From: Roseovarius sp.
Lineage (GTDB): Bacteria > Pseudomonadota > Alphaproteobacteria > Rhodobacterales > Rhodobacteraceae
Direction: 5' to 3'
Assembly (NCBI GenBank): GCA_027493545.1
Contig: JAOSKR010000003.1
Coordinates: 615,360 to 679,359, forward strand
DNA: 64,000 bases
Positions 1-64,000 of this stretch are shown here, piece after piece. Position 1 is the first letter of the stretch. Each line of letters begins with the position of its first letter. Below the pieces are notes generated by a model. The model was not told where the DNA came from. It did not search any database and was given only the letters and a program-made list of their open reading frames with translations. Position numbers and translations under genes: made by a program.

Positions 1-327
1 GCGCAGATCGCACGCCAGCACCATGCCCATGGCGCCGCCGGCCACCGTGCCGTTGAGCGCCGCGATGGTCAGCCCCGGCAGCCCGGCGATCGCCCCCGAG
101 AGCCGCTCCCAGAGCGGGCTGGTGGCGAGTCCGGCGCGCGCCGCCTCAAGATCGGCGCCGGCGGAAAAGACCCCGCCCGCCCCGGTCAGGATCAGCGCGC
201 GCGCCTCGGTGGCGACCTCGGCGATCCCGGCCAGGTCGGCCACCATCGCCTCGGTCAGCGAATTGGCCTTGTCCGGCCGGTCGATGGTCGCGGTCCAGAG
301 CCCGCCCTCCTTGTCGAGCCGGATCAT
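1..327 (-). CDS. enoyl-CoA hydratase/isomerase family protein (N-terminal part)
   Basis: Minus-strand gene entering from the left edge; only the first ~109 residues are present. The start is the ATG at 327. The protein opens MIRLDKEGGLWTATIDRP, continues with DKANSLTEAMV, and later shows the crotonase oxyanion-hole region LILTGAGGVFSAGADL and NGTVAGGAMGMVLACD, the classic pattern of crotonase-fold acyl-CoA hydratases. The ATG overlaps the stop of the upstream SDR gene (ATGA), so the two are translationally coupled. Substrate cannot be judged from the fragment; hydratase versus isomerase is undecided. Confidence 0.85.
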   Translation of the reverse strand, partial: MIRLDKEGGLWTATIDRPDKANSLTEAMVADLAGIAEVATEARALILTGAGGVFSAGADLEAARAGLATSPLWERLSGAIAGLPGLTIAALNGTVAGGAMGMVLACDLR

Positions 328-1085
328 GCCAGCCCTGCCCGGGCGCGGATCGCCGCGTCGCGCAGGCTGATCTCGGTACCGATGAACTCGTCGGCATCGG
401 GCGTGCACATCCACAAAAGCGCCCGCGCCGGCCATTCGGGGGGAATGTGGTCCTCCCAGTCGAGTTGCGAGACCGGGTTGACGCCGCTCGCCTTGATGGT
501 GCGCTGCATCTCGGTGGCCACGGTGCCCGGGCTGAGCCCCATCGCCCGGATGCCGTGCGCGCGCCCCTCCAGATCGGCCGCGCGGGTCAGCATCGCCGCG
601 CCCGCCTTGGAGGCGCAATATGCGCTCCAGCCCTCGAGCGGGGCATGCGCGGCGCCTGAGCTCACGGTCAGCACGGTGCCCCCGCCGGCGGCCTTCATCA
701 CCGGCAGCGCGGCGCGCATGCCGTGAAAGACGCCCTTGAGGTTGACGTCGATGGCCTTGCCCCAGCTTTCGGGATCGGCGGCGTCGATCGGCGAGATGGG
801 TTCGATCACCCCGGCATTGCCGATCAGCACGTCGAGCCCGCCGAACGCGGTGCGACAGGCCTCGACCGCCGCCGCCACCTCCCGGTAGCGGCCGACGTCG
901 CAGGGGATGGCGACGGCATCCCGGCCGATCTCGCCGGCGAGCGCCGCGATGGCCTCGCCGTTGCGGGCGGCAAGCGCCACCCTTGCCCCGGCCGCCGCGA
1001 ACGCGCGCGCCGCCGCCGCGCCGATCCCGCGGCTGGCGCCGGTGATCAGCACCGCCTTGCCTGTCACCGATTGGGTCATGGTCAT
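324..1085 (-). CDS. short-chain dehydrogenase/reductase (SDR)
   Basis: About 253 aa, classical SDR length. NAD(P)-binding TGASRGIG lies near residue 17, the structural NAG motif (IGNAGV) around residue 90, and the catalytic tyrosine/lysine in YCASK with its serine in VSSGAA. The start is taken as ATG 1085 (MTMTQSVTGKAVLITG); ATG 1079 is an equally possible start two codons in. The stop overlaps the crotonase-family start, so both probably belong to one acyl-CoA or 3-oxoacid pathway operon. The exact substrate is not visible. The divergent neighbour is the DUF2125 gene. Confidence 0.88.
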   Translation of the reverse strand: MTMTQSVTGKAVLITGASRGIGAAAARAFAAAGARVALAARNGEAIAALAGEIGRDAVAIPCDVGRYREVAAAVEACRTAFGGLDVLIGNAGVIEPISPIDAADPESWGKAIDVNLKGVFHGMRAALPVMKAAGGGTVLTVSSGAAHAPLEGWSAYCASKAGAAMLTRAADLEGRAHGIRAMGLSPGTVATEMQRTIKASGVNPVSQLDWEDHIPPEWPARALLWMCTPDADEFIGTEISLRDAAIRARAGLA

Positions 1086-1208
1086 GTCGTCCTTTCCCTT
1101 CCTTGCCGGCGCCATACTCGCGACCATGACACAAAAGGCAAGTATCGCTTGACCCGTCCGGTGCTTGAGCGGAAGCTGGGACGCAAATTCGAAACAGAAG
1201 GGTTGAAC

Positions 1209-2744
1209 ATGGCATTTCCCCAAAAGCGCGTCGCCGCGGCAGCGGCGCTCTGCGGCTTTCTCGGCGCGTCCGCGGCCGTGGCCGATGTCACCGCCGAACA
1301 GGTCTGGGCCGACTGGCGCGACTACATCGCCGGTGCCGGCTATGAGGTGGATGCGGTCGAGACGCGCTCGGGCGACCGGCTGACCGTGAGCGGGACGGTG
1401 ATGTCGTTCGTCATCCCCGAGGAGGACAGTACCGTCACCCTGAGCATGGGCGACATGGTCTTTGTCGACCGGGGCGACGGCACCGTGGCGATCGAAATTC
1501 CCCCGAACCTGCCGATCGGGATCATGGTCTCGGGCCCCGAGGGCGATCAGGCCGATATCGGGCTCAACTACGCCACGCGCGGGCTTTCGGTGATCGTCGC
1601 CGGCAATCCCGGCGACATGAGCTATACCTACTCCGCCGCCAACCTGACGATGACGCTGGAAAGCCTCATGGTCGAGGGTGAAGAGGTCGACATGGCCACC
1701 TTCGGCACCGCAAGGTTCGAAATCGCCGACATCGCCGGTTCGACCCAGATGGTGGTGGACGAATTGCGCCGGGCGACGCAGAAGGTCACCACCGGGGCGC
1801 TGAGCTATCTGGTCGATTTCAAGGATCCTGAGGGCGGCGACGGCCGCCTGGTCGTCAAGGGTGGTGCCGACGCGATGGATTTCCGCGGCACCGTCAGCCT
1901 GCCGCACGAGATGGACGCGAGCGACATGGCGCGGATGCTCATGGACGGCTTCGCCTTCGACGGCAAGTTCTCGATCGACAACAGCACCACCGACTTCAAT
2001 TTCCGGGACGGCGACGAGATGGCGCAGGGCAAGAGCCGCTCGGCCAGCACCGGGGTGCGCATGGCGATGGGCAGGGATGGCCTCGTCTATGCACTCAACT
2101 CGGCGGATGTCGAGATGACGATGGCCGGCGGGGATCTGCCGTTTCCGATCGACGTCGCGATGGCCGAGACCGCGCTCGAGGCGACCATGCCGCTGATGTC
2201 GGGCGAGGCGCCGCAGGGCTTTGATCTCGGCCTGACGCTGGGCGATTTCAGCATGTCCGACATGCTCTGGGGCATTTTCGATCCCGCCGGGCAATTGCCG
2301 CGCGATCCCGCCACCGTGGCCATCAATCTGTCGGGCACGGTACGTCTGCTGACCGATCTGCTCGATCCCGCGCAGATGGAGGCGATCGACAAGGGTGAGG
2401 CCGTGCCGGGCGAGATAGAGTCGCTCGAGATCAACGGCCTGACGCTGCGCGTGGCCGGCGCGGAGCTGACCGGCAAGGGCGCCTTCACCTTCAATAACGA
2501 CGATCTGGAGACCTACGAGGGGATGCCCGCGCCCGAAGGCGCGGTGAACCTGACGCTGGTGGGCGGAAACGCGCTTCTCGACAAGCTGGTTGAGATGGGG
2601 CTGGTGCCCGAGGACGAGGCCGGCGGCATGCGCATGATGATGGGGCTCTTTGCCGTCCCGGGCGATGGCGAGGACACGCTGAATTCGAAGATCGAGGTCA
2701 AGGGCAACGGCCAGATTCTCGCCAACGGTCAGCGCATCAAGTAG
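1209..2744 (+). CDS. DUF2125-type secreted protein of unknown function
   Basis: 511 aa. The N-terminus MAFPQKRVAAAAALCGFLG followed by ASAAVADV is a clear Sec signal peptide with an AxA cleavage site. The mature part is a long series of beta-rich repeats (alternating 'T-x-S-G', 'MTMAGGDLPF' and 'GEIESLEINGLTLRVAG' segments) and no catalytic motif, as in the DUF2125 family of alphaproteobacteria. It is expected to be periplasmic or outer-membrane associated. The start at ATG 1209 gives the signal peptide directly. Codon use matches its neighbours. Family assignment rests on overall pattern recognition; function is unknown. Confidence 0.75.
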   Translation: MAFPQKRVAAAAALCGFLGASAAVADVTAEQVWADWRDYIAGAGYEVDAVETRSGDRLTVSGTVMSFVIPEEDSTVTLSMGDMVFVDRGDGTVAIEIPPNLPIGIMVSGPEGDQADIGLNYATRGLSVIVAGNPGDMSYTYSAANLTMTLESLMVEGEEVDMATFGTARFEIADIAGSTQMVVDELRRATQKVTTGALSYLVDFKDPEGGDGRLVVKGGADAMDFRGTVSLPHEMDASDMARMLMDGFAFDGKFSIDNSTTDFNFRDGDEMAQGKSRSASTGVRMAMGRDGLVYALNSADVEMTMAGGDLPFPIDVAMAETALEATMPLMSGEAPQGFDLGLTLGDFSMSDMLWGIFDPAGQLPRDPATVAINLSGTVRLLTDLLDPAQMEAIDKGEAVPGEIESLEINGLTLRVAGAELTGKGAFTFNNDDLETYEGMPAPEGAVNLTLVGGNALLDKLVEMGLVPEDEAGGMRMMMGLFAVPGDGEDTLNSKIEVKGNGQILANGQRIK

Positions 2745-2753
2745 ATCGCGGAC

Positions 2754-2802
2754 GGGGCGGAATCGCCCCTGCCGGGCCGCGCGGCGCCACCCGCGCGGCC
2801 TT
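2754..2802 (+). terminator. tandem hairpins after the DUF2125 gene
   Basis: A 6-bp hairpin (2754-2759 with 2764-2769) is followed by a perfect 10-bp GC stem (2775-2784 with 2791-2800, loop CGCCAC). Only two T follow, so this is a structured 3' end rather than a textbook intrinsic terminator. Confidence 0.45.
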
Positions 2803-2855
2803 GCGCTTTGCCCGCTTGAGGTCTAGCTCAGACGCTCAGGCACGAAAGGCAGGCC

Positions 2856-4203
2856 ATGAGCGAACCCCTCGATACCATCACTGACGCGCTGATCGCGACC
2901 GCGCTTGCGGCAGGCGCGGGAGCGGCCGACGTGCTGGCCGTCGAGGGCCGGGCGCTCAGCGTCGGGGTGCGCGGCGGTGCGCTTGAAGAGGCCGAGCGCG
3001 CCGAGGGGACCGAGATCGGCTTGCGGGTGCTGATCGGCGGGCGGCAGGCTTGCGTCGCGACGTCCGGACATGCGGCCCGCCGCCATCGCGGCACTGGCCG
3101 AGCGCGCGGTGGCGATGGCGCGCGAGGCGCCCGAGGACCCTCATGCCGGCCTTGCCGAGCCCGGCCAGACCGGGGCCGGTTGCGATCCCGCGGCGCTGGA
3201 ACTGGCCGATCCCGCGCCCGAGCCCGCCCCCTCCGACCTGCAGGAGGCGGCGCTCGCGGCCGAGGCGGCGGCGCTGGCCGTCGCCGGCGTCACTCAGGTG
3301 CAGTCGGCCCGCGCCGCCTGGTCGCGCCGCACCATCCGCATGGCCGCCAGCAACGGCTTTTCCGGCACGCTTTCGCGCACCGACAGCGCGCTTTCCTGCA
3401 CCGCCATCGCCGGCAGCGGTACCGCCATGCAGCGCGACAGCGACGGCGATGGCCGCATCTTCCGCGCCGATCTGCGCGACCCGCGCGAGATCGGACAGCG
3501 AGCGGGGGAACGCGCGGTGGCGATGCTGGGCGCGCGCAAGCCGCCCACCGGCGCCTTTCCGGTGCTCTTCGACGAGCGCGTGGCCGCAACCCTCATCGGC
3601 CATCTGCTGGCCGCCGCCAACGGCGCGGCGGTGGCGCGCGGCGCCTCGTGGCTGCGGGATCGGCTGGGCGAGCCGGTGCTGCCCGACACGCTCAGCCTGA
3701 TCGAGGATCCGCACCGCCCGCGCGCCGCCGCCTCGCGCCCGTTCGATGCCGAGGGGCTGCCGACGCGGGCGCGCGCGCTCATTGATGGCGGCGTGCTCAC
3801 CGGCTGGCTGCTCGATCTCGCCTCCGCCCGGCAACTCGGGCTCGCGCCCACCGCCAACGCCCGGCGCGGGCCTTCGGCCCCGCCCAGCCCGGCGGCATGG
3901 AACGTGGCGCTGAGCCAGGGTGCGCAGAGCCGCGAGGATCTGCTGCGCGAGATGGGCACCGGGCTCCTGGTCACGTCGCTCATCGGCTCGACCATCAACC
4001 CCAACACCGGCGATTATTCGCGCGGCGCGGCGGGTTTCTGGGTCGAACGGGGCGAAATCGCCTACCCGGTCCAGGAATGCACCATCGCAGGCAGCCTGCC
4101 GCGGATGCTGCGCGCGATGACGCCGGCCAACGACGCCAGGCCCTGGCTCAGCCGGGTGGTGCCGTCGCTGCTGGTCGAGGGGCTGACCCTTGCCGGTGAC
4201 TGA
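2856..4203 (+). CDS. pmbA: PmbA/TldE-type metalloprotease subunit (frame broken by one indel)
   Basis: TldD/PmbA family, the non-catalytic-looking partner of TldD in peptide maturation and degradation. The first frame (MSEPLDTITDALIATAL...) runs to about 3060. An extra G in 'tccggacatg' (3063-3065) shifts the frame, and the protein continues from DMRPAAIAALAERAV to the end at 4203. The C-terminal family signature is intact: STINPNTGDYSRGAAGFWV, then GEIAYPVQECTIAGSL. The corrected length is about 448 aa, normal for PmbA. No HExxxH zinc motif is seen, as expected for PmbA rather than TldD. It overlaps the next gene by 14 nt, implying coupling. Confidence 0.85.
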
Positions 4204-4973
4204 CCTCGCGCTGCTGGTCGAGGCGGCGCGCGCCGCCGGCGAGGTGGCGCTGAGCTATGATCAGAGCACCGTGAAATACTGGGACAAGCCCGGCGGGCTC
4301 GGCCCGGTGAGCGAGGCCGACCTGTCGGTGAACGCGACGCTCGAGCGGGTGTTGCGCGCGGCCCGGCCGGATTACGGCTGGCTCTCCGAAGAGAGCGAGG
4401 ACACCCCCGAGCGCCTTGCCGCCGACCGGGTCTTCATCCTCGATCCGATCGACGGCACCCGCAGCTTCATCGAAGGGTCGCGCCACTGGGCCCATTCCAT
4501 CGCCGTGGCCGAGGGTGGCACCGTCACCGCGGCAGTGGTGTTCCTGCCCGAGCCCGACAAGCTCTATGCCGCCGCTTCGGGGCAGGGGGCGACGCTCAAC
4601 GGCCGTGCGCTCCGCGTCAGCGCGCGCAGCGACCTCACCGGTGCCTCGGTGGTGTCGGCCAAGCCGGCCTTCGCGCCGCGGAACTGGCGCGCGGCGGTGC
4701 CGCAGGTCGACCGGGTCTTCCGGCCCTCGCTCGCCTACCGGCTCAGCATCTGGGGTGCCCGAGGTTGCGAGCGCGGTCTCGCGCTGGGACGCTGCGGCGG
4801 TGCTGGGAATGGGACGCGGCGGGGGAACTGATCCTGCGCGAGGCCGGCGCGGGTGACCTCCGAACCGCCGCGGCGGCCGCTTGCGCTTCAACAATCCCGA
4901 GCCGCTGGTCGAGGGCGTCGTGGCCGCCAACCCGGTGCTTCATGCCCGCCTCACCGCGGCACTGGCGCCCTGA
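4190..4973 (+). CDS. inositol monophosphatase family protein, CysQ-like (frameshifted at the 3' end)
   Basis: Mg-dependent phosphatase family. The metal-binding signature is plain: WLSEESED then VFILDPIDGTRSFIEG. The start is TTG 4190 (PVTDLALLVEAARAAGE), inside the end of pmbA; GTG 4196 is the alternative. The frame is lost at about 4750-4860 by at least two indels, and the expected second metal motif (WDxAAGxL) appears only in pieces. The C-terminus is recovered in another frame as LRFNNPEPLVEGVVAANPVL ending at TGA 4971-4973. Expected product ~260 aa. Substrate could be inositol phosphate or 3'-phosphoadenosine 5'-phosphate; the family alone does not decide. Confidence 0.8.
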
Positions 4974-5039
4974 GCCGCCGGGCTTGTCATTTCATCTTGC
5001 CGCAACTATTCCAGCTGAGGTTTCTGAGAGTATGCTAAC

Positions 5040-5507
5040 CCATGGCTAGAAAAATGCCTATCTGTTTCGGGGGGAATTTCGGAGGAAATTCGCATCTGCC
5101 CTCTTGCCCGACATCACCGCCGATCGGGGCGGTTCTGACGGGCTGAACCACAAGACGGGGCTGCGACTTCGGCCTTCTGCGCGGGCGATGGCCGAACTGG
5201 CGCAATTGCCCCTTCCGCGGCCAGGTGGAGCTGGACGAGAGTTACTCGGCCCGACCCGAGAGGGGAAGGCCGGGGCTCGGAAGGGCGCGGCGTGCGGGCA
5301 AGGTGCCGGTCTCGGCATCCTCGAAGGGGGGGATTGCAGATCGTGAAAACTGTTCGAAACAACCTTTTTGATCATCGAGGGTGAATTGTCGGCCGAGATT
5401 ACCAGGACGGTTACTACGACGGTGGTCGAGGGGGCCGACCACCACCGCATCAAAAGTATGAAGGGAAGGGGATTTCTGGAGAACGGCGCCATATCAACGG
5501 CATCGAG
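5040..5507 (+). mobile_element. degraded IS1595-family (ISXO2-like) transposase remnant
   Basis: No intact gene, but fragments in shifting frames match the IS1595 DDE transposase: VELDESY (first catalytic Asp, ~5228-5248), then GPTREGKAGARKGA, AGKVPV and GILEGG-like text (~5250-5340), DGYYD (~5408-5422), ADHHRI (~5436-5453) and finally RRHINGIE (5484-5507), the family hallmark before the catalytic Glu region. The zinc-ribbon part is missing or unrecognisable, and multiple stops and indels are present. No terminal inverted repeats were found. The last codons run in frame into the EamA gene. Confidence 0.65.
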
Positions 5508-5534
5508 CCCGAAAATCTGACCGGCGCGTTGCTG

Positions 5535-6411
5535 ATGATGGCCTCGATGGCGGCCTTCACGTTCAACGACGCCATGATGAAGGCGATGGCCGGCGAGGTG
5601 CCGCTCTTCCAGTTGCTCTTTCTGCGCGGCGTGCTGACCACGATCGCGGTGGCGGCGATCGCGGTGCGCCCGGGGCGCTGCGCGCGCGTCCGCCCGGCGC
5701 GACTGGCGGCTGATCGGCTGGCGCGCCGTGGCCGAGACCGGCGCGGCCTATTTCTTTCTCACCGCGCTTTTTCACATGCCGCTGGCCAATGTCACCGCGA
5801 TCCTGCAGACACTGCCGCTCACCATCACCCTGGCGGCGTGGCTGTTTCTGGGCGAGTCCGTGGGCTGGCGGCGGCTGGCGGCGATCGCCCTGGGCTTTGC
5901 CGGCGTGCTTCTGATCGTCCGCCCGGGCACGGCGGATTTCAACGCCTTTTCGATCTACGCGCTGGTGGCGGTGGGGTTCGTCACCCTGCGCGACCTTGTT
6001 ACCCGGCGGCTGTCGGGCGCGACGCCGTCGATGCTGGTGACGCTGGTCACCTCGGCCGCGGTCATGGTCGCCTTCGGGCTCGCGGGCCTCGCCGACGACT
6101 GGGTCGCAATGACCGGCCGCGAGATCGCGCTGACGGCGGGGGCCGCGCTGATGATCATCGGCGGCTATCTCTTTTCCATCATGGCCATGCGGGTGGGCGA
6201 TGTCGGTGTGGTCGCGCCGTTTCGCTATACCGGTCTCATCTGGGCCCTGGTGCTGGGCTGGGCGGTCTTCGGCGAGTGGCCGGAGGAATTGACGCTTCTC
6301 GGCGCGGCGATCGTCGCCGGCAGCGGGCTTTTCACCTTCTGGCGCGAATCCCGGCTGTCGCGGGCCGCGCGCATCGCGCGGTCCCGCCGCGTGCGCCCGC
6401 GCGGAATGTGA
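5535..6411 (+). CDS. EamA/DMT-family transporter, 5' end replaced by the IS remnant (one frameshift)
   Basis: Drug/metabolite-type exporter with ten predicted membrane segments. The N-terminal text GALLMMASMAAFTFNDAMMK is the usual opening of this subfamily, but the native start codon is gone: the frame continues upstream into IS1595 sequence (HINGIE then PENLTGALL). ATG 5535 is the first in-frame ATG; TTG 5529 is also possible. An indel around 5675-5700 shifts the frame, and the rest (DWRLIGWRAVAETGAAYFFL ... to 6411) includes the second EamA repeat and a basic tail. Substrate unknown. It may be a damaged gene, unlike the other frameshifted genes here. Confidence 0.75.
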
Positions 6412-6515
6412 GGCATGCCGGGGCGTGCGCGCGGGCGCACGGCCCTGAGCGCTCGAGTGCACGGGGGCGGGGCACGGGGGACCGTCCCGGACCATGCAAA
6501 TCCGCCTCACGGCTG
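6412..6515. other. intergenic, upstream part of the str leader
   Basis: GC-rich stretch after the EamA gene (short palindromic GC runs around 6420-6480). No coding or RNA signal was recognised before the promoter at 6516. Confidence 0.4.
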
Positions 6516-6545
6516 TTGACATCGATTCCGGTTTCGGCATATACG
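6516..6545 (+). promoter_or_regulatory. sigma-70 promoter of the rpsL (str) operon
   Basis: A perfect -35 TTGACA (6516-6521) and a -10 read as TATACG (6540-6545, 18-nt spacer) or ATATAC (6539-6544, 17-nt spacer). It is the best promoter match in the window and lies 240 nt upstream of rpsL. The long untranslated leader (6555-6788) contains no reading frame I can support. Confidence 0.75.
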
Positions 6546-6788
6546 CCGCCCATCCCGGCCGAAGGGCTTGTCCCTGCGGGCCGATATCAGAACTGTAGTG
6601 GTCACGATCCGGGCCAGTGCGCGCCCCGATCCTCTGGAAGCCCACCGCGTCGTACCGGCAGGTAGCAGGGTACGGATGCGGTTGTTCCGTTTTGCGGACG
6701 CGCAAGACGCGCCAGAGTCGAAGAAACCCGCGCGGGGGATGCGCGCCCCGGGCAGACACATGTGTTGAGAAATGGGGAACAAGACCCG

Positions 6789-7160
<372 letters not shown>

Positions 7161-7166
7161 GTTTCG

Positions 7167-7230
7167 ACCCGCCCCGGACCCGATCCGGGGCCTCGTCAGA
7201 TCGAGAGGTTCCGGGGCAAGCCCGGGACAT
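7167..7230. repeat. family A palindromic repeat, short diverged copy
   Basis: Two hairpins (CCCCGGA 7172-7178 with TCCGGGG 7184-7190; CCGGG/CCCGG at 7211-7225) joined by 'cctcg...aggttcc'. Same architecture as the 112-bp elements at 22276 and 33964, in the orientation of the latter, but without the terminal GTCGCG repeats. Confidence 0.5.
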
Positions 7231-7258
7231 GTGAGAGAAAAGACCGAAGGAACGACAG

Positions 7259-7729
7259 ATGTCCCGCCGTCACGCCGCCGAAAAACGCGAGATCCTGCCC
7301 GACGCCAAGTATGGCGACCGGGTGCTGACCAAATTCATGAACAACCTGATGATCGACGGCAAGAAGTCGGTCGCGGAAACGATCGTCTACAACGCCCTTG
7401 AACGGGTCGAGCAGAAGGTCAAGCGCGCGCCCGTCGAGATCTTCCACGAGGCGCTCGACAACATCAAGCCCTCGGTCGAGGTGCGTTCGCGCCGGGTCGG
7501 CGGCGCCACCTACCAGGTGCCGGTCGAGGTCCGCCCCGAGCGCCGCGAGGCGCTGGCCATCCGCTGGCTGATCAACGCCAGCCGCGCGCGCAACGAGAAC
7601 ACGATGGAAGAGCGCCTCGCCGGCGAGCTGCTCGATGCCGTCAACACCCGCGGTTCGGCCGTCAAGAAGCGCGAAGACACCCACAAGATGGCGGAGGCCA
7701 ACAAGGCCTTCAGCCACTACCGCTGGTAA
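7259..7729 (+). CDS. rpsG: 30S ribosomal protein S7
   Basis: 156 aa, usual length. It opens [15 protein letters not shown] and shows the conserved [35 protein letters not shown] and [15 protein letters not shown] segments that contact the 3' major domain of 16S rRNA. A Shine-Dalgarno GAAGGA lies about ten bases before ATG 7259. It is followed 19 nt later by fusA. Confidence 0.98.
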
Positions 7730-7748
7730 CCCCACAGAGGCATTTCCC

Positions 7749-9870
<2,122 letters not shown>

Positions 9871-9872
9871 CG

Positions 9873-9932
9873 GGATGCCGGGCGGAGCCCGGCCTGCCCA
9901 TCCCCCGCAAGCCGGGCTCCCGTCCGGCATCC
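9873..9932. repeat. long inverted repeat between fusA and tuf
   Basis: A ~21-base arm (9873-9893) is almost perfectly complementary to 9911-9932, with a 17-base loop. It fills the fusA-tuf gap apart from the tuf ribosome-binding site. No T tract follows, so read-through into tuf is expected; it may be an mRNA processing or stability hairpin. Confidence 0.6.
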
Positions 9933-9951
9933 GACAGACAAGGAGGCCATC

Positions 9952-11127
<1,176 letters not shown>

Positions 11128-11156
11128 CCGGGGAGCGCGGAGCGACAACGACTACG

Positions 11157-11181
11157 GGTTCCGGGCCCCGCGCCCGGAACC
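11157..11181 (+). promoter_or_regulatory. perfect 10-bp hairpin in the tuf-rpsJ spacer
   Basis: GGTTCCGGGC (11157-11166) pairs perfectly with GCCCGGAACC (11172-11181), loop CCCGC. A second palindrome (GGCCGGACATGCCGGCC, ~11219-11235) follows. No T run. The position, directly before rpsJ, is where S10 operons carry regulatory leaders; a regulatory role here is inference. Confidence 0.4.
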
Positions 11182-11274
11182 TCCCACGGCAACGCCCGGG
11201 GACAGGTTCGACGAGGGGGGCCGGACATGCCGGCCGTCCTCCTATCAACATCAATGCCGTGAAAGGCTAGAGAC

Positions 11275-11583
11275 ATGCAAAGCCAGAATATCCGCATCCG
11301 GCTGAAGGCGTTCGATTACCGGGTGCTGGATGCCAGCACGCGCGAGATCGTCAGCACCGCCAAGCGCACCGGGGCCGAGGTGCGCGGGCCGATTCCGCTG
11401 CCCAACAAGATCGAGAAGTTCACCGTTCTGCGCGGCCCCCACGTGAACAAGAAATCCCGCGACCAGTTCGAGATCCGCATTCACAAGCGGCTTCTCGATA
11501 TCGTCGATCCCACCCCGCAGACCGTGGACGCGCTGATGAAGCTCGACCTCGCCGCGGGCGTCGACGTGCAGATTTCGGTCTGA
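11275..11583 (+). CDS. rpsJ: 30S ribosomal protein S10
   Basis: 102 aa, full length. It starts [19 protein letters not shown] and has the conserved [12 protein letters not shown] and [15 protein letters not shown] segments, ending VDVQISV. In the cell it also serves as NusE in transcription antitermination (family knowledge). It opens the S10 part of the cluster, 13 nt before rplC. Confidence 0.98.
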
Positions 11584-11596
11584 GGAGGGCATGGCA

Positions 11597-12427
11597 ATGT
11601 TGCGCTCTGGCGTCATCGCGAAAAAGGTCGGCATGACCCGGCTTTTCATGGAGGACGGCCGGCAGGTGCCGGTCACCGTCCTGCAACTCGACAATCTCCA
11701 GGTGGTGGCACAGCGCACCCCTGAGAACCACGGCTACGCGGCGGTCCAGCTCGGCACCGGCACGGCCAAGACAAAGCGCGTGAGCAAGGCCATGCGCGGT
11801 CATTTCGCGGCCGCCAAGGTCGCACCCAAGCGCAAGATCGCCGAGTTCCGCGTCGATCCCGAGAACCTCATCGCCGTGGGCGAGGAAATCACCGCCAACC
11901 ACTATTTCGAGGGCCAGTATGTCGACGTCTGCGGCACCTCGATCGGCAAGGGTTTTCAGGGCGGCATGAAGCGACACAACTTCGGCGGCCTGCGTGCCAG
12001 CCACGGCGTGTCGATCAGCCACCGCAGCCATGGCTCGACCGGGCAGTGCCAGGATCCGGGCCGGGTGTTCAAGGGCAAGAAGATGGCCGGCCACATGGGC
12101 GCGGCGCGGGTGACCACGCAGAACCTGCAGGTGGTGCGCACCGATGCCGAGCGCGGCCTGATCATGGTCAAGGGCGCGGTGCCGGGCGCCAGCGGCGGCT
12201 GGGTGACGATCAAGGACGCGGTCAAGAAGCCGTTTCCCGAAAACGCCATCCTGCCCGCGGCGCTGAAATCGGCGGCCGCGGAGGCCGCGAAGGCGGCCGA
12301 AGAGGCGGCGGCGCAGGCCGCGGCCGAGGAAGAGGCAACGGCGAAAGCCGCGGCCGAGGCCGAACAGGCCGCGCTCGATGCCGCCGATGCGGCGGCCGAG
12401 GCCGAGAAGAAGGACAGCGACGAATGA
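11597..12427 (+). CDS. rplC: 50S ribosomal protein L3 with long acidic/alanine tail
   Basis: The start is chosen at ATG 11597 ([17 protein letters not shown]) because AGGAGGG at 11583-11589 then sits 7 nt upstream; ATG 11591 would leave almost no spacing. The peptidyl-transferase loop region is conserved ([39 protein letters not shown]). After about residue 215 the protein has a ~60-residue Ala/Glu/Lys-rich extension (repeated [11 protein letters not shown]-type text), typical of Rhodobacterales L3. It overlaps rplD by 4 nt. Confidence 0.97.
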
Positions 12428-13056
12428 AACTCGACGTGATCAAACTCGACGGCGGCAAGGCCGGATCGGTCGAGCTGGGCGACGACATCTTCGGGCTCGA
12501 GCCACGCGCCGACATCCTGCACAGGGTGGTGCGCTGGCAGCGCAACAAGGCGATGGCCGGCACTCACAAGGTCAAGACCCGGTCCGAGACCAGCTATTCC
12601 AACAGGAAGATCTACCGCCAGAAGGGTACCGGCGGCGCCCGCCACGGCGACCGCAACGCGCCGATCTTCCGCAAGGGCGGCATCTACAGGGGGCCGACCC
12701 CGCGCAGCCATGCGCACGATCTGCCCAAGAAGGTGCGCGCGCTCGGCCTCAAACACGCGCTCTCGGCCAAGGCCCGCGCGGGCGAGCTGGTGATCATCGA
12801 GGCCGCCGACGGCGTGGCCAAGACCCGCGACCTGGCCCGCCAGATCGCCAATCTGGGCTGGAAGCGCGCGCTGATCATCGACGGGGCGGAGGTGAACGGC
12901 GATTTCGTCCGGGCCGCCGCCAACATCGAGGGTCTCGACGTGCTGCCGAGCATGGGTGCCAACGTCTACGACATCCTGCGCCGGGACACGCTGGTGCTGA
13001 CCCGCGCCGGGGTCGAGGCGCTGGAAGCCCGTTTGGGGAAAGGTGATCAGAAATGA
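12424..13056 (+). CDS. rplD: 50S ribosomal protein L4
   Basis: 210 aa. The start ATG 12424 overlaps the rplC stop (ATGA). The conserved loop lining the exit tunnel is visible: [40 protein letters not shown]. The C-terminal half has the Rossmann-like [16 protein letters not shown] region. The end overlaps rplW by 4 nt, continuing the tight S10-type coupling. Confidence 0.97.
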
Positions 13057-13349
13057 GCGCGAAACCGGAACATTACGACGTGATCCGCCAGCCGGTCATC
13101 ACCGAAAAGGCGACCATGGCCTCGGATGCCGGCGCGGTGGTCTTCGAGGTGGCGATGGCGAGCTCCAAGCCGCAGATCAAGGAGGCGGTCGAGGCGCTCT
13201 TCGGGGTCAAGGTGAAGGCGGTCAACACCTCCATCACCAAGGGCAAGACCAAGCGGTTCCGCGGTCGCCCCGGCACCCGCAAGGACGTCAAGAAGGCCTA
13301 TGTGACCCTCGAAGAGGGCAATACCATTGACGTGACCACGGGGCTCTGA
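13053..13349 (+). CDS. rplW: 50S ribosomal protein L23
   Basis: 98 aa. [20 protein letters not shown], then [37 protein letters not shown] and [12 protein letters not shown] are all standard L23. It forms part of the tunnel-exit docking site for trigger factor and SRP. ATG 13053 overlaps the rplD stop. It is the last gene before the cluster is interrupted by a repeat, a terminator and an AT-richer insert. Confidence 0.97.
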
Positions 13350-13354
13350 GGGAG

Positions 13355-13446
13355 GCCCGTCCCGGGCATGACCCGGGACCCCGCCGAATGTGGCGGAACG
13401 GTTAAACGTCGAGGCCCCGGATCAAGTCCGGGGCGGGTGAACCGAT
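13355..13446. repeat. family A palindromic repeat, diverged copy
   Basis: CCCGTCCCGGGCATGACCC hairpin, spacer, then GAGGCCCCGGATCAAGTCC-type hairpin and GGGCGGGTGAACCGAT, the same order as the 112-bp element at 22276-22387 (same orientation). It lacks the outer GTCGCGTC ends. Confidence 0.55.
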
Positions 13447-13450
13447 AAGA

Positions 13451-13490
13451 AACCCCGGCTGCGCGAGTGGCCGGGGGTTTTGTTTGTTTG
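13451..13490 (+). terminator. intrinsic terminator after rplW
   Basis: AACCCCGGC (13451-13459) pairs with GCCGGGG(G)TT (13470-13479) and is followed by TTTTGTTTGTTTG. Strong stem plus T-rich tail: a clear rho-independent terminator that would end the str-S10 transcript inside the ribosomal cluster. Confidence 0.8.
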
Positions 13491-13638
13491 GGAACTCGTT
13501 CCAAGTATGGATTTACAGTTGACATCTACACACAAGACGCAGTTGAGTACCGTAATCGTTGACCCAATTCTGCTTGAAGTAGAGTGGGTGAAAGACGAGA
13601 ATCGCCAGATGATGAAATCGAGGCGAGGGCGTTGTGAT

Positions 13639-13939
13639 ATGAAAGCGCTGGGTTTTTTTGTTGTTGCCAGTCTTTCTGGTTGTTGGCGCCGTTCAAATAT
13701 GGCTTGGCTATGTGGGAATTGAAGATTGGCTCGGGCAAGGTTGGGCTTTGGGCGCGCTCGCTTCAGCTTTTGTTCTACGTATTATGCTTCCGCTTACTAT
13801 CGGCTCCTACATCGCCGTAGTGGACGTTTTCGGTTATCCTTGGTGGGCAGGTATCTTGGTAGCGGCACCCGGTTTGCTCTTTATTCTTCCAAGAATGGTG
13901 ATGGCCGCATTAGAACCTCTTTTTGTAAGAAAGAAGTAG
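13639..13939 (+). CDS. small integral membrane protein of unknown family (one homopolymer frameshift)
   Basis: Reading ATG 13639 as MKALGF and correcting the 7-T run (13653-13659) to 6 T joins it to LLLPVFLVVGAVQIWLGYVG and on to LEPLFVRKK at 13939: about 98 residues with three hydrophobic segments and a basic C-terminus. The gene sits in a visibly AT-richer island (hand counts of four 60-base lines give 42-50% GC against about 65-70% around it) with TTT/TTG/ATT-rich codons, suggesting recent acquisition. I do not recognise the family. It lies between a terminator and the rplB promoter region. Confidence 0.5.
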
Positions 13940-14233
13940 CACTATTTCTCTTGGTATTGAGTTGCGTGAGAATCAGAGCCAGAGAGGGCCTCACGCCGCA
14001 TGCGCGGGTCGCAGACCAAGGCCGCCGCGCGATCGTTATGCCGAAGTATGCCTCCGGAATGACGCTTCTCCACGCGGCGGCGATTTAGTGAGGGTTCGCA
14101 CGCCGCTCACGTGTTTTGCGAGCGTGGTAGGGATAAGGTGCCCAGAACAGACATCGGATCGCTACCGCGCGCGTCGACAATCGCGCCGCTTGGAGCAGAG
14201 GGCGCAACAGCGCGGTTTTCCCGGCCAAAGCCC
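13940..14233. other. non-coding remainder of the rplW-rplB insert
   Basis: GC rises back to the genomic level by about 13980. Short open frames exist on both strands, but none has an SD, a recognisable domain or consistent codon use. I see nothing to annotate. Confidence 0.4.
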
Positions 14234-14262
14234 TTGACCCGCCAGCCGCTCTCTCCTAAGAG
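14234..14262 (+). promoter_or_regulatory. candidate promoter for the rplB transcript
   Basis: TTGACC (14234-14239), 17-nt spacer, TAAGAG (14257-14262). The -35 is good and the -10 weak. It would restart transcription after the terminator at 13451-13490, which the genes from rplB onward need. Confidence 0.4.
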
Positions 14263-14275
14263 AGCCCATCCGCAA

Positions 14276-14297
14276 AGCCCCGGATTCGTCCGGGGCT
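14276..14297 (+). promoter_or_regulatory. TTCG-capped hairpin in the rplB leader
   Basis: AGCCCCGGA (14276-14284), loop TTCG, TCCGGGGCT (14289-14297): perfect 9-bp stem with a UUCG tetraloop. A second hairpin (GCCCCGG...CCGGGGC, ~14383-14403) lies just before rplB. Both are in the untranslated leader; a role in autoregulation is possible but unproven. Confidence 0.4.
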
Positions 14298-14427
14298 CGC
14301 GTGTTTGTTCGCGGGAACAATCCAAGCCGGGGACCTTCGGGGCCCTATACCCAGAGCCGGGCCGGAGCCTGGCCGACACATAGCCCCGGAACAAGCCCGG
14401 GGCGTTTGCTAACGGAAGACAGAAAGC

Positions 14428-15277
14428 ATGGCACTCAAGTCGTACAAGCCGACGACGCCGGGCCAGCGCGGGCTGGTGCTGATCGACCGTTCGGAGCTTT
14501 GGAAAGGGCGTCCGGTCAAAATCCTCACCGAGGGTCTGACCAGGAAGGGCGGCCGCAACAATGCCGGACGGATCACTGCACGCCGCCGCGGGGGCGGGGC
14601 GAAACGCCTCTACCGGATCGTCGATTTCAGACGCACCAAGTTCGACGTCGAGGCGACGGTCGAGCGGATCGAATACGATCCCAACCGCACCGCCTTCATC
14701 GCGCTCATCCGCTATGACGACGGTGAGCAGTCCTATATCCTGGCGCCGCAGCGTCTGGGCGTGGGCGACAAGGTGATCGCCGGCGCGCGCGCCGACATCA
14801 AGCCCGGCAACTGCATGCCGTTCTCGGGCATGCCGATCGGCACCATCGTGCACAACATCGAGCTCAAGCCCGGCAAGGGCGGCCAGATCGCCCGCGCGGC
14901 GGGCACTTACGGCCAGTTCGTCGGCCGCGATGGCGGTTATGCGCAGATCCGCCTCAGCTCGGGCGAGCTTCGCCTCGTGCGGCAGGAATGCAAGGCCACC
15001 ATCGGCGCGGTCTCGAACCCCGACAACTCGAACCAGAATATCGGCAAGGCCGGTCGCACCCGTCACATGGGCAAGCGCCCCAGCGTGCGCGGCGTGGTGA
15101 TGAACCCCATCGACCACCCCCATGGCGGCGGCGAGGGCCGGACCTCGGGTGGCCGTCACCCGGTCACGCCCTGGGGCAAGCCGACCAAGGGTGCGCGCAC
15201 CCGCAACGCGAACAAGGCGTCGCAGCAGCTGATCCTGCGCTCGCGTCACGCCAGGAAGAAAAAAGAAGGGCCGGTAA
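14428..15277 (+). CDS. rplB: 50S ribosomal protein L2 (stop codon displaced by a 1-nt indel)
   Basis: About 282 aa. [20 protein letters not shown], the [16 protein letters not shown] region, and the peptidyl-transferase histidine segment [20 protein letters not shown] are all present. As written the frame runs on into rpsS without a stop (a 377-aa open frame). The A run at 15259-15264 has 6 A; with 5 A the end reads [11 protein letters not shown] then TAA at 15275-15277, the normal L2 terminus. The apparent L2-S19 fusion is therefore treated as an error. Confidence 0.95.
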
Positions 15278-15282
15278 AACAC

Positions 15283-15561
15283 ATGGCACGTTCTGTTTGG
15301 AAAGGCCCCTTTGTCGATGCCTACGTCCTGAAAAAGGCCGAAGCCGCACGACAGTCGGGGCGCAACGAAATCATCAAGATCTGGTCGCGCCGGTCGACGA
15401 TCCTGCCCCAGTTCGTCGGGCTGACCTTCGCCGTCTACAACGGCAAGAAACATGTGCCGGTCAACGTGTCCGAAGACATGATCGGACAGAAGTTCGGGGA
15501 ATATTCCCCCACCCGCACCTATTACGGGCACGCAGCCGACAAGAAAGCCAGGAGAAAGTAA
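15283..15561 (+). CDS. rpsS: 30S ribosomal protein S19
   Basis: 92 aa, exact family length from ATG 15283 ([20 protein letters not shown]). [20 protein letters not shown] and [20 protein letters not shown] are S19 signatures. The basic C-terminus DKKARRK ends at TAA 15561. The start is 5 nt after the inferred rplB stop; AAGGG at 15266-15270 may serve as SD. Confidence 0.97.
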
Positions 15562-15564
15562 GCC

Positions 15565-15944
15565 ATGGGCAAGGAGAAGAATCCCGCCGTGTGGCGGACA
15601 ACGAGGCGATGGCCAAGCTGCGCATGCTGCGCACCAGCCCGCAGAAACTGAACCTGGTGGCGGCGATGATCCGCGGCAAGAAGGTCGACCGGGCGCTGAA
15701 CGATCTGGCGTTTTCCAAGCGCCGGATCGCGCAGGACGTGCGCAAGTGCCTGCAATCCGCCGTCGCCAATGCCGAGAACAACCACGGGCTCGACGTCGAT
15801 GAGCTGATCGTCGCCGAGGCCTGGGTCGGCAAGAACCTGACGCTCAAGCGCGGCCGTCCGCGCGCCCGCGGCCGGTTCGGCCGGATCATGAAGCCGTTCT
15901 CGGAACTGACCATCAAGGTGCGTGAAATCGAGGAGCAAGCCTAA
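15565..15944 (+). CDS. rplV: 50S ribosomal protein L22 (1-nt deletion near the start)
   Basis: From ATG 15565 the text begins MGKEKNP. One base is then missing near 15583-15586, after which the frame reads [40 protein letters not shown] and the tunnel-loop region [19 protein letters not shown]. Corrected length 126 aa. It lies 3 nt after rpsS and shares a base with rpsC (TAATG). Confidence 0.95.
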
Positions 15945-16651
15945 TGGGTAACAAGGTCAATCCGATCGGCATGCGCCTGCAGGTCAACCGCACCTGGGAC
16001 AGCCGCTGGTACGCCGATACCAAGGATTACGGCAACCTCCTGCTGGAGGATCTCAGGATCCGCGAGTTCATCGGCGAGGAATGCAAGCAGGCCGGCGTCA
16101 GCCGCGTCATCATCGAACGCCCGCACAAGAAGTGCCGGGTCACGATCCATACCGCGCGCCCCGGCGTCATCATCGGCAAGAAGGGCGCCGACATCGAAAA
16201 GCTGCGCCGCAAGATCGCCAACATGACCGACAGCGAGCTGCATCTCAACATCGTCGAGGTGCGCAAGCCCGAACTCGACGCCGCGCTGGTGGCCGAATCG
16301 ATCGTCCAGCAGCTCGAGCGCCGGGTGAGCTTTCGCCGGGCGATGAAGCGGGCGGTGCAGAACTCGATGCGCATGGGCGCGCTCGGTATCCGGGTGAACG
16401 TCGCCGGCCGCCTGGGCGGCGCCGAGATCGCCCGCACCGAGTGGTACCGCGAGGGCCGCGTGCCGCTGCATACGCTGCGCGCCGATATCGACTACGCCCT
16501 GGCCGAAGCCCAGACGCCTTATGGCATCATCGGCGTCAAGGTGTGGATTTTCAAGGGCGAGATCATGGAGCATGATCCCAGCGCCCGCGACCGCAAGGCC
16601 CAGGAGCTGCAGGATGGCCCCGCGCCCCGCGGCGCCGTCGGCCGCCGCTGA
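15944..16651 (+). CDS. rpsC: 30S ribosomal protein S3
   Basis: 235 aa. [20 protein letters not shown], the KH-domain GxxG text [15 protein letters not shown], and the C-terminal domain [19 protein letters not shown] and [16 protein letters not shown]. It forms the mRNA entry site with S4 and S5 (family knowledge). Tightly coupled to rplV. Confidence 0.98.
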
Positions 16652-16663
16652 GGAGGATGAGAG

Positions 16664-17077
16664 ATGCTTCAACCCAAGCGCACCAAATTCCGCAAGCAGC
16701 ACAAGGGCCGCATCCACGGTGAGGCCAAGGGCGGGTCGGATCTGAATTTCGGCAGCTGGGGGCTCAAGGCCGCCCAACCCGAACGCATCACCGCGCGTCA
16801 GATCGAGGCCGCGCGCCGCGCCATGACGCGCCACATGAAACGCCAGGGCCGGGTCTGGATCCGGATCTTCCCCGACGTTCCGGTGAGCTCGAAACCCACC
16901 GAGGTACGGATGGGCAAGGGCAAGGGCTCGGTCGATTTCTGGGCCGCCCGGGTCAAGCCCGGCCGGGTGATGTTCGAGATCGACGGCGTCAGCGACGCGG
17001 TGGCGCAGGAGGCGCTGCGCCTTGCCGCCATGAAGCTGCCGATCAAGACCCGCCTGGTGGCCCGCGAGGACTGGTAG
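16664..17077 (+). CDS. rplP: 50S ribosomal protein L16
   Basis: 137 aa. [60 protein letters not shown] and a C-terminus ending RLVAREDW. A full AGGAGG (16651-16656) directly follows the rpsC stop, 7 nt before ATG 16664. It is the last gene before a terminator. Confidence 0.98.
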
Positions 17078-17114
17078 GCAGGCCGGGGAAATACCCGCAC
17101 TATACGTTATCGAG

Positions 17115-17150
17115 AGCCCCCGTCGAAAGATCGGCGGGGGCTTTCCGTTT
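17115..17150 (+). terminator. intrinsic terminator after rplP
   Basis: AGCCCCCGTCG (17115-17125) pairs with CGGCGGGGGCT (17132-17142), loop AAAGAT, followed by TTTCCGTTT. It splits the ribosomal cluster between rplP and rpmC. Confidence 0.75.
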
Positions 17151-17202
17151 GGGGTGTAACCAGCGCTGCATGATGCAGTCGGTCCAAAGGAGGAACCCGA
17201 CT

Positions 17203-17366
17203 GTGCACTTCTTTTGATTGATCGGGGGGCCGAATTGAAACTGTTTTTGCGCGCGGCACGGGTGTTGGTGCAGTACTGCTCGCTGGAGTGGCCATTTGCG
17301 ATCGTGCATATCGAGAGCTTTCGGGATATTGTTGCCGGTCTCCTCGTCCTGAAAGGTGGACGCTGA
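17203..17366 (+). CDS. possible small ORF with a strong SD in the rplP-rpmC spacer (frame restored by 1 nt)
   Basis: AAAGGAGGAA at 17186-17195 is one of the strongest Shine-Dalgarno sequences here, with GTG 17203 at ideal spacing, but the frame stops after VHFF. If the T run at 17212-17215 has five T, not four, the frame continues LIDRGAELKLFLRAARVLVQ ... to TGA 17364-17366, giving about 54 residues, hydrophobic/amphipathic, with no cysteine pair or known motif. Given how often homopolymers are wrong in this window the correction is reasonable, but no homology is recognised. Confidence 0.3.
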
Positions 17367-17400
17367 GGTGCTGATCGGCTTGTCCTCGGGAATAGAGCGT

Positions 17401-17534
17401 GTCGCGACCGATTTGAACCACCCGCCCGTCGCGCCAGCGACGGGCACGCGCCCGCCCGCCCCAAGGCGGGCGCGTTCCGCGCCCACCCGGGCGGCCGCGT
17501 GCCCGCCGTCGAACCGTTTCCAACTGATCGCGAC
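17401..17534 (+). repeat. family B intergenic repeat, 134 bp
   Basis: Ends GTCGCGACCGATTTGAA and (reverse) GTCGCGATCAGTTGGAAA are imperfect terminal inverted repeats. The interior is three GC palindromes (CCCGTCGCGCCAGCGACGGG; GCGCCCGCC...GGCGGGCGC; CCGCCC-type). The copy at 39189-39322 has the same length, opposite orientation and near-identical interior. Confidence 0.75.
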
Positions 17535-17622
17535 ATACCCGGGAGGTTCGGTCGGCGAGGCCGGGGACGGCGGGAATTGGCGTCATGTCGTGGCCGCGAC
17601 TGCACATATCCCAAACAACCCC

Positions 17623-17651
17623 TTGCCCCGCGCCGCCACGTCGCTTATAGA
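17623..17651 (+). promoter_or_regulatory. promoter of the rpmC-rpmD transcript
   Basis: TTGCCC (17623-17628), 17-nt spacer, TATAGA (17646-17651). It sits downstream of the rplP terminator and 124 nt before rpmC, exactly where the spc-like operon must restart. Confidence 0.6.
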
Positions 17652-17774
17652 GCCGCAATCCGCGTGGCCCGGGGTGCCGGGGATTCGCGCGTGTGCAATT
17701 CATCCACCAGGTTCCGGGTGACCCTGAGGCAGATGTCGGGGGGCCCGCTGGTGTTTTCGGAAAGGAAGAGGCGC

Positions 17775-17978
17775 ATGAACGCCGCCGAGTTGAGAGACAA
17801 GACCCCCGATCAGCTGCGCGAGCAGTTGCTCGCGCTGAAGAAAGAGCAGTTCAACCTGCGCTTTCAGGCCGCCACCGGCCAGCTGGAAAACCCCGCGCGC
17901 ATCCGTCTGGTGCGCCGCGACGTGGCGCGTGTCAGGACCGTGCTGAACCAAAAAGCCGCCCAGGCGGCGGCAGACTGA
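17775..17978 (+). CDS. rpmC: 50S ribosomal protein L29
   Basis: 67 aa. [57 protein letters not shown]: complete L29. ATG 17775 is preceded by GGAAGAGG. First gene of the second half of the cluster, 13 nt before rpsQ. Confidence 0.97.
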
Positions 17979-17991
17979 GGAGTCCTGAGCG

Positions 17992-18223
17992 ATGCCCAAA
18001 CGTATTCTTCAAGGCAAGGTCACCAGCGACGCGAACGACCAGACCGTGACCGTCTCGGTCGAGCGCCGCTTCAAGCATCCGGTCCTGCAAAAAGACCATC
18101 CGCAAGTCCAAGAAGTACCGCGCCCACGACGAGAAGAACGTCTTCAAGGTGGGTGACACCGTGCGCATCATCGAGTGCGCGCCGAAATCGAAGAGCAAGC
18201 GCTGGGAGGTGTTGGAAGCCTGA
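17992..18223 (+). CDS. rpsQ: 30S ribosomal protein S17 (1-nt insertion)
   Basis: [20 protein letters not shown], then [11 protein letters not shown] in the first frame. One extra A in the run at ~18089-18093 shifts the frame, and the rest reads [40 protein letters not shown] and ends LEA at TGA 18221-18223. Corrected length 76 aa, normal S17. A primary rRNA-binding protein, so the break is read as error. Confidence 0.93.
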
Positions 18224-18356
18224 GCGGCCACTCGTCAGGCCGGCCGTCCTCGCCAGGAGGGCCCGCCGGGACCGACGAGCGCCACTGAGAGCGGAAGATA
18301 CATTCCGGTTTGAGCGAAACCCTGGGGTCGTCACCCCATAGGTCGGGAGAAACCAA
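18224..18356 (+). promoter_or_regulatory. structured rpsQ-rplN spacer
   Basis: 133 nt without a gene, unusual inside this tightly packed block. It contains short GC palindromes and a hairpin TGGGGTCGTCACCCCA (~18324-18339) just upstream of rplN. Promoter elements are not convincing. Leader or processing function is possible; nothing stronger can be said. Confidence 0.3.
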
Positions 18357-18725
18357 ATGATCCAGATGCAGACCAATCTGGATGTCGCTGACAATTCCGG
18401 TGCCCGGAAGGTTCAGTGCATCAAGGTCCTGGGCGGTTCCAAACGCAAATACGCCTCGGTGGGCGACGTGATCGTCGTCTCCGTCAAGGAGGCGATCCCG
18501 CGCGGCCGCGTCAAGAAGGGCGACGTGCGCAAGGCCGTCGTCGTGCGCACGGCCAAGGAAATCCGCCGCGAGGATGGCACCGCCATCCGCTTCGACCGCA
18601 ATGCCGCGGTCATCCTCAACAACGCCGGCGACCCCATCGGCACCCGCATCTTCGGGCCGGTGGTGCGCGAGCTGCGCGCCAAGAACTACATGAAGATCAT
18701 TTCGCTCGCCCCGGAGGTGCTCTGA
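18357..18725 (+). CDS. rplN: 50S ribosomal protein L14
   Basis: 122 aa. [73 protein letters not shown] and the terminus APEVL. Complete; separated from rplX by 1 nt. Confidence 0.98.
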
Positions 18726-18726
18726 C

Positions 18727-19038
18727 ATGGCCGCGAAACTCAAGACCGGCGACAAGGTCGTCGTCATCGCCGGCAAGGACAAGGGCCGCGAGGGGACCAT
18801 CACCTCGGTCGATCCCACCGCCGGCAAGGCGGTGGTCGATGGCATCAACATGGCCATCCGCCACACCCGCCAGAGCCAGCAGAGCCAGGGCGGTCGCCTG
18901 CCCAAGGCAATGCCGGTGGACCTGTCGAACCTTGCCATCCTCGACAAGAACGGCAAGCCCAGCCGGGTCGGCTTCCGCTTCGAGGACGGCCGCAAGGTGC
19001 GCTTCGCCAAGACCACGGGGGACGTGATCGATGCTTGA
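18727..19038 (+). CDS. rplX: 50S ribosomal protein L24
   Basis: 103 aa. The KOW-domain start [20 protein letters not shown], then [20 protein letters not shown] and [20 protein letters not shown]. Complete. Its 3' end overlaps rplE by 8 nt. Confidence 0.98.
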
Positions 19039-19594
19039 CACCGCAGCTTATGTTCCGCGCCTGCGCCAGCAGTTCCGCGACGTCATCCGCCCGGCCCTGA
19101 AGGAAGAGCTCGGCTATACCAGCGACATGCAGATCCCGCGCCTCGAAAAGATCGTGCTCAACATCGGCTGCGGCGCCGAGGCGGTGAAGGATTCGAAGAA
19201 GGCCAAGTCGGCCCAGGACGATCTCACCCTGATCGCCGGCCAGAAGGCGGTGATCACCAAGGCCAAGAAGTCGATCGCCGGCTTTCGCCTGCGCGAGGGC
19301 ATGGCGGTGGGCGCCAAGGTCACGCTGCGCGGCGACCGGATGTACGACTTCCTCGACCGCCTGATCACTGTGGCGATGCCGCGGATACGCGACTTTCGTG
19401 GCGTGTCGGCCAAGGCGTTCGACGGGCGCGGAAACTACGCGTTCGGCATCCGCGAGCACATCGTCTTTCCCGAGATCGACTACGACAAGGTCGATGAGGT
19501 CTGGGGGCTCGACATCGCGATTTCGACCACGGCGCACACCGACGCCGAAGCCAAGGCGCTGTTGAAGCATTTCAACATGCCCTTCAACAGCTGA
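19031..19594 (+). CDS. rplE: 50S ribosomal protein L5
   Basis: 187 aa. [80 protein letters not shown] and a C-terminus HFNMPFNS. It binds 5S rRNA. The start overlaps rplX. Complete. Confidence 0.98.
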
Positions 19595-19611
19595 GCCGGA
19601 GGATTTAGGAC

Positions 19612-19917
19612 ATGGCCAAGAAAGCAATGGTCGAACGCGAGAAAAAACGCCAGCGGCTGGTCAAGCAGTATGCCGCCCGCCGCACCGCGCTCAAGGAGAT
19701 CATCAACGACCAATCGAAGCCGATGGAAGAGCGCTTCCGCGCCTCGCTGAAGCTGGCGGAACTGCCGCGCAACAGCTCTGCCACCCGTCTGCACAACCGT
19801 TGCCAGCTCACCGGCCGGCCGCACGCCTACTACCGCAAGCTGAAGGTCAGCCGGATCGCGCTTCGCGATCTCGGATCGGCCGGCCAGATGCCGGGCGTGG
19901 TCAAGTCGAGCTGGTAA
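19612..19917 (+). CDS. rpsN: 30S ribosomal protein S14, zinc-free type
   Basis: 101 aa. [71 protein letters not shown]. It lacks the CxxC pairs of the short zinc-binding S14 and has the long form's length. Complete, 17 nt after rplE. Confidence 0.98.
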
Positions 19918-19929
19918 GGAGGACCCAAG

Positions 19930-20322
19930 ATGAATGATCCTATCGGCGACATGCTGACCCGCATCCGCAACGCCGGCATGCGCGGCAAGTCCACCGTCCT
20001 GGTCCCGGCCTCCAAGATGCGCGTGCGCGTGCTGGAGGTGCTGGCCGACGAAGGCTATATCCGCAGCTTCGAGGATGCCACTGACAGCCGCGGCCACCCC
20101 GCGGTCGAGATCAGCCTGAAGTATTTCGAAGGCGCCCCCGCCATCCGCGAGATGAAGCGGGTCAGCAAACCCGGCCGCCGGGTCTATGCTGGCGCCAAGG
20201 ACTTGCCGTCGGTCCGTCAGGGCCTCGGCGTGTCGATTGTCTCCACCTCCCGGGGTGTGATGTCGGATGCAAACGCACGCGCGGCCAATGTTGGCGGCGA
20301 AGTGCTCTGCACGATATTCTGA
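19930..20322 (+). CDS. rpsH: 30S ribosomal protein S8
   Basis: 130 aa. [40 protein letters not shown] and the C-terminal [20 protein letters not shown] region. In other bacteria S8 represses the spc operon by binding its mRNA (established knowledge); no copy of that site was verified here. Confidence 0.98.
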
Positions 20323-20335
20323 GGAGGCCCGAAAG

Positions 20336-20869
20336 ATGTCCCGAATCGGAAAGAGACCGGTCCCCCTGCCCACCGGCGTGACCGCCAGCGTGAGCGGCCA
20401 GACCATCGAGGTGAAGGGTCCCAAGCAGACCAAGAGCTTTACCTTCACCGACGATGTCACCATCGAGATCGGCGAGGACGCGATTACCGTGCGTCCGCGC
20501 GGAAATTCCAAGCGCGCGCGCCAGCAATGGGGAATGAGCCGCACGGTGGTGGCAAACCTCGTGCACGGATCGACCGAACCGTTCCGCACGGAGCTGGAAA
20601 TCCGCGGCGTCGGCTACCGGGCGCAGGTCCAGGGCAACGTGCTCAAGCTCAACCTCGGGCTCAGCCACGATGTCGATTTCGACATTCCGGAAGGTGTGAC
20701 CGTCACCGCGCCCAAGCCTACCGAACTGGTGGTCGAGGGCCATGACAAGCAACTCGTCGGTCAGGTCGCGGCAAACATCCGCGACTGGCGGCGGCCCGAA
20801 CCCTACAAGGGCAAGGGCATCCGCTACAAGGGCGAGTACATCTTCCAGAAGGAAGGCAAGAAGAAGTAA
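20336..20869 (+). CDS. rplF: 50S ribosomal protein L6
   Basis: 177 aa from ATG 20336 ([20 protein letters not shown]); the longer upstream frame has no homology. [20 protein letters not shown] and the C-terminal [20 protein letters not shown] are standard. GAGGAGG follows the rpsH stop and serves as SD. Confidence 0.98.
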
Positions 20870-20880
20870 GGACGCGACAG

Positions 20881-21240
20881 ATGGCAAACAGCAAGAGACA
20901 ACTGTTCCTCAAACGCCGCCTGCGCGTTCGGAGCAAACTTCGCAAGGTCAATGCCGGGCGTCCGCGTCTCAGCGTACACCGCTCGGGCAAGAACCTCAGC
21001 GTCCAGCTCATCGACGATGCGCGCGGGGTGACCCTGGCCGCGGCGTCGACGCTGGAAAAGGACCTGGGCTTTTTCGGCAAGAACACGGTCGAGGCGGCCC
21101 AGAAGATCGGCGCCACCATTGCCGAGCGCGCGCAAAAGGCGGGCGTCACCGAGGCCCAGTTCGATCGCGGCGGGTTCCTCTATCACGGCCGCGTCAAGGC
21201 GTTGGCCGATGCCGCGCGCGACGCCGGCCTGAAGCTGTAA
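20881..21240 (+). CDS. rplR: 50S ribosomal protein L18
   Basis: 119 aa. [60 protein letters not shown] and DAGLKL. Binds 5S rRNA with L5. Complete, 11 nt after rplF and 12 nt before rpsE. Confidence 0.98.
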
Positions 21241-21252
21241 GGAGACGAGAGC

Positions 21253-21831
21253 ATGGCAAGAGAAGACAGCCGCCGGGACCGTCGCGACCGCGACGAGACG
21301 CCGGAATTCGCCGATCGTCTCGTGGCGATCAACCGCGTCAGCAAGACGGTGAAGGGCGGCAAGCGGTTCGGTTTCGCGGCGCTCGTCGTCGTCGGCGACC
21401 AGAAGGGCCGCGTCGGTTTCGGCAAGGGCAAGGCCAAGGAGGTGCCCGAGGCGATCCGCAAGGCCACCGAACAGGCCAGGCGGCAGATGATCCGCGTGCC
21501 GCTGCGCGAGGGCCGCACCCTGCACCATGACGGCGAGGGCCGTCACGGCGCCGGACGGGTGGTGATGCGCACCGCGCCACAGGGTACCGGAATCATCGCC
21601 GGCGGCCCGATGCGCGCGGTGTTCGAGATGCTGGGCATTCAGGACGTGGTCGCCAAGTCGATCGGGTCGCAGAACCCCTACAACATGATCCGCGCCACGC
21701 TCGACGGGCTCAGGTTCCAGGCCAGCCCGCGGCAGGTGGCGCAGCGGCGCGGCAAGAAGGTGGCCGACATCCTGCGGCGCGACGAGGCGCCCAAGGCCGA
21801 GGCCCCCGCCGAAGCCGTTGTCGAAGCGTAA
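21253..21831 (+). CDS. rpsE: 30S ribosomal protein S5
   Basis: 192 aa. [60 protein letters not shown] and [18 protein letters not shown] are S5 hallmarks. A short Ala/Glu-rich tail ([12 protein letters not shown]) extends the C-terminus, as in relatives. Complete. Confidence 0.98.
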
Positions 21832-21843
21832 GGAGAGCACATC

Positions 21844-22032
21844 ATGGCCAAGACCGTCGTCGTCCGGCAGGTGGGCTCGCCCATCCGCCGCCCGAAAGAT
21901 CAGCGCGCCACGCTCGTGGGGCTGGGGCTCAACAAGATGCACCGCACCCGCGAACTGGAGGACACCCCCAGCGTCCGCGGCATGATCGCCAAGATCCCGC
22001 ATCTGGTCGAGATTATCGAGGAACGGGGCTGA
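21844..22032 (+). CDS. rpmD: 50S ribosomal protein L30
   Basis: 62 aa. [56 protein letters not shown]: complete L30. It is the last ribosomal gene in this window. The expected rplO-secY-adk-rpsM-rpsK-rpoA-rplQ continuation does not follow. Confidence 0.98.
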
Positions 22033-22049
22033 GCCCTGTTCCTTGACGC

Positions 22050-22080
22050 GCGCCCCGGGCAGGGTCCGGGGCGCTTTGGG
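22050..22080 (+). terminator. intrinsic terminator after rpmD
   Basis: GCGCCCCGG (22050-22058) and CCGGGGCGC (22066-22074), loop GCAGGGT, followed by TTTGGGATTT. Strong stem with a modest T tail, 18 nt after the rpmD stop. Confidence 0.65.
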
Positions 22081-22275
22081 ATTTCAATCAAGCGGATTTC
22101 GATTGTCCGGCTTGATGCCGCTGCCCGCAGACGGGGTTGCGGGTCACCTTGAAATCCGGACGTTTCTGGTCCTTACTGACATCTGTGCAAGACGATTGCC
22201 GCCATTGCGGCGCGGCACAGCGCGCGGCCCGCGTCTTCCTTCGAGTCCGCCAGGCCCTTGAAGCGGCTAGAGCGT
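22081..22275. other. non-coding gap after the ribosomal block
   Basis: No reading frame with support on either strand, and no RNA gene recognised. It is followed by the family A repeat. Confidence 0.4.
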
Positions 22276-22387
22276 GTCGCGTCTGATAATATCCAATACC
22301 CGTCCCGGCCTTGGGCCGGGACCTTCTTTCGCGATGGCGAGGCCCCGGGTCACGCCCGGGGCGGGTGGGCAACCGATCAGCCGCGAC
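22276..22387 (+). repeat. family A repeat, 112 bp with terminal inverted repeats
   Basis: Begins GTCGCGTCTGAT and ends ATCAGCCGCGAC (11 of 12 bases inverted-complementary). The interior holds two hairpins, CCCGTCCCGGCC..GGCCGGGACC and GGCCCCGGGTCACGCCCGGGG, separated by 'ttctttcgcgatggc'. The copy at 33964-34075 is exactly the same length, inverted, with only scattered differences. Confidence 0.85.
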
Positions 22388-22538
22388 GCGCCCTGGTGGC
22401 ACGAAGGCCCGCAAGGACGACGCGGGTTTCTGGCGGCACGGGGGGCGACCCGGCCGCAGCGTTGGACCCCGTTAAGAACACACCCGACCCGATGGCGTTT
22501 CGTCGGGGGCCCGGCCAATGGCTTGCCAAGCCGCCCCG
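22388..22538. other. non-coding spacer downstream of dadA
   Basis: No supported reading frame on either strand, and no terminator for dadA that I can point to with confidence. Confidence 0.35.
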
Positions 22539-23845
22539 TCAGCCGTGCGCCGGCCGCAGGCTGTCCGGCCGTGTCCGGCCGCGCGCGGTGGCGGGCAGGT
22601 AGCGGTCGTATCCCAGATCGGCGCTCTCGATGGCCGCGGGGCGGCCCGAGACCAGATCGGCCAGAACCTTGCCCGAGCCCGTCGCCATCGTCCAGCCCAG
22701 GGTGCCGTGCCCGGTATTTAGCCACAGGTTGTCGGCCCCCGCCCGGCCGATGATCGGCGTGCCGTCGGGTGTCATCGGGCGCAGCCCGCACCAGAAGCTG
22801 CTGTCGGAGTGATCCGCAGCGCCCCGGAACAGGTCGCCGACCGAGTGGTGCAGCGTCGCCTCGCGCCGTGGCGGAAGGCTCTTGTCGAAACCCCGCAGTT
22901 CGGCCATGCCGCCCGCGCGGATGCGGTCGCCCAGCCGGGTGATGGCGATCTTGTAGGTCTCGTCCATCACCGTCGATTGCGGCGCGCGGCTGGCGTCGGT
23001 GATCGGCAGGGTGATCGAGTAGCCCTTGACCGGATAGACCGGCAGGCGCAGCCCGAGCGGGCGCAGCAGGGCCGGCGCGTACGGGCCCAGGGCCACGACG
23101 AACGCGTCGCCCTCGATCATGCCCTCGTCGGTCTCCACCGCCGTGATGCGCCCGCCGGAGCGGTGCAGCCGCCGGACGCTCACGCCCATGCGGAAGGCGA
23201 CGCCGGCGGCGCGGGCCAGTTCCGCCAGCGCGGTGGTGAAGGCGAAGCAGTCGCCGGTCTCGTCGCCGGGCAGACGCAGGCCGCCGGCGATGCGCTGGGC
23301 GGCGCCGCGCAGGCCCGGTTCGGCGGCGAGACAGCCCTCGCGGTCGAGCAGCTCGAAGCGCACGCCGCCCTCGCGCAGCACGGCGATGTCCTTGTCCGCG
23401 GCGTCAACCTGTTTTTGCGTGCGGAAGAGTTGCAGCGTGCCCTTCTGGCGGTCGGCATAGACGATGCCGGTCTCCTCGCGCAGCGCGATCAGGCAGTCGC
23501 GGCTGTATTCCGCCAGCCGCACCATCCGGCCCTTGTTGACCTTGTAGCGCTCGGACGTGCAGTTGCGCAGCATCCTCGCCATCCAGCTCAGCTTGGCCAG
23601 GTCGGGACGCGGCCCGACAATCAGCGGGCTGTGGCGCATGAACATCCACCTGATCGCCTTGAGCGGAATGCCCGGCGCCGCCCAGGGGCGGAATAGCCGG
23701 GCGATATCTGCCCGGCATTGGCGTGGCTGGTATCCATCGCGACCGTGTTTTCGCGGTCGATCACGGTGACTTCATGGCCGGCGCGGGCCAGATACCGGGC
23801 GGATGTGACGCCGATCACCCCGGCACCCAGAACGACGATTTTCAT
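22539..23845 (-). CDS. dadA: D-amino acid dehydrogenase (one frameshift)
   Basis: FAD-dependent oxidation of D-amino acids to 2-oxo acids at the membrane. The start ATG 23845 gives the dinucleotide-binding [20 protein letters not shown], then [20 protein letters not shown] and ISPGYSAP. One base is missing at ~23681-23690, after which the second frame carries [17 protein letters not shown] through [11 protein letters not shown] and the C-terminal [17 protein letters not shown] and [16 protein letters not shown]. Expected ~435 aa. No alr/dadX racemase lies beside it, so it is a stand-alone gene here. Upstream is an AT-rich promoter-like region. Confidence 0.9.
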
Positions 23846-24130
23846 GGCATGGTTCCTTTCGGCCAGCGGTTTTGATCCTTGACTGGGCAGGATAGAGAAA
23901 TCGGCGGAAATGTTCTGGTGATTTGCGGCGTGTGTTCCGAAAATTTTGCAATTAATCACCGGAAAAGCCATCCAAATGAACAAATAATTCGATAATCATG
24001 AACTATAGTAAAATTATCGCCCCTCGGAGATTCGACTCGGGTGCCGGAATAATCCGGTGATCCGTCCCGATGCCGCCGGCCGTGATGGCGTTGTCGCCCG
24101 GATTGCCTGTCGGCCGACAGAAGAGTGCCT
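23846..24130. other. AT-rich upstream region of dadA
   Basis: About 23900-24020 is markedly AT-rich (runs such as GAAAATTTTGCAATTAATC and AACAAATAATTCGATAATC) and probably holds the dadA promoter and operator. I cannot fix the promoter hexamers. An Lrp/AsnC-type site would be plausible for this gene but is not demonstrated. Confidence 0.35.
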
Positions 24131-24139
24131 TGTGGGTTC

Positions 24140-24345
24140 GGGAACCGGCCATGAGCCCACCGCCATCCGGCAACGGCTCTGCCGGGGGCGATGCCCATTG
24201 GTCGATTTTCCGGTTCGTCTTCCGTTGAAGTGGGGAAGGATCGGCAAACGCGCCACAAATGGGTTCACCGCCACAACGCGGAAGGGTTCTCGGAAGGTGG
24301 CCGCCCGGGCGCAACGCCGGGCAGACGGGCGCGCCGCCGGTGCCC
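24140..24345 (+). mobile_element. IS630-family transposase N-terminal remnant
   Basis: Translation around 24235-24330 gives VGKDRQTRHKWVHRHNAEG followed by FSEGGRPGATPGRRAR, closely matching the helix-turn-helix start of IS630 transposases (typical GMDRQTLRDWVHRYNAEG...). Preceding residues (TAIRQRLCRG) fit the same region in another frame. No catalytic DDE domain, no intact frame and no inverted repeats were found, so this is a relic of roughly 200 bp between dadA and dapB. Confidence 0.55.
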
Positions 24346-24403
24346 ATGCGTTGCGGGTCAGATGGGCGCCATTGGCCGGCCACGCGCATCATCCGCGGCG
24401 GTC

Positions 24404-25222
24404 TCAGCCGCCCTTCAGCCCCAGCACGTCGATCATGTCGTATTCTCCGGGCTTGCGCCCTTGCCCCCAGAGCGCGGCCCTGAGCGCGCCGCGGGCAAAG
24501 ATCGCGCGGTCGGTGGCGACATGACGCAGCACCACGCGTTCGCCCGCGCCGGCAAAGATCACGTCGTGTTCGCCCACGATGTCACCGCCGCGAATGGCGT
24601 GAAAGCCGATATGGCCGCGCGCGCGCTTGCCGGTGATGCCGTCGCGGCCGCGGTCGGATACGCGGTCGAGCGCCACCCCGCGCCCCTCGGCCGCCGCCTC
24701 GCCCAGCATCAGCGCGGTGCCCGAGGGTGCGTCGACCTTCTGGTTGTGGTGGGCCTCGACCACCTCGATGTCGAAATCCTCGTCGAGGGCGGCGGCGACC
24801 TGCCGGGTGATCTGCACCAGCAGGTTGACGCCCAGGCTCATGTTGCCGGCGCGCACGATGGTGGCGTGGCGCGCGGCGGCGGAAATGCGGGCGAGATCGG
24901 CCTCGGAAAGCCCGGTGGTGCCGATCACGTGGACGCAGCGCGCCTGCGCCGCCAGGCCGGCGAACTCGACCGTCGCCGCCGGCGCGGTGAAGTCGATCAC
25001 CGCATGGGCGCGAGCGATCGCCTCGAGCGGGTCGTCGCTGACCGCCACCCCCAGCGCCGCGCCGCCCATGGCGGTGCCCACATCCTGGCCGATCCAGTCG
25101 TGCCCCGCCCGCTCGATCGCGCCTGCAAGCCGCGCCCGGCCGCTGTCGCCGATGGTGCGGATCAGCATCCGCCCCATCCGCCCTGAAGCCCCCGTCACCA
25201 CGATACCCGGCAGATCGCTCAT
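24404..25222 (-). CDS. dapB: 4-hydroxy-tetrahydrodipicolinate reductase
   Basis: Lysine/diaminopimelate biosynthesis. 272 aa from ATG 25222 ([20 protein letters not shown]). The NAD(P)-binding GASGRMGRM is at residues ~10-18, IDFTAPAA follows, then the catalytic/substrate motif [16 protein letters not shown] and the C-terminal [12 protein letters not shown]. Intact. Divergently transcribed from rbfA with an 86-nt gap that must hold both promoters. Confidence 0.96.
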
Positions 25223-25308
25223 CGGTCGTCTCCAAGCTGTTCCCGCCCTTTCCCTAGCGCAGTCATCGCCGCTTGGCAAAACCCCGCCAAGAGCTTAGAT
25301 GCATGGGC

Positions 25309-25704
25309 ATGGCGAAACGCAGTTTTCATGACGGCCCCGGTCCCTCGCAACGGCAGCTTCGCGTCGGCGAGCTGATCCGGCGGACGCTCTCGGAGGTGCT
25401 CGCGCGCGGCGACCTCCACGATCCCGATCTCGAACGGATGTCGGTGACGGTGGGCGAGGTGCGCACCTCACCCGACCTCAAGGTCGCCACTGTCTATGTG
25501 CTGCCTCTGGGCGGTGCGGGGCAGGAGGACGTGATTGCGCTGCTGGCGCGCAACCAGGGTGTGCTGAGGCGCATCATCGGTCGCAAGCTGACGCTGAAGT
25601 ACGCGCCCGAGCTGCGCTTTCGCATCGACGAGACCTTCGACAAGCTCGACGAGACCCGCCGGCTCTTCGCGCAGGATGACGTGCGCCGCGACGTCGAAGG
25701 CTAG
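25309..25704 (+). CDS. rbfA: ribosome-binding factor A
   Basis: 30S maturation factor. ATG 25309 ([20 protein letters not shown]) is preferred; ATG 25303 adds two residues. The KH-like domain is complete: [55 protein letters not shown], then [14 protein letters not shown]. 131 aa. It is followed after 5 nt by the phosphodiester-glycosidase gene and later by truB, a common rbfA-truB neighbourhood. Confidence 0.95.
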
Positions 25705-25709
25705 GCACG

Positions 25710-26459
25710 ATGCGCGTGCTCTGCCTGCTGCTGCTGTTGCTGCCGGTCGTGCCCGCCACCGCGCTCGACTGCGGGCCTCTCACGCATCGAGGCGCCGCGT
25801 TCACCGTCTGCCGGGCCGATGCCGCGCGCGACGATCTGCGCCTTTTCCTCGATGATCCCGAGACCGGCAAGCCGCTGGGCAGCTTTGCCAATCTTCAGGC
25901 GATGCTGGCACGCGAGGGGCTGGACCTGGCCTTTGCGATGAATGCCGGCATGTACCACCAGGACCGCAGCCCGGTGGGATATTATGTCGAGGACGGAACC
26001 GAGCGCGCGCCGCTCATCCGCTCGGCGGGTCCGGGGAATTTCGGACTCCTGCCCAACGGTGTCTTCTGCATCGGCGAGGGCCGTGCGCGGGTGATCGAGA
26101 CCGAACGTTTCGCGCGTGAGCGCCCCGCCTGCCGCTATGCCACCCAGTCGGGGCCGATGCTGGTGATCGACGGGGCGCTGCATCCGCGGTTTCTGCGCGA
26201 CAGCGACAGCCTTTATGTGCGCAACGGCGTGGGCACCTCGGAGGACGGGCGTTCGGTGTGGTTCGCGATCTCTGACCGGGCGGTCAATTTCCACCGCTTC
26301 GCCACGCTTTTCCGCGACGCGCTGGGCACCCCCCAGGCGCTCTATCTCGACGGCAGCATATCGCGTCTCTTCGCCCCGGACATCGGCCGGCAAGACGGCG
26401 GTTTCCCGATGGGGCCGATGGTGGCGGTCGTGAGCGCGGCAAGGGCTGCGGGCGATTGA
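25710..26459 (+). CDS. secreted phosphodiester glycosidase family (NAGPA/DUF2233) protein
   Basis: 249 aa. Signal peptide [18 protein letters not shown]. The mature part has the family pattern [65 protein letters not shown] and [11 protein letters not shown], as in the phosphodiester glycosidase (uncovering enzyme-like) domain. Probably periplasmic, acting on a sugar phosphodiester or polysaccharide; the substrate is unknown. It lies between rbfA and truB with short spacing. Confidence 0.8.
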
Positions 26460-26521
26460 CGCGAGGCATGGGGCTTGCTAGCCCCCAGACCTCACCGGCA
26501 ACCCCGGGGACGGCATCAGGC

Positions 26522-27443
26522 ATGGGACGCAAACGCAAGGGTCGCGACATTTCCGGCTGGCTCGTCGTGGACAAGCCCGCGGGCATCACCTCGACCGCGG
26601 TGGTGAACAAGGTGCGCTGGGCGTTTCAGGCGAAAAAGGCCGGCCACGCCGGCACGCTCGACCCCGCGGCGACCGGCGTTCTGGCGGTGGCGCTGGGCGA
26701 GGCGACCAAGACCGTTCCCTACATCACCGACGCGCTCAAGGCCTACGAGTTCGGGGGTTCGGCTGGGGCAGGCCACCAATACCGACGACGCCGAGGGCGA
26801 GGTGATCGCGACCTCCCCGACGCGGCCCACCGACGATCAGATCAGGGATGCGCTCGGTGCCTTCGTCGGCGAGATCATGCAGGTGCCGCCGAAATTCTCG
26901 GCGGTCAAGATCGACGGCCAGCGTGCCTACAAGCTGGCGCGCGCCGGCGAGGAGGTCGAGATCGCGCCGCGCCCGCTATGGGTCGAGGAACTGGTTATGA
27001 CCGACCGTCCGGATGCCGACCATGTCACGCTTGAGATGGTCTGTGGCAAGGGCGGCTATGTGCGCGCGCTGGCCCGCGATCTGGGCGAGATGCTGGGGTG
27101 CCTTGCGCATGTCGTCTGGCTGCGTCGGGTCTGGTCCGGCCCGTTCGAGGCCGAGGGGGCACTCGGCATGGACGAGATCGAGAGGCTGGCGCAGACAGCC
27201 GAGCTTGACGCGCATCTGCGCCCGCTCGAGGACGGGCTTGCCGATCTGCCGCGCGTCGTTGCCACCGACGAGGGCGCGGCGCGGCTGCGAAACGGCAACC
27301 CCGGCATGGTGATCGCGAAGGACGTGGAATACGGCGACGAATGCTGGGCCGCGCATCAGGGCCGGGCGGTGGCGGTGGGTCGCTACAGGGCGGGCGAGCT
27401 GCACCCGGCACGGGTCTTTCTGACCGCCCCGGCGGAGGACTGA
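26522..27443 (+). CDS. truB: tRNA pseudouridine-55 synthase (1-nt insertion)
   Basis: [20 protein letters not shown], then the catalytic Asp motif [20 protein letters not shown]. The 5-G run at 26753-26757 has one G too many: with 4 G the text continues [20 protein letters not shown] and joins [40 protein letters not shown] and the C-terminal PUA-like part to 27443. The corrected length is 306 aa, normal. The upstream start at 26456 is rejected in favour of the homologous ATG 26522. Confidence 0.93.
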
Positions 27444-27445
27444 TA

Positions 27446-28009
27446 ATGGCCGCCCCCGAGGACCGTCACGACCCCGGCGGCAAGGTCCGCCTGCGCCTGC
27501 CCGAGGGTGTGCAGGGCGAGGCGGTCTTTTCCGATTGCGGCCGCTACCGGCAGGCGCTCGTCCGTGACTGGACGCCGCCGGGGCGCGCGCCCCGCGCGGT
27601 GCTTTTTGTGGGCATGAACCCTTCGGTCGCGGCGGCCGAGGTGTCGGACCCGACCTGTCATCGCGAACTCACCTTCGCGCGGGACTGGGGGTTCACCCGG
27701 TATCTCAAGGGCAATATGCTCGACTGGCGGGCGACGTCGCCCGGGGACATTCCGCCCGACCCCGCGCAGGCCCGCAGCCCGGCCAACATCGCGGCGCTGG
27801 TGGACATGGCGCGAGAGGCCGAGATGGTGGTGATGGCTTATGGCAAGCTGCACCAGCGTTTCGCCCCGCTGGTGGCCGAGACCGTCGCCGCGCTTGCCGC
27901 GACCGGGCGGCCGCTCAGATGCCTCGGGCTGAACAAGGACGGCTCGGCGAAACACCCGCTTTACCTGCGCAAGGACACGCCGCTCAGCGATTTCCCGCTG
28001 CCCGGCTGA
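27446..28009 (+). CDS. DUF1643 family protein
   Basis: 187 aa; starts at ATG 27446 with GGAGG 27433-27437 just upstream, 2 nt after truB, so probably co-transcribed. The family signature is RAVLFVGMNPSVAAAEVSDP followed by TFARDWGFTRYLKGNMLDWR, and later VVMAYGKLHQRFAPLV and LGLNKDGSAKHPLYLR. Cytosolic, with no signal peptide or membrane segment. Function is unknown; the fold resembles uracil-DNA-glycosylase-like domains by motif layout (GMNPS early, H-P late), which is inference only. Confidence 0.85.
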   Translation: MAAPEDRHDPGGKVRLRLPEGVQGEAVFSDCGRYRQALVRDWTPPGRAPRAVLFVGMNPSVAAAEVSDPTCHRELTFARDWGFTRYLKGNMLDWRATSPGDIPPDPAQARSPANIAALVDMAREAEMVVMAYGKLHQRFAPLVAETVAALAATGRPLRCLGLNKDGSAKHPLYLRKDTPLSDFPLPG

Positions 28010-28017
28010 GCGGGCGC

Positions 28018-29281
28018 TCAGGCCGGCGCCTCGATCAGGATGGCGCGGAAGTCGTTGACATTGGTCAGCGTCGGCCCGGTGACGACCTGCGCGCCGATGC
28101 GCCCGAAAAAGCTGTGCGCGTCATTGTCGGCCAGCGCGGCGGCGGCATCCGCCCCGTGCGCCAGCGTATCCGGGCCGACCACCGCGCCCGCGACCTCGGC
28201 GGCGCCGTCGATCCCGTCGGTGTCGCAGGCGATGGCGTGGATGCCCGGCGCGCCGTCGAGCGCCAGCGCCAGCGCCAGCGCGTATTCGGCGTTGGGCCCG
28301 CCGATGCCGCCGCCGCGGCGCGTCACCGTCAGCTCGCCCCCCGACATGAGCAGCACCGGCGCATCGCCGGCGCGCAGCCCTGCCTGCATCTCGCGCGCCA
28401 GCCGGGCATGGCTGGCGGCGACCTCGCGCGCCTCGCCCTCGATCGCGTCGCCGAGGATGCGCACCGTGCATCCCGCCGCGCGCGCGAGTGCGGCCGCCGC
28501 TTCGAGCGATTGCGCGGGTGCGGCGATGACGATGTTTTCCACCCTTGAGAGCCGAGGGTCGCCCGGCGCGATCACCCGCGCGGGGGCGTCCAGCACCGCC
28601 CGCACCGAGGCCGGCAGGGCGATGCCGTGGCGATCAAGGATCGCGCGCGCGTCTTCGGGCGTGCTCGCCTCGCCCACGCTCGGCCCCGATCCGATGTCGC
28701 CCGGATCGTCCCCCGGCACGTCCGAGATCATCAGCGTCAGCATCCGGGCAGGGTAAGCGGCGGCGGCGAGCTGCCCGCCCTTCACACGGCTGAGGTGCTT
28801 GCGCACGATGTTCATCTGCCCGATCGGCGCGCCTGACGCCAGCAGGGCGGTGTTGACGGCCTGCATCTCCTGAAGCGTGATCGCGCCGGCCGGCTGCACC
28901 AGCAGCGCCGAGGCCCCGCCCGAAACGAGTGCCAGGACGAAATCGCCTTCGCCCAGCCCGTCGAGCAGAGCCAGCATCCGCCGCGTCGCCGAGAGCCCGG
29001 CCGCGTCGGGCACCGGATGCGCGGCCTCGACGATCTCGATGCCCCGGCAGGGGCGGGCATGGCCGTAGCGGGTGATCACCAGCCCGTCGCAGGGCCCCCA
29101 GACCGCCTCGACCGCCTCGGCCATGCGGGCGCTGGCCTTGCCCGCGCCCACCACCTGTGCCCGCTCCGGCGGCTGGCCGTGAAGGCGTTCGGGCAGGTGG
29201 CGTGCAAGGCTTTGCATCGGGTCGGCTACCGCGACCGCCTGCTCGAAGAGGTCGCGCAGAAAACGCGGGGGGATCGTGCAT
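28018..29281 (-). CDS. glycerate 2-kinase / hydroxypyruvate reductase, MOFRL family (1-nt insertion at the start)
   Basis: Phosphorylates glycerate in the serine/glyoxylate/tartronate routes; often annotated ttuD or gckA. ATG 29281 begins MHDP, but the six-C run (plus-strand G 29267-29272) puts it out of frame with the body. With five C it reads MHDPPRFLRDLFEQAV. Family text includes AQVVGAGKASARMAEAVEAV, LALVSGGASALLVQPA, MNIVRKHLSRVKGGQLA, ISDVPGDDPGDIGSGPS and the C-terminal MOFRL region AIACDTDGIDGAAEVAGAVV. Expected 420 aa. Convergent with the DUF1643 gene. Confidence 0.9.
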
Positions 29282-29319
29282 GATGTTCGCCCGGGTCGCT
29301 CGCATCGTGTCAGCCTGGT

Positions 29320-29469
29320 GCGTGTTGTATCCTTTTGAATCCATCCCGTCCGGCCCGCATGCGGGCCGGGCATGCGCCCGCCCGCCCCATGGCGGGCGCA
29401 TTCGCGCCCACCCGGGCGGCCGCATGCCCTCTGGTTGCAGACGAGTGAATCCGGTCCGGTGCAACACGC
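29320..29469 (+). repeat. family B intergenic repeat, ~150 bp
   Basis: Ends GCGTGTTGTATCC and (reverse) GCGTGTTGCACCGG form imperfect inverted repeats. The core 'gcgcccgcccgcccca(t)ggcgggcgca...cgcgcccacccgggcggccgca' is nearly the same as in the 17401 copy. It fills the gap between the glycerate kinase and kpsF genes. Confidence 0.7.
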
Positions 29470-29548
29470 TCTGGTGCGCCGAGGACCGGCCCGACAGGCA
29501 ATCCGCGACACGCTTGCGCGGCCTGGGAGTGACGGGGCCACCGCCCGG

Positions 29549-30526
29549 TCATGCGACACCCGCGCGCAGGGCGTCGTGAATGTGCACGAGACCCTGAAGC
29601 CGGTCTTCGGCATCGACTGCGAAAAGGGTGCTGATCTTGTGCGCGTTCATGATCCCCAGCGCCTCGGTCAGCAGGGCATCGGGAGCGATGGTGCGGGGGC
29701 TGCGGGTAGCGACCTCGCCGGCGCTGCGATCGAGCAGATGGTCGAGATTGCGCCGCAGGTCGCCGTCGGTGATGACGCCCACGAGGCGGCCATCCTCGAC
29801 CACCGCCGCCACGCCGAACCCCTTGGCCGTCATCTCCAGCAGCGTCTCGCCCATCGGCGTCGTCTCGGCCACCACCGGCAGCGCGGCCCCCCTGTGCATC
29901 ACTGCCGAGACGAGCAGCAGCTGCGCCCCGAGCGTGCCGCCGGGATGAAAGGCGAGATAGCTGGCGCGGTCGAAGCCCCTGAGCCGCATCAGCGCCACCG
30001 CCAGCGCGTCGCCCAGCGCCATCGCGCAGGTGGTCGAGGTGGTGGGCGCCATGCCGATGGCACAGGCTTCGGGGGCGTCGGGCAGTGCCAGCACCTGGTC
30101 GGCCTGGCGCGCCAGCGTGCTGTCGGAATTGCGGGTGATCGCCACCATCGGAATGGCAAAGCGGCGGGTGTGGCCGATGATGTCGGCCAGCTCGCGGGTT
30201 TCGCCGGAGTTGGAGATCAGGATGACCGCGTCGGCGGCGGTGATCATGCCGAGATCGCCGTGGCTGGCCTCGCCGGGATGGACATACTGCGCCGGCGTGC
30301 CGGTCGAGGCCATCGTGGCGGCGATCTTGGCGGCGACGTGGCCCGACTTGCCCATGCCCGAGACGATCACCCGGCCGGGGACGTTCAGCAACAGATGCAC
30401 CACGGTGTCGAAAGCCGCCGGCATCTCGTCGTGCAGCCGGGCAAGGGCGGCGCCCTCGATGGCCAGGACGTCGCGGGCGATCGCCGTGGGGCTGGCACTG
30501 TCGCTTGTGCCGTCGTTTCCGGTCAT
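29549..30526 (-). CDS. kpsF: D-arabinose-5-phosphate isomerase, KpsF/GutQ family
   Basis: Makes arabinose 5-phosphate for Kdo synthesis. 325 aa. N-terminal SIS domain VIVSGMGKSGHVAAKIAATM, STGTPAQYVHPGEASHGDLG, ISNSGETRELADII; middle DALAVALMRLRGFDRASYLA and FHPGGTLGAQLLL; C-terminal pair of CBS domains (VVEDGRLVGVITDGDLRRNL; HKISTLFAVDAEDRLQGLVH). Intact. Downstream Kdo genes (kdsA/kdsC) are not adjacent. Confidence 0.93.
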   Translation of the reverse strand: MTGNDGTSDSASPTAIARDVLAIEGAALARLHDEMPAAFDTVVHLLLNVPGRVIVSGMGKSGHVAAKIAATMASTGTPAQYVHPGEASHGDLGMITAADAVILISNSGETRELADIIGHTRRFAIPMVAITRNSDSTLARQADQVLALPDAPEACAIGMAPTTSTTCAMALGDALAVALMRLRGFDRASYLAFHPGGTLGAQLLLVSAVMHRGAALPVVAETTPMGETLLEMTAKGFGVAAVVEDGRLVGVITDGDLRRNLDHLLDRSAGEVATRSPRTIAPDALLTEALGIMNAHKISTLFAVDAEDRLQGLVHIHDALRAGVA

Positions 30527-30641
30527 GGGCCGCGCTCCTGCGGGTCGGTTGGCGCAGCCTTAGCGTGCCTCGCGCCCGAGGCCAAGCCCCGGCGGAACTT
30601 GGCACTGGCAACTGCTATCGAGCCTGCCTAGTGTCGCGCCC

Positions 30642-31865
30642 ATGACCGGAACCGAAATCCTCGACAGCCGCTATGCCTGGACGCGGCTCGCCATCTCGCT
30701 GGCCATCGCGATGGTGGGCAATGTTGGCATGTGGGCGATCATCGTGGTGATGCCGGCGGTGCAGGCCGAGTTCGGCGTCGACCGCGCCGCCGCGTCGCTG
30801 CCCTATACCGTTACGATGCTGGGCTTTGCGCTGGGCAATTTCGCCGTCGGCCGTGTCGTCGACCGGTTCGGCATCACCGTGGCGCTTACCCTCGCCGCGC
30901 TGGTCATCGCCGTGGGCATGGGGCTGTCGGCGCTCAGCCCGTCGGTCCATGTCCTCGCGGCGATGCAGTTCATCGTCGGGCTGGGCACGGCGGTGAGCTT
31001 CGGCCCGCTGATCGCCGATGTCTCGCTGTGGTTCGTGCGCCGCCGCGGCATCGCGGTGGCGATCACCGCCAGCGGCAATTACCTGTCGGGCGCGATCTGG
31101 CCGGTGGTGCTGGCCGGCATCCTCTCGGAGCAGGGCTGGCGTGCGGTCTATCTGGTGCTGGCGGTGGTGACGCTGGTGGCGGTGGTGCCGCTGGCAATGT
31201 TCCTGCGCCGGCGCGTACCTCTGGAGGCGCGGACCCATGCCGACAACCTGTCGCGGATGCGCGCGCAGGCGGCGGGGTTTTCGCCGCGAACGCTGGCGCT
31301 GATGCTGGGGCTGGCGGGCATCGCCTGTTGCGTGGCGATGTCGATGCCGCAGGTGCACATCGTCAGTTTCTGCGTCGATCTGGGCTACGGTCCGGCGGTG
31401 GGCGGACAGATGCTGTCGCTGATGCTGCTGGGCGGGGTCGTCTCGCGACTGGTTTCGGGGCTGCTGGCCGATCGGCTGGGCGGAGTGCGGACGCTGCTGA
31501 TCGGTTCGGCGCTGCAATGCGTTGCGCTCTTCCTCTATCTGCCCTTCGACGGCATGGTGTCGCTTTATGTCGTCAGCGCCATTTTCGGGCTGGCGCAGGG
31601 CGGAATCGTGCCGAGCTATGCGCTGGTGGTGCGCGAATACATGCCGAGCGCCGAGGCTGGCCGCAGGGTCGGGTTCGTGATGATGGCGACGATCCTCGGC
31701 ATGGCGCTGGGCGGCTGGATGTCGGGCTGGATCTACGACGTGACCGGCAGCTATCAGATGGCCTTTGTCAACGGCATTGTCTGGAACTTCCTCAATATCG
31801 GCATCATAGTCCTGATCCTGATGCGCACCCGGCCGCGCCGTCCGGCCGTGGCAGTCGCGGCCTGA
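30642..31865 (+). CDS. major facilitator superfamily transporter
   Basis: 407 aa, twelve hydrophobic segments. MFS loop 2-3 motif GRVVDRFGITVALTLAALVI in the N-half and its counterpart ADRLGGVRTLLIGSALQ in the C-half. Closest in style to monocarboxylate/oxalate-formate type MFS (VVMPAVQAEFGVDRAAASLP, IPSYALVVREYMPSAEAG-like). Substrate not determinable. Stand-alone, divergent from kpsF. The start ATG 30642 is the only plausible one before the first helix. Confidence 0.88.
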   Translation: MTGTEILDSRYAWTRLAISLAIAMVGNVGMWAIIVVMPAVQAEFGVDRAAASLPYTVTMLGFALGNFAVGRVVDRFGITVALTLAALVIAVGMGLSALSPSVHVLAAMQFIVGLGTAVSFGPLIADVSLWFVRRRGIAVAITASGNYLSGAIWPVVLAGILSEQGWRAVYLVLAVVTLVAVVPLAMFLRRRVPLEARTHADNLSRMRAQAAGFSPRTLALMLGLAGIACCVAMSMPQVHIVSFCVDLGYGPAVGGQMLSLMLLGGVVSRLVSGLLADRLGGVRTLLIGSALQCVALFLYLPFDGMVSLYVVSAIFGLAQGGIVPSYALVVREYMPSAEAGRRVGFVMMATILGMALGGWMSGWIYDVTGSYQMAFVNGIVWNFLNIGIIVLILMRTRPRRPAVAVAA

Positions 31866-31990
31866 ATGCCCGGCCGCCGGGTGCGGCGCCGCAATGATAT
31901 GCCGCTTCCCGCGCGATGCGGCGGCGGGGCGGCGTTGACGCCGGCGGGGCGTCGGAATACCTCTGGACCGCAAGCCAAAGGAGCCTGCAG

Positions 31991-32587
31991 ATGACCCATG
32001 CCCTGATCGTGATCGACATGCAGAACGATTTCTGCCCCGGCGGTGCGTTGGCGGTGGCGGGCGGAGACGAGATCGTCGCCGGCATCAACGCGCTGATGGG
32101 CGATTTCGACGCCGTGATCCTGACCCAGGACTGGCATCCGGCGGAGCATTCCTCGTTCGCGTCATCGCATCCCGGAAAGGCCCCCTTCGAGACTGTCGAG
32201 ATGGCCTACGGCACCCAGGTGCTGTGGCCCGATCACTGCGTGCAGGGCAGCAACGGCGCGGCGTTTCATGCCGGGCTCGACACGTCGCGCGCCGACATGA
32301 TCCTGCGCAAGGGCTACAACCCGGCGATCGACAGCTATTCGGCGTTCTTCGAGAACGATCATGAGACCGCCACTGGCCCGGACGGTTATTTGCGGACCCG
32401 GGGCATCGGGGCGCTGACCATGGCGGGGCTCGCCACCGATTTCTGCGTCAACTTCTCGGCGGTGGATGCCGCGCGCCTTGGCTACGCGGTGACGGTGCGC
32501 GAGGCGCTCTGTCGCGCCATCGACCTCGACGGCTCGCTGGCGGCGGCGTGGCGGGCGATGGCGGATGCGGGGGTCACGGTAGCCTGA
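31991..32587 (+). CDS. pncA: nicotinamidase
   Basis: Deamidates nicotinamide to nicotinate. 198 aa from ATG 31991 with AAAGGAG at 31978-31984. Catalytic triad residues are visible: Asp in VIDMQNDFCPGGAL, Lys in LRKGYNPAIDSYSAF, Cys in GLATDFCVNFSAVDA; metal site DWHPAEHSSFASSHPG. Intact. PncB, the next enzyme of the salvage route, is encoded 2.8 kb downstream. The frame ends directly against the UDG-family start. Confidence 0.95.
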   Translation: MTHALIVIDMQNDFCPGGALAVAGGDEIVAGINALMGDFDAVILTQDWHPAEHSSFASSHPGKAPFETVEMAYGTQVLWPDHCVQGSNGAAFHAGLDTSRADMILRKGYNPAIDSYSAFFENDHETATGPDGYLRTRGIGALTMAGLATDFCVNFSAVDAARLGYAVTVREALCRAIDLDGSLAAAWRAMADAGVTVA

Positions 32588-33174
32588 ATGGCAACCCTGG
32601 CCGACGAGATCGCCGCCTGCAGGCTCTGCGCCGAGCGTTTCGCGGCGACAAAGACCGCCCATGCACCCCGGCCCGTGGTCTGGTTTCGCCCCTCGGCGCG
32701 GCTCCTGATCGCGGGGCAGGCGCCGGGGATCAGGGTGCATCAGTCGGGCAAGCCCTTTGACGATCCGTCGGGCGACCGGCTGCGCGGCTGGCTGGGGATG
32801 TCGGATGCGGAGTTCTACGACCTGACCCGTGTCGCGGTGGTGCCGATGGCGTTCTGCTTTCCGGGCTACGACGCCAAGGGCAGCGACCTGCCGCCGCCGC
32901 CGGTCTGCCGGCGGACATGGCACGGGCGGGTGATGGCGGCGCTCGAGCGGGTCGAACTGACGGTGCTGGTGGGGGTTACGCGCAGAAATACCACCTCGGC
33001 GTCAGGACCGGCGTGACCGAGACGGCGCGGAACTGGCGTGCCTGGGCACCGCGGGCCTTTGCGCTGCCGCATCCGTCCTGGCGCAATACCGCCTGGCTGA
33101 AAAAGAACCCGTGGTTTCAGGCCGAGTTGCTGCCGGCGCTCCGGGCGCGGGTCAGGGAGGTGATGGATGGCTGA
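32588..33174 (+). CDS. uracil-DNA glycosylase family protein (1-nt deletion)
   Basis: MATLADEIAACRLCAERFAA has the CxxC of Fe-S-type (COG1573) enzymes. Motif 1 is LLIAGQAPGIRVHQSGKPFD, then YDLTRVAVVPMAFCFPGYDA. One G is missing in the run at 32971-32975, after which the other frame reads GYAQKYHLGVRTGVTETARN and the motif-2 LPHPSWRNTAWLKKNPWF. Corrected length 195 aa. Activity on uracil is not certain: this subgroup is usually annotated only as 'UDG family'. Coupled to pncA and overlapping the SseB gene by 8 nt. Confidence 0.85.
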
Positions 33175-33958
33175 GACGACACGCCTTGATGCCGCGCATC
33201 AGGCAATGGAGGCTGCGCCCGAGGACGAGGCCGCGCGGCGCGGGTTTTACGCCGAACTGGCGGCGGCCGAGCTGTTCCTGCTGCTCGAGGACGAGGCGGC
33301 AGCCGACAGCGTGACGCCGCGAACGGTGCGGGCCGGCGGGGCGGACTACGTTCTGGCCTTCGACCGCGAAGAGCGGCTGGCGCGCTTCGCAGGCGGCGCC
33401 GCGCCCTTGGCCGCGCTGTCGGGCCGGGCGCTGGCGGAGATGCTGGCGGCCGGGGGCTGGGGCTGGCGCTCAACCTCGACGTGGCGCCATCGGCAATCCT
33501 GCTGCCCGCCGGAGCGGTGGCGTGGCTGGCCGGGACGCTGGCGCCCGACCCCGCCGAATCGGAGACGCGGCTGCGCGCCGTCCATCCGCCGGGGGTATCT
33601 GCCCGAGGATCTGCTCAGGGCGCTCGATGCGCGGCTGGCGGGCGCGGCCGGGCTGGCCGCCTGCGCCTGGCTGGTGGGCATCGAGGACGAGGACGGCGCC
33701 CGCGGCCACATGCTGGCGGTGATCGACGCCGTGCCGGGTGCGGTGCTGGCGCTGGCGCGCACGGTTTCGGATTTGTGGCGGCTTTCGGGGGCGGAGGCGG
33801 GCACGCTCGACGTGGTATTCCTGGGCGCCGACGATCCGGCGGTGACGCGGCTCGCCCGCGTCGGGTTGCGTTTCGATCTGCCCCGGCCCGAGCCGCTGGC
33901 GCAGATGCCCGGTGCCGCGCCGGGAATGGACCCCGATGCGCCACCGCGGCTGCGTTAG
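33167..33958 (+). CDS. SseB-family protein (compensated double indel)
   Basis: About 263 aa. It starts MAETTRLDAAHQAMEAAPED, EAARRGFYAELAAAELFLLL, and has the SseB N-terminal pattern ADYVLAFDREERLARFAGGA. Between a missing G (33452-33456) and an extra G (33591-33595) the frame is wrong; the alternative frame gives LGLALNLDVAPSAILLPAGA, which fits the domain. The C-terminal half LAACAWLVGIEDEDGARGHM through PPRLR is in frame. Function poorly known. Coupled with the UDG gene. Confidence 0.78.
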   Translation: MAETTRLDAAHQAMEAAPEDEAARRGFYAELAAAELFLLLEDEAAADSVTPRTVRAGGADYVLAFDREERLARFAGGAAPLAALSGRALAEMLAAGGWGWRSTSTWRHRQSCCPPERWRGWPGRWRPTPPNRRRGCAPSIRRGYLPEDLLRALDARLAGAAGLAACAWLVGIEDEDGARGHMLAVIDAVPGAVLALARTVSDLWRLSGAEAGTLDVVFLGADDPAVTRLARVGLRFDLPRPEPLAQMPGAAPGMDPDAPPRLR

Positions 33959-33963
33959 CGAGT

Positions 33964-34075
33964 GTCGCGTCCGATCGGTTGTCCACCCGCCCCGGGCGTG
34001 ACCCGGGGCCTCGCCATCGCGAAAGGAGGTTCCGGCCCACGGCCGGGACGGGTATCGGACATGATCAGACGCGAC
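33964..34075 (-). repeat. family A repeat, 112 bp, inverted copy
   Basis: Begins GTCGCGTCCGAT and ends ATCAGACGCGAC (11 of 12 complementary). Reverse-complement of the element at 22276-22387 with scattered substitutions and identical length. It lies between the SseB and epimerase stop codons, which converge here. Confidence 0.85.
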
Positions 34076-34119
34076 GCGCCCCGAAACCCAAGCGGCGCTC
34101 CAATTCGCCGCCGCCCGTG

Positions 34120-35154
34120 CTAGATCACCAGCCGCAAGAGCCGCAGCGCACCGCGTTTCCACGGCTCCCGGTGGGTGACGCCGGCATGGGCCGCGATCCG
34201 GTCGCGATTGGCCAGATACCAGTCGTAGTTGCGCAAGAGCGCTTCTTCGTTGGAAAACTGCGCCTGCCAGCCCAGCCGCTCGGCGATCCGGTCGGTGCTG
34301 ACGAAGCTGTCCTTGCCGGCGGTCTCGTAGATCCACTTGTAGAGCGGCGAGAGACCCACCGCCTCGAGCCCGCGCAACGCCCAGATCGTCGGTGCCGCCG
34401 GCAGCCCGATCACCCGCTTGCCGTGGCCGGCCCGGTCGAGCACCGCCTGAAAGCTCTCGCGCAAGGAGCCGAAACGCACCGCGCCGACGTTGAAGGTATC
34501 GTTCGCCACATCCGCCTCGGCGGTGGCGGCGAGCAGCACTGCGGTGTTGAGATCATCGACATCGAGCAGCTGGTAGCGGTTCCGCCCCGATCCCAGCACC
34601 GGAAAGTTGTGCCCGTCGGCGGCGAAATCGTAAAGCAGCTCGAAGGCGCCCAGCCGCTCTGGCCCGACAAAGGATTTCGGGCGCAGCACCGGCAGGCACA
34701 GCCCCGAGGCGCGGAACTCCTCGCAGACCCGTTCGGCCAGCACCTTGGATTCGCCGTAAGGCCCGACACCGACCAGCGGATCGTCCTCGACCAGCGGGTG
34801 ATGGTCGGGAATGCCGTAGACGGCGGTGGAAGAGACATGGACGAAGCGCGCCATCCCCCGCGCGGCCGCCGTTTGCAACAAGAGCCGCGTGCCCTCGACA
34901 TTGGTCGACATGATCTCGTCCCGGGCGCACAGCGGCAGCGCGGCGGCGCAATGCACCACCACATCGATGCCGGCAAAGGCGCGCTCGTGCAGGCCTTCGT
35001 CGCGGATGTCGCCCTCGAGCACCTCGATGCGGTCCGCCTCGGGATAGGTGAAGGGGGCGATGTCCCAGCTGCGCACCGCGTGGCCGCGATCGAGCAGGAA
35101 ACGCACCAGATTGATGCCCATGAACCCGGCGCCGCCGGTAACCAGAAATTTCAC
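34120..35154 (-). CDS. NAD-dependent epimerase/dehydratase (extended SDR)
   Basis: 344 aa from GTG 35154 (VKFLVTGGAGFMGINLVRFL); the longer upstream frame has no homology. Rossmann motif TGGAGFMG at ~6-13, the HCAAALPLCARDEIMSTNVE region, VHVSSTAVYG, and the catalytic tyrosine motif in VGPYGESKVLAE. The C-terminus ends in sugar-nucleotide-type substrate-binding text. It probably acts on a nucleotide sugar, which would fit the surface-polysaccharide genes 2.5 kb away (inference). Intact. Confidence 0.88.
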   Translation of the reverse strand: MKFLVTGGAGFMGINLVRFLLDRGHAVRSWDIAPFTYPEADRIEVLEGDIRDEGLHERAFAGIDVVVHCAAALPLCARDEIMSTNVEGTRLLLQTAAARGMARFVHVSSTAVYGIPDHHPLVEDDPLVGVGPYGESKVLAERVCEEFRASGLCLPVLRPKSFVGPERLGAFELLYDFAADGHNFPVLGSGRNRYQLLDVDDLNTAVLLAATAEADVANDTFNVGAVRFGSLRESFQAVLDRAGHGKRVIGLPAAPTIWALRGLEAVGLSPLYKWIYETAGKDSFVSTDRIAERLGWQAQFSNEEALLRNYDWYLANRDRIAAHAGVTHREPWKRGALRLLRLVI

Positions 35155-35335
35155 GACCTGCCCCTTTTGTCCGTGGCTGTCCCTTGGATGACGCACCATC
35201 CTAGGCCAAGGCGCGCCGGCCGGGTATGATTTCGGTCAAGCCGGGCGTCGATCCGGCGGCAGCAGGGCCGGGCAACCCCTTGAGCGTCCCGTGACCATGG
35301 CCCGCGCCGGATATTCCGAAAGCCCCGCCTTTGCC

Positions 35336-35364
35336 TTGCCACCCCCCGCCGGCTTTGCTTTAAC
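35336..35364 (+). promoter_or_regulatory. candidate promoter for pncB
   Basis: TTGCCA (35336-35341), 17-nt spacer, TTTAAC (35359-35364), 30 nt before the pncB ATG. The spacing is ideal and the hexamers moderately good. Confidence 0.45.
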
Positions 35365-35394
35365 CTGCCCGGCAATGCGCATCGGAGCCCGTTC

Positions 35395-36687
35395 ATGGTC
35401 GATATCGCCACCCGCGTCTGGAACCACAAGTGGAAGATCGACCCGATCGTGCGGTCGCTCATCGACACCGATTTCTACAAGCTCCTGATGTGCCAGTCGG
35501 TCCGGCGCAACAGGCCCGACACCCAGGTCACCTTTCAGCTGATCAACCGCAACCCGCAAATCCGCCTGGCCGAACTGGTGGACGAGGGCGAATTGCGCGA
35601 ACAGCTCGACCATATCCGCTCACTCTCGCTTGCCCGCGGGGAAAGCACCTGGATGCGCGGCAACACCTTCTACGGCAAGCGGCAGATGTTCACGCCAGAG
35701 TTCATGGACTGGTTCGAGGGGCTGCGCCTGCCGCCCTACACGCTGGAAACCCGCGACGGGCAGTATGAACTGACATTCGAGGGGTCCTGGCCAGAGGTGA
35801 TGCTGTGGGAAATCCCCGCGCTGGCCGTGCTGATGGAGCTGCGCGGCCGCGCCGTGCTGCACGACATGCGCCGGTTCGAGCTGCAGGTGCTCTATGCCCG
35901 CGCCATGACCAAGCTGTGGGAAAAGGTCGAGCGCCTGCGCGGGGTCGAGGGGCTGCGCATCGCCGATTTCGGCACCCGCCGGCGGCATTCCTTCCTGTGG
36001 CAGGACTGGTGCGTGCGCGCGATGTACGAGGGGCTGGGCGAGAAATTCGTCGGCACCTCGAACTGCCTGATCGCCAAGGAACGGGATCTCGAGGCGATCG
36101 GCACCAACGCGCATGAGATGCCGATGATCTATGCCGCGCTCGCGGATACCGAGGCCGAGCTCCTGGAGGCGCCCTACAAGGTGCTCGCCGACTGGCACGA
36201 GGAGCATTCCGGCAACCTGCGCATCATCCTGCCCGACACCTACGGCACGAAGGGCTTTCTGGAAAACGCCCCCGACTGGCTGGCGGGCTGGACCGGCATC
36301 CGCATCGATTCGGGCGACCCGGCAACCGGCGCCGAGACCGCCATCGCCTGGTGGAAATCGCGCGGCGAGGATCCCCGGGAAAAGCTGATCATCTTTTCCG
36401 ACGGGCTGGACGCGGAAAAGATCGTCGAGTTGCAGACCCGGTTCGCCGGGCGCTGCCGGCCCTCCTTTGGCTGGGGGACGCTGCTGACCAACGATTTCCG
36501 CGGGTTGACCGAGGACGACCGCCTCGCGCCTTTCAGCCTGGTGTGCAAGGCGGTGGCGGTCGAGGGCCGGCCGACGGTGAAGCTGTCGGACAACCCGCTC
36601 AAGGCGATGGGCCCGCCCGCCGAGATCGCCCGCTACAAGAGCGTCTTCGGCGTCGGCGAGCAGGAGGCGCTGGAGGTGGTGGTTTGA
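35395..36687 (+). CDS. pncB: nicotinate phosphoribosyltransferase
   Basis: 430 aa. Converts nicotinate to nicotinate mononucleotide with ATP help. MVDIATRVWNHKWKIDPIVR, SLIDTDFYKLLMCQSV, ADFGTRRRHSFLWQDWCVRA, the phospho-His segment FVGTSNCLIAKERDLEAIGT then NAHEMPM, and the PRPP-site region GWTGIRIDSGDPATGAETAI. Intact, own promoter. Together with pncA it gives the nicotinamide-to-NaMN route. Confidence 0.96.
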   Translation: MVDIATRVWNHKWKIDPIVRSLIDTDFYKLLMCQSVRRNRPDTQVTFQLINRNPQIRLAELVDEGELREQLDHIRSLSLARGESTWMRGNTFYGKRQMFTPEFMDWFEGLRLPPYTLETRDGQYELTFEGSWPEVMLWEIPALAVLMELRGRAVLHDMRRFELQVLYARAMTKLWEKVERLRGVEGLRIADFGTRRRHSFLWQDWCVRAMYEGLGEKFVGTSNCLIAKERDLEAIGTNAHEMPMIYAALADTEAELLEAPYKVLADWHEEHSGNLRIILPDTYGTKGFLENAPDWLAGWTGIRIDSGDPATGAETAIAWWKSRGEDPREKLIIFSDGLDAEKIVELQTRFAGRCRPSFGWGTLLTNDFRGLTEDDRLAPFSLVCKAVAVEGRPTVKLSDNPLKAMGPPAEIARYKSVFGVGEQEALEVVV

Positions 36688-36795
36688 CCCCGGTTGCGGA
36701 CCTGCGAACCATCATGGCTGTCGGGCGTTCCGCAATGTGGACCACGAAGCATTTCGCATTTACTAAACCCAGAAAAGCAATGGAAGCAGGTCACC

Positions 36796-37575
36796 ATGAC
36801 AATCCATTCCGCCGCTAGGAACGTGGCTGACATTCCCACCGATGGGATCTTCTACAGCTTTTGCTCCCTGGTTACCAACCCGGACCAGTACCACAATATG
36901 GTCGCAAGCTTCCGCGCGCGCGGCTTTTCGGCCGATGACTGCGAATTCCTTTACGCCGACAATACCGCCGGCAACAGCCATGACGGCTATGCTGGGCTCA
37001 ATACCCTGATTCACAAGGCGCGTGGGCGATATGTGATGCTGATCCATCAGGACATCCCGGCTATTGACGACCGCGCACAGCTCGACCGCGTTCTGGCCGA
37101 GATCGAAAACGCCGATCCGGCTTGGGCCGTGGCCGGCAATGCCGGCGGAACGGCCGGCGCAAGACCGCGCGGCGCATGACCTCGTCGATGGGCTACAACG
37201 AACGCATCGGCGATCTGCCGGTGCGCGTGGAAACGCTCGACGAAAACCTCATCATCCTGCGCCGGGCGGCCAATCTCGGCCCCTCCCGCGACCTCTCGGG
37301 CTTTCACATGTATGGCGCCGACCTGGTGCAGCAGGCGGCCTTTCGCGGCTGGTCGGCCTATGTCATCGACTTCCACGTCGAACATCTGGGTCTGACCGAG
37401 ATCGACGCGGATTTCGTCGCCTCCATCGACGCCTTTCGCGACAAGTACCGCCGGGCGCTCAGGCCGGGAGCTGCTGTCGACGGCGGTCACCTACGTGCCC
37501 TTCGGGCGCAATTACCTGAAAGCCGCCCGCCACCGCAAGCGGCTGGGCCATCAGGCCGCCGGCACCAGCCATTCT
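36796..37575 (+). CDS. glycosyltransferase-like protein (at least two frameshifts)
   Basis: The first frame (ATG 36796, MTIHSAARNVADIPTDGIFY) has the GT-A-like text CEFLYADNTAGNSHDGYAGL, NTLIHKARGRYVMLIHQDIP and WAVAGNAGG. Near 37145-37165 the frame shifts to RMTSSMGYNERIGDLPVRVE, TLDENLIILRRAANLGPSRD, LSGFHMYGADLVQQAAFRGW. Near 37465 it shifts again (ELLSTAVTYVPFGRNYLKAA, RHRKRLGH). The 3' boundary with the methyltransferase gene is uncertain by ~50 nt. Likely role: surface glycan synthesis. Acceptor unknown. Confidence 0.7.
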
Positions 37576-37619
37576 TCGACCTCAGGGCATTCCGCCGCCG
37601 CCTCAGCGACGCTCGCTAT

Positions 37620-38330
37620 CACCGCCGCGACGACAAGCGCGGTGCGCGTTACGACCTCGATGGCACCACCTTCCAGCTTCCGCCGCGCTCTCCGGTGCCG
37701 GCCCTCAAGGCGATCTCTGACCGGCAGCTATGAGCGCCCAGAGCGTGAACTGTCGAAAAAATGGCTGCCCCCGACCTGCCGGTGATCGAACTCGGCGGCT
37801 CCTACGGCATCGTCAGCCACACCATCCGCAAGCATCTGGACGACGACGCCCGGCTGATCGTTCTCGAGGCCAACCCGGACCTGGTTGACATCTGCAAGGA
37901 CAACGTCGCGAAGGCCGGCGGCAAGACCGAGGTGGTTCAGGCCGCGCTGGCCTATGGCCGGGACAAGGTGCGCTTTACCGTCACCTCGGGGCTGCATACC
38001 TCGCATGTCACGACCGGCGCCGGAGCGGCGGATGACGCCGGCAGCCGCGAGATCGAGGTGCCGGCCATGACGCTGGCCACGCTGCTGGCCGACAAGGGGA
38101 TAGATGGCAGTTATGGCCTGGTCTGCGACATTGAGGGTGGCGAGTTCGACCTGTTCCTGAACGATGCCGAGGCGCTGGCGCGCTGTGCCATGGCGATTGT
38201 CGAGTTGCATCCCGATCCGTTCGTGCGGCGGGGTGAAAGCACCTCCGCCTTTCTCGAACATGTCCGTGCTGCCGGCTTCGAGATCGTCGAGGTGATGGCC
38301 AACGTGATCGCGGCCCGGCGCATTACATAG
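37620..38330 (+). CDS. FkbM-family methyltransferase (frameshifts near the 5' end)
   Basis: The conserved core is intact from ~37770: LPVIELGGSYGIVSHTIRKH (SAM-binding motif I), ARLIVLEANPDLVDICKDNV, and the FkbM motif YGLVCDIEGGEFDLF, ending AARRIT at TAG 38330. Upstream pieces in two other frames (ARYDLDGTTFQLPPRSPVPA then YERPERELSKKWLP) belong to its N-terminus and imply an extra C near 37711 and a missing C near 37774. The start codon cannot be fixed; ATG 37761 would truncate the protein. Probably O-methylates a sugar in the same glycan locus. Confidence 0.75.
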
Positions 38331-38334
38331 GCCC

Positions 38335-39030
38335 GTGTCCGCCTCCCTCGCCCTCACCTTCGACGACCTTTTCGTGCGCAACTGGCACGCGGCGCGGCCG
38401 CTTTTCGACGAGTTCGGCGCCCGCGTCACCTTTTTGCGTCTGCAAGCTGCACAAGGCCCGCCCGCGCCAGATCGAAAAGCTGCGCGCGCTGCAAGCCGAC
38501 GGGCACGAGATCGCCTGCCATTCGCGCACCCATCCGCGGCTGGAGCCGTATCTGCGCCGCCATGGCCTCGCCCACTGGCTTGAGCACGAGATCGACGCCG
38601 ATATCGCCACCCACCGGGCCTTGGGCTTTCCGGCGGCGAGTTTCGCCAGCCCCTATCATGCCTCCACGCCCGAGACCCGCGCCGAGACCGCCCGCCGCTT
38701 TGCCGTCACCCGCGCCGCCGGGCCGCGCAGCCTCGATCCCGGCAACCTCGCCGCGCGCATCTATCGCCGTGCGGGCCCTGACCGTGCGGTCGACTGCCTG
38801 GGCTTTTGCGATTTCCGCCACGCCGCCTTTCCCGGCTGGGAGAGGCAGATGCGCCTGCTGGACGCGATCGCCGATCTGGGCGGCACCGGGGTCTTCGCCG
38901 GCCACGATATCCGCGAGGGCGAGGACGGCTCGCACTACTACTCCACCCCCGGGATCTGCGCCGCTTCCTTGGCGCGGCGCGGGATCGGGGGCTGGGGTTC
39001 GTGACGCTCGGCGAGGTGGATAATAGCTAA
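38335..39030 (+). CDS. polysaccharide deacetylase family protein (two compensating frameshifts)
   Basis: GTG 38335, 4 nt after the FkbM stop. NodB-like fold: LALTFDDLFVRNWHAARPLF holds the metal/catalytic Asp pair (TFDD). An extra T at 38432-38436 shifts to VCKLHKARPRQIEKLRALQA and DGHEIACHSRTHPRLEPY (metal His motif HSxxH) and SFASPYHASTPETR. A further indel near 38950 is needed to reach the true C-terminus DLRRFLGAARDRGLGFVTLG ending TAA 39030. Net length 231 aa. Likely de-N-acetylates a surface polysaccharide made by the neighbours. Confidence 0.8.
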
Positions 39031-39188
39031 TCAAACCACGCATTCCAAAGCAGAATTTCAGATTTGCCTTCCAGGCGGCGTCTTCATTTGAGGGATTCCC
39101 AAACGGGCTGAGATTTGATTCAGGATCGAAAACGGAGGCGATCTTGAGCAGACGAACCTTGAGGGACGCGCAAAGGGCGCTGGGGCGT
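39031..39188. other. non-coding gap after the polysaccharide group
   Basis: Slightly AT-richer than the neighbouring genes, with no supported frame or RNA gene. A family B repeat follows. Confidence 0.4.
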
Positions 39189-39322
39189 GTCGTGTTCAAT
39201 TGGAAACGGTTCGACGGCGGGCACGTGACCGCCCGGGTGGGCGCGGAACGCGCCCGCCTTGGGGCGGGCGGTCGCGTGCCCGTCGCTGGCGCGACGGGCG
39301 GGTGCTTCAATCAAACGCGATA
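39189..39322 (-). repeat. family B intergenic repeat, 134 bp, inverted copy
   Basis: Reverse complement of the 17401-17534 element: same length, the same three GC palindromes, and ends GTCGTGTTCAATTGGAAA / (reverse) TATCGCGTTTGATTGAA. It lies between the converging deacetylase and arfB genes. Confidence 0.75.
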
Positions 39323-39372
39323 CGCTATGGTATTCCTTGGAACGTCCGGAGGGTGGGGATCAATCTCTCCCC

Positions 39373-39795
39373 TCACTCCTCCCCGTCGACCTTGCCTCTC
39401 AGCGCCTTGACCTCGCCGCGCACCTTCTTGGCTTTCAGCCGGCGCTTCTTGGCCCCCAGTGTCGGCCGGGTCGGGATGCGGCGTTTGGGCTTCTCGGTGG
39501 CCTTGCGCACCAACTCGGCCAGCCGTTCGCGCGCGATCTCCCGGTTGCGGGCCTGGCTGCGGGTGTCGTCGACCTGGATCACCACCGAGCCCTCCCTGGT
39601 CCAGCGCCGCCCGGCCAGGCGTCTGAGCCGCCGCTTGACCGGATCGGGCAGGTTGGGCGAGCGTTCGGCCTCGAACCGCAGCTCGACCGCCGTCGACACC
39701 TTGTTGACGTTCTGTCCGCCGGGGCCGGAGGCGCGGATGAACTGTTCGGTCAGTTCCCAGTCCTCGATGGCGATCTGATCGGTGATGCGCAGCAT
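39373..39795 (-). CDS. arfB: alternative ribosome-rescue factor B (YaeJ-type peptidyl-tRNA hydrolase)
   Basis: 140 aa from ATG 39795 (MLRITDQIAIEDWELTEQFI). The catalytic GGQ loop RASGPGGQNVNKVSTAVELR near residue 27 and the long basic C-terminal tail (KKRRLKAKKVRGEVKALRGK) that enters the mRNA channel of stalled ribosomes are both present; no RF codon-recognition domain. Intact. Upstream on the same strand lie a terminator hairpin and a leader peptide. The frame is open through the leader back to a GTG at 39990, but that GTG lies inside an SD and the extension is not homologous. Confidence 0.93.
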   Translation of the reverse strand: MLRITDQIAIEDWELTEQFIRASGPGGQNVNKVSTAVELRFEAERSPNLPDPVKRRLRRLAGRRWTREGSVVIQVDDTRSQARNREIARERLAELVRKATEKPKRRIPTRPTLGAKKRRLKAKKVRGEVKALRGKVDGEE

Positions 39796-39819
39796 GGTTC
39801 TTGCCTGTGGTGTTCTCGA

Positions 39820-39855
39820 AAACCGAAAGGGCCGCTCCGGCTTGCGAAGCGGCCC
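39820..39855 (-). terminator. terminator/attenuator hairpin between the leader and arfB
   Basis: In the minus-strand RNA, GGGCCGCT (39855-39848) pairs with AGCGGCCC (39836-39829) and is followed by UUUCGGUUU (39828-39820). It ends 24 nt before the arfB start, so transcription reaching arfB must pass it. Confidence 0.7.
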
Positions 39856-39867
39856 TCCAGAAGTTTC

Positions 39868-39997
39868 AGGAGGTGGTGCGGTTAGGCGCACCAATCCGGG
39901 GGGCGACATACGCCCGGGGGCTGCCCTAGGCGCGGCCCTCCCGAACTGTCCCTGCACCTCGCTCCAATACCTCTTTTGACACTGGACCACCTCCTTT
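39868..39997 (-). promoter_or_regulatory. leader with SD/anti-SD pairing upstream of arfB
   Basis: The SD of the leader ORF, AGGAGGTGGT (39995-39986 on the minus strand), is perfectly complementary over 10 bases to ACCACCTCCT (39877-39868) downstream of that ORF and just before the terminator. A small hairpin GGTGCG..CGCACC lies next to the anti-SD. Ribosome occupancy of the leader could decide whether these pair. Regulation is inferred from structure only. Confidence 0.5.
39926..39982 (-). CDS. 18-codon leader peptide upstream of arfB
   Basis: GTG 39982 follows a near-perfect SD (AAAGGAGG, 39997-39990) at 7-nt spacing. The peptide reads VSKEVLERGAGTVREGRA and stops at TAG 39928-39926. It is too short for similarity judgement; support comes from the very strong SD, the paired anti-SD and the downstream terminator. 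No run of one regulatory amino acid is evident, so it is not a classical amino-acid attenuator. Confidence 0.45.
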   Translation of the reverse strand: MSKEVLERGAGTVREGRA

Positions 39998-40016
39998 CAG
40001 TTGTTGACGTTGACCC

Positions 40017-40045
40017 GAGCTTGCCACAGTTCTCGACGTTGTCAA
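40017..40045 (-). promoter_or_regulatory. candidate promoter of the arfB leader
   Basis: Minus-strand TTGACA (40045-40040) with a 17-nt spacer to AAGCTC (40022-40017). Perfect -35, poor -10. It would start transcription about 10-15 nt before the leader SD. Confidence 0.35.
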
Positions 40046-40090
40046 AACAAAATACAGGGGTACATGCGATATTTTCCCCATTATGTGGCG

Positions 40091-41020
40091 TCAATCGGCC
40101 TGCAGCACCGAGACGCATTCGCGCGGCAGGTCGGTCATCACCAGTTCGCGCCGGGGCGCGGGGCGCGGGGCCGTCGGATCGGGCGGCGGCGGCTTGAGGA
40201 TGTTTTGCACCCACTCCTCGGCCTCGGCGCAGCCGTCTCCCGCCGGCGGCGCGGCCCGGTTGGTGCAGCTCCGCGCGCCCTTGGGGCAGTTCAGCCGGAC
40301 ATGGAAGTGATAGTGATGCCCCCACCACGGCCGGACCTTGCGCAGCCAGGCGCGATCGCCGGTTTCCTCCTTGCACATCCGCGCCTTGGCGCCGGGAAAG
40401 ATGAAGATGCGCGCGGTACGCGGATCCTGTGCGGCGGCGCGGATGATGGCGTGATGCTGGGGCGTCCAGTTGTCGTTGGTATAGGCGCCATTGGCGCGCC
40501 TAAGCGAGATCGAGGACAGGTTCTCGCGCTCGGCCCGGTCGAGGTCCAGCCGTTTGGGCGGCAGCATCCAGATGTCGACGTCGAGCCCCATCTGGTGGCT
40601 GCTGTGCCCGGTCAGCATCGGCCCGCCGCGCGGCTGGCTGATGTCGCCGACATATAGCCCCTTCCAGCCCGGCTGGGTGGCGGCGAAGGCCGAGAGCTTC
40701 TCGATGAAGTCGATGGTCTCGGGATGGCCCCAGTTGCGGTTGCGCGAAAGCCGCATCGCCTGCCATGTGGGCCCGGTCTCGGGCAGTTGCGCGCCGCCGG
40801 CGAAACAGCCCTTGGCGTAGCTGCCGAACGGCGTCGGCGCCTGCCTGGAGCCATGCGTCATGGCGCCGAAGAGGCGCTTTGCCTCCACCCCCTTCATCGC
40901 CGCGGGCAGGCTCTGCGTCGACAGGATCGGCTCCAGCCCCGGGCCGGCGCCCTGCGGGGCCGACGCGGCGCAGCCTGCCAGGCCGATGGCCAGCGCGATC
41001 AGTCTGAGGTTGCGGACCAT
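40091..41020 (-). CDS. mepA: penicillin-insensitive murein endopeptidase
   Basis: Periplasmic LAS-type metallopeptidase that cuts D-Ala-mDAP cross-links. 309 aa from ATG 41020. MVRNLRLIALAIGLAGCAAS has a lipobox (LAGC), so it is a lipoprotein here. Zinc-site motifs are GHSSHQMGLDVDIWMLPP and WWGHHYHFHVRLNCP. Cysteines expected for the family (CKEETGDR, CTNRAAPP) are present. Intact. Its start overlaps the MFS gene by 22 nt. The larger open frame to 43162 is only read-through in the GC-rich antisense frame. Confidence 0.94.
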   Translation of the reverse strand: MVRNLRLIALAIGLAGCAASAPQGAGPGLEPILSTQSLPAAMKGVEAKRLFGAMTHGSRQAPTPFGSYAKGCFAGGAQLPETGPTWQAMRLSRNRNWGHPETIDFIEKLSAFAATQPGWKGLYVGDISQPRGGPMLTGHSSHQMGLDVDIWMLPPKRLDLDRAERENLSSISLRRANGAYTNDNWTPQHHAIIRAAAQDPRTARIFIFPGAKARMCKEETGDRAWLRKVRPWWGHHYHFHVRLNCPKGARSCTNRAAPPAGDGCAEAEEWVQNILKPPPPDPTAPRPAPRRELVMTDLPRECVSVLQAD

Positions 41021-42384
41021 GTCTCTTCGTCCCCCTCTGCCTTGACCCATCGTAACAGCACGAGCCCCACCAGGAAAAGAACAATCAGCGGTGCCACGCC
41101 GATGCGCGCGCTGCCGGTCGTCAAGGTGACCGCGCCCACCAGCGCCGGCGCGACGAACGCCGTGGCCCGGCCCGAAAGACCGTAAAGCCCGAAGCTCTCG
41201 GTCGGGGCGGCGGGGTCGGTGTGGCGGACCATCAGCGTGCGGCTCGCGGCCTGCAGCGTGCCGCCCAGGCCCCCGATCAGCACGCCGCAGCCGAAGAATA
41301 CCGCATCGGGCAGCGCCGATCCCGGCGCCAGCGGCACCCCGAAAAGCTGCGTCCGGTCCATCCCCACGACGGTGACGCAGACCGCGATCAGCCCCCAGAT
41401 CGCGGCGACGATCACCGGTCTGGGGCCCAGCGCCCGGTCGACCCGCCCGCCGACCCAGGAAAAGATCGCCGCCGAGATCACGCCGGTGATGCCGAAAAGC
41501 CCGACCGAGGTGATCGACCAGTCGAGCACCAGCGCCGCATAGGTGCCGCCAAAGCCGTAAAGCCCGTTGAGCGCGTCGCGGTAGAGCATCGAGGAGCCGA
41601 GATAGGCCGCGAGGCTGCGCCGCCGTCCGAGCCCCAGCACGGTCTTTTTCAGCAGCCTCAGCGCGCCTTTCAGGCCGCCGCCGCGGCGCGGCGGGCCAAG
41701 GTCGCGCACCCACAGGAAATAGGGGATCATGAACACCGCGTACCAGAGCGCCGCGAAGGGCCCGACCATGCGCGTGCCTTCGCGCGCGCCGGCGTCGAGG
41801 CCGAAGGGCAGCGCGAGCCCCAGTATGGTGCGCCCGTCCGCGCCTTCCATGAAGAACGCCAGCATCACGATCAGGGAGATCAGCCCGCCGAGATAGCCGA
41901 AGGCGAACCCCGCGCCCGAGATCGCCCCGGTGTCTTCGGCCGGGGCCAATGAGGGCAGCTGCGAATTGATGAAGATGAGCGCGTATTCGGCGCCGACGAA
42001 CCCGATGCCGAAGGCGAAAAGCGCCCACCAGAGCGTCGATCCGTCGGGCAGCGTCCACCAGATGCCGGCGGCGCCCAGCACGTACATCGCCGAGAACGCC
42101 GCGATCCACGGCAGGCGCCGCCCGGCGGTGTCGGCAAGCGCCCCCATCAGCGGCGCACCGAACCCGATGATCAGCCCGGTGACGGTCAGGCCCAGCGACC
42201 ACAGGCTCTGGGCGCGGGCGTCGGCGGCGGTCTCGCCCATCCCCGTGCCGATGAAATGCGCCGCCGCGATCGAGGCGAAGAAGGGGCCGAAGACAAAGGT
42301 CACCAGCAGGGTATGATAGGGCTGGCTCGCCCAGTCGAAAAAGTACCAGCCCCAGATGCGCCTGCGCGCCGCGCGCCCTGTCAT
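40999..42384 (-). CDS. UMF1/Atg22-like major facilitator family transporter
   Basis: 461 aa from ATG 42384 (MTGRAARRRIWGWYFFDWAS); the earlier ATG at 42453 lacks homology. The opening WGWYFFDWASQPYHTLLVTF and FGPFFA, then GAPLMGALADTAGRRLPWIA are typical of the UMF1 group. Twelve hydrophobic segments. Substrate unknown; eukaryotic Atg22 relatives export amino acids from vacuoles. Intact, and overlaps mepA, suggesting co-transcription. Confidence 0.85.
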   Translation of the reverse strand: MTGRAARRRIWGWYFFDWASQPYHTLLVTFVFGPFFASIAAAHFIGTGMGETAADARAQSLWSLGLTVTGLIIGFGAPLMGALADTAGRRLPWIAAFSAMYVLGAAGIWWTLPDGSTLWWALFAFGIGFVGAEYALIFINSQLPSLAPAEDTGAISGAGFAFGYLGGLISLIVMLAFFMEGADGRTILGLALPFGLDAGAREGTRMVGPFAALWYAVFMIPYFLWVRDLGPPRRGGGLKGALRLLKKTVLGLGRRRSLAAYLGSSMLYRDALNGLYGFGGTYAALVLDWSITSVGLFGITGVISAAIFSWVGGRVDRALGPRPVIVAAIWGLIAVCVTVVGMDRTQLFGVPLAPGSALPDAVFFGCGVLIGGLGGTLQAASRTLMVRHTDPAAPTESFGLYGLSGRATAFVAPALVGAVTLTTGSARIGVAPLIVLFLVGLVLLRWVKAEGDEETWSATSD

Positions 42385-42583
42385 GCCGTATTCCTGCCCC
42401 GATGCCCCTGCGGACGCCGATAAGACAGGCCCGGGCGCGGGAGGGCAAGTCAATCCTGCATCGGCGGCAATGTGTTACCGGTGTGTTACCCCCTAGTGCG
42501 CGGGGCGACCGCAGCCTTGCGTCAGGCTTGCCCTTCGTGCCATGCGCGCTTAGGTGGGTGCGGCAAGAAAGGGAGCGCGCGGC

Positions 42584-42868
42584 ATGATGGCGATTTACGG
42601 ACCGTTGAGGCTGATCCTCGACGTGGCCTTCTTTATCATGATCATCCACATCATCATGAGCTGGCTGATCAGCTTTCAGGTGCTGAACCTGCATCAGCAG
42701 TTCGTGGCCCAGATCTGGTACGGCCTCAACCGGCTGCTGGAACCGATCTACAACCCGATCCGCCGCATCCTGCCCGATACCCGCCCGCTCGACCTGGCGC
42801 CGCTGGTGGCGATCGTCATCCTCATTTCGCTGCGCGATTACATCCTGCCCTCGATCCTGCTTCGCTGA
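42584..42868 (+). CDS. YggT family membrane protein
   Basis: 94 aa from ATG 42584 (MMAIYGPLRLILDVAFFIMI; ATG 42587 is equivalent), with AAGGGAG upstream. Two hydrophobic segments flank LNRLLEPIYNPIRRILPDTR, the YggT signature, and DLAPLVAIVILISLRDYILP. Inner-membrane protein; relatives are implicated in osmotic stress/K+ handling and cell division in other bacteria, not shown here. Divergent from the MFS gene. Confidence 0.92.
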   Translation: MMAIYGPLRLILDVAFFIMIIHIIMSWLISFQVLNLHQQFVAQIWYGLNRLLEPIYNPIRRILPDTRPLDLAPLVAIVILISLRDYILPSILLR

Positions 42869-43179
42869 AACCCCGCCGGGGCTTGTGCCGCGAATCGGGC
42901 TGTGGGATGGTCGTCCGCAAGAGCCGTCGGCGGGGGCAGGTGACAGGTTTGAAGCACTGGGAAGACACGTATCGCGCCGGGCGCTCACGCCGCCGGATCC
43001 GTCCCGCTGACCGCGTGCGCGGCAGGGGACGGTTGCGACGCGGCGGCCCCGACACCCGAAGCGCCGCTCGTCTCCGTCAACCCCACCCGCGGCCCGGCAC
43101 TGCCCTTTGCGCATATCCCGTGTCATCGCCAGACAGGTGCGCCATGCGCTGAGCTTTCGCACGCCCCGTCCCGGACGCC
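42869..43179. other. YggT-recQ intergenic region without a supported gene
   Basis: A short CCCC-GCC-GGGG palindrome follows YggT. A plus-strand frame holding LTACAAGDGCDAAAPTPEAP (~43008-43070) looks like the end of a lipoprotein signal plus an Ala/Pro-rich region, but no start codon or SD sits in the right place. I see no certain feature. Confidence 0.3.
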
Positions 43180-45237
<2,058 letters not shown>

Positions 45238-45273
45238 GCGCGTCGTCGCAGTGGCGGGATAGGGAGGTGCAAC

Positions 45274-46032
45274 ATGCTGGTCGTACTGTCACCGGCCAAG
45301 AAGATGGACGCAACGCCGGTCGAGTGCGCGCACGCGACAGAGCCTGCCTTCGGCCCCGAGGCGCGCGAGCTGGCAAAGGTCGCGCGCGGGCTCTCGGTCG
45401 ACCAACTGCGCCGGCTGATGGGGATCAGCGACAACCTTGCGCGGCTCAACGCCGGGCGCTTCGCCGAGTTCGGCGCGATGGCGCCGAAGCCGGCCGCGCT
45501 GGCCTTTGCCGGCGACACCTATCGCGGGCTCGAGGCGCGCACGCTCGACCCCGACGAGATGGCGTGGGCGCAGCGGCATCTGCGCATCCTGTCGGGGCTT
45601 TACGGCCTGCTGCGCCCGCTCGACGCGATCGAGCCGCACCGGCTGGAGATGGGCAGCCGCCTGCAGACGACGCGCGGCCGGACGCTCTACGACTATTGGG
45701 GCGATCGCATCGCGCGGGCGCTTGCCGCGCAGGCGCGCGAGATCGGCACCGACATGCTGGTGAATTGCGCAAGCCGGGAATATTTCGGCGCCGTCGACCG
45801 CGTCGCGCTGGGGCTGCGGGTGATCACGCCGGTCTTCATGGAGGACCGCCCCGAGGGCCCGCGCATCATCAGCATCTTCGCCAAGCAGGCGCGCGGCGCG
45901 ATGGCGCGGTTCATCGTCCAGCACCGGCTGAGCGATGCCGAAAGCCTGCACGAATTCGACACCGGCGGCTATGCCTGGCAGCCGGATCGGTCGGAACCCG
46001 ACCGCCCGGTGTTTCTGCGTGGGGCCGGCTAG
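45274..46032 (+). CDS. yaaA: peroxide-stress/DNA-binding protein YaaA (UPF0246)
   Basis: 252 aa. MLVVLSPAKKMDATPVECAH and the conserved LYGLLRPLDAIEPHRLEMGS, GRTLYDYWGDRIARALAAQA, LVNCASREYFGAVDR and RGAMARFIVQHRLSDAESLH, HEFDTGGYAW. In E. coli YaaA limits free iron under peroxide stress (established knowledge). Intact, 36 nt after recQ. Tail-to-tail with the kinase gene, stops overlapping by 4 nt. Confidence 0.95.
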   Translation: MLVVLSPAKKMDATPVECAHATEPAFGPEARELAKVARGLSVDQLRRLMGISDNLARLNAGRFAEFGAMAPKPAALAFAGDTYRGLEARTLDPDEMAWAQRHLRILSGLYGLLRPLDAIEPHRLEMGSRLQTTRGRTLYDYWGDRIARALAAQAREIGTDMLVNCASREYFGAVDRVALGLRVITPVFMEDRPEGPRIISIFAKQARGAMARFIVQHRLSDAESLHEFDTGGYAWQPDRSEPDRPVFLRGAG

Positions 46033-47846
46033 GGAGGCACGGCGGGCTCTTGCGGCACCGGCGGGCGCGCCCGGGGCGGGCAGGCGGCGGCGATCTGGCC
46101 GATGATGTCGGCCTTTTTCAGCGGTTTGGTCAGGAACCCGTCGAGGCCGGCGGCAAGGATTGCCTCGCGGTCGCCCGAAAGCGCGTGCGCGGTCATCGCC
46201 ACGATCGGCACGTGCCGGCCGGACTCGGACTGGGCGCGGCGGATGTGGGCGGTGGCCTCCTTGCCGTCCATCCCCGGCATCGAGATGTCCATCAGCACCA
46301 GATCAGGGTCGAAGCCTTGGTATAGCGCGACCGCATCGGCCCCGTTTTCGGCGAATTGCAGGTCGATATCGAGCCCCTTGAGCATCTTCGACAGCACCGG
46401 GCGGTTGGTCTTGTTGTCCTCGGCCGCGAGCACCCGCATGGCGCGCGGCTCCGGCGGGTCATCGCCGGTCGTCGCGGTGCCGGACCCGCGGGGCATGCCG
46501 GCCGGATCGGCGGCCACCGGCAGGGTCAGGGTAAAGCCGAAGGTCGATCCCTCGCCCTCGACGGATTCGACCCAGAGCCGCCCGCCCATCAGCCCGATCA
46601 GGCGCTCGGAAATCGCCAGCCCCAGCCCGGTGCCCTCGAACCGGCGGTTGCGGGCATCGTCGACCTGGTTGAATTCGCCGAAGATGTGCCCGACCTTGTC
46701 GGCCGGTATGCCGATGCCGGTATCCTCGATGCCGACATGCAGCTCGACCATGCCGCCGTCGGCCGCCGGTACCCCGGTGACGCGGGCGATGACGTGGCCG
46801 GCCTTGGTGAACTTGACGGCGTTGCCCAGCAGGTTGGTCAGCACCTGGCGGATGCGCCCGCGATCGCCGACGAACCGGCCGGCAGGAAGAGGTCGTAATC
46901 GACCAGCATCTCGAGCCCCTTGTCGCGGCTTCCGGCCTGCATCATCGTGACCAGTTCCTGCAGGCAGTGTTCGAGATCGAAGGGCTCGGCGTGCAGCTCC
47001 AGCCGGCCGGCCTCGATCCGGGAATAGTCGAGCACGTCGTTGATGATCACCAGAAGCGCCTCGCCCGAGCTCTTGATGGTGTCGGCGTAAAGGCGCTGTT
47101 CGTCCGCCAGTTGGGTGTCGAGCAGGATTTCCGCCATGCCGACGATGCCGTTCATCGGCGTGCGGAACTCGTGGCTCATGTTGGCAAGGAAAGAGGACTT
47201 GGCCGCGCTCGCCGCCTCGGCCAGGCGGCGGGCCTCCTTGAGCTGCGTCTCGTGGCGGATCGTGTCGGTGATGTTGAGCGCCGAGGCTGACCATGTCGCC
47301 GCCGTGGCCGCGCTGGTCGATCAGCTTGATGTATTCGCCGCTCCACAGGCGGATGATCTCGGGTTCGGGTGCGGGGCCTTGCCAGCGGTCGAGCATCCGC
47401 TCGCGCCATGCGGCGGGAGCGGTCTCGCCGATGTCGATGACGCCCTCTTCGGTGGCGAACTGCAGGATCTCGACATAGGAGATGCCGGGGCGCACCGCCT
47501 CGATGCCGTCGAACACGGCCAGCCAGGCGCGGTTCGCGGCGATCATCCGGCTGTCGGCGTCGAAGAAGGCGAACCCGTCCTGGATCGTCTCGATCGAATG
47601 CCAGAGCCGCCGCTCGGCGATCTCGATCTTTTCGTTGGCGACGCTGAGGTCGGATCGGACGCGCGCGTTCTCGTCGCGCACGGTGCGCACCTCGGCGCGG
47701 GTCTCGCTGATCTCTTCCGACAGCGCCAGCGCATGGCGTCCGAGCTTGCGGTTGGCGGCATGAAGTTCCGCCTGCTTCTGTTCCAGCAGCCGCTCGGCCG
47801 CCAGCCGGGCGCGGCGTTCTTCGGCCAGCTTGTTGGCGAGGCTCAT
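46029..47846 (-). CDS. hybrid sensor histidine kinase/response regulator (compensated double indel)
   Basis: 605 aa from ATG 47846 ([20 protein letters not shown]). N-terminal coiled coil (~1-85), PAS domain ([20 protein letters not shown]), HisKA, HATPase_c ([38 protein letters not shown]) and a receiver domain with phospho-Asp in [19 protein letters not shown]. Between ~47282 and ~46878 the frame is shifted; the other frame supplies the HisKA core [20 protein letters not shown] and [20 protein letters not shown]. No membrane segment, so a cytosolic sensor. The output partner is not adjacent. Confidence 0.88.
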
Positions 47847-48003
47847 CGCCCGACCTCCACCCGGACCCCGGGGGATTGCGACGCCACTCTGCGCCACCGG
47901 CGTAAAGATACGCTTAATCCCGGCCGGCCCGCCGGTCGCGGGGAATCGTTGTTTGCGAACCGGGGACGTGGCACCATGGCACCGGGTTACAAGGGAGGGT
48001 GCC

Positions 48004-51000
48004 ATGCTGCGCCGCGTTCTTTCGGTCGTCTTTTTCGCCGTTTTCGCCGCGCAGGGCATGGCGCAGGACGCAGTGCCCGAACGCCGCGAGGTGGTCACCC
48101 GCGACACCGATTTTTACGGCGCCGATCTGCAACCGCTCTTTGACACCACGCGCGCCGCCTGCCGCAGCGCGTGCCTGGCCGATCCCGCCTGCCGTGCCTA
48201 TACGTTCAACACGCGCAAGAACGCCTGTTTTCCGAAAAGCGACGTGGCCGAGATGAAGCCCTACGAGGGCGCGATCTCGGCCCGCATCCTCGACACCGAT
48301 CCGCGGGTGCTGGCCGAGGCGGACAAGCGCGCGGCCGACCTGAGCTTTCTCTCGGCAAGCGACCTGGAGGCCGCGCGCGAGCAGGCGGTCGAGATCGGCG
48401 GCCACCATCCCGGCGGGCAGTACCAGGTGCTCGAGATACTGCGCGCGGCGCAGGATCGTACCGCCGAGGCGGATTACCTCAACGCCATGCGCTGGATCGG
48501 CGCCGCCGTCGCCGCCACCGACGCGCCCGACCAGTGGGTGGAATACGCCCGGCTGTCGCTCGCCATCGAGACAGACAACCGCAGCGAGCAGCGCCGCAAC
48601 GCCGAGCGGGCGTTCCGGGCTTCGGCCAACGCCTATCTGCGCGGGCTCAATGCACCGGTTCGCGTGAACGCGCTGATGCAGATGGCCCCGGCGCTGGAAC
48701 GGCTCGAACGCGGCCGCGACATGGTGCGCGCCCTGCGGCTGGCCGAGGGCCAGGGCGCGCGCGCCGATGTGACCGCGGCGCTGGACGCGGCGATCGCGAA
48801 ATACGGCTTTCGCGTCACCGGCCACCGCGCCGACAACGAGAGCGCGCGCCCGCGCATCTGCGCCGAGTTCTCGGAGCCGCTGGTCAAGGCCGGCACCGAT
48901 TACGCGCCCTTCGTGCGGCTCGGCGATGCCGGGCTGGTGGTGCAGGCCGAGGACCGCGAGATCTGCATCGACGGGGGTCGAGCATGGGCAACGCTACACC
49001 GTGACCTTCCGCGCCGGGCTGCCGGCGGCGAGCGGCGAACGGCTGATCCGCGATGTCGAGATCGCGCTTTACGTGCGCGACCGCAGCCCGTCCGTATCGT
49101 TCCCCGGCCGTGCCTATGTGCTGCCCAGAGCCGCCGACGCGGCGCTGCCGGTCGAGACGGTCAACCTTGACGAGGTCGACCTCAGTCTGCGCCGGGTGAG
49201 CGACCGCAACCTGTTGCGCGCCATCCAGGAGGATTACTTCGCCCGGCCGCTCGGCTATTACGCCGAGGAACGCTTTACCGGCGAGGTGGCCGAGGAGGTC
49301 TGGACCGGCACCGGCGAGACCGGCAACGAGATCAATCGCACCATGACCACGCGCCTGCCCCTGGGCGAGGTGCTGGCCGACCGCGCGCCGGGCATCTACG
49401 CGCTGACCGCGCGGGTGCCGGGGCAAGATCCCTATGACGACGCCGGCGCGACGCAATGGTTCGTGCTGACCGATCTCGGGCTCACCACGCTCAAGGGCAT
49501 CGACGGGCTGCATGTCTTCGTGCGCGCGCTGTCGGACGCGCAGGCGCTCGCCGGGGTCGAACTGACGCTACTGTCGCGCAGCAACCGGGTGCTGGGCAGC
49601 GCCCAAAGCGATGCGGCGGGGCACGCGCTTTTTGCCCCCGGGCTGACGCGGGGCACCGGCAGCGCGGCGCCGGCGATGGTACTGGCGCAGCGGGACGGGA
49701 CCGATCTGGCGTTCATGTCGCTGACCGATCCGGCGTTCGACCTGTCTGATCGGGGCGTTGCCGGGCGTCCGCCGGCGCCGCCCATCGACGTGTTTCTGGC
49801 CACCGACCGCGGCGCCTATCGCGCCGGCGAGGTCATCCGCGCCACCGCGCTGGCGCGCGACGGCGTCGCGGCGGCGATCCCCGACCTGCCGCTCACGGCG
49901 ATCCTGACCCGGCCCGACGGGGTCGAGTATTCCCGCCAGCTTTCGGCCGAGGACACCGCCGGCGGGCATGTCTTCGAAATGCCGGTCGGCGCGACCGCTC
50001 CGCGCGGGGCCTGGCAACTCGACATCAAGGCCGACCCCGACGCTCCGGCGCTGGCGAGCCAGACCGTGCTGGTCGAGGATTTCCTGCCCGAGCGCATAGA
50101 TTTCGAGATGTCGCTGCCCGAGGGTCCGATCCGGCCCGGCGACAGCCCGCCGCTGAGCGTCGAGGCGCGCTATCTTTTCGGCGCGCCGGGCGCGGGGCTT
50201 GCCGCCGACGGCTCCGTCACCATCCGGCCCCGGCGCGCGCTCGAGAGCCGCCCCGGTTATCTCTTCGGGCGCCACGATGAACAGGTTTCGGCCCGGACCG
50301 GCCTTGTCGACGCTGGCACCACCGACGCCGCGGGCTACCTCGTGACCGCCGTCGATATTCCATCCGCGCCGGTCGCGGACCGGCCCTTCGAGGCGACTGT
50401 GCGGCTCGCGATGCGCGAGGGCTCGGGCCGCCCGGTCGAGCGCGAACTCACCCGCATGCTGGCGCCTTCGGGGCCGATGATCGGCATTCGTCCCGATTTC
50501 GACGGGGTGGTGTCAGAGGGTGGCGAAGCGGCCTTTCGGGTGATCGCGCTGGGCCCCGAGCTCGAACCCGTGCAGATGGCGGTCAAATGGACCGTGAACC
50601 GGATCAGGACGCACTATCAGTGGTATCAGGAATACGGCCAGTGGAACTGGGAGCCCGTGACCACCCGCAGCCGCGTCGCCACCGGCGAGGCGATGCTGGG
50701 CGAGGGCCCCGACCCGGTGGCGTTGTCCTCGCCGGTCGAGTGGGGCCATTACGAACTGGTGATCGAGCGCACCGACGGCGCCTACGTCGCCGCGTCCACG
50801 GATTTCTATGCCGGCTGGTACGCGCCGGCGGACGCCACCACCACCCCCGACACGCTGGAATTGTCGCTCGACAAGCCCGGCTACCGCCCCGGCGATACCG
50901 CCTCGCTGCGCATCGTGCCGCGCTACGCCGGTACCGCGCTGGTGACGGTGATGTCGAACCGGGTGATCGCCATGCAGGCGGTCGAGGTCGGCGAGGGCGA

Positions 51001-53447
51001 GAACCTCATCCCCTCGCCGTCACCGACGAGTGGGGCGCGGGCGCCTATGTCACCGCCCAGGTGATCCGGCCGATGGACGTCGCCGCCGGCCACAACCCGG
51101 CCCGTGCGCTGGGGTTGTCCTACGCCACCATCGAGCCGGGCGACCGCCGGCTTGATGTCGAAATCGCGGCGGCGGACCTGTCGCGCCCGCGCGGCCCGCT
51201 GGATGTCAGCGTCTCGGTCGCCGGTGTGGCCGAGGGCGAGACCGCCTATCTCACCCTTGCCGCGGTCGATCTCGGTATGCTCAACCTCACCGGGTTCGAA
51301 AGCCCCGATCCGGTCGGGCATTATTTCGGCCAGCGCCGTTTGGGCGTCGAAATCCGCGACCTCTATGGCCGGCTCATCGACGGACAGAGCGGGGCCGAGG
51401 GTCGGGTGCGCTCGGGCGGCGATGCCGGCGCCGGGGGGTTCCAGTCACCGCCGCCGCAGGAGGAGCTGGTGGCGCTCTTTTCCGGCCCGCTCGAGGTTGG
51501 CGCCGACGGCACCGCGACGGCCAGCTTCGACATCCCCGATTTCAACGGCACCGTGCGGCTGATGGCGGTGGCGTGGACGCCGCGTGCGGTCGGGCAGGCC
51601 GCGCGCGACGTGGTGGTGCGCGACCCGGTGGTGATCACCGCGTCGCTGCCGCGTTTTCTCGCGCCGGGCGACCGGAGCCGGCTCTTGCTCGAGATCACCC
51701 ATGCCGATGGCCCGGCCGGGCGGATGGGGCTCGACATCACCGCCGCTGGGCTGAGCCTGGGCGGCGATATGCCCTCGGGCCTCGATCTGGGCGAGGGTGA
51801 AAAGGCGACCCTTTTGGTTCCGATCACGGCCCAAGGGGTGGGCGATCATGCCCTGCGGGTGGCACTGACCACGCCGGACGGGCAGCAATTGACCAAGTCG
51901 CTGACGCTTGGGGTGCGCCGCAACGATCCCGAGGTCGCGGTGACGCGGCGGTTTTCGCTGGGCGCGAGCGAGAGCTTTGTCCTCGACGACAACGTCTTTG
52001 CCGATCTTCGCCCCGGCACCGGCAGCGCCGTCATCTCTGCCGGGCCGCTGGCGAAGTTCAACGCGCCGGCGCTGCTGACCGCCCTCGACCGCTATCCTTA
52101 CGGCTGCACCGAACAGGTCGCCTCGCAGGCGATGCCGCTGCTTTACTTCGGCAAGGTGGCGCAGGCGCTGGGGCTGGGCGCGGGCGAGAAAGCCGAAAAG
52201 CGCATCAATGAGGCCATCGCCAAGGTGCTGACGCGACAGACGAGCGGCGGCAGCTTCGGGCTCTGGTATCCCGATTCGGGGGATTTCTGGCTTGACGCCT
52301 ATGTCACCGATTTCCTGTCGCGGGCGCGGGCGGGGGCCATTCGGTGCCCGACCGGGCCTTTGCCATGGCGATGGACAACCTGCGCAACCGCGTCAACTAC
52401 GCCCCCGATTTCGACGAGGGCGGTGAGGACGTGGCCTATGCGCTGATGGTGCTGGCGCGCGAGGGCGCGGCGCGGATGGGCGATCTGCGCTATTACGCCG
52501 ACGTCAAGGCCGACGCGCTGGCCACGCCGCTGGCGCTGGCTCAGCTGGGCGCGGCGCTGGCGGCTTACGGCGACCAGACCCGCGCCGACCGGATGTTCGC
52601 TGCCGCCCGGCAGCGCATCACCGGGCAGGACCAGGGGACCGAGGCGCAACTGTGGCGGGCCGATTACGGCACCCGCCTGCGCGACCGGGCGGGCGTTCTG
52701 GCGCTCGCGGCCGAGGCCGGCAGCGCGGCGGTCGACCGCGCCATGATGGCGGGTACGCTGGCGGGCGCGCTGGCGGGGGCCGGCCCGCACCTGTCGCCCC
52801 AGGAGCAGGCTTGGACGCTGCTTGCGGCGCGTGCGCTCATCGACGATCCCGCGCTTTCCGGGCTCACCATCGACGGTGAGCCGGTCTCGGGTCTGCTGGT
52901 GCGCAAGGTCATGGCCAGGGACGGGCCGATGAGCGTCGCCAATACCGGCATGAGGGCGGCCGACATCACGCTCACCACGCTGGGGGTTCCGCTCGTGGTG
53001 CCCGCGGCCGGGGGCTATGGCTATGCGATTTCGCGCAGGTATTTCACGCTCGACGACGGCTCGGAGGTTGCCCCGGACAGCGTTGCCAAGGGCACCCGGC
53101 TGATGGCGGTGATCGAGGTCCAGCCCTTCGAGAAGGGCGAGGCGCGGCTGATCATCGACGATCCGCTGCCGGCGGGGCTGGAGATCGACAACCCCAACCT
53201 GCTGCGCTCAGCCGATGTCCGCAGGCATGAATGGCTCGACCCCGTTGCCGCGCAGCATGCAGAGTTCCGCGCCGACCGCTTTGTCGCCGCGATCGACTGG
53301 CGCTCGGACAAGCCCTTCCGGCTGGCTTATATCGTGCGCGCGGTCTCGCCGGGCAGCTATCACCACCCGGCGGCCACGGTCGAGGACATGTACCGCCCCG
53401 CCTACCGGGCGCATACCGGTACGGGGCAGATGCGCGTGACCGAGTGA
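48004..53447 (+). CDS. alpha-2-macroglobulin family protein with N-terminal PAN domain (three indels)
   Basis: Expected 1814 aa. AAGGGAGGG precedes ATG 48004; signal peptide [20 protein letters not shown]. Residues ~30-100 form a PAN/apple-like unit ([26 protein letters not shown]). Then MG-type domains, the MG/bait region, and the thioester motif YPYGCTEQ (CxEQ codons at 52105-52116). Indels: extra G at 48972-48976, missing C at ~51008-51012, missing G at 52332-52336; net length restores one frame. YfhM-like periplasmic protease trap. Next to pbpC, as in many proteobacteria. Confidence 0.9.
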
Positions 53448-53489
53448 GCGGGGGCGGATAAAGTCAGGCATGGGTCCGACAGGCTGTAT

Positions 53490-53645
53490 CGCGCGCCGTT
53501 TCCACTGGAGGGGTTCGGCATTGGGCTCCGGAATTTGCAAAGGGCAGCGGCCGCCCGGGGTGGGCGCGAAAGCGCCCGCCTGGGGGGCGGGCGGGCGCTG
53601 CCCGGCGGTTCCCGCCGGGCGGAACGGTGGGACAGGCCGTAGCTA
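53490..53645 (-). repeat. family B intergenic repeat, diverged copy
   Basis: The core 53541-53632 in reverse orientation has the same order of palindromes (GGCCGCCCGGGGTGGGCGCG, GCGCCCGCC...GGCGGGCGG, CCCGGCGG..CCGCCGGG). The ends 'ctgtatcgcgcgcc' and 'ggccgtagctaca' are less clear. It lies between the macroglobulin and pbpC genes. Confidence 0.55.
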
Positions 53646-53714
53646 CACCCCGGGGAATTCGTCGCGCGCATTCTGTCCCTGTCTTTCAATACGCATGGTC
53701 GGGCGAGGTGAAGC

Positions 53715-55762
53715 ATGCGGATTGACCGCCTCTTGTGGGGGCTGGCGCTGGGCCTCTTTCTGGCGGCACTGGCGCGCGACGGGTTTGACCGTTGGGTGGC
53801 GGCGACCGAGCTGCCCGGCCTCATCGCCGAGACCTCGACCGAAATGCGCGACCGCGACGGCGCGCTGCTGCGGCTCTATACGGTAGAGAACGGACGCTGG
53901 CGATTGTCGGTCGGCGCGGCCGGAGTCGATCCGCGCTACCTGGAGATGCTGATCGCCTATGAGGACCGGCGTTTCCACCGCCATTCCGGGGTCGATCCGC
54001 TGGCGCTCATGCGTGCGGCGGGGCAGGCGATGGCACGGGGCCGGGTCGTTTCGGGCGGCTCGACGCTCACCATGCAGGTGGCGCGGCTTCTGGAGGACAG
54101 CGGCACTGGTAGCTGGGCCGGCAAGCTGCGGCAGATACGCGTGGCGCTGGCGCTCGAGCGCCGGCTCGACAAGGCGCGCATCCTCGATCTCTATCTTTCC
54201 CGCGCGCCATTTGGCGGCAACCTCGAAGGAGTGCGGGCGGCGACGCTGGCGTGGTTCGGCAAGGAGCCCGCGCGCCTCACCCCGGCCGAGGCCGCGCTTC
54301 TGGTGGCGCTGCCGCAATCGCCCGAGGCGCGTCGCCCCGACCGCGCGCCCGCGGCCGCCCGCGCCGCCCGCGACCGGGTGCTGGCGCGGATGACCAGCGC
54401 CGGTGTGCTGAGCCTTGAGGCGGCCGCCGCCGCGCGTACCGAGCCGGTGCCGACCGCGCGCATCCCGTTCCCGGCGTTCGCCCCGCACCTGACCGACCTC
54501 GCCCGCCGGCAGGCGCCGCTGGCGCCGGTCCAGCGGCTGACGCTCAGCCGCGATCTTCAGCACAGCCTCGAGACGCTGGCGCGCGCCAGCCTGCGCGGCT
54601 TGCCCGAAGAGGTCTCGGTCGCCATCGTGGTGGCCGATCACCGCACCGGCGAGATCCTCGCCTCGGTGGGCTCGCCCGGCTACGGCGCGGACGAGGACCG
54701 GCACGGCTTCGTCGACATGGCCCGCGCGGTGCGCTCGCCGGGCTCGACGCTCAAGCCCTTGATCTACGCGCTCGCGTTCGACCGCGGGCTGGCGCATCCC
54801 CAAACGCTGATCGACGACCGCCCGGTCGCGTTCGGATCCTACGCGCCGCGCAATTTCGACGGGGCGTATCGCGGCCAGCTGACAGTGGCCGAGGCGCTGC
54901 GGCTGTCGCTCAACATCCCCGTGGTGACGCTGCTGGACGAGATCGGCCCGGCGCATCTCATCGATGCCATGCGCCGCGCCGGGGTCGAGGCGCGATTGCC
55001 GGGCGGGCAGGCCGGGCTGGCGGTGGCGCTGGGCGGTGTCGGCGTGACCTTGACCGACCTGGTGCAGCTTTACGCGATGCTGGCGCATGGCGGCACCGCG
55101 CGGCCGCTCGGCTGGCGGGCCGAAGAGGCGGCGGAGGCGGAGACGCCGCGCATTGTGGGGCGTGCGGCAGCGTGGCAGGTGGGCGACATCCTCGCCGGTC
55201 TGACGCCGCCCCCCGGCGCCCCGCGCGGGCGCATTGCCTACAAGACCGGCACCTCCTACGGCCACCGCGACGCCTGGGCGCTGGGCTTTGACGGGGCGCA
55301 TGTCGCCGGGGTCTGGATCGGGCGCGCCGACGGCACACCGGTGCCGGGCGCATTCGGCGGCAATCTGGCGGCGCCGATTCTTTTCGACGCGTTCCAGCGG
55401 CTCAGGCCGGCCGCCGACCCGCTGCCGCCGCCGCCGCCCGAGACGCTGACCGTCTCGACCGCCGAACTGCCACAGCCGCTGCGCCGCTTTACCGGGCGCG
55501 AGGCGGTCTTCGCCCCGGCCGGGGACGCGCCCAAGCTGGTCTTTCCGCCCGCCGGCGCGCGGCTGCCGGTCGAGGGCGGTGCGCTGCCGGTCAAGCTGCG
55601 CGACGGCACGCCGCCCTTTACCTGGATGGCCGACGGCGCCCCGGTGCTGACCGGCGCGCGGCGGCGCGAGGCGGTGATCGAGGGCTCGCGCGGGGGTTCT
55701 CCACCCTGTCGGTGATCGACGCCGAGGGCCGCGCCGACCGGGTGACGATCTGGATCGACTGA
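53715..55762 (+). CDS. pbpC: penicillin-binding protein 1C (1-nt deletion at the 3' end)
   Basis: Bifunctional GT51/transpeptidase, 682 aa when corrected. N-terminal membrane anchor; glycosyltransferase motifs YEDRRFHRHSGVDPLALMRA and GGSTLTMQVARLL; transpeptidase SPGSTLKPLIYALAF (SxxK), RLSLNIPVVTLLD (SxN), AYKTGTSYGHRDAWALG (KTG); C-terminal BiPBP domain. A missing G at ~55692-55696 ends the frame early; the other frame reads FSTLSVIDAEGRADRVTIWI and stops at TGA 55762. Paired with the alpha-2-macroglobulin gene upstream, a partnership thought to protect and repair damaged cell envelope. Confidence 0.93.
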
Positions 55763-55785
55763 GCAAGGGCTGAAGAGCCTTTGGA

Positions 55786-55816
55786 TAAGACCAGATTGCG
55801 CCATGCCTAAGGCCAG
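55786..55816 (-). promoter_or_regulatory. TauR-type direct-repeat operator upstream of tauR
   Basis: Minus-strand repeats CTGGCCTTA (55816-55808) and CTGGTCTTA (55794-55786), offset 22 bp, i.e. about two helical turns. This matches the CTGGAC(T/C)TAA-like direct repeats known for TauR of Rhodobacter capsulatus, here with C/T at position 5-6. Confidence 0.55.
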
Positions 55817-55849
55817 TCTAGAGTTAGCCTGACATTTCAAATCCGCTTT

Positions 55850-55911
55850 TGCCCGGCGTGCTTTGCGGGCCGGGCATGCACCCGCCCGCCTCACGGCAGG
55901 CGGACGCCCCC
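55850..55911 (+). repeat. partial family B repeat
   Basis: 'gcccggcgtgctttgcgggccgggc' hairpin followed by 'atgcacccgcccgcctcacggcaggcgga', resembling the first half of the 29320 copy. The second half is absent. Confidence 0.4.
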
Positions 55912-55945
55912 AGAAACCGATGCCAAAGGACACAGGCTCGTCACC

Positions 55946-57409
55946 ATGGCCATCCCCGTCGAAACCTTCTTTCTCGATCCAGAGGCCGAGGGCACGCTGC
56001 AGGCACAAATCCGGCAGATGATCGCCGGTGGCATCCTGTCGGGCAGGCTGCGCAAGGGCGAAAGGCTGCCCTCGTCGCGGCGGCTGGCGCGGCACCTGGG
56101 CGTCAGCCGCATCACCGTGACGCTGGCCTACACAGATCTGCTTGCCTCCGACTATCTCGAGGCCCGCGACCGGTCCGGCCATTACGTCTCGATGAACGCG
56201 CCCGAGCCGCCGCGGCTCGCCGCGCGCCACCCGGGAGATGACCGCATCGACTGGACCCGGGCGCTGGGGCGAAGGTTCACCGGCGGCGCCGCGCCGGACA
56301 AGCCGCACGACTGGTCGCGCTACCGCTACCCCTTCATCTACGGGCAGAGCGACGCCACCCTTTTCGATCACGCCAACTGGCGGCACTGTGCGCTCAGGGC
56401 GCTGGGGCAGCGGGACTTCCTGACCCCGGCCGCCGATCTCTACGACCAGGACGACCCGAGGCTGGTCGAGTTCATCGCCCGCCATACCCTGCCCCGGCGC
56501 GGCATTCTCGCCCGGCCCGAGGAAATCCTGGTGACGATGGGGGCGCAGAACGCGCTGTGGCTGACCGCCCAGTGCTGCTGACCCAGCGCCGCACGGCGGT
56601 GGCCGAGGAACCCTGCTATCATGCCCTGCGCGACATTTTGCGCCAGACCCGCTGCCACGTGGCGCCGGTGCCGGTGGACCGCGACGGGCTGCCGCCCGAG
56701 GCGCTGCCGGGGCATGCCGACGTGATCTTCACCACCCCGAGCCACCAGTCGCCCACCAACGCCACCATGCCGCTGGCGCGGCGCCGCGCGCTCCTGCGCC
56801 GGGCGCGCGAGATGGAGGCGCTGATCGTCGAGGACGATTACGAATTCGAGATGGCGTTTCTGCGCGCGCCCCTGCCGGCGCTGAAATCGCTCGATCGCGA
56901 CGGAAGGGTGATCTATGTCGGCAGCTTTTCCAAGTCGGTGTTTCCGGGGCTGCGGCTGGGCTATCTGGTCGGCCCCGAGCCGTTCATCCGCGAGGCGCGC
57001 GCGCTCAGGCTCAGCGTCTACCGCCACCCGCCCGGCCATGTTCAGCGCACCGCCGCCTATTTCCTCGGTCTGGGGCACTACGACAGCCTGATCCGGCGGA
57101 TGGGCCGGGTGCTGGCCGGGCGGCGCCGGGCGATGGAGGCGGCGCTCGCGGCGCACGGGCTGGCGGTCGAGGGGGCGCGGTGTCTTCGGCGGCAGCTCGA
57201 TCTGGATGCGGGCGCCGGCGGCGGTGGATACCGAGGCGCTGGACGCGCGGCTGCGTGAACGCGGGGTGCTGATCGAGCCCGGCCGGCCGTTCTTTCATGC
57301 CGCCGACCCGCCGCGCAACTACTACCGGCTGGCCTATTCCTCGATTCCGGCCGAAAGCATCGGCGCCGGCATAGACCTGTTGGCCGAAGAATTGTCCGAA
57401 CCGGCCTGA
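55946..57409 (+). CDS. tauR: MocR/GntR-type regulator of taurine use, TauR-like (two compensating indels)
   Basis: 487 aa. N-terminal winged helix LRKGERLPSSRRLARHLGVS and RITVTLAYTDL; then an aminotransferase fold with the PLP-lysine in YVGSFSKSVFPGLRLGYLVG. Indels: a missing G at ~56573 (ALWLTAQ[V]LLTQRRTAVAEE) and an extra C at ~57177-57180 (AVEGAGVFGGSSIWMRAP). Immediately upstream of xsc with matching direct-repeat operators on both sides, so TauR (activator of taurine catabolism in R. capsulatus) is the natural assignment. Family certain, specificity by context. Confidence 0.82.
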
Positions 57410-57417
57410 CCACCGTC

Positions 57418-57455
57418 GAACTGGCCATAACCCGGTATGTGAACTGGCCCTGTAA
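57418..57455 (+). promoter_or_regulatory. TauR-type direct-repeat operator upstream of xsc
   Basis: GAACTGGCC occurs at 57418-57426 (continuing ATAA) and 57441-57449 (continuing CTGTAA), offset 23 bp. Same CTGGCC...TAA pattern as the pair upstream of tauR, opposite orientation. It lies in the 114-nt tauR-xsc gap, 70 nt before the xsc start. Confidence 0.6.
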
Positions 57456-57523
57456 TCCGCCCGGCCGCTGCCGTAGGTTCACGCCAGCCCGCGGCCCCGC
57501 GGGCCCGGACCTGGAGACGCGCC

Positions 57524-59297
57524 ATGAAGATGACCACCGAGGAAGCCTTCGTCAAAACCCTGCAGATGCACGGCATCAATGATGCCTTCGGCATCATCGG
57601 GTCGGCCTTCATGCCGATTTCCGACCTGTTTCCGCGCGCCGGCATCCGGTTCTGGGACTGCGCGCACGAGGGCTCGGGCGGGATGATGGCCGACGGCTAT
57701 ACCCGCGCCAGCGGCCGCATGGCGATGATGATCGCCCAGAACGGCCCCGGCATCACCAATTTCGTCACTGCGGTCAAGACCGCCTACTGGAACCACACGC
57801 CGCTGCTGCTGGTCACGCCGCAGGCCGCCAACCGGACCATCGGCCAGGGCGGGTTTCAGGAGGTCGAGCAGATGCGGCTCTTTGCCGACATGGTCGCGTA
57901 CCAGGAAGAGGTGCGCGACCCTGCCCGTATCGCCGAGGTGCTGAACCGGGTGATCCTCAAGGCGCGCCGCGCCAGCGCGCCGGCGCAGATCAACGTGCCG
58001 CGCGATTTCTGGACCCGCGTGATCGACATCGACCTGCCGGCCGTGGTCGAATTCGAGCGTCCGGCGGGCGGCGAAGCGGCCATCAACGAGGCGGCCGGAC
58101 TGCTGGCGCAGGCCCGGTTCCCGGTGATCCTGAACGGTGCCGGCGTGGTGCTGGCCGGCGCCATTCCGCTCTCGCAGGCGCTGGCCGAGCGACTGGAGGC
58201 GCCGGTCTGCGTGGGCTACCAGCACAACGACGCCTTTCCGGGCTCGCATCCGCTCTTCGCCGGGCCGCTGGGCTATAACGGATCGAAAGCGGCGATGGAA
58301 CTGATCGCCGGGGCGGACGTGGTGCTGGCGCTCGGCACCGGGCTCAACCCGTTCTCTACCCTGCCGGGCTATGGCATCGACTATTGGCCCAAGGACGCGA
58401 AGATCATCCAGGTCGACCTCAACCCCGACCGCATCGGGCTGACCAAGCGCGTGAGTGTCGGCATCAATGGCGATGCCGGCAAGGTGGCCAATGCGATCCT
58501 GGCGCGGCTGCCCGAGGGTGCCGGCGACAAGGGCCGAGAGGAGCGCCGGGCGATTGTCGCGCAGACCAAATCGGCCTGGGCGCAGCAGCTTGCCTCGATG
58601 GATCACGAGGATGACGACCCCGGCACCACCTGGAACCAGCGTGCCCGCGCCGCCGAAACCCGACTGGATGTCGCCCCGCATGGCCTGGCGCGCGATCCAG
58701 GCGGCGCTGCCGCGCGAGGCGATCATCTCGTCCGACATCGGCAACAACTGCGCCATCGGCAACGCCTATCCCAGCTTCGAGGCGGGGCGGAAGTACCTCG
58801 CCCCCGGGCTTTTCGGTCCCTGCGGCTATGGCCTGCCCGCCATCGTCGGTGCCAAGATCGGCTGTCCGGATGTGCCGGTGGTGGGCTTTGCCGGCGACGG
58901 TGCCTTCGGCATCGCGGCGACCGAACTCACGGCCATCGGGCGCCCCGAATGGCCGGCGATCACCCAGGTCGTCTTTCGCAACTACCAGTGGGGGGCGGAA
59001 AAGCGCAACTCGACGCTCTGGTACGACGACAATTTCGTCGGCACCGAGCTCGACGAGGGCGTGAGCTATGCCGGTATCGCCCGGGCCTGTGGCCTGCAGG
59101 GCGTGGTGGCGCGCACCATGGACGAGCTGACCGAGGCGCTGGCGCAGGCGATCAAGGACCAGAAGGCCGGAAAGACCACGCTGATCGAGGCGATGATCAA
59201 TCAGGAGCTGGGCGAGCCCTTCCGCCGCGACGCGATGACCAGGCCGGTGGAGGTGGCCGGCATCGATCCGGCCGACATGCAGCCGCAACGGGCCTGA
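57524..59297 (+). CDS. xsc: sulfoacetaldehyde acetyltransferase (1-nt insertion)
   Basis: Thiamine-diphosphate enzyme: sulfoacetaldehyde + phosphate gives acetyl phosphate + sulfite. MKMTTEEAFVKTLQMHGIND, AFGIIGSAFMPISDLFPRAG, the TPP-glutamate region CAHEGSGGMMADGYTRASGR, QNGPGITNFVTAVKTAYWNH. One indel at ~58640-58660 shifts to KPDWMSPRMAWRAIQAALPR, then the cofactor motif VGFAGDGAFGIAATELTAIG ... FRNYQWGAEKRNSTLWYDDN. The corrected 590 aa equals the family length. Central gene of taurine/isethionate/sulfolactate dissimilation. Confidence 0.95.
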
Positions 59298-59303
59298 GCC
59301 GGA

Positions 59304-60156
59304 TCAGCCCAGCATCGCCGCCACCGCCGTGGCGGCCACGATATCGTCGGCGCTGGCCCCGCGGCTGAGATCGCAGACGGGCCGGCGAAAACCCTGAAGA
59401 AACGGGCCGAGCGCCTGCGCGCCGGCCAGCTCCTGGCACAGCTTGTAGGCGATGTTGCCGGCATCCGAGGGAGGGAAAGATCAGGACATTGGAGTCGCCC
59501 CGGCCCATCCCCTTGCGCTCCGCGATCGCGGCATTGACCGCGGCGTCGGCCTGCACCGGGCCGGTGAAGCCGGTGGCGTCGGCGGCGGCGCGCACCCGCT
59601 CGACGCTGTCGCCGCTGCCCGATTGCCCGGTCGAGAACGAAAGCATCGCCACCCGCGCCGTGCCCAGAAGCGCCCGCGCGCTGCGTTCCGAGGCGCGCGC
59701 AATACTGGCCAGCGCCGCGGCATCGGGCGCGACGTTCACCGCGCAGTCGGCAAAGATCATCTCGCGCCCGTCGGCGAACAGCATCGCGAAGAACGACGAC
59801 GGTGTCGTCACCCCCTCAGTGAGGCCGATGACCATCGCCGCCGCCTCGATCACCCGCCGCGTCGGTGCATCGGCCCCGGCCACCATCATCTCGGCCTCAC
59901 CCGCCGTGACCATCGCCGCGGCCCGGTACAAGGGCCTTGCGATCAGCCGGCGGGCGATGCCTTCCTTCATGCCGCGCGCTTCTGCCAGGGCCGCGACCAG
60001 CGATGCCGATGGCTCGGCCAGCGGCACCGGCCGGCAAAGCCCGTCGCCCGCAAGCCGGCGGATGGCCTCGGCCACGCGCGCGTCCCCGGCCTCGGGAAAT
60101 ACCACCCGCGGGCAGCGTTTGCGCGCCCGCTCGAAAGCCTCGTCAAGAAGCGCCAT
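59304..60156 (-). CDS. pta: phosphate acetyltransferase (short form, 1-nt insertion)
   Basis: Converts acetyl phosphate from Xsc to acetyl-CoA. 283 aa from ATG 60156 (MALLDEAFERARKRCPRVVF). Only the PTA_PTB domain is present, no DRTGG/CobB-like N-terminal part. Family text: EGVTTPSSFFAMLFADGREM, FADCAVNVAPDAAALASIAR, LSFSTGQSGSGDSVERVRAA, GPVQADAAVNAAIAERKG. An extra G at ~59465-59466 shifts the frame; the end reads DAGNIAYKLCQELAGAQALG, PFLQGFRRPVCDLSRGASAD. Convergent with xsc rather than downstream of it on the same strand. Confidence 0.92.
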
Positions 60157-60188
60157 GGCACCCTCCCCGCAGTGCAAAGGAGCCTGAA

Positions 60189-61322
60189 ATGACCGATACC
60201 GTCAAGATCAACCGGGGCCTCAAGGGCGTCTATTTCGAGCGCTCGGCCGTCAGCGACATCGACGGCGCGGCGGGCGAGTTGAGCTATCGCGGCTATTCCA
60301 TCCACGATCTGGCCACGCAATCGAGCTTCGAGGAAGTGTGCTATCTGCTGATCCACGGCGAATTGCCCGATGCGCGCCAGATGGCCGAATTCGATGCCGC
60401 GCTGAAGGCGGCGCGCACGCTGCCGGGTGCGGTCCGCGAGATCATCGCGGCCTGCAAGGACGGCCATCCGATGGACGTGCTGCGCACCGCCGTCTCGGCG
60501 CTGGCCGCGCTCGAGCCGCAGAGCCGCGAGACCGGCGAGGACGCCTTTGTCGCCAACGGCATCCGGCTGACCGCGCAGGTTCCGATGATCGTCGCCGCCC
60601 ATCACGCGATCCGCCGGGGCCGCGATCCGGTCGCCCCCGACCCCGAACTGGGCCATGCTGCCAACTGGCTGTGGATGCTGAAGGGCGAGATGCCTTCGGA
60701 TGCGGCGGCGCGTCTGGCGGATGTGGATTTCATCCTGCACGCCGAACACGGCGCCAACGCCTCGAGCTTTGCCGCCCGCGTCACCGTCGGCACCGAGGCC
60801 AACCTGCACGGAGCCATCGTCACCGCGCTATCGACGCTGGCCGGCCCGGCGCATGGCGGTGCGGCCGAGGACGTGATGAAGATGGTCCACGAGATCGGCA
60901 AGCCCGAGAACGCCGCCGCCTATGTCAGGGCCAGGCGCGCCGCGCGCGAGGCGGTCACCGGGTTCGGCCACCGCGTCTATCGCCGCGAAGACCCGCGCGC
61001 CCGCCACATGCGCGAGGGCGTCCGCCGGCTGGGCGAGGAGATGGGCGCGCCGGAATGGTACGAGATCCTGCAGGCCGTGGTCGAGGCGATGAAGCCCTAT
61101 GCCCGCCACGGGCTGAACGTGAACGTGGATTTCTATTCCGGCGTGATCTACCAGCTGCATGGCATCCCGATGGATCTCTATGTGCCGATCTTCGCCATCG
61201 GCCGCATGCCCGGCTGGGTGATCCAGTGCATCGAACAACAGCGCCGAAACATCCTGATCCGCCCGCTCACGCTCTATGACGGGCCAGGGCCGCGCCGCTA
61301 TGTCCCGATGAAGGATCGCTGA
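60189..61322 (+). CDS. citrate synthase (2-methylcitrate/citrate synthase type)
   Basis: 377 aa, intact, AAAGGAG (60176-60182) before ATG 60189. INRGLKGVYFERSAVSDIDG, LSYRGYSIHDLATQSSFEEV; catalytic residues in ILHAEHGANASSFAARVTVG, VTGFGHRVYRREDPRARHMR and NVNVDFYSGVIYQLHGIP. The short length and motif style match the archaeal/Gram-positive-like citrate and methylcitrate synthases rather than the long NADH-sensitive GltA. It could use acetyl-CoA from Pta or propionyl-CoA. Divergent from pta, sharing a 32-nt gap. Confidence 0.9.
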   Translation: MTDTVKINRGLKGVYFERSAVSDIDGAAGELSYRGYSIHDLATQSSFEEVCYLLIHGELPDARQMAEFDAALKAARTLPGAVREIIAACKDGHPMDVLRTAVSALAALEPQSRETGEDAFVANGIRLTAQVPMIVAAHHAIRRGRDPVAPDPELGHAANWLWMLKGEMPSDAAARLADVDFILHAEHGANASSFAARVTVGTEANLHGAIVTALSTLAGPAHGGAAEDVMKMVHEIGKPENAAAYVRARRAAREAVTGFGHRVYRREDPRARHMREGVRRLGEEMGAPEWYEILQAVVEAMKPYARHGLNVNVDFYSGVIYQLHGIPMDLYVPIFAIGRMPGWVIQCIEQQRRNILIRPLTLYDGPGPRRYVPMKDR

Positions 61323-61447
61323 ACATGCGTCGCGCATCCGCGCCGGCGGGCGGAACCCGTGTTTGGCCAGACCGCCCCGCGCCGGAACGCCTTTACGATT
61401 CAGCCCCTGGTTGCCTAGCGTGTGCCGACGCGACGAGAAAGCAGCCC
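61323..61447. other. gltA-like/soeA intergenic region
   Basis: 125 nt. No clear terminator and no CTGGCC-type repeat found here; a promoter for soeA is presumed but not identifiable. Confidence 0.3.
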
Positions 61448-64000
61448 ATGATGCACCCCGAGCCGCATATCGAAACCTCGCCGGCGGTCTCCGACGAGGT
61501 ACGCCGAACGACCTGCTACATGTGCGCCTGCCGCTGCGGCATCGACGTGCACATGAAGACCGGTCCCGATGGCAGGAAACGGGTGGCCTATATCGAGGGC
61601 AACCGCGACCACCCGGTCAACCGCGGCGTCCTTTGCGCCAAGGGCAGCGCCGGGATCATGCAGGTCAACGCGCCCTCGCGGCTGCGCGCGCCGCTCAGGC
61701 GTGTCGGTCCCCCGCGGCTCGGGCCAGTTCGAGGAAATCACCTGGGAGGAGGCGCTCAAGACCGCCACCCGGTGGCTCGGCCGCATCCGCGAGGACGACC
61801 CCAAACGGCTGGCCTTCTTCACCGGCCGCGACCAGAGCCAGTCCTTCACCGGCTTCTGGGCACAGAACTTCGGCACTCCCAACCATGCGGCGCATGGCGG
61901 ATTCTGCTCGGTCAACATGGCGGCGGCGGGCATCTACACGATGGGCGGATCGTTCTGGGAATTCGGCCAGCCCGACTGGGAGCGCACCCGCCTCCTCATG
62001 CTTTTTGGCGTGGCCGAGGACCACGACAGCAACCCCATCAAGATGGGGATCGCGCGGCTCAAGGAACGCGGCGCGCGGATCATCGCGGTCAACCCGGTGC
62101 GCACCGGCTACAACGCCGTGGCCGACGACTGGGTCGGCATCACGCCGGGCACCGACGGGCTCTTGGTTCTGGCGCTGGTGCATTGCCTGCTCAGGGCGGG
62201 GCGGATCGATCTCGACTATCTGGCGCGCTACACCAATGCGCCGTTTCTGGTGAACCGCGATTCCAACTCCGCGGATTTCGGGCTCTTCCTGCGCGACGGC
62301 ACCGGCACGCCGCAGGTGATCGACCGCGTGACCGGCGATCTTGCCCCGTTCGACCGCCCCGGCGTGCGCCCCGATCTCGCGGCCGCCCATCGCGACGGCG
62401 CCATCACCCACAAGCCGGTGATGCACCTCATCGCCGCGCGCTACCTGTCGCGGGACTACGCCCCCGAGGCGGTGGCCGACCGCTGCGGCGTGCCCGCCGG
62501 CCGCATCCGCGCCATCGCCGCCGAGCTGGCGAGGGTGGCGTTTGACGAGGAGATCGTGCTCGACCGGCCATGGACCGACTTTCGCGGCGAGACCCACGCG
62601 ACCATGCGCGGCCGGCCGGTCAGCTTTCACGCCATGCGCGGGATTTCGGCCCATTCCAACGGCTTTCAGACCGCCCGCGCGCTGCATCTGCTGCAGATCC
62701 TGCTCGGCAGCGTCGAGGTGCCCGGCGGCTTTCGCTTCAAGCCGCCCTATCCCAGGCCGGTCCCGGCGCATCCCGTGCCGCATTTCAGAGCCGCGCCGGG
62801 ACGTCCGCTTGACGGACCGCATCTGGGCTATCCGCGCGGACCCGAGGATCTCGCGCTCGACGAGGACGGCCGCCCGGCGCGCATCGACAAGGCGTTTTCC
62901 TGGGAGCATCCGCTCTCGGCGCACGGGCTCATGCACATGGTCATCGCCAATGCCCATGCCGGTGATCCCTACCCGATCGACACGCTCTTTCTCTACATGG
63001 CGAACATGGCCTGGAACTCGTCGATGAGCACGGCCCGGGTGATGGAGATGCTCACCGACACCAATGATGCGGGCGACTATGTGATCCCGCGGATCATCTG
63101 TTCGGACGCCTACGCCTCGGAAATGGTCGCCTATGCCGATCTGGTGCTGCCTGACACCACCTATCTGGAACGCCACGACTGCATCTCGCTGCTGGACCGT
63201 CCCATCAGCGACGCCGACGCCGCGGCCGACGCTATCCGCTGGCCGGTGATCGAGCCCGACCGCCCCGGCCACGAAGGCGTGCGCGGCTTTCAGAGCGTGT
63301 TGATCGACCTCGCCAGCCGGCTGAAACTGCCCGGCTTCGTCGATGACGCCGGCGCGCCGCTTTATGCCGACTATGCCGATTACATCACCCGGCACGAGCG
63401 CAAGCCGGGCATCGGGCCGCTGGCGGGGTGGCGGCTGGGGCGCTCGGGGCTGACGCATGGTCGCGGCGCGCCCAATCCCAAGCAGCTGCAAAGCTACATC
63501 GCCAATGGCGGCTTCTTCGTGAAACCCATCCCCCCCGAGGCCGCCTACATGAAGCCCCGGAACCGCGCCTATCAGGACTGGGCCGTCGGCATGGGGCTCT
63601 GCGACCGCCCGCAGCCTTATGTCTTCGACCTCTATTCCGAGACCATGCGCCGCTTTCAGCGCGCCGCCGAAGGCCACGGAGAGATACAGCCCCCCGAGCA
63701 TCTGCGCGCCCGCCTCAAGGCGGCGATGGACCCGCTGCCGGTCTGGTACGCGCCCTTCGGGGACGAGAGCGTGGACGCGGAGGAATATCCGCTCCACGCG
63801 CTGACCCAGCGGCCGATGGCGATGTATCACAGCTGGGGCTCGCAGAACGCCTGGCTGCGCCAGATCCACGGCGAGAACCCGCTCTACCTGCCCACCGGGG
63901 TGTGGCGGGCGCATGGCTTTGCCGAGGGTGACTGGGCGCGCGTCACCTCGGCGCATGGGGCAATCGTGGTGCCGGTGGCGCACATGGCCGCGCTCAACCC
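61448..64000 (+). CDS. soeA: molybdopterin oxidoreductase, probable sulfite dehydrogenase subunit SoeA (partial, one indel)
   Basis: Starts ATG 61448 (MMHPEPHIETSPAVSDEVRR) and runs off the window. The N-terminal 4Fe-4S site is RTTCYMCACRCGIDVHMK plus NRGVLCAKGSAGIM (C-x2-C-x3-C...C). A 5-C run at 61709-61713 has one C too many; the correct frame continues GPRGSGQFEEITWEEALKTA, FFTGRDQSQSFTGFWAQNFG, LLMLFGVAEDHDSNPIKMGI and is open to 64000, entering the C-terminal molybdopterin dinucleotide-binding domain. No Tat signal, so cytoplasmic. Context (tauR-xsc-pta) points to SoeABC; soeBC would lie beyond the edge. Other DMSO-reductase-family functions cannot be excluded from sequence alone. Confidence 0.78.

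Follow-up and report, generated by a model that had tools for sequence, protein, structure and literature searches.

A probable free-standing small RNA gene with a short reading frame, neighbouring arfB in Rhodobacterales and related to CC2171

The minus strand of a 64,000-nt stretch of Roseovarius sp. DNA (the window; contig JAOSKR010000003.1) carries, between mepA and arfB, what we judge with a probability of roughly 0.6 to be a free-standing, translation-gated structured small RNA gene, about 180 nt long. Within an alphaproteobacterial family related to Caulobacter CC2171, it would represent the branch found in Rhodobacterales. Comparison of sequences supports the autonomy of this gene, its conserved fold, a selected reading frame and the presence of its 5′ module across the class; the gating by translation and the targets of the RNA are what we infer. 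The region had originally been predicted to be a leader that controls arfB through a ribosome on a short ORF, with an independent small RNA of ~190 nt ending at the terminator as the alternative. This original prediction is partly supported: all the elements that it listed (TTGACA, a strong SD, an 18-codon ORF, a 10-base complement, the terminator and arfB) are found in the sequence, and its alternative proved a better fit than the arfB leader. The literature searched yielded no description of an arfB leader, nor any of this RNA in Rhodobacterales.

The order on the minus strand is mepA, the elements of the small RNA and then arfB, with the following features.

40040..40045, minus strand: promoter-like -35 hexamer TTGACA (from the sequence; 111 of 149 relatives have TTGAC 30–75 nt before the SD)
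39826..40006, minus strand: probable small RNA of about 180 nt (RF01867 match at 39828–40006; our own covariance model)
39982..39998, minus strand: hyper-conserved 5′ module, an extended SD running into the start codon (from the sequence and its class-wide pattern)
39926..39982, minus strand: 18-codon GTG-started ORF VSKEVLERGAGTVREGRA, stop TAG included (length, frame and stop statistics)
39964..39985, minus strand: P2, the start-codon hairpin (91.6% of cells paired)
39892..39948, minus strand: P4/P5 arm, with the stop codon within P5 (P4 76–80% and P5 86.4% paired; two-sided changes at 12 of 17 pairs)
39879..39886, minus strand: conserved linker CCTAACCG, whose CCGR pairs with TCGG of codons 10–11 (P7) in relatives (96.2% of cells)
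39868..39877, minus strand: anti-SD segment ACCACCTCCT, the P1 partner of the SD (97.6% of cells paired)
39859..39862, minus strand: TTCT, directly upstream of the terminator, which may pair with the loop of the start hairpin to form a pseudoknot (P6; 79.3% of cells)
39826..39857, minus strand: intrinsic terminator, a GC-rich hairpin and T-run (95.2% of cells paired; two-sided changes at 11 of 12 pairs)
39373..39795, minus strand: arfB, the downstream neighbour, outside the RNA (NF006718; PF00472)

The 5′ end of the RNA is provisional and was put at CAACAA to correspond to the beginning of the RF01867 model. The reading frame of mepA (NF006947) ends upstream of it at 40091. The segment ACCACCTCCT (39877–39868) is a perfect 10-base complement of AGGAGGTGGT (39995–39986), and none of 200 dinucleotide shuffles of the 221-nt RNA folds as well as the RNA itself (z = -3.95). 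The identity of ArfB is given by a match to NF006718 (E = 2.9e-56, 189.1 bits, cut-off 100). Its ATG at 39795 lies close downstream of the terminator, as had been predicted, but 30 nt past the end of the hairpin and T-run and not 24 nt, a figure that counts from 39820.

The same element is widely retained. ArfB was found in 39 of 60 relatives searched, and among the 30 arfB loci fetched from the window's own genome and the same genus, 29 have the element upstream of arfB, all 29 bearing an 18-codon ORF that ends in TAG, TGA or TAA; the exception, L021, is an arfB without adjoining RNA, and its genome, G024, has the RNA elsewhere. At E ≤ 0.01, a covariance model (R1) built from 27 of these copies finds a match in 339 of the 394 family genomes sampled, a single one in each except for one genome with two. 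At E ≤ 0.1 it finds 140 of the 149 genomes sampled from the order and 9 of the 289 sampled from the class, the latter being 4 family members and 5 weak matches; the three genome sets overlap. No plasmid or phage copy of the RNA was found by blastn. With the element in 29 of 30 arfB loci and a model match in 339 of 394 family genomes, the observation goes beyond chance. Relatives retain the leader ORF, the pairing of SD and anti-SD, and the terminator, so the absence of conservation that the original prediction had named as evidence against itself does not apply. The loci used below were assembled as follows: 110 loci were fetched by the RNA (the 30 best R1 family matches and 80 hand-picked for genus spread and low scores), whereas the 167 copies come from these 80 hand-picked loci and 89 others (19 of the 29 same-genus copies, the 30 best family matches and 40 of 45 loci that were fetched by arfB and gave a match), that is, 169 matches minus L115 and L093, which are cut at a contig end.

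The likeness to RF01867 (CC2171) links the RNA to a wider family. The window matches this Rfam model with 46.6 bits (E = 6.2e-9), collinear over positions 1–159 of 159 and below the gathering score of 75, and the identity lies mainly in the first 29 nt, from CAACAA; none of 9 further loci matched RF01867 at the gathering threshold. With the RF01867 model, 26 of 142 class genomes give a match at E ≤ 0.001, and 5 of these exceed the cut-off; the one match among 14 controls is Caulobacter vibrioides. CC2171 and the RNA of the window share a collinear 5′ module, body and terminator over the whole model. In the Rfam structure line, bases directly after the start codon of CC2171 pair with a segment shortly before the terminator (CAUUGUC:GACAAUG), and the possible helix P6 may be the counterpart here. 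The two differ in that the body between module and terminator is another sequence, with the score below gathering, and in that Rfam types CC2171 as a non-coding small RNA, yet in the 38 uncut loci where the body is another one, the module opens an ORF of 20–35 codons. The family described here widens an Rfam entry that is typed non-coding and reaches its cut-off in just 5 of 142 class genomes.

The module is the part that the wider family shares. Searched as a 21-base pattern with one mismatch, it is present in 50 of 289 class genomes, once in each except for one with two, and the reversed pattern, used as a control, is absent from the matches listed. With two mismatches it occurs in 14 of 23 named genomes, including Methylobacterium, Microvirga, Hyphomicrobium, Paracoccus and Ruegeria, and is absent from 9 of the 23, including Hyphomonas, Stappia and a Caulobacteraceae MAG. 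The RNA-bearing family members G269, G114 and G352 are missed by the pattern because the bases preceding the start codon vary. Among 51 module places, 30 were fetched, and these together with L071, L272–L278 and L283, minus L258, which is cut, make up the 38 uncut loci; the ORF begins at the module in all 38, and an early in-frame stop is found in none of them versus 20 and 14 in the other frames. CAAC stands upstream in 33 of 39 other-body loci and 96 of 166 in the family, and in 0 of 165 in a poor control that is mostly a coding stretch. The extended SD module is presumably complementary to the whole 16S rRNA tail; the 16S tail pattern was found in 0 of 7 genomes, perhaps because rRNA is absent from the sequences searched.

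The fold of the RNA is conserved in the family. Pair counts were taken from alignment A5, in which 150 sequences were aligned without structure and from which L119, L120, L159, L162 and near-identical rows are omitted; alignments A2, A3 and A4 lean towards the model. In A5 the drawn structure is paired in 87.7% of cells, compared with 42–56% when slid and 82.8% when shuffled, and there are 469 two-sided cells as against 158 in shuffles. The terminator and P5 covary strongly. For P1, covariation between 39986–39995 and 39868–39877 had been proposed as a check; the pairing itself held up in 97.6% of cells, but the variation is essentially one-sided: the SD is almost invariant, and most substitutions in the anti-SD exchange one base for another that can also pair. 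The ArfB tree has poor support; for each base pair tested, its supported branches give 2 to 6 independent pairs, none of them significant and almost none against pairing. Compared by energy with shuffles, 53 of 84 family copies (every second one of the 167) have an SD/anti-SD match that stands out, as do just 8 of 38 loci outside the family. It was thus rejected as a class-wide trait, and anti-SD gating may be special to this family.

Mutual information suggested two further helices, P6 and P7. The TCGG of codons 10–11 and the CCGR of the linker form P7, with two-sided changes at 3 of its 4 pairs. P6 joins the start-hairpin loop to the segment before the terminator, so the RNA would be pseudoknotted; its pair 26–171 is standard in 144 of 147 sequences and two-sided in 34, and in an unaligned test P6 stayed inside the shuffles at a borderline value (5.30 versus a mean of 5.10 and a highest of 5.32). 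This result and the essentially one-sided variation of P1 count against a translation-gated RNA. The copy in the window can form 2 of the 4 P7 pairs and 3 of the 4 P6 pairs, and the conserved linker (CCTAACC) is unpaired in the A5 alignment. A helix P3, taken from an RNAalifold drawing, was rejected: it is paired in 72.3% of cells with hardly any two-sided change, and P7, which covaries, crosses it. No covarying anti-terminator pair was found among the 70 best-scoring column pairs.

It is also evident that the short ORF is under constraint. The ORF is exactly 18 codons long in 154 of 167 copies, and codon 19 is TAG in 62, TGA in 62, TAA in 30 and another codon in 13. TGG, expected at ~16% by our own arithmetic if the last two stop positions assorted independently, is found in none. 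Stop types change at least 43 times on the ArfB tree of 131 rows, and stops inside codons 2–18 occur in 6 of 167 copies in frame versus 67 and 86 in the other frames. A chance ORF is ruled out by these frame and stop statistics, in the family copies and in the 38 loci with other bodies. The stop is lost in L052, L048, L202, L170, L160, L148 and L163, which run 2–7 codons past codon 18, and L122, L125, L157 and L162 stop early at codon 13 or 14, so that 12 or 13 codons are read. Among the 77 nearest pairs, 89 synonymous and 227 non-synonymous changes were observed versus 94 and 215 expected, and the three codon positions are alike in variability (0.83, 0.88 and 0.80 bits). These comparisons suggest that the frame and the stop are under selection in the Rhodobacterales RNA family and the amino acids hardly so. 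Because the frame and stop appear selected and the peptide shows no purifying selection, translation rather than the peptide seems to matter.

Two readings that assign the function to only one side of this RNA can be weighed here. In the first, a structured small RNA acts in trans, its C-rich anti-SD or the CCTAACC linker pairing with target mRNAs, and the ORF is tolerated and not needed. The RNA as an autonomous unit with a terminator, the conserved unpaired linker and the strong fold would suit this reading, but the frame and the stop are selected across stop types, for which a purely non-coding RNA is no sufficient explanation, and we consider it unlikely. The second, a small mRNA whose product is the peptide, is quite improbable. 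It would agree with the extreme SD, the conserved frame and the similar peptide starts (VSHCH..) that recur, by eye, in Methylobacterium, Microvirga and Rhizobium loci; in the family, however, there is no synonymous preference and the three codon positions are equally variable, the peptides differ between groups of module loci, seven copies are over-long and four stop at codon 13 or 14.

The neighbourhood of the RNA bears on the role of arfB. Of the 110 RNA-fetched loci, 89 have arfB downstream of the RNA in the same orientation, and the other 21 hold no arfB. The 21 genomes without arfB at the RNA locus all have it elsewhere (25 of 25 searched were positive). Its distance from the RNA is no more than ~3 kb in 4 genomes and 7–16 kb in another 4; in the rest it is more distant on the same contig (4) or on a different contig (9). 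By eye, the RNA in the arfB-less loci retains the pairing segments and the terminator. In 99 of 110 loci, including 21 of 21 without arfB, the gene directly upstream is a Vut_1 transporter gene (PF02592; "yhhQ-like" is our own naming); the window, where it is missing from 40091 to 39998, is one of the 11 loci without it. When 4 same-genus genomes were searched again, the RNA was found in 3, and two of these three, G019 (99% complete) and G002 (76%), have no arfB match. Conversely, arfB is present in 13 of 20 family genomes without an RNA match. The terminator hairpin has a median of -22.7 kcal/mol where arfB is adjacent, -22.4 where it is close and -23.2 where it is non-adjacent, with 7 T in each.

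Outside the family, arfB is near the RNA in 2 of the 39 loci with other bodies and is missing from the flank in the other 37. In these two, L258 (module at 1501, arfB at 1416–1009, ~85 nt apart) and L071 (arfB at 2555–2959), arfB is divergent, and leader control is therefore impossible there. The transporter gene is upstream in one of the 39, Rubrimonas L283, itself a named kin of Rhodobacterales. The arfB neighbourhood is thus not wholly private to the Rhodobacterales RNA family, and L258 and L071 hint at an old link between the RNA and ribosome rescue. The RNA and ArfB could accordingly be partners in one process (e.g., ribosome shortage or stalling), with genes kept close and the RNA acting in trans, not in cis. 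The proximity in 89 of 110 family loci and in the two divergent ones is consistent with such a partnership, but we find it very doubtful, for the transporter gene accompanies the RNA still more regularly (99 of 110) and 37 of 39 other loci have no arfB in the flank.

The least probable reading is that of an arfB leader, in which the anti-SD is freed when a ribosome stalls or is trapped on the ORF, the folding at the terminator changes and arfB is turned on: the downstream position of arfB in 89 of 110 loci, its short distance (no more than 40 nt in 29 of the 93 loci with a measured gap, including the 30 nt of the window) and the conserved ORF, pairing and terminator speak for it, but the whole RNA is kept in 21 of 110 loci without arfB and persists in genomes without an arfB match, arfB is present in 13 of 20 family genomes without the RNA, no anti-terminator pair covaries among the 70 best column pairs, and terminator strength does not depend on whether arfB follows. 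The evidence thus does not support control of arfB as the function, and a leader was rejected as the main function because the RNA is not constantly upstream of arfB and the strength of the terminator is independent of it.

Read-through transcription into arfB is possible where the gap is short. Between the terminator and arfB, repeated GTCGGTAT-like words were noticed by eye in L004, L011, L026–L028 and other same-genus relatives, and GTAC-type palindromes in other relatives, e.g., L002, L003, L007 and L029. From their sequence these repeats and palindromes look like operators of a separate arfB promoter; the 30-nt gap of the window leaves little room for such operators.

Leader-peptide attenuators of the trp and erm types combine a small ORF, alternative pairing and a terminator upstream of a gene. 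An attenuator would always be found upstream of the gene that it regulates, and the RNA of the window differs from this in having no constant downstream gene, with arfB at 89 of 110 RNA-fetched loci, and no anti-terminator among the 70 best column pairs. For a dual-function small RNA, an ORF under selection is expected and is indicated here by the length, frame and stop statistics. The alphaproteobacterial example rnTrpL/peTrpL of Sinorhizobium meliloti, as treated in sections of PMC10117765, likewise has a short translated ORF and a terminator; rnTrpL, however, is leaderless and of operon-attenuator origin, whereas the RNA here has an extreme SD, no constant downstream gene and an unconserved peptide. 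The same sections place 33% of 54 new sORFs on annotated small RNAs (PMC10117765).

For Caulobacter, passages of PMC4117421 describe two earlier ncRNAs as translated and most ncRNA regions as untranslated. The latter weighs against a translation-gated RNA, while CC2171 may be one of the two translated ncRNAs, in which case its translation would already be in print. In excerpts of other articles, RF01867 is stated to have gained one covarying pair in Rfam 15 (PMC11701678) and appears in a table of Mesorhizobium small RNAs (PMC5596092), and the portion covered of a study on Caulobacter Hfq-bound RNAs (PMC11005374) makes no mention of CC2171.

For the free-standing, translation-gated small RNA that we favour, the following course can be proposed. 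In the resting fold, the anti-SD would close the SD (P1) and the start codon would be held in a hairpin (P2). A free 30S subunit, able to pair with the whole extended SD, would compete with P1, and a ribosome reading the ORF would melt P2, P7, P4 and P5 and release the 3′ strands. The RNA would thereby report initiation capacity, with the open and closed forms differing in stability or in base-pairing with other RNAs, and arfB would be a neighbour that perhaps receives some read-through transcription. A tentative and more speculative extension is a class-wide, near-single-copy "mock mRNA", in which deep conservation is limited to the 30S docking site and the start codon, the ORF is short and its peptide irrelevant, and the fold serves as a sensor of free ribosomes, possibly working with ribosome rescue; if true, this would be a ribosome-availability sensor made of RNA. 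Because the extreme ribosome-binding site and the start codon are conserved and the frame is kept without the peptide, the idea of translation itself as the signal is directly testable. The small RNA gene is present in most sampled Rhodobacterales genomes and has relatives across the class, and we found no function described for it in the literature covered.

Two other Rfam likenesses were seen in the window. A DUF3800-VI RNA was considered for 39893–39947 on the minus strand and rejected, with 26.6 bits versus a cut-off of 35; it falls on the P4/P5 arm and is probably a chance likeness. The sole Rfam match of the window at the gathering score is an L2-Alphaproteobacteria ribosomal protein leader (RF03142, 56.2 bits) at 14329–14425 on the plus strand.
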